Position numbers and translations under genes: made by a program. Below, one piece after another: positions 1-32,372 of a stretch of DNA of 32,372 nt (within the stretch, counting starts at the first letter, position 1; each line of letters begins with the position of its first letter). The stretch spans positions 1 through 32,372 of the forward strand of contig DAOVKU010000007.1 of NCBI GenBank assembly GCA_030631665.1, in the 5' to 3' direction. The stretch is from Candidatus Omnitrophota bacterium (lineage in GTDB: Bacteria > Omnitrophota > Gorgyraeia > DAOVKU01). A model generated the notes under the pieces. The model was given only the letters and a program-made list of their open reading frames with translations. It did no database searches and was not told the origin of the DNA.

Positions 1-92
1 ATGATATCTTGCATTTGATAGACTTGATAAAGAAGAAAGTCAAGATTAAAAAAAATATTTTTCTTGAGGTTGAGATAAATATATTACCATGA
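1..92 (+). CDS. murB: C-terminal end of UDP-N-acetylenolpyruvoylglucosamine reductase (MurB), 5' truncated by window edge
   Basis: Frame starting at position 3 reads DILHLIDLIKKKVKIKKNIFLEVEINILP*, like the MurB C-terminus. Its stop overlaps the ddl start (ATGA), and the position upstream of ddl fits. Confidence 0.6.
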   Translation, partial: DILHLIDLIKKKVKIKKNIFLEVEINILP

Positions 93-1027
93 ATAAAACC
101 AGGGAAAACTTAAGAAAAAAATTCGGGCGTATAGGTATTTTAATGGGCGGCGATTCTCCGGAAAGAGAAATTTCTCTTAAGTCAGGGACTGCCGTCTACC
201 AAGCCCTCAAAAAAGAAGGAGCCGAATGTGTAATTGTCGATATAAAAAATACTAAAAATAAACCTAAACTAAAAATGGATATTTTAAACCTGCATCTTGA
301 TGTAGCTTTTATTGCTATGCATGGAGATTTTGGAGAAGACGGCCAGTTGCAGGCCATTCTCCAAGAGCTTAATATTTTTTATACAGGTTCGGGTCCGAAA
401 GCTTCTCGTTTAGCTATGAATAAAATTGCCTCAAGAAGAATTTTCGAACTTAATAAACTTACGGTCCCAAAATTTGTAATTGCTGAAAGCGGAAATTTTA
501 ATTGCGATGGACTTAATTTTCCCCTTGTGTTTAAACCATCGAATCTTGGTTCCAGCATTGGACTTTCGATTGTCAGGAATAAAAAAGAGATAGAACCTGC
601 TTTTTTATTCGCCAGAAAATACAGTCGAGAAATAATAATTGAGGAATATCAACCGGGAGTTGAAATTGCAGTGGGAATTCTCGAAGAGCAACCCCTGCCC
701 GTTATTATGCTAAAACCAAAAGAGGAATTTTATGATTATAAGGCAAAATACACAAAAGGACTAACTGAATATCTTATACCGGCACCTCTTGAGGCGAAAA
801 TAGCCGCTCTTTGTCAGGCCGTAGCTCTCAAAGCCCATCGGGTTTTGGGATTGTGGCATTTTTCGAGAGTGGATATAATTTTGAGAGACGGTAAACAGCC
901 GATGATTTTAGAAGTTAATTCTATTCCCGGCTTAACACCTTTAAGCCTTTTGCCAAAAGCAGCTGAGAGCAAGGGTTTGCCTTTTAGTCAGTTGTGCATT
1001 AAATTGGTTGAGTCGGCTTTCAAGTGA
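89..1027 (+). CDS. ddl: D-alanine--D-alanine ligase
   Basis: N-terminal GRIGILMGGDSPEREISLKSG, MHGDFGEDGQLQ, VDIILRDGKQPMILEVNSIPGLTPLSLLPKAA; typical ATP-grasp Ddl motifs. Confidence 0.96.
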   Translation: MNKTRENLRKKFGRIGILMGGDSPEREISLKSGTAVYQALKKEGAECVIVDIKNTKNKPKLKMDILNLHLDVAFIAMHGDFGEDGQLQAILQELNIFYTGSGPKASRLAMNKIASRRIFELNKLTVPKFVIAESGNFNCDGLNFPLVFKPSNLGSSIGLSIVRNKKEIEPAFLFARKYSREIIIEEYQPGVEIAVGILEEQPLPVIMLKPKEEFYDYKAKYTKGLTEYLIPAPLEAKIAALCQAVALKAHRVLGLWHFSRVDIILRDGKQPMILEVNSIPGLTPLSLLPKAAESKGLPFSQLCIKLVESAFK

Positions 1028-1088
1028 TACCGCAATTTATATCGCTTATATTCCATAAATTATCTGTTTATTAAAGAAAGGTGGGAAG

Positions 1089-1874
1089 ATGCCAAGAACA
1101 AAGAACAAACGGTTTTCATTAGCAGAAGAAACCAAAAGGAAGTCTATATTCAAATTTATAATTCCGCTGTTAATATTTTTTCTTATACTGGCGTTGAGTT
1201 TTTTTGCTGCCAAAGCACTAATAAGTGGTTGTGGCAGTTCTAGTGTTTTTAAGCTGCGGCAATGTTATGTAGAAAATGATACTTTTAGCTTGAACGGACA
1301 GCAGGCTTTTGATTATTGTCAGCTATCCCCCGGAGGAAATCTTTTAGAGGTAGATCTTGAGACTTTAAGAGATGCAATTTTGCATGCACACCCGCAGCTC
1401 AAAGAGGCTACAGTAGCAAAAGATTATCCTGATACTATCAGGGTTTCTGTCGAAGAGAGAAAGGCCTTTGCTCAAATCGAAGCTAAAAAATTTTTTCTTG
1501 TAGATAAAGAAGGGTTTATATTAGAAAAAAGTTTTGAAAAACCCCAGTTGCAACTGCCGCTGATTATCGGCGTCAAATCCCGCCATATAAAAGAAGGTGT
1601 TTTTAGTCGATCTCCGGCATTAAAAAAGGCTATTGGGATAATAAAACTGCTTGAATTCATGAATTTTAAAGATAAATACGGAGTAAAAAAAATAGATGTA
1701 GCCAATCTTAATAATATTTCTTTTTATACAAAGGAAGATGTTGAGATTAAGCTTGGCAAAGATGATTTTAGAGAAAAAATAAAGAAGGTGGAATCTCGTT
1801 TGCCCAATTTGGATTTGAGACAGATAAGATATATTGATTTGCGTTTTAAAGATTTAATTGTCGGTCCCAAATGA
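1089..1874 (+). CDS. ftsQ: Cell division protein FtsQ/DivIB (POTRA domain)
   Basis: Single N-terminal TM, GGNLLEVDLETLRDAILHAHPQLKEATVAKDYPDTIRVSVEERKAFA POTRA pattern, C-terminal RQIRYIDLRFKDLIVGPK; lies between ddl and ftsA. Confidence 0.9.
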   Translation: MPRTKNKRFSLAEETKRKSIFKFIIPLLIFFLILALSFFAAKALISGCGSSSVFKLRQCYVENDTFSLNGQQAFDYCQLSPGGNLLEVDLETLRDAILHAHPQLKEATVAKDYPDTIRVSVEERKAFAQIEAKKFFLVDKEGFILEKSFEKPQLQLPLIIGVKSRHIKEGVFSRSPALKKAIGIIKLLEFMNFKDKYGVKKIDVANLNNISFYTKEDVEIKLGKDDFREKIKKVESRLPNLDLRQIRYIDLRFKDLIVGPK

Positions 1875-3100
1875 ATAAAAATAAAGATATGATAAGTTGT
1901 GCTTTGGATATAGGATCCAGCCGGATTAAAGCCGCCCTTGGAAGGTATTGCAAGCAGAAAAACTTATTTGAGATTCTGGCGGTGAAATCAATTTCGCCTA
2001 GCGGCGTTAGTGGTGGAATTGTATCTGATATGGCTACTTGCACACAGGCCGTTGCCGGGGTTTTAGAAGAAATAGAATTAAAGGCAAAAGCGAAATTTGA
2101 TTATCTTTTTTTAACAGTTCCAAGCTCGCAAATTAATCTTGAGTGTGCCAGGGGAGCTTGTTTGCTTAAAAGAGAGGGACACATTACCAGTAAGGAGATA
2201 GAACACGCCATACAAAGTTCGATAGAATTTTACCTGCCCCTGGACAGGAAACTGGTTCAAATAATAGTTGCAGAATTTATTATTGATGGACAAAAAGGCA
2301 TTTTAAATCCCATAGGAATGCTTGGAAAAAAATTGGAAGTACAAACCATTCTTCTGCATTCGCCAGTTCAGGTAGTATCAAATTTAGTTACAGCTGTTGA
2401 GGAGGCAGGCTACAGCATAGATGATCTGATTGTTTGCCCTCAAGCACAGGCTGAATTTTTCTTAACTGCCCGGGAAAAAGAGGATGGGGCAATATTACTT
2501 GATGTCGGAGATCAAACAATTAATTTTAGTTATTTTAAAGATAAATTTATATTCGAAATCAAGAGTTTTGATACAGGCATAGCTGAGATCAATAAAGGTA
2601 TTAGCTCCTTTTTTAAAATTCCTTATGAATATGCGCGAAAATTAAATGAGAGATATTTTAGCTTAACATCTAATATAGACAAATCAAATGAACCCATTTT
2701 ACTGGAGAAGAAAAATGGGGAATATGAAAGCATCTTAAGAAAAGATTTTTGCGCAAGAGGCACTGAGATCTCAGGAAAACTTTTTGCAATCATTGAAAAA
2801 TATTTAAAAAGGCATAGCACGGCTGATAGTGTTATGCTTTCGGGAGGAGCGGCCCTTATGGATGGTTTTCTTGAAAAGTTAGAAGATTATAATTTGAATT
2901 TAAAACCAGGTATGCCTCTCTCGGGCAAAATAAAAGTCCGCGACCCGTCTCTCAATAGCTCTTTATTTTCAAATAGTATATGTGCCTGTGTCTATGGACT
3001 TAAACTTTTAAGAGAAAAGCGCTTAAATCGCCTTAAAGATCGCCATTTTTTAAGCCGTTTCTTCTTGCGAATTAGAGATTTATTAGAAGAGTATTTCTAA
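1871..3100 (+). CDS. ftsA: Cell division protein FtsA
   Basis: ALDIGSSRIKAALGR, DVGDQTINFSYF, VMLSGGAALMDGFLEKLE; C-terminal amphipathic FLSRFFLRIRDLLEEYF membrane-targeting helix present. Confidence 0.94.
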   Translation: MNKNKDMISCALDIGSSRIKAALGRYCKQKNLFEILAVKSISPSGVSGGIVSDMATCTQAVAGVLEEIELKAKAKFDYLFLTVPSSQINLECARGACLLKREGHITSKEIEHAIQSSIEFYLPLDRKLVQIIVAEFIIDGQKGILNPIGMLGKKLEVQTILLHSPVQVVSNLVTAVEEAGYSIDDLIVCPQAQAEFFLTAREKEDGAILLDVGDQTINFSYFKDKFIFEIKSFDTGIAEINKGISSFFKIPYEYARKLNERYFSLTSNIDKSNEPILLEKKNGEYESILRKDFCARGTEISGKLFAIIEKYLKRHSTADSVMLSGGAALMDGFLEKLEDYNLNLKPGMPLSGKIKVRDPSLNSSLFSNSICACVYGLKLLREKRLNRLKDRHFLSRFFLRIRDLLEEYF

Positions 3101-3162
3101 ATGCGGAATTTAGGATTTAGGAGTTAGATCTTAATATTAAGTGTTAGGTGCTGAAATATAAA

Positions 3163-3834
3163 ATGAAAAAGAGAACATTACTGGCCTGGAGCAGCGGGAA
3201 AGATAGTGCATGGGCACTTCATGTCCTTCGTCAGCAACTTGATATAAATGTTGTCGGTCTTTTCTGTACGATCAATCAAAAGTTTAAGCGTGTTGCAATG
3301 CATGCAATACGGATTGAATTGATACAACAACAAGCAGAAAGTGTGGGTCTTCCTGTTCAGATAATTTCGATTCCGCACCAATGCAGTAACTCCGAATATA
3401 AAATCATAATGGATGAATTTGTTGGACAAGCAAAAAGACAAGGAATTGAATATTTTGCTTTTGGCGATCTATTCTTAGAGGATGTTCGTAAATATAGAGA
3501 ATCTAACTTAACGGATACTGGAATTACTCCTATATTTCCACTCTGGGAAAAACCTACGAATGAGTTATCTAAAGAAATGGTAGGCGGTGGACTTCGAGCA
3601 ATAATAACCTGTGTTGATACTAAACACTTGCCCTCGAAGTATGCAGGGAGAGAATATAACACTTCATTTCTAAAACAAATACCGGAGGACATTGATCCTT
3701 GTGGAGAATATGGAGAATTTCACAGTTTTGTTTTCGATGGCCCCATGTTCAAAAAGAAAATATCCATTTGCGTAGGTAAAACTGTATTCCGCAATGGTTT
3801 CGTATTCACGGATTTATTGTCAGATGGCGCCTAA
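3163..3834 (+). CDS. Adenine nucleotide alpha hydrolase / diphthine-ammonia-ligase-like (Dph6 family) ATP pyrophosphatase
   Basis: LLAWSSGKDSAWALHVL PP-loop, GLFCTIN, FGDLFLEDVRKYRE, CGEYGEFHSFVFDGPMF. The TAA stop lies inside the R'' box of the attC-like site. A GTG at 3148 is an alternative start. Confidence 0.88.
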   Translation: MKKRTLLAWSSGKDSAWALHVLRQQLDINVVGLFCTINQKFKRVAMHAIRIELIQQQAESVGLPVQIISIPHQCSNSEYKIIMDEFVGQAKRQGIEYFAFGDLFLEDVRKYRESNLTDTGITPIFPLWEKPTNELSKEMVGGGLRAIITCVDTKHLPSKYAGREYNTSFLKQIPEDIDPCGEYGEFHSFVFDGPMFKKKISICVGKTVFRNGFVFTDLLSDGA

Positions 3835-3889
3835 CAAGGCGCTACACCTGACCGCGAAGCGTCGGGGCAGGTGAGTTTGAATGTTAGAC
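3829..3889 (+). mobile_element. attC-like integron recombination site
   Basis: R'' box GCCTAAC (3829-3835) and R' box GTTAGAC (3883-3889), near reverse complements and matching RYYYAAC/GTTRRRY. Between them is a 45-60 nt imperfect hairpin with CACCTG (3845-3850) pairing to CAGGTG (3868-3873). It lies directly between two small genes. Confidence 0.8.
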
Positions 3890-3910
3890 AAGATAAAAAA
3901 GGAATAACAA

Positions 3911-4465
3911 ATGGCAAAACATGTATGTCCTGTCTGGATTGGTTATCTTCTTGCTAGCCCCGTTAGAAAATTGTTTCAAAATCCAGATAAAATACTTAGC
4001 CCATACGTTATAGAAAATATGACTGTCCTTGATGTTGGTTGCGCCATGGGATTTTTTAGTTTGCCTGCAGCCAAGATGGTTGGCCGGAATGGAAAAGTAA
4101 TCTGCCTCGATCTTCAAAAAGAAATGATCAAAACACTTGAAAAACGTGCGTTAAAAGCCGGATTAATAAATAGACTTGAAATTCGCCTGTGCAAAGAAAA
4201 CTCACTCGGCATAAATGATATGGCAGAGAAAATTGATTTAGCTTTTGCAGTTGCAGTTGTACATGAAGTCCCTGATGTCTCTGTTTTCTTCTCAGAAATA
4301 TACAAAACATTAAAATCGGGGCATAAGTTCTTAGTTGTTGAGCCCAAGGGGCATGTCTCAGTAGAAAGTTTTGAAAAAAGCATTTCCATTGCTAAAGAAA
4401 ATGGATTTGTAGTAATTGACAGGCCAAAAGCTCGGTTTAACAGGATTGTAGTGCTAAAAAAATAA
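3911..4465 (+). CDS. Class I SAM-dependent methyltransferase
   Basis: VLDVGCAMGFFSLPAAKMVGRNGKVICLDLQKEMIKTLEKRA SAM-binding motifs; VVHEVPD; FLVVEPKGHVS. SD aaagga upstream of the ATG. Confidence 0.9.
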   Translation: MAKHVCPVWIGYLLASPVRKLFQNPDKILSPYVIENMTVLDVGCAMGFFSLPAAKMVGRNGKVICLDLQKEMIKTLEKRALKAGLINRLEIRLCKENSLGINDMAEKIDLAFAVAVVHEVPDVSVFFSEIYKTLKSGHKFLVVEPKGHVSVESFEKSISIAKENGFVVIDRPKARFNRIVVLKK

Positions 4466-4467
4466 AC

Positions 4468-4506
4468 ATCTAACGATGCGCTGCGCCTGAGTTGCTATGC
4501 TCAAAA
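4468..4506 (+). mobile_element. Probable left half of a decayed attC-like site
   Basis: ATCTAACGATGCGCTGCGCCTGAG begins 3 nt after the methyltransferase stop and resembles an attC R''-L'' side. I could not find a convincing matching R' (GTTAGAT); the best candidate, GTTATGG at 4550, does not fit the consensus. Confidence 0.4.
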
Positions 4507-4843
4507 AAAGTAAGTGTATTTTCACATTGGATATACAAACTTCTAACTTGTTATGGATGATTTTTTTTGCAAGATGAACAAAGGAGAAATGTAGCAAGTG
4601 AAAAGGCTATCTAAAATATTTCTTATTACTTATGGGGCATATTCTTTGACCAATACAATTGTGCTGGATTGAGTTACTTAATCAACGGTTGCAAGACGAT
4701 GTGGCGCCCGCATGCGTGAGCCGCAACGCTATCCCGCCAAACTATATTCTATCAGTTACCAAAAAGCTAAGTAATTAAAAATGTAGATATAAATCTGACC
4801 TTTTTGTTTGCCCCCTGCTTGTCGATTATGCAGGTGTTTTGAT

Positions 4844-4871
4844 TGACACCTATATTCTTTTGTGATAATCT
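4844..4871 (+). promoter_or_regulatory. Sigma70-type promoter upstream of proC
   Basis: TTGACA (4844-4849), 16-nt spacer, TAATCT (4866-4871). Confidence 0.55.
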
Positions 4872-4910
4872 AAAAAACGCAATAGAAACAAATTTTGCAA
4901 GGTGATAAAG

Positions 4911-5723
4911 ATGAAAGAGAAATTTAGAAATATCGGCATAATGGGTACCGGCAATATGGGCCAGGCCATAATAAAGGGACTTAAGGCCGCTGATTTTAAG
5001 AAGAACATTTTAATCATCGACAAAGATAAGAGAAAATCTAAAAAGATATCTAAGAAGTTAAAAGTCAAAGAGGCCGCAGACTTAGAAAGCTTGATTAAGA
5101 TGGCCAATATTATTATTATTTGCATCAAGCCTCAGGACATAGATAGTTTAATCAGCAAGATGTCGCGTTTTAAATTAAAAAATAAACTTATTATTTCAAT
5201 TGCAGCCGGCGTAAGCACTGCCTATCTTCTTAAAAAATTGAAAGCCAGGGTAGCGATTATTCGTGTTATGCCTAATATCAATGCTTTTGCGCAGAGAAGT
5301 GTTAATGCTATTTGCAAGGGGAAGCATGCGGAGAAAAAAGACCTTATAGCCGCGCATACAATTTTCGGCGTGCTTGGTGAAAATTTTATTGTTTCTGAGA
5401 AAAAGATGGATATTGTTACTGCTATTTCAGGTAGCGGCCCTGCTTATGTGGCGCTATTTATAAAGGCCCTATCGCTGGCAGCTAAAAAAAATGGTTTAAG
5501 TTTCAGCGAAGCAGAGAAAATAATTGCTCAAACCTTAGAAGGCACTTTAAAAATGCTAAAAGAGCACAAGATAAAGCCCGAGGATTTTATCAAAAAAGTT
5601 AAATCAAAGGGTGGAACGACCGAAGCCGCTTTTGAAATTCTTAAAAGAAAAGGTTTTGAATCTATTATTTTAGAGGCAGTTTGCGCGGCAAAAGAACGCT
5701 CTTTGAAATTGGGAAAAAAGTAA
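4911..5723 (+). CDS. proC: Pyrroline-5-carboxylate reductase
   Basis: NIGIMGTGNMGQAIIKGL, RVMPNINAFAQ, ISGSGPAYVALFIKAL, GGTTEAAFEIL. The ATG at 4911 has SD aaggtg; the track start at 4902 is GTG. Confidence 0.94.
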   Translation: MKEKFRNIGIMGTGNMGQAIIKGLKAADFKKNILIIDKDKRKSKKISKKLKVKEAADLESLIKMANIIIICIKPQDIDSLISKMSRFKLKNKLIISIAAGVSTAYLLKKLKARVAIIRVMPNINAFAQRSVNAICKGKHAEKKDLIAAHTIFGVLGENFIVSEKKMDIVTAISGSGPAYVALFIKALSLAAKKNGLSFSEAEKIIAQTLEGTLKMLKEHKIKPEDFIKKVKSKGGTTEAAFEILKRKGFESIILEAVCAAKERSLKLGKK

Positions 5724-5724
5724 G

Positions 5725-6033
5725 ATGCTGATTTTAGCAAACTTAATATATGCCCTGGCTACCGTTTTAAATATATCGATAAGTATTCTTATTTTTTTGA
5801 TTTTTTTTAGAGCACTGATTGGCTGGGTGAATGCTGATCCTTATAATCCCCTTGTCCAATTTTTATATAAGACCACTGAACCCATGCTTGGGCCTCTTAG
5901 AAGAATTTTGCCGGTTAGTTTTCGAACGGGTATAGATATTTCACCAATTGCCGCTTTTCTCATACTGATATTTATTAGATTGCTTATTGTAAATACCTTA
6001 ATTGATTTAAGTATTAAATGGAAAATGTTATAG
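5725..6033 (+). CDS. YggT family membrane protein
   Basis: IFFRALIGWVNADPYNPLVQFLYKTTEPMLGPLRRILP, typical YggT motif, next to proC. Confidence 0.9.
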   Translation: MLILANLIYALATVLNISISILIFLIFFRALIGWVNADPYNPLVQFLYKTTEPMLGPLRRILPVSFRTGIDISPIAAFLILIFIRLLIVNTLIDLSIKWKML

Positions 6034-6059
6034 AAAAAAAATTTAAAAAGGACGAAATT

Positions 6060-6938
6060 ATGGCAAATTTAAAACCAAAAATTGGCATTATCGGCGGCAG
6101 CGGCTTATATGATATAGAAGGTTTTGACCAGCGCCGGAAAAAAAGTGTAAATACCCCGTTTGGTAAGCCTTCAGATGATTTTATAGTGGGGAAATTAAAT
6201 GGAGTAGAAGTAGCTTTTCTCCCGCGTCATGGGCAAGGGCATAAGATTTTACCAAGTGAAATTAATTGCCGGGCTAATATTTATGCTTTTAAAGAGATGG
6301 GAGTGGAAAAAATAATTTCTGTATCAGCTGTGGGCAGCCTTAAAGAAGAACTCAAGCCGCTTGATATAGTAACTATAGACCAGTTTGTTGACCGTACCAA
6401 CCAAGCCAGGCCCACGACCTTTTTTGGCGACGGCCTTGCGGCTCATATAAGTTTTGCCGACCCTATTTGTCCTCAACTAAGAAAGATGCTTTATGAAACA
6501 GGAAAGGAATTGAATTTTAGGATTCACGATAGAGGCACATACCTTAACATGGAAGGGCCTGCTTTTTCCACCAGAGCCGAATCATTTCTTTACAGAAGTT
6601 GGGGCATGGATGTAATTGGCATGACTAAGATGAATGAGGCCAGGCTAGCCAGAGAAGCTGAAATTTGCTATGCTTCACTGGCTATGATTACCGATTATGA
6701 TTGCTGGCATGAAGGAGAAGGGGTTTCGACGGTTAGTGTGGAGTTAATAGTCCAGAATTTACTAAAAAATGCCGAACGTGCCAAAAAATTATTAAAAACC
6801 GTATTGCCAAAGGCAGCTGAAGCAAGGGTAACCTGTAGTTGTCAGTACGCCTTAAAAAATGCTATTATCACCAATAAAGATGCAATTTCTTATAATGTTA
6901 AGAAAAAACTTAAGCCAATTATCGGTAAATATCTATAA
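6060..6938 (+). CDS. mtnP: S-methyl-5'-thioadenosine phosphorylase
   Basis: IGIIGGSGLYDIEGF, FLPRHGQGHKILPSEINCRANIYA, GPAFSTRAES, MTDYDCWH-like MITDYDCWHEGEGVS. Start at 6060 preferred (SD aaaagga) over 6018. Confidence 0.93.
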   Translation: MANLKPKIGIIGGSGLYDIEGFDQRRKKSVNTPFGKPSDDFIVGKLNGVEVAFLPRHGQGHKILPSEINCRANIYAFKEMGVEKIISVSAVGSLKEELKPLDIVTIDQFVDRTNQARPTTFFGDGLAAHISFADPICPQLRKMLYETGKELNFRIHDRGTYLNMEGPAFSTRAESFLYRSWGMDVIGMTKMNEARLAREAEICYASLAMITDYDCWHEGEGVSTVSVELIVQNLLKNAERAKKLLKTVLPKAAEARVTCSCQYALKNAIITNKDAISYNVKKKLKPIIGKYL

Positions 6939-6940
6939 AG

Positions 6941-9766
6941 ATGGACAAAGTTAATTTTAAAAATACTTTAAATTTACCTAAAACCAAGTTTTCTATGAAG
7001 GCCAATTTACCGCAGGCAGAGCCCAAAATAGAAACTTTGTGGCAAAATAAAAAGGTTTACGAAAAACTGCAGGAGAAAAACGCTTCTCATAAAAAGTTTA
7101 TTTTGCACGACGGACCGCCTTACGCCAATGGAGATATACATAGAGGGCACGCGCTTAATAAAATTTTAAAAGACATTATCGTTCGCTATAAATCTATGAA
7201 TGGTTATGACACCCCTTTCGTGCCTGGTTGGGACTGCCATGGTTTGCCTGTGGAACTCCAGCTTCTTAAACAATTGAATCTTAAGAAATATCAGATTAAT
7301 AAAAGCGATTTTAGAAAACAAGCAAAAGAATTTGCTTTGAAATTTGTTGATATTCAAAGAAAACAATTTGAGAGATTGGGCATATTTGGCGAGTGGCAGC
7401 ACCCCTATCTTACTCTCGATAATGTTTACGAAGCCCGGGTTTTATATGCATTAGCCGGTTTAGTAAAAGAGGGTTTCATTTATAAGAGTTTAAAGCCCGT
7501 AAACTGGTGTTATCACTGTGAAACAGCCCTGGCCGAGGCCGAAGTTGAATATGAGGAGATTTCTTCACCGTCGATTTTTGTTAAATTTAGACTTAAAAAT
7601 CCTGCAGATTTAACCGACGATAACGAGTCTGAAGTTTATCTGGTTATTTGGACCACTACCCCCTGGACGCTTTTGGCAAATGTGGCTTGTGCCTTAAATC
7701 CCACTCTGCCTTACGTTTTGGTTGAGGTAGGAAAAGAAATGTGGGTCATGGCTAAGAGCCTGGTTGGAAAAGTATTGGAAGCGGCTGGCATTGATGAGTA
7801 TAAAATATTAAAAGAGATAAAAATAGGGGAAATGGAAGGATTAAAATATTATCATCCCTTTTTTCAAAGAGAAGGCGTGGTTGTCCTGGCAGATTATGTT
7901 TCAAAAGAAGAAGGTTCCGGCATTGTTCACATTGCTCCCGGTCATGGCCAGGAGGATTATATTATAGGCCTTAAGTATAAATTACCGGTTATTATGCCGG
8001 TAGACGAAAAAGGGAATTTTGATAAGAATCAGGGTGAATTTAGCGCTTTCAATGTAAGAGAGGCGAATCAGAGAATTATAGAAAAGTTAGACAAGTTGAG
8101 TCTATTAGTAGCTGCTTCACAGGTTAAGCATTCTTATCCGCACTGCTGGAGATGCAAACAACCCATTATCTTTAGAGCTACAAGTCAATACTTTATGCAG
8201 ATAGACCATAAAAATTTAAGAAAGAAACTACTCTCCTTGGCGGCAGAAGAAGTCAAGTGGATACCATCTCAAGGAAGAGAAAGAATTCAGTCTATGATAG
8301 AAAATCGCCCCGATTGGTGTCTTTCCAGGCAAAGACTCTGGGGGGTGCCCATTCCTGCTTTTTACTGTCGCAATTGCAAGGCCCATATTTTAGATGCAAA
8401 GATTATTAGCCATGTCGCTGGATTGGTTGAGAAACAGGGTAGCGATGTATGGTTTGAAAGCAGCGAAACGGAACTCTTGCCGGAGAATTTTAGATGTCCT
8501 GAATGCGGGGGTGATAAATTTAAGAAGGAAGAAGACATTCTTGATGTCTGGTTTGAATCTGGAGTAAGCTACCAGGCCGTTCTCAAGCAAAGGAATAATT
8601 TAGCCTATCCGGCAGACCTTTATCTCGAGGGCAGCGACCAGCATCGTGGCTGGTTTCAGTCTTCTTTGACAATTTCAGCGGCTTTAGAAAATAAAGCACC
8701 GTACAAGCAAGTTTTAACTCATGGGTTTGTGCTGGATGGCATGGGCAAAAAAATGTCAAAATCTCTTGGCAATGTTATTAGTCCTCATGATATCATAAAA
8801 AACAAAGGCGCTGATATTTTGAGGTTGTGGGTTGCCTCAAGTGATTATAACGAAGATATTAGAATTAGTGATGAAATTATAAACAGGCTTTCGGAAGCTT
8901 ATAGAAAAATAAGAAACACTTTTAGGTTTATTTTGGGCAATTTATACGATTTCAATAAAAAGAAGGATTTAATTGATCCAAGCCGCTTAGAGCTTATTGA
9001 TAGGTGGGCACTTTCAAAGTTATATCTTTTATTAAAAGAAGTGGATAGCTATTATGAAAATTACGATTTTTTAAGGGCTTATCAGGCTATCTATCATTTT
9101 TGCGTTGTGGAACTCTCATCTTTTTATCTTGACATTTTAAAAGATAGATTATATACTTTTGCTCCAAAAAGCATTGGGAGGCGGTCGGCGCAGACAGCCC
9201 TTCTTTATATAATAGACGTACTTACCAGAATAATCGCTCCTCTCATACCTTTTACGGCTGAGGAAGTATGGCAATATTTAAGAACTGATGAAGCCGAAAG
9301 CGTACATTTGCTTGATTGGCCGGAGAAAAGCAAATTTAAGATTTACAGCGATGTCGGACTTGAGAAGGATTTTGAAAAATTGCTGGCCTTAAGAAGAGAT
9401 GTAACCAAAAAGCTTGAGGGAAAAAGAGAAGAAAGGTTTATTGGTAATTCGCTCCAAGCGAAAGTGATTATTTATACAAAGATTGACTGCGAAAACAAGC
9501 GTCTTTTAGATAAATATTATAAGGAATTAGTTTCTATCTTTATTGTTTCTCAAGTGCAGGTAAAAGCAGTGGACTCCTTAAAAGAAGGAGAGCCGTGCCA
9601 ATATTTTGAAGATGCAAGTTTAAAAATTGAAAAGGCGCCTGGTTTCAAATGTCCCAGATGCTGGAATTACTCAGTGGATGCGGGCAGTTGCAAGGCTTAT
9701 CCTGGAATTTGCCAGAGGTGCCTCGATGCTTTAAAAGAAGGAGGAATGGAGAAAGCCAATGGATAA
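6941..9766 (+). CDS. ileS: Isoleucyl-tRNA synthetase
   Basis: PPYANGDIHRGHALNKILKD (HIGH region), LEGSDQHRGWFQSSL, GMGKKMSKSLGN (KMSKS), C-terminal zinc motif CPRCWNY...CQRC. Confidence 0.98.
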   Translation: MDKVNFKNTLNLPKTKFSMKANLPQAEPKIETLWQNKKVYEKLQEKNASHKKFILHDGPPYANGDIHRGHALNKILKDIIVRYKSMNGYDTPFVPGWDCHGLPVELQLLKQLNLKKYQINKSDFRKQAKEFALKFVDIQRKQFERLGIFGEWQHPYLTLDNVYEARVLYALAGLVKEGFIYKSLKPVNWCYHCETALAEAEVEYEEISSPSIFVKFRLKNPADLTDDNESEVYLVIWTTTPWTLLANVACALNPTLPYVLVEVGKEMWVMAKSLVGKVLEAAGIDEYKILKEIKIGEMEGLKYYHPFFQREGVVVLADYVSKEEGSGIVHIAPGHGQEDYIIGLKYKLPVIMPVDEKGNFDKNQGEFSAFNVREANQRIIEKLDKLSLLVAASQVKHSYPHCWRCKQPIIFRATSQYFMQIDHKNLRKKLLSLAAEEVKWIPSQGRERIQSMIENRPDWCLSRQRLWGVPIPAFYCRNCKAHILDAKIISHVAGLVEKQGSDVWFESSETELLPENFRCPECGGDKFKKEEDILDVWFESGVSYQAVLKQRNNLAYPADLYLEGSDQHRGWFQSSLTISAALENKAPYKQVLTHGFVLDGMGKKMSKSLGNVISPHDIIKNKGADILRLWVASSDYNEDIRISDEIINRLSEAYRKIRNTFRFILGNLYDFNKKKDLIDPSRLELIDRWALSKLYLLLKEVDSYYENYDFLRAYQAIYHFCVVELSSFYLDILKDRLYTFAPKSIGRRSAQTALLYIIDVLTRIIAPLIPFTAEEVWQYLRTDEAESVHLLDWPEKSKFKIYSDVGLEKDFEKLLALRRDVTKKLEGKREERFIGNSLQAKVIIYTKIDCENKRLLDKYYKELVSIFIVSQVQVKAVDSLKEGEPCQYFEDASLKIEKAPGFKCPRCWNYSVDAGSCKAYPGICQRCLDALKEGGMEKANG

Positions 9767-10154
9767 ACAAGAGCTTAAAAAATACAGAGAAAAATTATTA
9801 AAAATTAAAGAGATAATTCAGGGTGATATAAGACAACTTGAGAAAGATTCTTTTTCGAAAACACAAAAGGAAGCTTCCGGAGATCTTTCCAGCCATACCC
9901 TGCACATGGCTGATATGGCCAGTGATAGTTATGAAAGAGATTTTGCTTTTGATTTGGTTTCAAATGAGCAAGAACTCATGTATAAAATAAGCGAAGCCCT
10001 AAGAAGAATTGATGAAGATAAATTTGGAAAGTGTTTGGCTTGCGGTAAAAAAATTAGTAAAGCAAGATTAAATGTTGTGCCTTATGCAGGTTTATGTGTA
10101 CCCTGCAAGCAGAAACAAGAAAAAGAAGAAGGCGGAAAAGAGAATAATCAGTAA
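9759..10154 (+). CDS. TraR/DksA family zinc-finger protein
   Basis: C-terminal CLACGKKISKARLNVVPYAGLCVPCKQKQE C4 zinc finger; EALRRIDEDKFGKC. Confidence 0.9.
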   Translation: MDKQELKKYREKLLKIKEIIQGDIRQLEKDSFSKTQKEASGDLSSHTLHMADMASDSYERDFAFDLVSNEQELMYKISEALRRIDEDKFGKCLACGKKISKARLNVVPYAGLCVPCKQKQEKEEGGKENNQ

Positions 10155-10600
10155 TGTTTTTTCTTTTGTGCGTTGCAACCGTTTTCCTTTTAGATAGAAT
10201 AACTAAAATAATTGTAGTAAAAAAATTATTTCTTGATGAATCACTGCCTGTTTTTGGCAAAATTTTCTCTATCACGTATATAAAAAATACAGGAAGTGCT
10301 TTTGGTATTTTTCCCGGGGCCACAAAAGTTTTTATCTGTCTTTCCGGCCTAGCTATTATTTTAATAATTGTTTTTTTATTTTACTTGAAACAGAAAGATT
10401 ATTTCATCAAATTTGGCCTGGCACTGATTTTAGGTGGAGCGATTGGAAATTTAGTTGATCGTTTGGCTTTTGGTTACGTTATCGATTTTCTTGATTTTAA
10501 AATCTGGCCGGTTTTTAATCTGGCTGATTTTTTTATCAGCATCGGCTGTTTTTCACTCTTATTTAAAATATTTACCATTGGTCATAAAACAACAGAGTAA
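10154..10600 (+). CDS. lspA: Prolipoprotein signal peptidase (SPase II)
   Basis: LDRITKIIV, YIKNTGSAFGIF, LGGAIGNLVDRLAFGYVIDFLDF, FNLADFFISIG. Confidence 0.95.
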   Translation: MFFLLCVATVFLLDRITKIIVVKKLFLDESLPVFGKIFSITYIKNTGSAFGIFPGATKVFICLSGLAIILIIVFLFYLKQKDYFIKFGLALILGGAIGNLVDRLAFGYVIDFLDFKIWPVFNLADFFISIGCFSLLFKIFTIGHKTTE

Positions 10601-10603
10601 ACA

Positions 10604-11383
10604 ATGCACCCAATACTTTTTAAAGTTGGTTTTGTAACCATTTATAGCTATGGCTTTATGGTTGCAGTCGCCTTCCTGGTTGTCGCCTTTTTTTTGTCCC
10701 ATAAGTTTAAAGAAATCGGCTTGCGGGGTGACTTGGCTTTTGACCTGGCTATTTATTTGCTGGTTTTTGGTATAATCGGCGCCAGACTCCTCCACGTTTT
10801 TTTAAACCTTGATTATTATCTTAATAATTTAAAAGAGATTTTTATGCTTTGGCACGGCGGACTTGCATGGCAAGGGGGACTCTTTTTTGCCTTTCTGGGC
10901 GGTATTTTCTTTATGAAGAGAAACAACCTGAAGCTAGGAGCTACTTGTGATATAATTGTGCCTTATGTTGCACTCGGTCAAGCCATAGGCAGAATTGGCT
11001 GCTTCTTAAACGGTTGTTGTTTTGGGGCACAGACTGATTTTGCGCTGGGGATGGTTTTCCCCGGAAGGATAAATCCCATACATCCTACACAGCTCTATAC
11101 CTGTTTTTTTCTGACTGCAATTTTTATTATTCTCAAAAAAATGGAAAAGAAAAAGACTTTTGATTGGCAAATATTTTCTTTATATCTTATTTTGTATTCT
11201 ATTATGAGATTTAACATCGATTTTATAAGAGGAGATTTACAGGCCGCCTTTTTTGGGCTTACTGTTTCCCAAGTTATAAGTATTGGTTTATTTTTAACCG
11301 GTCTAAGCCTTTATCTAATGAAATTCAGACTTACGCAGGGAAGTAAACGTAAACCTGCGGATGTTATTGTTAAAAATGAATAA
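10604..11383 (+). CDS. lgt: Prolipoprotein diacylglyceryl transferase
   Basis: GIIGARLLHVF, HGGLAWQGGLFFAFLGG, GQAIGRIGCFLNGCCFG, HPTQLYTCFF. Confidence 0.95.
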   Translation: MHPILFKVGFVTIYSYGFMVAVAFLVVAFFLSHKFKEIGLRGDLAFDLAIYLLVFGIIGARLLHVFLNLDYYLNNLKEIFMLWHGGLAWQGGLFFAFLGGIFFMKRNNLKLGATCDIIVPYVALGQAIGRIGCFLNGCCFGAQTDFALGMVFPGRINPIHPTQLYTCFFLTAIFIILKKMEKKKTFDWQIFSLYLILYSIMRFNIDFIRGDLQAAFFGLTVSQVISIGLFLTGLSLYLMKFRLTQGSKRKPADVIVKNE

Positions 11384-12284
11384 AAAAAAAGAATTCATTG
11401 TTGGCCAGGAAGAGGCTGGTAATCGTCTCGATCAGCTTTTAGTTAAAAAATTGAGCGGTGAGTCCAGAACGCATATAAAAAGGATAATCGAAGAAGGGTT
11501 TGTTACCATTAATGCCAAACCGAGCAAGGCTCACTATAAGGTCAAAGTCGGCGAAAGAATAGAAATACGCCAAGCCCCACCTGTTTCGACCGATATTATT
11601 CCTCAAAAAATAGATTTACAAATTCTATATGAAGATGATGACATTTTAATTATTAATAAACCTGCCGGGCTTTTGGTTCATCCGGCCGGCAGAAGGCGTT
11701 ACGGTACTCTGGCTAATGCCCTTGCATATCATTTTGGCCAATTGCCGTCTTTGGGAGGCCAGGAACGTCTTGGAATTGTTCATCGACTTGATGAAGGTAC
11801 CAGCGGTGTTATGGTAGTTGCTAAAACAGAATTGGCTTTAAGGGATTTATCGGAGCAGTTTAAAAAAAGAAAGGTTAAAAAAGAATATATGGCTTTGGTG
11901 AAGGGTGTTATGGAACTCGATGAAGGAATAATAGATGTGCCAATAGGCAGGCACCACGAGAAAAGGCAAAGGATGGCAGTGCGTTACGTAAGTTCAAGAA
12001 CAGCCCAGACTCATTGGAAAGTAATAGAGAGATTTAAGAATTCTACTCTTGTTTCCTTAATGCCCCTGACCGGCCGGACCCACCAGTTAAGAGTGCATAT
12101 GGCGCATATAGGTTACCCCATTCTTGGAGATAAGGAATATGGAACCATGGCCCCAATAGGTCATCAAGCTCTCTGTGCTTGTTATCTTGGATTTACTCAT
12201 TCTGCCAATAAAAGTTTTATGGAGTTTAAAGTTGACTTGCCATCGGATTTCAAAAAATTATTAGAGAGTGAACAAGCGAAATAA
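11361..12284 (+). CDS. RluA/RluD-family 23S rRNA pseudouridine synthase
   Basis: S4 domain N-terminus, INKPAGLLVHP, GIVHRLDEGTSGVMVVAKT, PLTGRTHQLRVHMAHIGYPILGDKEYG. An ATG at 11376 may be the real start. Confidence 0.93.
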   Translation: MLLLKMNKKKEFIVGQEEAGNRLDQLLVKKLSGESRTHIKRIIEEGFVTINAKPSKAHYKVKVGERIEIRQAPPVSTDIIPQKIDLQILYEDDDILIINKPAGLLVHPAGRRRYGTLANALAYHFGQLPSLGGQERLGIVHRLDEGTSGVMVVAKTELALRDLSEQFKKRKVKKEYMALVKGVMELDEGIIDVPIGRHHEKRQRMAVRYVSSRTAQTHWKVIERFKNSTLVSLMPLTGRTHQLRVHMAHIGYPILGDKEYGTMAPIGHQALCACYLGFTHSANKSFMEFKVDLPSDFKKLLESEQAK

Positions 12285-12299
12285 AAGAGTTATCTTTTC

Positions 12300-12328
12300 T
12301 TGTTTTTTGTTAGCTTATATGATATACT
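12300..12328 (+). promoter_or_regulatory. Putative sigma70 promoter for the 12518 gene
   Basis: TTGTTT (12300-12305), 17 nt, TATACT (12323-12328). Confidence 0.45.
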
Positions 12329-12412
12329 GATTTAAAGTAAATATAGATATTTGAATTTAGAATTGATTTTTGGTTTATAACTTATGTAACTTGTGTTTCG
12401 TAAATTGTCTAT

Positions 12413-12506
12413 TAAGACCCTTCCTCATGCCCTTCCTTTAAAGGAATAGTAAGGCCTACCCTTTAGGGTTAAGAGGAATTAGGAAGGTCTATCCCTGCGG
12501 ATAAGT
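12413..12506 (+). repeat. ~94-bp dispersed repeat, copy A
   Basis: Aligns without gaps over most of its length to the reverse complement of 29322-29415. Contains a 22-bp identical core aaggcctaccctttagggttaa (12451-12472) and mini-hairpins ACCC-TTTA-GGGT and ATCC-CTGC-GGAT 33 nt apart. Confidence 0.85.
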
Positions 12507-12517
12507 GGAGGAAAAAA

Positions 12518-13276
12518 ATGGCAGAAACTACAAAAATTCCTTTAGTGATATTGATAATATTAGTCTTGGTTACAACTTCATTGGCGGTAACTTTTTTCAT
12601 AATGAAGGAACAGGAGAAACAGCAAAGGGTATTAATAGAACAAACTCTCGATGAGACTTTAAAAGTCAAGGAACAAACACTCAAAGATTTAAGAGAAATG
12701 ACCCGTTTAAAAACCGATGCTGAATTAAAAATAGATCAACTTAAAGAAGAAGCCAAACGCCTTTCACAAGACTTAGAAAGACAAAAAAAGGAGGCCCAGG
12801 CCGCTTTAGCGAAATTGAAAGATGGCGAAAACAAAGTAAGAAAATTATCGACTGCCTTAAAAGAACAAGAGACGAAAGTAGAAAGTTTGATGCAGACGAG
12901 AAAATCTCTTAAAAGTCAGAATGAAGAGTTAAATATACAACTTTCCCAAATTAGACTTGCCAAGCAGGCATTAGAAAATAAGATTTTAATAGGTGAATCA
13001 GGAGCGGTGCAACTCGAAAAAATTGTGGTCAGGGGCATTACCCAGGAAATCGAAGGCAAGGTTTTGGTAGTAAATGACGAATTTAATTTTGTAGTTTTAG
13101 ATTTGGGTGAAGATTCAGGTGTTGAGCCGGGAACTATTTTGACTATTACCAGAGATGGAGCAGTATTGGGAAAAGTGGAAGTTGAGAATGTCTATGAGGA
13201 TATGTCATCAGCTATAATTTTACCGCAGTGGCAAAAGGGTCCATTTATGGAAGATGACAACGTTGAAATTTTGTAG
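12518..13276 (+). CDS. Membrane-anchored coiled-coil protein of unknown function
   Basis: One N-terminal TM, long heptad-rich coiled coil, then a small beta-rich C-terminal region (GKVLVVNDEFNFVVLDLGEDSGVEPGTILTITRDGAVLGKVEVENV). SD ggagg before the ATG. Confidence 0.8.
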   Translation: MAETTKIPLVILIILVLVTTSLAVTFFIMKEQEKQQRVLIEQTLDETLKVKEQTLKDLREMTRLKTDAELKIDQLKEEAKRLSQDLERQKKEAQAALAKLKDGENKVRKLSTALKEQETKVESLMQTRKSLKSQNEELNIQLSQIRLAKQALENKILIGESGAVQLEKIVVRGITQEIEGKVLVVNDEFNFVVLDLGEDSGVEPGTILTITRDGAVLGKVEVENVYEDMSSAIILPQWQKGPFMEDDNVEIL

Positions 13277-13309
13277 CAGCATAAAGAGTTATAAATAAAT
13301 TAAGTTAAT

Positions 13310-13340
13310 AAAAAAGGACAGTGTGCAGCTGTCCTTTTTT
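13310..13340 (+). terminator. Rho-independent terminator after the 12518 gene
   Basis: aaaaaaggacag TGTGCAG ctgtcctttttt; 12-bp arms ending in a U-tract. Confidence 0.9.
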
Positions 13341-13357
13341 CAAATTAAGTCATAACA

Positions 13358-14650
13358 ATGCAAAAGATTGAAATCGAGAAAGCCAAGATCCTAAGAGGAG
13401 TAGTATTCATACCGTCAGATAAATCTATTTCTCATCGTGCTGTGATGATAAGCGCCCTGGCTGAAGGCAGAACTTGTATTAAGAATTTTCTTCGAAGTCA
13501 GGATTGCCTGTGGACGCTGAAAGCCTTCAAAGACTTAGGCATAAAATATTCTTTAGAGGATTCTATGTTAGAGGTAGAGGGGGGCGGAATTTATGGCTTA
13601 AGGCAACCCGCTGATAAAATTTTTGTAGGCAATTCAGGAACCACTATACGTTTAATATTAGGAATATTAGCAGGTCAAAATTTCAAGCTGACTTTAGAAG
13701 GGGATGATTCTTTAAACAAGAGGCCGATGAAAAGAATTATAGAACCCTTGAGGGAAATGGGAGCGCAGATTCAGGCCAAAGAGGATGATTTCCCCCCCCT
13801 TGTTGTTCAAGGCGCATCTCTCAAACCTGTTTTATATCACCAGAAAATCGCCAGCGCTCAAGTTAAATCCTCTATCCTTTTAGCAGGACTTTATGCAAAA
13901 GGCACTACTAAAGTTTATGAGAAATTAAAAACCAGGGATCATACCGAACGCATGCTTAAGTTATTTTCTGCTGATATTCAAATTAGAGGTCTTGAGATTT
14001 CAATTAGTTCGAGCCATAAACTTATTTCTCCGTCTGAGATAGATATTCCATCTGATTTTTCTAGCGCAGCCTTTTTTATAGCCGCAGCAACTCTTGTGCC
14101 TGGTTCACAAATAATTATAAAGAACGTGGGCGTGAATCCAACAAGACTTGGTTTTTTAAACAGTTTAGTTACCATGGGTGCGCAGGTAAAAAAAGTAAAT
14201 GAAAGACAACTATCGAACGAGCCCAGGGCCGATTTAGTGATAGAATTCAGGCGTCCTCTTAAAGGTATTAATATTGACGAGAAAGATATACCGTCTATGA
14301 TAGATGAATTACCGATTATGATGGTGGTTGCGACTCAAGCCGAAGGCGAAACTTTTATAAAAGGGGCGGGCGAATTAAGAGTGAAAGAAACTGATAGAAT
14401 TAATTCTATGGTTTTAGGCTTAAGGAAAATGGGCGCAGATATTAGGCCACAAGAAGATGATATTTTAATAAAAGGCCCCACACCTCTTAAATCAGCTACC
14501 TTGGACAGTGTTGGTGACCACCGAACAGCTATGAGTCTCAGCATAGCGGCATTGATAGCTAAAGGTAAAAGTGTTATCAGAAACACCGAATGTATTCAAA
14601 CTTCTTTTCCCGATTTTTACGCCACTTTAAAGAAAGTCCTATTAAAATAA
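13358..14650 (+). CDS. aroA: 3-phosphoshikimate 1-carboxyvinyltransferase
   Basis: PSDKSISHRAVMISALAEG, FVGNSGTTIRLILG, GDDSLNKRPM, ELRVKETDRI, DHRTAMSLSIAALIA. Confidence 0.96.
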   Translation: MQKIEIEKAKILRGVVFIPSDKSISHRAVMISALAEGRTCIKNFLRSQDCLWTLKAFKDLGIKYSLEDSMLEVEGGGIYGLRQPADKIFVGNSGTTIRLILGILAGQNFKLTLEGDDSLNKRPMKRIIEPLREMGAQIQAKEDDFPPLVVQGASLKPVLYHQKIASAQVKSSILLAGLYAKGTTKVYEKLKTRDHTERMLKLFSADIQIRGLEISISSSHKLISPSEIDIPSDFSSAAFFIAAATLVPGSQIIIKNVGVNPTRLGFLNSLVTMGAQVKKVNERQLSNEPRADLVIEFRRPLKGINIDEKDIPSMIDELPIMMVVATQAEGETFIKGAGELRVKETDRINSMVLGLRKMGADIRPQEDDILIKGPTPLKSATLDSVGDHRTAMSLSIAALIAKGKSVIRNTECIQTSFPDFYATLKKVLLK

Positions 14651-14742
14651 TCATCAGCTTTGCCCCCCATAAAGACAGATAACAGAAAACAGAGGACAGA
14701 GGACGGAGGACGGAAAAGAAAAAAATCTGTCTTCTGACTCCT

Positions 14743-14759
14743 GTCCGCCACAGGCGGAC
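14743..14759. repeat. Short palindrome GTCCGCC-ACA-GGCGGAC
   Basis: Perfect 7-bp arms with a 3-nt loop, in the aroA-mreB intergenic region. Related palindromes at 19231-19245 and 25465-25483. Confidence 0.8.
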
Positions 14760-14885
14760 TCAAACAGTTGCGTTTTTTATACGGCGCCTTTTGGTTAAAA
14801 TTGCAAAAATCGCTCAAAACACATTTTGTTACTGAAATTGCGAAGTTGTGCACTGGGGGCGGATGTTTTTTCTTTTAAAAAACGT

Positions 14886-14914
14886 TTGACATAATTTTTT
14901 TATTTTGATATAGT
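14886..14914 (+). promoter_or_regulatory. Sigma70-type promoter upstream of mreB
   Basis: TTGACA (14886-14891), 17 nt, TATAGT (14909-14914). Confidence 0.7.
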
Positions 14915-15003
14915 TGTGTTTAGTCAAGTAAAGCCACAATTCCGGACTAGCAAAAGGGATTGTTTGGACGAATTTGATCCGTGACATCTTTGATATCATG
15001 GGT

Positions 15004-15044
15004 TTTCTGCCCTCGCCTGCCGGACGGGCATGGGTAGGCAGAAA
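15004..15044. repeat. Stem-loop tttctgcc...ggcagaaa in the mreB leader
   Basis: Perfect 8-bp outer arms (15004-15011 / 15037-15044) around a GC-rich CCTGCC...GGGCA interior. Confidence 0.7.
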
Positions 15045-15053
15045 TGTGGGTAT

Positions 15054-15096
15054 ATAATTTACGTCATCGGAGAAGTTTCGAGGCTCCGTAAATTAT
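15054..15096. repeat. Palindromic element ataatttacg...cgtaaattat in the mreB leader
   Basis: Perfect 10-bp arms (15054-15063 / 15087-15096). Similar to elements upstream of the 19265 and 25525 ORFs. Confidence 0.75.
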
Positions 15097-15118
15097 GCCT
15101 TTATCAAAGGAGCCATTT

Positions 15119-16195
15119 ATGGAAAATAAAGTGTGGCAGTCAATAGTTAAAAGTTTTAATGCATTTATAGGTATGTTTTCAAATGATATGGGCATCGATT
15201 TAGGCACAGCCAATACCCTGGTTTATGTAAAAGGCCTGGGTATTGTTTTATGCGAGCCGTCTGTTGTTGCCATTCAAAAGAATACTCATCATGTTTTAGC
15301 TGTAGGGCAGGAGGCCAAGAGAATGCTCGGGCGAACTCCGGGAAGCATTATCGCTATTAAACCGATGAAAGATGGAGTTATTGCTGATTTTGAAATCAGC
15401 GAAAGTATGCTGCGGTATTTTATTCGCAAAATCCATAAAAGGAAGACTTTTGTCAGACCCAGAATAATAATTGCCATTCCTTCAGGCATAACAGAAGTTG
15501 AAAGAAGGGCTGTCAAGGATTCTGCAGAGCATGCTGGAGCGAGACAAGTTTTTCTGATTGAGCAGCCGTTGGCGGCGGCCGTGGGAGCGGGATTGCCCAT
15601 TCAGGAACCGGCGGGTAATATGATAGTAGATATTGGCGGTGGCACTACGGAAATTGCAGTAATTTCATTGGGAGGCATAGTCTGTGCAAGGTCATTAAGA
15701 ATTGGCGGCAATGAGCTCGATGATGGCATTACTCAACATCTTAAAAAAATTTATAATCTTATGATTGGTGAAAGAACTGCCGAAGATATCAAGATTAAAA
15801 TAGGGTCGGCTTATCCGTTAGAAGAAGAATTAAGTATGGAAGTTAAAGGAAGAGATTTAGTATCAGGCCTGCCGAAAACCCTTACCATTTCTTCGGAAGA
15901 AATCAGGGAGGCGCTTTCAGAGGCGGTGGCCCTTATACTGGAAGCAGTCAGGGCTACTTTAGAAAAAACTCCTCCCGAACTTTCGGCAGATTTAGTTGAC
16001 AGAGGAATTATTTTGACCGGCGGAGGAGCATTGCTTAGAAATTTCGATAAATTAGTTTGCGAAGAAACCGGTTTGCCGGTTCACTTAGCTGATGACCCCT
16101 TAACAGCAGTAGCTGAGGGCGCCGGGAAAGTTCTTGACGAAATTAAGTATCTTAAGAAAATGGCGGCCGTTTCAAAATTAGACATTCAAGAATAG
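15119..16195 (+). CDS. mreB: Rod shape-determining protein MreB
   Basis: [67 protein letters not shown] 15119 has SD aaaggag; the track start 15095 has none. Confidence 0.96.
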
Positions 16196-16196
16196 A

Positions 16197-16985
16197 GTGA
16201 AAGGACTAAGAGAGTCCATTAGTATTGGTTTAGTTGTATTATTTTTTTTGTTAGTTATTTTTTGCCTTCCGTATCAAGTAACTACCAGTCTAAAACTCAA
16301 AATTGTCCAATTTTTAGAATACCCCCTGAAAGCTTCTTTTTTTATCAGCAACCAACTCAAGAATATACTTTTTTATCCCACCATTTTAAAAGAAAACCTT
16401 TCATTAAGAAAAGAAGCTTCTGTTCTGAAGAATGAAAATGTGCAGTTAAGAGAAGTCTTAGAAGAGAATGAACGACTGAACTCGCTGTTATCTTTTAAGC
16501 GAAAATCAGCTTTTAGACTCATCGCTGCCAGAGTGATAGCCAAAGATGCTTCGAGCTGGAAAAAATCAATTACCATTGACAAAGGTTTAAATGACGGCGT
16601 TTATCTTGAAATGGCTGTTATTACACCTGCCGGCTTGGTGGGCTGGGTTAGGGGCGTTGGTTTAGCTAGCGCGCAAATAATGTTAATCACAGATATAAAT
16701 TCAAGAGTAGCAGCCCTTGTTCACAAAACGAGATTGGAAGGCATTGTAGGGGGGACGGGCGGAGAATGGTGCCGCCTAAAGTTTATCGAAGCCGAGGCAG
16801 AAATTGATAAAGGGCAAATGGTTATCACCTCCGGTTTAAGTTCCATTATTCCCAAGGGACTTATTATAGGAAACATCGAGGAGGTAATTTACAAAAAAGG
16901 TCAGGTTCAGAAAATAGTCTTTATTAAACCAGCCGTCAATTTTAATAGGTTAGAGGAAGTGTTGTGCATAGATTCAAGCCATTGA
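16197..16985 (+). CDS. mreC: Rod shape-determining protein MreC (GTG start)
   Basis: N-terminal TM, coiled coil LRKEASVLKNENVQLREVLEENERLNSLLSF, TPAGLVGWVRGVG; between mreB and mreD. Confidence 0.93.
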   Translation: MKGLRESISIGLVVLFFLLVIFCLPYQVTTSLKLKIVQFLEYPLKASFFISNQLKNILFYPTILKENLSLRKEASVLKNENVQLREVLEENERLNSLLSFKRKSAFRLIAARVIAKDASSWKKSITIDKGLNDGVYLEMAVITPAGLVGWVRGVGLASAQIMLITDINSRVAALVHKTRLEGIVGGTGGEWCRLKFIEAEAEIDKGQMVITSGLSSIIPKGLIIGNIEEVIYKKGQVQKIVFIKPAVNFNRLEEVLCIDSSH

Positions 16986-17455
16986 GGCTTAGCTTTATTA
17001 TTTTAATTCTCGCTTTTTTAGAAACAAGTCTTTTCGCAAATTTTACTTTTTATAATTTAAAGATAGAACTACTTTTGATGTTGATAGTTTTTTTAAGTCT
17101 GTTCTCTATTAAAAAACAGATTTATATATGTGCCTTTTTTTGCGGGATGCTTAAGGATATTTTTAGCATCCTCCCTTTTGGCATAAATATTTTAATATTT
17201 ATGCTGATAGCTTTTTTTATTCAAAGAATTCCCAAAAATTTTTTCAGGGAAGAAAAATTAACTTTTGCCGCGCTGGTTTTTGTAGGAACTTTTTTTTCAG
17301 GTCTCATTTCTTTATCTTTGACAGGACCTTATTCCTTAAATTTTTTTAAGAAGTTCATCAATGTAATTTTATCTACCACTTTTATTTCAACTCTTGTAAG
17401 TCCTTTGTTCTTTTCTTTTTTTAAATTGGTTTTAATTAAAAATGAGAGTAAATAA
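16964..17455 (+). CDS. mreD: Rod shape-determining protein MreD
   Basis: Small polytopic membrane protein (GMLKDIFSILPFGINILIF) between mreC and mrdA; overlaps both. Confidence 0.85.
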   Translation: MHRFKPLRLSFIILILAFLETSLFANFTFYNLKIELLLMLIVFLSLFSIKKQIYICAFFCGMLKDIFSILPFGINILIFMLIAFFIQRIPKNFFREEKLTFAALVFVGTFFSGLISLSLTGPYSLNFFKKFINVILSTTFISTLVSPLFFSFFKLVLIKNESK

Positions 17456-19181
17456 GTTAAAGATTATATTTGTTTGCTTCTTTTTCATTTTGATAGCTTC
17501 TTTTCTGCATAAACAAATTTTTTCTTATCCGATTTATAGAATTTTAAGTGAAAAAAATAGAATCCGCATTTGTTCCATCCCCGCCCCCAGAGGAATAATT
17601 ACTGACAGAAAAGGTGAAGTTCTTGCAGGAAATAGAATATCTTATGCAGTAGCGGTAATTCCGCAAGAAATGATGAACAGGCACTTTACTTTTAATCTCT
17701 TAGCCCAAGCCCTTAATATGACCCCGGAATTTATAGCCGAAAATTATAAAAGAAATTACATAACCCCATTTGCGCCCGTTGCAGTGGCGCAAGATATTAG
17801 CAAAGAAGAGGCCATAAGCCTGGAAGAAAGAAGTCTTTTTTTGCCGGGTGTCATTGTTACGACCACCCCTGTTCGTTACTATCCCCTGAGGGAGGCCGCT
17901 TCACATATCATTGGTTATTTAGGGGAGATTGACGCGGAAGAATTGCATAAGTTGAAGCCCTATGGATACAGAATTAAAGAATTAATAGGTAAGAATGGGA
18001 TAGAGAAAGTTTATAATGTCTATCTTAAGGGAGAAAAAGGGGGTATTCAGATTGAGGTAAATAATCATGGTCATGAGGTAGAGGTCCTTAGTTATAAATC
18101 TCCGGAAAGAGGAAATGATATACAGCTAAGCATCGATAGTCGGCTTCAGAAAAAAGTGTACCAGCTTATTAAAAATTATACTGCCGCTGTGACCATTATG
18201 GAGCCAAATACCGGAGAAATTTTAGCTATGTGTAGTTCTCCGGCTTTTGACCCAAATATCTTTATTAATCATGGTCATAACAAAGAAATTATTTCTAAGT
18301 TAGAAGATTCCCAACTCCCGTTTCTTAACAGAAACATTCAGGCTAGTTATCCCCCCGGCTCTCTTTTTAAAATCCTTATTGCTTTAGCCGCACTTCAAGA
18401 GGATAAAATTAATCGTTATACCAGCTTTGAATGCAAAGGAGCATTTAAGCTGGGTAACAGAACTTTTGCCTGCTGGGATGAGGATGGCCATGGTCGCCAA
18501 ACGGTGATAGACGCCATAAAGCATTCCTGTAATATCTTTTTTTATAATGCGGGCTTAAAGCTGGGAGTTAATTTGATTTATAAATATGCTAAGGAATTCG
18601 GGTTTTCCGAACGGACCGCAGTTGATTTGCCGCACGAAATAAAGGGATTTGCCCCCAGCAGGCAGTGGAAAAAACAGCAGTTTGGCGAAGCATGGTATAA
18701 AGGCGAAACAGTGATTTATTCTATAGGTCAGGGTTATCTTACTGCTACACCCCTGCAAATTCTGAGAATGATAAGCGTTGTAGCCAATGGTGGTAAAATT
18801 ATTAAACCATATTTAGCCAGGAAAATAGGAGAAGTTTATATAGCCAAGCCGAATTTCAGAGAATTGAAGATTGACAGGGAAAATTTAGAAATTACTAGAG
18901 AGGGGATGAAGGGGGTAACCAGAGATGGCGGGACAGGCTATAGGATTGCTATTAATGGTTTGGATATAGCCGGAAAGACAGGTACCGCCCAGGCATCTAA
19001 GGGTGAATCTCATGCCTGGTTTTCAGGATTTGCTCCGGCTGATAATCCCAAAGTAGCCATAATAGTTATTCTTGAACATGGAGGCAAGGGGGGCATTAGA
19101 GCTGTAGATGTTGGTAGAGGGATTTTTTCTTTTATTAAGGAAAATTATAATTTGGATGAAGACCTCCCCTTTGGGGGTTAA
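17442..19181 (+). CDS. mrdA: Penicillin-binding protein 2
   Basis: APRGIITDRKGEVLAGN, SLFK (SxxK), HSCN (SxN), AGKTGTAQ (KTG), SIGQGYLTATPLQ. Confidence 0.96.
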   Translation: MRVNKLKIIFVCFFFILIASFLHKQIFSYPIYRILSEKNRIRICSIPAPRGIITDRKGEVLAGNRISYAVAVIPQEMMNRHFTFNLLAQALNMTPEFIAENYKRNYITPFAPVAVAQDISKEEAISLEERSLFLPGVIVTTTPVRYYPLREAASHIIGYLGEIDAEELHKLKPYGYRIKELIGKNGIEKVYNVYLKGEKGGIQIEVNNHGHEVEVLSYKSPERGNDIQLSIDSRLQKKVYQLIKNYTAAVTIMEPNTGEILAMCSSPAFDPNIFINHGHNKEIISKLEDSQLPFLNRNIQASYPPGSLFKILIALAALQEDKINRYTSFECKGAFKLGNRTFACWDEDGHGRQTVIDAIKHSCNIFFYNAGLKLGVNLIYKYAKEFGFSERTAVDLPHEIKGFAPSRQWKKQQFGEAWYKGETVIYSIGQGYLTATPLQILRMISVVANGGKIIKPYLARKIGEVYIAKPNFRELKIDRENLEITREGMKGVTRDGGTGYRIAINGLDIAGKTGTAQASKGESHAWFSGFAPADNPKVAIIVILEHGGKGGIRAVDVGRGIFSFIKENYNLDEDLPFGG

Positions 19182-19230
19182 ATACAGGCAGGAAATCGAG
19201 CATATAATTTACATTTCAGCCAAAGGCTGA

Positions 19231-19262
19231 TCCGCCTCTGGTGGACACTTACGCTCTGTAAG
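19231..19262. repeat. Composite palindromes tccgcc-tct-ggtgga and cttac..gtaag upstream of rodA
   Basis: TCCGCC (19231-19236) / GGTGGA (19240-19245) and CTTAC (19248-19252) / GTAAG (19258-19262). A further CAGCC-AAA-GGCTG hairpin lies at 19217-19229. Confidence 0.6.
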
Positions 19263-19264
19263 CT

Positions 19265-20350
19265 ATGCTCTCACTAAAAATGTTTAAAAATTTAAATTGG
19301 AAATTGATTATTATTGTAGTTATTCTTCTTATTATAGGCGAATTTGTTATATACAGCGCCAGTGGTATGCGCCAGGATGCCATGAGCCTTGTTGCCAGAC
19401 AGGGTCTGTGGATGTTCATTGGAATTTGTGTAGTTATTTTTATAATAAGCGTGGGTTGTAATCGTCTTATAGAAGCTGCTTATCCGTTATATATAATAGT
19501 TTTCCTCCTGCTGATACTTGTAATAGGTTTTGGTGCCCAACGTTTCGGCGCTCAAAGATGGTTGTCTTTTGGTTTTTTAAATATTCAGCCTTCCGAATTA
19601 GCAAAATTTGTTCTCATACTTACACTGGCCAGATTTTTTGGTTTTGAGAAACAAAGAGTCAATCAATTTCATTTTATTTTAATATCTATAGCTATTGTTT
19701 CTTTATTCTTTGTGCTTGTTTTAAAACAACCTGATCTTGGTACGGCTTTAAGTTTCATACCTATTTTTTTTGCTATGATTTATGTCGCTGGTTTGAAGTT
19801 GAAGTATTTAATAGGCCTTTTGGCAGCCGGTATTTTCTCAAGCCCCTTTTTGTGGAATACACTTAAAGGTTATCAAAAAAAGAGATTGCTTGTATTTTTA
19901 AATCCCAATCTGGATCCACTGGGAGCCGGTTATACCATTATTCAATCCAAGATAGCTATTGGCAGTGGTGGTTTATTTGGTAAGGGATACTTGATGGGAA
20001 CCCAGTCACAGTTGAAATTTTTACCAGAAGCCCACACTGATTTTATATTTGCAGTGATTGCCGAGGAATGGGGTTTTATAGGAGTTTTTTTGGTCATGTT
20101 TTTATATTTTTTATTGATTATGGAGGGATTTAATATTGCTTATAGGTGCAAGAACAATTGCTCTAAATTGCTGGCTACTGGTGTCGCAACCATGTTTGCC
20201 TCTCATTTTTTAGTGAATGTTTCCATGACTACGGGCATTTTGCCTGTGGTTGGGCTTCCTTTGCCTTTCATAAGTTACGGAGGTTCCAATTTAATTGTTA
20301 GTTTGGCTGGTATTGGCGTTCTCTTGAGCATAGATAGAGAAAGATTTTAG
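19265..20350 (+). CDS. rodA: Rod shape-determining protein RodA (SEDS family)
   Basis: GFGAQRFGAQRWLSFGFLNIQPSELAKF, KQPDLGTALSFIPIFFAM, PEAHTDFIFAVIAEEWGF, LPFISYGGSNLIVSLAGIG. True start could be the internal ATG at 19280. Confidence 0.95.
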   Translation: MLSLKMFKNLNWKLIIIVVILLIIGEFVIYSASGMRQDAMSLVARQGLWMFIGICVVIFIISVGCNRLIEAAYPLYIIVFLLLILVIGFGAQRFGAQRWLSFGFLNIQPSELAKFVLILTLARFFGFEKQRVNQFHFILISIAIVSLFFVLVLKQPDLGTALSFIPIFFAMIYVAGLKLKYLIGLLAAGIFSSPFLWNTLKGYQKKRLLVFLNPNLDPLGAGYTIIQSKIAIGSGGLFGKGYLMGTQSQLKFLPEAHTDFIFAVIAEEWGFIGVFLVMFLYFLLIMEGFNIAYRCKNNCSKLLATGVATMFASHFLVNVSMTTGILPVVGLPLPFISYGGSNLIVSLAGIGVLLSIDRERF

Positions 20351-20401
20351 ATATTCGGCACTGATTTCTACGAGCATCGAGCTATGAGCATTGAGGCAAT
20401 C

Positions 20402-20430
20402 TTGACTATTACCATGATTTAATGTATACT
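20402..20430 (+). promoter_or_regulatory. Sigma70-type promoter for the GAF/GGDEF gene
   Basis: TTGACT (20402-20407), 17 nt, TATACT (20425-20430). Confidence 0.65.
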
Positions 20431-20574
20431 TATAACCACTTCTGTTGTTTTAAGATAAAGCAATTTTAATGACCCCTAATGAAACGAAAAAGGGAATTTG
20501 TGGATATCTTTAGTCTTACAATTTATGTTGTTGGCATGCCATAGATTGTCTGTTCATTTAAGGAGGTAATTGGA

Positions 20575-21996
20575 ATGAAAAGGTTTTTTAAGAGTCTGGA
20601 GCTTGTCCCGCGTGGTTTAAAGTATAAGATGCTTATCATATTTTGCTTAACATCCATTGTTCCTATTTTAGCCCTTCTTTATATTATTTCTACTTACATT
20701 TTTTCTATTACAGAAACATTTGGCAGCTTAATGCTCACCATCGGCTTAAGCCTGTTTATCGCTATCCTGGGCTTTGTTTTATCTACCAATATAGTTAATT
20801 CCATTATAAAAATGGCAGAGGGTGTCAGGAGCCTGGCCAATGGGCAGGTTGCGCCTTCACTGGAGACAGAAAGAGAAGATGAAATTGGCGATTTGGGTAA
20901 AAGCCTTAATTTATTAAATTCCCGCCTAAATCAAAATATGGGCGAACTGAAATCTTATGAGCAGAAAATCAGAGAAATAAATATGGAAATCAATAAAAAA
21001 GTCCTGGCTCTGTCAACGCTCTTTCAGATAGGCAATATGATATCTTCCACGGTAGATTTAAATGTAATTTTGCAGTTTATTATTGAAAAAGCTTATGAAG
21101 TGGTGAAGAGCGAGAAGGCCTTTTTGATGTTGATGGAAGAGGAATCAAAAGAGCTTGTAGTTAAAGCTATGCATAACATAAAAACCGAAGATGTTGATAG
21201 TTTAAAAGTGAAGGCCGGAGAAGGTGCTTTCGGTAAAGTAGTTATGGCAAATAAACCATTTATTATTGATGCTTCTCATAAATCACCTGGGGATTTTAGG
21301 AATTTTTTATCAAAACACAATCTTAAAAATATAATCATGGTTCCCATAATAATGAGATTAAAACCCGTTGGGTTAATTGCCTGCGGCAATAATTTTAATA
21401 GTTTTTCCTACGAGAAGGACGACATGGAGTTGATGGGTATTTTTGCGAAGCAGACTTCCATAGCTTTTGAAAATGAGAAATTACTTCAAAAAACAGAGGA
21501 GCTTTCAATCAAGGATGATTTAACGGGTCTTTACAATATAAATTATTTTAGAACAAGACTTGAAGAGGAAAATCAAAGGGCCATGGCATACCAGCGTCCC
21601 TGTTCATTGATTTTAATGGAGGTAGATGATTTTAAGAATTATTATGCCAAGAATGGAGAAATAGCCAGCGACGCCGCATTGAAGAAAATTGCTCAGATTT
21701 TAGAAAACAGCGTTGAGCAGATTGATAGGGTTGCACGCTTTTCAGATGAAGAGTTTGCTATTGTTTGTCCGGAGAAGAATAAGATGGAAGCTTTGGCGCT
21801 TGCGGAAAGCATTCGAAAAGAAATAGAAAAATTCAAATTTCCTCATGCCGAAAGCCAACCCCTCGAAAAAATTACTATTAGTGCCGGTATAAGCGCTAAT
21901 CCGCTCGATGGCATTAGCTCTGATGAGCTGATTAATAAAGCTAGCAGGTGCCTTGGGCAGGCAAAAACAGAAGGCAAGAATAAAGTTGCGGTTTGA
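20575..21996 (+). CDS. Membrane HAMP-GAF-GGDEF protein with degenerate GGDEF motif (SDEEF)
   Basis: Two N-terminal TMs, HAMP-like segment (IVNSIIKMAEGVRSLANGQV), GAF, then KDDLTGLYNINYFRTRLEEE...DRVARFSDEEFAIVCPEKN. SD aaggagg. Confidence 0.85.
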   Translation: MKRFFKSLELVPRGLKYKMLIIFCLTSIVPILALLYIISTYIFSITETFGSLMLTIGLSLFIAILGFVLSTNIVNSIIKMAEGVRSLANGQVAPSLETEREDEIGDLGKSLNLLNSRLNQNMGELKSYEQKIREINMEINKKVLALSTLFQIGNMISSTVDLNVILQFIIEKAYEVVKSEKAFLMLMEEESKELVVKAMHNIKTEDVDSLKVKAGEGAFGKVVMANKPFIIDASHKSPGDFRNFLSKHNLKNIIMVPIIMRLKPVGLIACGNNFNSFSYEKDDMELMGIFAKQTSIAFENEKLLQKTEELSIKDDLTGLYNINYFRTRLEEENQRAMAYQRPCSLILMEVDDFKNYYAKNGEIASDAALKKIAQILENSVEQIDRVARFSDEEFAIVCPEKNKMEALALAESIRKEIEKFKFPHAESQPLEKITISAGISANPLDGISSDELINKASRCLGQAKTEGKNKVAV

Positions 21997-22092
21997 GCGG
22001 AGTCCGGACTTGCGGAGCGTAAATGTTTATAATCCTGAACTTATGTTTATTAACAGTCGAGTAAGTTTTGTCGTTAGCGAAGGAGATAAATA

Positions 22093-23157
22093 ATGTTAAA
22101 AATCAAAGATTTGCTAAAAATAGCAGTAGAAAGAAACGCCTCAGATCTGCATATCACCGCTTATAACCCACCTACCATAAGAGTGGACGAGAAAATAATT
22201 CCTCTGGATGAAAAAGCCCTTAGCCCGAAAGAAAGCAAGGAGCTTTGCTATAGTCTGCTTTCCGAATCTCAAATTACCGAGTTTGAAAAAAATTGGGAAT
22301 TGGATATGTCGTTCAGTTGGGGTAATGTGAGCCGTTTCCGGCTAAATGTATATTTACAAAGAGGCAGCGTGCAGGCTGCCATCAGGACTTTACCATATAA
22401 AATGATGAGTTTTGAAGAATGCGGTTTACCGGTTGACGTGGCTATTAAATTCTGCAGAATTCCCAGAGGCCTGGTGCTGGTTACGGGAGCGACCGGCAGC
22501 GGCAAATCCACCACTACAGCTGCCATGATTAATTATATTAATAATGAAAGAGGTTGTCATATTATAACTGTTGAAGACCCAATTGAATATGTGCATGAAA
22601 ATAAAAAGGCCATTGTTGACCAGCGCGAAATAAATACAGATACCCATTCTTTTGCCCAGGCCCTGAAACATGTTTTGCGCCAGGATCCGGATGTAATTAT
22701 GATTGGTGAGATGAGAGACCTTGAGACCATAGAAGCCGCTTTAAATATTGCCGAGACAGGACATCTGGTTTTTGCCACATTACACACTTCAGACAGCACC
22801 CAGACTATGAATAGAGTTATAGATGTTTTCCCTGCCTATAAGCAGCAACAGGTGCGTACTCAACTTTCTTTTGTTCTCATAGGGGCATTCTGCCAACAGT
22901 TAATTCCAAAGATCGGCGGCAAAGGCAGAGTGCTGGCAACCGAAGTTATGGTGGCCAACGCTGCTATAAGAAGCCTTATAAGAGAACAAAAACAGCATCA
23001 GATTTATTCAGTTATTCAGACCGGTCAACGCGAAGGCATGAAAACTTTGAATCAGTCTCTGTATGAGCTTTGCCAGAAAAAACTTATCACCCACGAGGAT
23101 GCTTTAGGCAGAACACTTGATCCCCATGAACTAAGCCGACTCATTGACAAAAAGTGA
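22093..23157 (+). CDS. pilT: Type IV pilus retraction ATPase PilT
   Basis: NASDLHIT, GLVLVTGATGSGKSTTTAAMI, RQDPDVIMIGEMRDLETIEAALNIAETGHLVFATLHT, AIRSLIREQKQHQIYSVIQTGQREGMKTLNQSL. Confidence 0.95.
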   Translation: MLKIKDLLKIAVERNASDLHITAYNPPTIRVDEKIIPLDEKALSPKESKELCYSLLSESQITEFEKNWELDMSFSWGNVSRFRLNVYLQRGSVQAAIRTLPYKMMSFEECGLPVDVAIKFCRIPRGLVLVTGATGSGKSTTTAAMINYINNERGCHIITVEDPIEYVHENKKAIVDQREINTDTHSFAQALKHVLRQDPDVIMIGEMRDLETIEAALNIAETGHLVFATLHTSDSTQTMNRVIDVFPAYKQQQVRTQLSFVLIGAFCQQLIPKIGGKGRVLATEVMVANAAIRSLIREQKQHQIYSVIQTGQREGMKTLNQSLYELCQKKLITHEDALGRTLDPHELSRLIDKK

Positions 23158-23163
23158 GGCATT

Positions 23164-23730
23164 ATGGAATTAGGCAAAAGAGTTGTCTCCAAACAACTTG
23201 GCCAGCTATTAATAGAAAGAGGCCTTATAGATAAAAAGCAGTTACAAATTGCCCTTGATAAACAGAGAAAAGAGGGCCAGTTAATAGGCCAGATACTGGT
23301 GAAACTGGGTTTTGTCTCCGAAGAAGATATAGTAGAAGCGCTTACTACTCAGTATGGATATCCTTATTTACCTCTCGAAAATTATGAAATAGATAAATCT
23401 GTTTTAAATGTTATATCCGCCCAGGTGATAAGACACTACTATTTAATTCCTATAGATAAAATTGCAAATATTCTCACCATAGTTATGGCGGACCCTTTAA
23501 ACACCTTCGCCATTAAGGACATTGAACAGATAACTAAAATGAAGGTCGAAGTTTTTGTGAGCACCGCTACTGATATCAAAAAGTCCATAGAAAAATATTA
23601 TGGCAAGCCGTCAGGGGCATCAAAAAAAGAAGTGGAAGAAAACAAACTTTCTAAAGCGGACTTTGCAACCACAGCCAGGGAAAACTTAAAAAAAGAGACG
23701 GAAGAAAAGAAAAAAGATACCGGTGTTTGA
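23164..23730 (+). CDS. Standalone MshEN (GspE/PilB N-terminal) domain protein
   Basis: QLGQLLIERGLIDKKQLQIALDKQRKEGQLIGQILVKLGFVSEEDIVEALTTQYGYPYLPL matches the tandem MshEN pattern. The ORF ends at 188 aa without any ATPase domain. Confidence 0.88.
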   Translation: MELGKRVVSKQLGQLLIERGLIDKKQLQIALDKQRKEGQLIGQILVKLGFVSEEDIVEALTTQYGYPYLPLENYEIDKSVLNVISAQVIRHYYLIPIDKIANILTIVMADPLNTFAIKDIEQITKMKVEVFVSTATDIKKSIEKYYGKPSGASKKEVEENKLSKADFATTARENLKKETEEKKKDTGV

Positions 23731-23735
23731 TTATT

Positions 23736-25466
23736 ATGGTAAAAACTTTTAGAGACAGGTTGATTGATATTCTTATAAAAGGCAAACTCATTACTGAAAA
23801 ACAACTGCAGGAGGCCTTAAATCTTCAAAAAATAAAGGGCGGACGCCTGTCTGAAATTTTAATTGGCCTGGATTTTGTCACCGAAAAAGACCTCAAGGTT
23901 GCTTTAAGTAAAAGTTTAGAAATACCACCCATTAATCTAACCAGGATTAAAATCGACAAAGGTATCCTTGATTTTATTCCACAGCGCATAGCCAAATTTT
24001 ATCAGCTTATCCCAATTTCTAAAATTAGAAATACGATTACGGTTGCTATGGCTGACCCTTTAAATGTTTTTGCCCTTGATGATATAAAGACATTGACTGG
24101 TTTTAAAGTCAGGCCGGCTATTGCCACTCAGAAGGAAATAACATCTGCCATAAATCAGTACTACGGCGAGGAGACTAAAGTGGCCCTTGAGGGCATTATG
24201 GAGAATATAAAAGAGTCAGAATTAGAGATGGTAACCGAGGAGAGCCAAGAAGGATGGATTGATACCTCTACCTTGATGCAGATGGTTGAGGAGACGCCGG
24301 TAGTTAAAATAACCAATTTGATATTGACAAATGGGGTAAAAAAGAATGCCAGCGATATAATGATAGAGCCGTTAGAAGAGAAAGTTCGTGTAAGATTTAG
24401 AATTGACGGTATTTTACAAGAGCAGGAATCGCCTCCAAAATCCCTTCATAATGCTATTATTTCAAGAATCAAAGTTATTTCCGATTTAGACATAGCCGAG
24501 CGCCGTCTGCCGCAAGACGGCCGGTTTAAGGCAAAAATTTTAAATCGCGAGGTTGATTTTAGAGTTTCAGTATTACCTTCGAATATAGGAGAAAAGGTGG
24601 TATTGAGGGTTCTGGATAAAAGTGTTGTAACTCTTGATATTGAAAAACTCGGTTTTAATGAAACTTCTTTAAAAGTTATAAAAGAGACAGCCTTAAGACC
24701 TCATGGCATGGTTTTAGTTTGCGGCCCTACAGGTTGCGGAAAGACCACCACTCTTTATTCTATTTTACGTTTGATTCATACCCCGGATAAAAATATAGTC
24801 ACGGTTGAGGATCCGGTAGAGTTCCAACTTGACGGCGTAAATCAGGTAACAGCCAATCCGGAAATTAAGCTTACTTTTGCTAATGCCCTGCGTTCCATTC
24901 TGCGCCAGGACCCGGATATAATTATGATTGGAGAAATGCGTGATTTTGAAACCGTAGATATCGGCATCAAGTCCGCTCTAACCGGACATCTTGTTTTAAG
25001 CACTCTTCACACCACCGATGCCCCGGGTAGTATTGTGCGCATGATTAATATGGGCGTTGAGCCCTTTTTGATTACTTCCTCGGTTTTGCTGATAGCCTCC
25101 CAGAGACTGGTAAGAATTTTATGCGAGAATTGTAAGGAGAAATACGAAGCCAGCGTTTCTGTAAAGGAAGAACTTAAATTACCAAGAAATGAAAAAATAT
25201 TTTTTTATCGTGCAAAGGGATGCAGTAACTGTAATCAAACAGGTTATAAAGGAAGAACCGGTATAATAGAGACGATGCTACTTACACCTAAACTCGAAGA
25301 TTTGATTATAGATAAAGCCCCCGAAGCCCAGATTAAAAAGCAGGCCAGAATGGACGGGATGACGACTTTAAGAGAAAACGGTCTGAACAAAGCAAGAGAA
25401 AGCTTAACCTCGCTGGAAGAGGTTTTACGTGTAACAGCTTCTGATCAACCTTTAACGAAAACATAA
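23736..25466 (+). CDS. pilB: Type IV pilus assembly ATPase PilB-like, paralog 1
   Basis: Walker A GPTGCGKTTT, RQDPDIIMIGEMRDFET, zinc CENCKEKY...GCSNCNQTGYKGR. Track start 23727 is TTG; ATG at 23736. Confidence 0.93.
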   Translation: MVKTFRDRLIDILIKGKLITEKQLQEALNLQKIKGGRLSEILIGLDFVTEKDLKVALSKSLEIPPINLTRIKIDKGILDFIPQRIAKFYQLIPISKIRNTITVAMADPLNVFALDDIKTLTGFKVRPAIATQKEITSAINQYYGEETKVALEGIMENIKESELEMVTEESQEGWIDTSTLMQMVEETPVVKITNLILTNGVKKNASDIMIEPLEEKVRVRFRIDGILQEQESPPKSLHNAIISRIKVISDLDIAERRLPQDGRFKAKILNREVDFRVSVLPSNIGEKVVLRVLDKSVVTLDIEKLGFNETSLKVIKETALRPHGMVLVCGPTGCGKTTTLYSILRLIHTPDKNIVTVEDPVEFQLDGVNQVTANPEIKLTFANALRSILRQDPDIIMIGEMRDFETVDIGIKSALTGHLVLSTLHTTDAPGSIVRMINMGVEPFLITSSVLLIASQRLVRILCENCKEKYEASVSVKEELKLPRNEKIFFYRAKGCSNCNQTGYKGRTGIIETMLLTPKLEDLIIDKAPEAQIKKQARMDGMTTLRENGLNKARESLTSLEEVLRVTASDQPLTKT

Positions 25467-25526
25467 TCCGCCTCAAGCGGATTAAATTCTGACATATGAC
25501 TTACGTTGTTACACTCCGTAAGTCAT
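25465..25526. repeat. Palindromes aatccgc-ctcaa-gcggatt and atgacttacg...cgtaagtcat upstream of pilB paralog 2
   Basis: Perfect 7-bp arms (25465-25471 / 25477-25483) and perfect 10-bp arms (25496-25505 / 25517-25526). Confidence 0.8.
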
Positions 25527-27246
25527 GTCATCATTTAAAATGCCGAAACCAATTTTAAAGAAAAGACTTCGAGAAATACTTATAGAAGGCAAACTAATTA
25601 ACCAGAAAGACCTGGACTCGGCACTTAAAATGCAGAGGGAAAAAGGTGGCACCTTAAGTAAAATTTTGGTTGAGCAGGGTGCCATTTCTGAGCAGGAATT
25701 AATGGTTGTATTGGGCAAGCAGTTAGGTATTCCTCCGCTTAATTTATTTAAAATTAAAATAGATAAAGAGGTAGTAAAATTAATCCCACCGCACGTAGCC
25801 CGTCACTATCAATTGATAGCTGTTTCTAAAATTGGCAAGACTATCACTGTGGCTATCGCCGACCCCTTAAACATTTTTGCCTTAGATGATATCCAGGTTT
25901 TAACCGGTAAGGACGTCAGGACTATTTTGGCTACATCAACTGATATAAAAAAGGCCATAGAAATATATTATGCATCCCATGAAGAGGAGATTACGAAAGT
26001 GATTGAAGAAGCCAAGCTTGAGAGTGTGGAAGTCATTGCCGAGAGAGAAAAAATTGACATAGAAGAATTAACGAAATCCAGTAAAGAAGCTCCCATAATT
26101 AAAATGGTTAATTTGATATTAATCGAGGCCCTGCGCAGGCGAGCTTCTGATATTCATATCGAGCCCTATGAGAATAAGTTGAGAATTCGTTATCGCGTTG
26201 ACGGCGTTTTGCATGAAATTCTCAACCCCCCCAAAAAAATTCAAAATGCCATTTTAGCCAGGTTAAAAATTATGTCGGGATTAGACATAACCCAAAGACG
26301 TCTTCCGCAGGATGGGCGTTTTAAGATCAAATGGGAGGAAAGGGAAATAGATTTTAGAGTTTCAGTTCTGCCGATACAATTTGGTGAAAAGATAGTTTTG
26401 AGGGCCCTGGATAAGTCGAGTTTATCTATAGGCCTTGATAAACTGGGATTTTTACCCAAGCCGCTTGAAACTTTTAAAGAAGCCATCTCAAAGCCATACG
26501 GGATGATACTGGTTACCGGCCCCACCGGCAGCGGAAAATCGACTACCTTATATTCAATAATAAATCAGTTAAATATCCCTGAACGCAATATTATTACTGT
26601 CGAAGACCCTGTAGAGTACCAGGTTGAAGGCATTACTCAGGTTCATGTAAAACCGGAAATCGGTTTAACTTTTGCCAACGGCCTGCGCTCTCTATTGAGG
26701 CAAAGTCCGGATGTAGTTATGGTTGGGGAAATACGTGATTATGAGACAGCTGACACAGCCATTAAAGCCTGTTTGACCGGCCAGTTAATTTTAAGCACCT
26801 TGCATACCAATGACGCTGCCGGTGCGGTTACCAGGTTGATTAACATGGGCATTGAGCCTTTTTTAGTGGCCTCGAGTTTAATCCTGACCTGTGCCCAGAG
26901 ACTCTGTCGTAGAATTTGTGAAGGGTGTAAGGAACCTGTTAAAATTACACAATCTGTTTTTGACCAGCTGGATTTCAAGGAAGATATAAAGAAAATTACT
27001 TTTTATAAGGGCTCAGGATGCAAGCGTTGCAATCAAACCGGCTATTACGGGCGCATGGGAACCCTGGAAACCCTGGCCATAAACGATGAGATAAGAGACA
27101 TGATACTGGATAAAGTTCCCAGTGATAAGATAAAGGAATATGCCGTTAAAAAAGGAATTATGTGCACTCTTAGAGATAATGCATTTGAGAAAGCCAAAAG
27201 GGGCTTAACCAGTCTGGAAGAAGTAATAAGAATAACCACGGAATAA
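25525..27246 (+). CDS. pilB: Type IV pilus assembly ATPase PilB-like, paralog 2
   Basis: RASDIHIEPYENKLRIRYRVDGVL, GPTGSGKSTTLY, SPDVVMVGEIRDYET, CEGCKEP...GCKRCNQTGYYGR. The start could be ATG 25540. Confidence 0.94.
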   Translation: MSSFKMPKPILKKRLREILIEGKLINQKDLDSALKMQREKGGTLSKILVEQGAISEQELMVVLGKQLGIPPLNLFKIKIDKEVVKLIPPHVARHYQLIAVSKIGKTITVAIADPLNIFALDDIQVLTGKDVRTILATSTDIKKAIEIYYASHEEEITKVIEEAKLESVEVIAEREKIDIEELTKSSKEAPIIKMVNLILIEALRRRASDIHIEPYENKLRIRYRVDGVLHEILNPPKKIQNAILARLKIMSGLDITQRRLPQDGRFKIKWEEREIDFRVSVLPIQFGEKIVLRALDKSSLSIGLDKLGFLPKPLETFKEAISKPYGMILVTGPTGSGKSTTLYSIINQLNIPERNIITVEDPVEYQVEGITQVHVKPEIGLTFANGLRSLLRQSPDVVMVGEIRDYETADTAIKACLTGQLILSTLHTNDAAGAVTRLINMGIEPFLVASSLILTCAQRLCRRICEGCKEPVKITQSVFDQLDFKEDIKKITFYKGSGCKRCNQTGYYGRMGTLETLAINDEIRDMILDKVPSDKIKEYAVKKGIMCTLRDNAFEKAKRGLTSLEEVIRITTE

Positions 27247-27251
27247 AGAGG

Positions 27252-28466
27252 ATGCCTAAATTTAAATTTGTTGCCAAGAACCAACAAGGTCAAACTATTA
27301 GCGAGACCGTTGAGGCCCAGAGCGAAGAGGCCCTCATTGATTCTTTAAGAAAGAAACAATTGATTATAATTTCTGTTGCACCTCTTGCTGCCAAGGCCTT
27401 TAGTTTTTTTTCTAAGCTGCCTTCGGGTAAGGGCGTAAACATTGATGATTTAGTTGTTTTCTCAAGGCAACTGGCTACTATGGTTGATGCTGGCCTGCCT
27501 ATTGTGCAGGCACTTGATATACTTAGCGAGCAGATTGAGAAAAAACATTTTAAAACTATTGTATCACAGGTCAAAAAGGATGTTGAATCCGGCTCAAGCC
27601 TTTCCGAAGCCATGGCTAAACACCCTAGGGTTTTTTCTGAGTTGTTTGTTAATATGGTTGGCGCAGGAGAGGCAAGCGGTATGCTAGATGAAATTTTAGA
27701 CCGTCTTGCCAGTTATCTTGAAGCCACCAGCAAGTTAATTAAGAAGGTTCGTTCAGCTCTTGTTTATCCGGTGGTTATTATGGTTATGGCAATAGTCATA
27801 ACCCTTTTTCTGTTAATTAAAGTAGTGCCGACCTTTGAGGGTATTTTTGAGGGTTTTGGGGGGGCCTTGCCCCTGCCGACCTTAATATTGCTTAAAGTAA
27901 GTGATACTCTCAGGCGGTTTTTTCCTATTGTTTTTGGGATTGTAACTGTAATTGGGTTTATATTTTTTAGATATATTAAGACGCCCGTAGGCAGGCTGCA
28001 GTTTGATACTTTTATGTTAAAAATTCCTGTTTTCGGGAAAGTTTTACAAAAGGTAGCCGTTTCACGCTTTTCAAGGACATTAAGCACCCTTACCAAAAGC
28101 GGGGTTTCAATCCTAACTGCTCTTGAAATAGTTGGCAAGACAAGCGGCAATAAGGTGGTTGAGGTGGCGGTAAACAAAACCCGCGATTCCATTAAAGAAG
28201 GCGAGAGTATAGCCACCCCCCTGGCTAAAGCAAAGGTTTTTCCGCCAATGGTAGTGAGAATGATTTCAGTTGGCGAAGAGACCGGTTCACTGGAAGAAAT
28301 GCTTACTAAAATTGCCGATTTTTACGATGCAGATGTAACCACTACCGTTGACGGCTTGACTTCTTTGATAGAACCGCTGGTGATGATATTTTTGGGTCTG
28401 ATTATCGGTTCGATTGTAGTGGCTTTGTATATGCCTATATTTAAGATTGGAGAGTTGATTCAGTGA
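27252..28466 (+). CDS. pilC: Type IV pilus inner-membrane platform protein PilC
   Basis: VVFSRQLATMVDAGLPIVQALDILSEQ, VVRMISVGEETGSLEEMLTKIADFYD, EPLVMIFLGLIIGSIVVALYMPIFKI. Confidence 0.96.
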   Translation: MPKFKFVAKNQQGQTISETVEAQSEEALIDSLRKKQLIIISVAPLAAKAFSFFSKLPSGKGVNIDDLVVFSRQLATMVDAGLPIVQALDILSEQIEKKHFKTIVSQVKKDVESGSSLSEAMAKHPRVFSELFVNMVGAGEASGMLDEILDRLASYLEATSKLIKKVRSALVYPVVIMVMAIVITLFLLIKVVPTFEGIFEGFGGALPLPTLILLKVSDTLRRFFPIVFGIVTVIGFIFFRYIKTPVGRLQFDTFMLKIPVFGKVLQKVAVSRFSRTLSTLTKSGVSILTALEIVGKTSGNKVVEVAVNKTRDSIKEGESIATPLAKAKVFPPMVVRMISVGEETGSLEEMLTKIADFYDADVTTTVDGLTSLIEPLVMIFLGLIIGSIVVALYMPIFKIGELIQ

Positions 28467-28659
28467 GGGCACAATTTTCTCAAGGACATATGCCTAATTC
28501 CAAGGAGGTTCGTCTTCGTAAGAAGCGATAATAGCTTTGGTTTAGCTTTCGGTTAATAACCTATACTTTGTGAGCCTTTGCCTGCCGCATGTTTAACCTA
28601 AAAGGCAGGGCAGGTGGGTGGGGTGAAAAGGATGAGTTTTTGCTTTTTTTTGGCATATC

Positions 28660-28688
28660 TTGACAAATTGGTATTTAGCAGGTATACT
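28660..28688 (+). promoter_or_regulatory. Sigma70-type promoter of the pilin gene
   Basis: TTGACA (28660-28665), 17 nt, TATACT (28683-28688), followed by the strong SD aaaggaggtg. Confidence 0.75.
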
Positions 28689-28734
28689 TTATTTGTAGAG
28701 TGAGTAAAGTCAAAAGATAAAGGAGGTGAAAAAA

Positions 28735-29193
28735 ATGCTTATGTTTAGAGGAAGAAAAGGTTTTACCCTCATTGAAATGATGATAGTTGTTGCCATTATT
28801 GCACTTTTAGCTACTATTGCTATTCCTAACTATATCAATTTTCAAAAGAAGGCTAAAACCGCTGAAGCCAAATCCTGTCTTGGTGGTATCAGAGAGTGTG
28901 AAGAGAGCTATTTTGCCGATGAAGCCAAATATCTGACTTGCATAGCATGTCCCGCCACAGCTTCAACAGGTACTCCTGTAGCTTGGGTTACCACTGGCCT
29001 TGCAGACGACAACTGGGATGTGATTGGATTTGAACCCAGAGGTTACGTGAGATATCAATATTCGGTAACCGCAGGAACTGGTACGGGCGACGCCGCCACC
29101 TTTGATGCTTATGCCAATGGTTCAGCTGCTAGCCTTGATAGTTTTACACTGGATCAGGACGCTGTGAAAGTTAAAGCCTGGACACCTTTGTAA
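28735..29193 (+). CDS. Type IV major pilin-like protein
   Basis: RGRKG^[38 protein letters not shown] prepilin signal. Track start 28726 is GTG inside the SD; ATG 28735 is preferred. Confidence 0.95.
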
Positions 29194-29225
29194 TAGTAGC
29201 TTGCTTTGAGAGTAGAATCATAGTA

Positions 29226-29264
29226 GAAAAAAGCCGTTTCTTAAATTTAAGAGGCGGCTTTTTT
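29226..29264 (+). terminator. Rho-independent terminator after pilin
   Basis: aaaaaagccg...cggctttttt with an extended tttctt/aagag inner stem. Confidence 0.88.
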
Positions 29265-29321
29265 CTTGCCTTTTTCCATAATAGATGGTATTCTTTTGAA
29301 AAAAGAAGTTAAAATTAAATT

Positions 29322-29415
29322 CTTAATCCTAAAGGATAGACCTCACTCTTTCCTTTTAACCCTAAAGGGTAGGCCTTTCTTTTTCTTTAATGAAACGGCC
29401 TAAGGGAGGGTCTAA
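29322..29415 (-). repeat. ~94-bp dispersed repeat, copy B (inverted relative to 12413-12506)
   Basis: 22-bp core ttaaccctaaagggtaggcctt (29356-29377) is the exact reverse complement of 12451-12472; flanking homology on both sides. Confidence 0.85.
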
Positions 29416-29435
29416 GACAGCATTAAAAAAATCCT

Positions 29436-30317
29436 ATGCGCGAGGGCAGGTCATTTCTTTTTATACTTATAATACTTTTATTAATCTGCGTTTATGTCTT
29501 ACAATATAATATAGAAAATATAAAAAAAGCCTATCCGCAATTCGAAAGCCTGTTATATCTGCCCACCGGAAGGTTTATAAAATCGGCTGTTTTAGGATTT
29601 GATGAATTGGCTGCTGATATTTTGTATGTTAAAGCTATTGGGTATTTTGGCGGCCATTATTTAAGCGATAGAGAATATGAGTGGCTTTATCATATTTTAG
29701 ATGTAGTAACCACTTTAAGCCCTGCCTTTAAAGACCCTTATGAGTTCGGCGCTATTATTCTTGCTTTAGAAGCAGGGGAGATTGAGAATTCCAACCGGCT
29801 CTTAAAAAAAGGAATTAAACACAGCCCGCGCTACTGGCGCTTTCCTTTTTATTTAGGGTTTAATTATTTTTTTTATTTGGGTGATTATCAGAGCGCAGCT
29901 TTCTATATGGAACGTGCTTCAAGGTCACCTGGTCACCCGGCCTACTTACCCTCTCTGACTTCCAGATTATACGCGGAGGCCAGGAATCCGGAATATGCCA
30001 TAGAATTTCTGATTGAGATTTATAAGGGCACTGAAGATGAAATGATAAAAAAAGAGATAGAGGTAAGGATAAAAGAGCTTATAATTGAACGAGATTTGAA
30101 TTTATTGGAGAAAATGGTTAGGAGATATGTGCAACTTTATAATCACACGCCGCTTAGTTTAAAAGAATTGGTAAAGAGCAATTTGATTAAGTATATTCCC
30201 AAAGAACCCTTTGGCGGTCATTATTATATTGATGAAGAAGCAGGATTGGTTAGGAGCAGCACTCATCCTGAGAGATTGGGAATCTACCGTTCAAGTCTTT
30301 TAAAAAGGAACCCCTGA
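29436..30317 (+). CDS. Membrane-anchored TPR-like protein of unknown function, pilin-ABC linked
   Basis: N-terminal TM, helical repeat-like body (FYLGFNYFFYLGDYQSAAFYMERASRSPGHPAYLPSLTSRLYAEARNPEYAIEFLIEIY). C-terminal PKEPFGGHYYIDEEAGLVRSST recalls pseudopilin DPWG-type ends. Confidence 0.75.
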   Translation: MREGRSFLFILIILLLICVYVLQYNIENIKKAYPQFESLLYLPTGRFIKSAVLGFDELAADILYVKAIGYFGGHYLSDREYEWLYHILDVVTTLSPAFKDPYEFGAIILALEAGEIENSNRLLKKGIKHSPRYWRFPFYLGFNYFFYLGDYQSAAFYMERASRSPGHPAYLPSLTSRLYAEARNPEYAIEFLIEIYKGTEDEMIKKEIEVRIKELIIERDLNLLEKMVRRYVQLYNHTPLSLKELVKSNLIKYIPKEPFGGHYYIDEEAGLVRSSTHPERLGIYRSSLLKRNP

Positions 30318-30318
30318 A

Positions 30319-31236
30319 ATGATTAAAACTCATAATCTATCCAAGACATTCTTTTCGGGTTTTTTGAGAAAAAAGATAAAGGCTTTAGACGGATTAAATC
30401 TTGAAGTTAAATCAAACGAAATCTTTGGCTATCTGGGGCCGAATGGTTCAGGCAAAACCACTTCTATAAAGTTATTTGTCGGATTGCTAAAGCCCTCAGC
30501 GGGTAGAGTTAAAATTTTCAATCAGGATATCAATTCTCAAAATGTTCTCTCTCAAATTGGCTATATGCCGGAGGCCTCAAATTTTTATGATTATTTGACT
30601 GCCTGGGAACTCTTAGATTACTATGGCCAGCTCTGCCATTTAAAGAAAAGCATTCGAGGGCGAAGGGTTGAAGAACTCCTATCTTTAGTGGAACTGGAGA
30701 GATTTAAGACTATGCAGCTTCGGGGTTTCTCAAAAGGCATGCTTCAACGTTTAGGTATTGCCCAGGCTTTAATAAATGACCCCAAACTAGTTATTTTAGA
30801 TGAGCCTATGGCAGGCCTAGACCCTGGGGGTCGAAAGAAGGTAAGAGATATCATTATAGATTTAAAAAGAAAAGGAAAGACCATTTTTTTTAGCACCCAC
30901 GTTCTCTGGGATGTGGAGTTAATATGCGACCGCGTAGGCATATTGATAGACGGAAGGCTGAAAAATGTCGGCAGGTTAGATGAGATGCTTCAGCGTGAGG
31001 ATGGGTTTACAGAGATTATCTTTAAAAGTTTAACTAGTGAAGGAATGGCGGAAATCAGGAAAAATTTTAGCCAGATAGTAGAAGAGGGCAACCAGGTTTT
31101 AGTTTATGCTCGGGATGAACAACAAGTAGAATTTGCTTTATCTTTAGTCAATCAGAAAAAAGCTAAAATTTTTTCTTTGGCCCCTCAAAGAAAAACCCTG
31201 GAAGATATATTTATAAAAGAACTTGAGAAGAATTGA
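30319..31236 (+). CDS. ABC transporter ATP-binding protein
   Basis: GYLGPNGSGKTTSIKLFVGLLKPSAG, LRGFSKGMLQRLGIAQALINDPKLVILDEPMAGLDPGGR, FFSTHVLWDVE. Confidence 0.95.
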   Translation: MIKTHNLSKTFFSGFLRKKIKALDGLNLEVKSNEIFGYLGPNGSGKTTSIKLFVGLLKPSAGRVKIFNQDINSQNVLSQIGYMPEASNFYDYLTAWELLDYYGQLCHLKKSIRGRRVEELLSLVELERFKTMQLRGFSKGMLQRLGIAQALINDPKLVILDEPMAGLDPGGRKKVRDIIIDLKRKGKTIFFSTHVLWDVELICDRVGILIDGRLKNVGRLDEMLQREDGFTEIIFKSLTSEGMAEIRKNFSQIVEEGNQVLVYARDEQQVEFALSLVNQKKAKIFSLAPQRKTLEDIFIKELEKN

Positions 31237-31275
31237 AAATCAGGGTTTAGTAATCGGAATTCAGGATTTAGAATA

Positions 31276-32058
31276 ATGAAAAATTTACTTAATTCAATTA
31301 GGGCTATTGCCTTAAATACCTTTAGGGAAGCCATCAGAGATCGCATACTTTATACCCTGCTTCTTTTTGCTTTACTTATGATTATGGGCTCTGTCCTCCT
31401 GGGAAATCTCAGCATTGGCGGAGAGTTAAAAATTGTTAAGGATATGGGATTGGCAAGCATATCTATTTTTGGTATGTTAATTGCCATATTTATTGGTGTA
31501 GGATTAATCAGCAAAGAGATAGAAAGAAAGACAATTTATACTATCTTAACAAAACCCGTTAGCCGGCATTTATTTATATTTGCTAAATTTCTGGGCTTGG
31601 CACTTGTGCTCTTATTTGAGGTTTTGGTAATGGCCTTGGGGTTGCTGGCCCTGGTTTTTATACTGACGCATTCGGTAGAATTGATTTTATTAAAGGCTAT
31701 TTTTTTAATATATCTTGAGTTATTGCTTATTACGGCTATAGCTATATTATTTTCCTGTTTTTCATCCAGTCCGGCTTTAAGCGGACTTTTTTGTTTGGCG
31801 TTTTACGCTGTTGGTCATCTTTCAGGTGATATTAAAACCCTTGCTGAGAAATCAGCCAATCTGTTAGTAAGAATTATATGTGAGGGAACTTATTATCTCC
31901 TGCCAAATTTAGAAAATTTTAATATAAAAAGCCAGGTAGTATTTAACCTTCCCATACCTAATATTTACCTTGTTTATTGTGTTAGCTACGCACTTCTTTA
32001 TATAATCATAATTTTATTTATCAGCATGGCTGTTTTTTCAGGGAAAGATTTTACTTAA
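31276..32058 (+). CDS. ABC transporter permease (ABC-2 type)
   Basis: Polytopic; ALNTFREAIRDRILYTLLLFALLMI, GLISKEIERKTIYTILTKPVSRHLFIFAKFLG. Confidence 0.9.
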   Translation: MKNLLNSIRAIALNTFREAIRDRILYTLLLFALLMIMGSVLLGNLSIGGELKIVKDMGLASISIFGMLIAIFIGVGLISKEIERKTIYTILTKPVSRHLFIFAKFLGLALVLLFEVLVMALGLLALVFILTHSVELILLKAIFLIYLELLLITAIAILFSCFSSSPALSGLFCLAFYAVGHLSGDIKTLAEKSANLLVRIICEGTYYLLPNLENFNIKSQVVFNLPIPNIYLVYCVSYALLYIIIILFISMAVFSGKDFT

Positions 32059-32072
32059 ATTTTCCTAACAGT

Positions 32073-32101
32073 TTGACAAGCAATATATTATGTGATATTA
32101 T
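32073..32101 (+). promoter_or_regulatory. Consensus sigma70 promoter just upstream of the edge ORF
   Basis: TTGACA (32073-32078), 17 nt, TATTAT (32096-32101). Confidence 0.7.
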
Positions 32102-32108
32102 TTAACAA

Positions 32109-32372
32109 ATGAGAATAAATTTAAAGTCTAAAGAAAACATTTTGTTTTCTTTCTCCCCGCAAAACAAAAAGACAAATCTTTTCTTAAAAAAACACTCTCG
32201 CTTTTCACAACTTCCTAGCTTTATTTCACCGAATAAAAAATATTATAAGAAGGTTTACGGCAACTCTAGAAAAGATAAAAAAATTTGTGCTTTAACTGGA
32301 AAAGAAAGTATTGTTTACGGATTCGTTGATACACTTGGTTTTACTGTTGATTCAGAATCATTTAGACGTAAT
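32109..32372 (+). CDS. Unidentified ORF, 3' truncated by window edge
   Basis: ATG 32109 opens an uninterrupted 88-codon frame to the edge (MRINLKSKENILFSFSPQNKKTNLFLKKHSRFSQLPSFISPNKKYYKKVYGNSRKDKKICALTGKESIVYGFVDTLGFTVDSESFRRN). It is absent from the supplied track because it has no stop. Confidence 0.55.
   Translation, partial: MRINLKSKENILFSFSPQNKKTNLFLKKHSRFSQLPSFISPNKKYYKKVYGNSRKDKKICALTGKESIVYGFVDTLGFTVDSESFRRN

Follow-up and report, generated by a model that had tools for sequence, protein, structure and literature searches.

Two integron-type gene cassettes, probably stranded, between ftsA and proC of a draft Omnitrophota genome

Results

The intergenic region between ftsA and proC in the Candidatus Omnitrophota genome analysed here very probably holds a stranded two-cassette island, either a SALIN or a CALIN with two attCs, the second of them decayed. 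The window, that is, the whole stretch of DNA that was analysed (32,372 nt), belongs to a draft MAG that is 93% complete and 6.1% contaminated. The preliminary description had read the region as a SALIN/CALIN-type remnant or as cassettes captured at a secondary site, and this reading is supported by a covariance match to an attC, by the lack of intI and by relatives of the first cassette gene (ORF1) in other phyla. Sites were scored with two covariance models: R1, built from 16 attCs of integron-bearing genomes of the same class and four class 1 attCs, with the window left out, and R2, trained on five class 1 attCs alone. The features of the locus are as follows.

1871–3100, plus strand: ftsA, left flank (TIGR01174, 161.9 bits; PF14450 and PF02491)
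3107–3150, plus strand: degenerate heptad tract, intergenic and 7-nt periodic, read from the sequence; it holds both GTTRRRY boxes
3143–3149, plus strand: GTTAGGT, likeliest 5′ boundary of cassette 1, with the crossover between G and TT (6/7 to its own R″)
3163–3834, plus strand: cassette 1 gene (ORF1), Dph6/DUF71-type PP-loop ATP pyrophosphatase (PF01902, E 7e-33)
3829–3889, plus strand: attC1 (R1, 50.8 bits, E 2e-10; R2, 31.7 bits; fold), with R″ 3829–3835, L″ 3845–3850, extrahelical base 3851, L′ 3868–3873 and R′ 3883–3889
3911–4465, plus strand: cassette 2 gene (ORF2), small class I SAM-dependent methyltransferase (PF13847, E 4e-17)
4468–4556, plus strand: attC2, decayed (R1, 9.8 bits where expected; left half agreeing with class attCs at 16/20), with left half 4468–4490 (R″ ATCTAAC), possible remnant R′ GTTATGG 4550–4556 and the inner stem lost
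4557–4901, plus strand: non-coding gap (repeat search; yggS profile search)
4902–5723, plus strand: proC, right flank (TIGR00112, 241.5 bits)

The gene order is ddl-ftsQ-ftsA to the left of the cassettes and proC-yggT-PNP-ileS to their right, all on one strand, and the GC content of the cassettes (0.37–0.38) equals that of the flanks. Between 3101 and 4901 no attC or cassette remnant was found beyond attC1 and attC2. A promoter scan of the cassette region gave no more predictions than shuffled sequence, and Rfam returned no match in the window at gathering scores. We also observed that the leader of proC is copied imperfectly as a 13-bp direct repeat (4565–4577 and 4893–4905, 328 bp apart), the pair bracketing the non-coding DNA 3′ of attC2.

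An intact attC between the two genes

The site at 3829–3889, initially described as attC-like with R″ GCCTAAC and R′ GTTAGAC, was present as described and is confirmed, at the level of sequence and predicted fold, as a bona fide attC. With R1 it scored 50.8 bits (E 2e-10 for the window and 9.5e-9 for the whole genome), and the runner-up match in the 32-kb window reached 11.8 bits. The class 1-only model R2 also recognized it, at 31.7 bits (E 1e-5). Single-strand DNA folding of the bottom strand gave z = -2.8, with a bulged extrahelical T and unpaired spacers. The right half of attC1 is identical at 21/21 positions to the attCs L158:10523 and L160:11268, both of which lie in IntI-linked arrays, and the closest match within its own genome is a CALIN site (L214:7393) with 39/43 identities, the left halves differing at 2/22 positions. 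The spacing of the genes around the site also agreed with the initial account: the TAA stop codon of ORF1 (3832–3834) falls within R″, and ORF2 starts at 3911, 21 nt past R′, where a distance of about 20 nt had been given.

A decayed second site and a weak left boundary

A second attC left half had been proposed to begin 3 nt after the stop of ORF2. The left half (ATCTAACGATGCGCTGCGCCTGA) is indeed there and starts at 4468, so that the spacing from the stop at 4465 is 2 nt and not 3. The R1 score of attC2, 9.8 bits with a window E value of about 4, is too weak as lone proof. Its left half matches class attCs at 16/20 positions, and an equally good match occurs at 5e-5 of random window positions. 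The attC count near the cassettes is thus one intact and one decayed site.

The left boundary is the weakest part of the cassette anatomy. Both boxes noted earlier before the first gene, GTTAGAT (3123–3129) and GTTAGGT (3143–3149), are present; they are weak evidence when taken alone because they lie within the heptad tract, which makes such boxes by itself. GTTAGGT is the better boundary because it matches the R″ of cassette 1 (GCCTAAC) at 6/7 positions. In cassette 2, GTTAGAC at 3883 pairs with the R″ ATCTAAC at 4468, likewise at 6/7. R″ and the cassette's own 5′ TTRRRY box agree at 6 or 7 of 7 positions in 46/49 class cassettes (mean 6.7), and 31% of random R″/box pairs also reach 6/7. Exact period-7 intergenic tracts were seen elsewhere in the genome and the class, at 14676–14724 of the window, at 1905–1953 of L214 and at 5465–5596 of L224; at the other lags from 4 to 12 there is almost nothing comparable.

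The cassette genes

ORF1 carries the C-terminal motif CGEYGEFHS, which in an alignment to 3rjz has a His where Dph6 has its catalytic Glu. This state resembles the DUF71-B12 subgroup of DUF71/COG2102 (PMC3541065), with which ORF1 shares the PP loop as well as the replacement of the catalytic Glu by His in the C-terminal motif. In contrast, the subgroup's motif is ENGE[FY]H where ORF1 has EYGEFH, and ORF1 is found without the B12 gene neighbourhood. The nearest relatives of ORF1 (60–68%) belong to Aminicenantes, Desulfobulbaceae, Pseudomonadota and Nitrospirota, whereas its homologues in the class reach 43% at most. In the tree ORF1 is nested, separate from all class homologues, in a clade with 100/100 support that comprises Pseudomonadota, Nitrospirota, Acidobacteriota and others. 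IntI was detected over the cut-off in 12 of 24 tested genomes holding ORF1 relatives. At two loci (L035 and L046) attC sites share the locus with ORF1 homologues, not closely flanking them, and at a third (L033) the homologue has cassette-like ends as judged by eye. These observations weakly suggest that ORF1 homologues may serve as cassette genes generally.

ORF2 is distant from the named ArsM and UbiE families, and no close homologue was found in the plasmids or viral contigs searched. Matches to an attC-like pattern are present in viral contigs. Judged from the sites and gene positions described above, ORF1 and ORF2 are confirmed as what appear to be real integron gene cassettes.

The ftsA–proC junction in class relatives

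The preliminary description had proposed comparing this junction in close relatives. The relatives compared are of class level, as none closer came up, and the two genes are not a long-standing part of the locus in them. In most of them the gene directly before proC is yggS, identified from the sequence of the ORF in that slot; in one, ftsA abuts proC. No yggS match was found anywhere in the window's genome, of which the unassembled part may hold one, and a profile search detected no yggS relic in 3101–4901. Two outcomes had been named beforehand as telling against the cassette reading, the lack of an attC covariance match at 3829–3889 and an old, co-evolving presence of the two genes at the locus. 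Neither occurred, since attC1 was matched by the model and the class relatives do not have the two genes as a long-standing part of the locus.

Another family of the class has attCs upstream of proC in two genomes. One (G011:C11, 21626–25031; L224) carries an array of four attCs in which an FRG cassette abuts proC, the array ending about 150 bp before proC; in the other (G045:C48, 24203–24263; L225) the attC lies 3.3 kb upstream of proC. Among the matches listed for the remaining attC-bearing genomes in which proC was located, none lay adjacent to proC. The two cases suggest a cassette hotspot upstream of proC in the class. They also bear on a possible, though not favoured, history in which an older cassette array (a CALIN or a complete integron) stood upstream of proC and shrank by deletion, instead of a direct insertion of two cassettes at a secondary GTT site. 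The loss of yggS here and the decay of attC2 would fit such shrinkage, as would the attCs of the other family; however, that family is the only other one with such sites among the attC-bearing genomes examined (matches listed), the slot holds an intact yggS in most relatives, and 3101–4901 contains no attC or cassette remnant besides the two. This is a sub-question of the main reading, as the cassettes would be genuine and stranded either way. A bolder extension, which we consider doubtful, is that cassettes land recurrently at ftsA–proC in this class, with GTT targets supplied by the heptad intergenic repeats, and that in this lineage they displaced the conserved yggS and owe their expression to read-through of the division operon.

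Integrase and other attC loci in the genome

The preliminary description had reported no integrase in the window, which was borne out, and no intI was found across the assembly either, a draft MAG whose unassembled part may hold one. Only XerC/D were found: the top TIGR02249 match in the genome, a XerC/D-type protein of 296 aa, falls short of the cut-off. The genome was also searched with R1 for more attC sites, as had been proposed. Contig C119 (locus L214) has six in a row (19392–24000), and contig C66 (locus L215) has a lone one at 16627.

Both loci lie in islands bracketed by a tRNA gene and a short repeat. The C119 island (18685–24054) begins with tRNA-Pro(cgg) (18685–18762), and a 19-bp copy of the tRNA 3′ end lies at 24036, just past the last attC. 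The cassettes of this six-attC CALIN include TIR and FRG domain proteins, and the island is without an integrase of its own. The C66 island (15410–22895, 7.4 kb) has tRNA-Ser(gct) at about 15410–15501 and a 27-bp copy near 22869, with a tyrosine integrase just before the copy; it also holds a DNA methylase and a DndB-like protein.

The draft state of the MAG and its 6.1% contamination raise the question of an assembly or binning chimera, with foreign cassette-bearing DNA joined to the bin. We regard this as very unlikely, as the flanks ftsQ-ftsA and proC-yggT-pnp-ileS follow the class gene order and share a contig with the cassettes, the cassettes equal the flanks in GC, and the C119 and C66 contigs of the bin carry class-type attCs as well. 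That attC1 is an inverted repeat arisen by chance, or a terminator, between ordinary native or horizontally acquired genes is barely credible: an interrupted stem of 6 bp is not in itself rare and piecemeal gene gain is common in operons, but the site stands at 50.8 bits where no other match in the 32 kb exceeds 11.8 bits, is near-identical to IntI-linked attCs, overlaps a stop codon with its R″ and was not called by the terminator scan.

How the cassettes may have entered and what they resemble

For the stranded two-cassette island we infer that two promoterless cassettes, each consisting of TTRRRY, gene and attC, entered between ftsA and proC in the same orientation as the operon, and that entry would have been through IntI recombination of bottom-strand attC hairpins. 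Since the genome now has only XerC/D, the IntI would have acted in trans or has since been lost. The point of entry may have been a secondary, attG-like GTT site or, given the attCs upstream of proC in the family of G011 and G045, part of an older array at the locus. The cassettes would now be immobile: the assembly lacks an integrase, attC2 has decayed and the left end is without an attC, a state in which normal excision should no longer be possible. They would behave as ordinary co-directional genes, and their co-orientation suggests that they may be read through from the upstream operon.

The element itself is of a known kind in a new setting. As in the CALINs and SALINs of IntegronFinder (PMC9024848), attC and cassette genes occur here with no integron-integrase within reach. 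A CALIN is defined by two or more attC within 4 kb and no intI; the present island, with one intact and one decayed attC, is below that default threshold of two, although single-attC CALINs can be true positives according to IntegronFinder 2.0 (PMC9024848). It also differs from CALINs (PMC9024848) in sitting in a division/proC gene cluster. No intI stands beside the sites at ftsA–proC, as it would in a complete integron. In PMC12444791 and PMC12901181, Loot et al. 2024 are credited with E. coli experiments in which cassettes were inserted at genomic attG sites. The present case resembles the insertions so cited in that its cassettes lie away from any integron, at a site that has a GTT and is neither an attC nor an attI; it differs in that the genomic outcome alone is seen here and the left junction is not decisive.

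Integrons across the class

IntI was detected above the curated cut-off in 21/292 sampled class genomes (7%), and attC matches at E 1e-4 in 57/292 (20%). A chromosomal cassette, which the earlier account had expected to be notable in this lineage, is therefore not exceptional. Because more genomes have attC than IntI, attC without integrase is common in the class; arrays in draft genomes break at contig ends (PMC9024848), which explains part of these attCs. A literature search for integrons in Omnitrophota returned nothing. Strict motif-and-fold scans of IntI contigs from other phyla found few attC sites because, within an array, the R′ is part of the cassette that follows, and class arrays and the covariance model were used in their place.

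One class genome (G106, locus L173) carries a complete integron, with intI at 8926–10242 on the minus strand and, in front of it, an array of at least 13 nearly identical attCs; other IntI contigs of the class have diverse attCs. The island studied here shares with L173 the attC architecture, the cassette spacing and the sense, but L173 has its own IntI and a long array of mutually near-identical attCs, and attC1 is closer to the attCs of L158, L160 and L214. The L173 IntI (8926–10242) is 438 aa as annotated from the first ATG, and about 110 residues precede its SAM-like core domain, an extension without Pfam match.

The locus offers a clear example of cassettes that became stranded within a core gene cluster, less expected in that they lie where relatives keep yggS. 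The survey uncovered a small-genome uncultured class with its own integrons, lone attCs and CALINs in tRNA islands. These class integrons and stranded cassettes make both cassette flow outside Proteobacteria and the fate of cassettes after integrase loss directly testable. Also less expected was that a class with its own integrons and with cassettes in tRNA islands has no detectable ftsZ: a match to TIGR00065 is absent from the window's genome and from 59/59 class relatives, one-contig genomes included. The idea that the cassettes had replaced ftsZ was rejected, as ftsZ was not found in the 59 relatives either. The window's genome, with no ftsZ match, still has ftsA and ftsQ.
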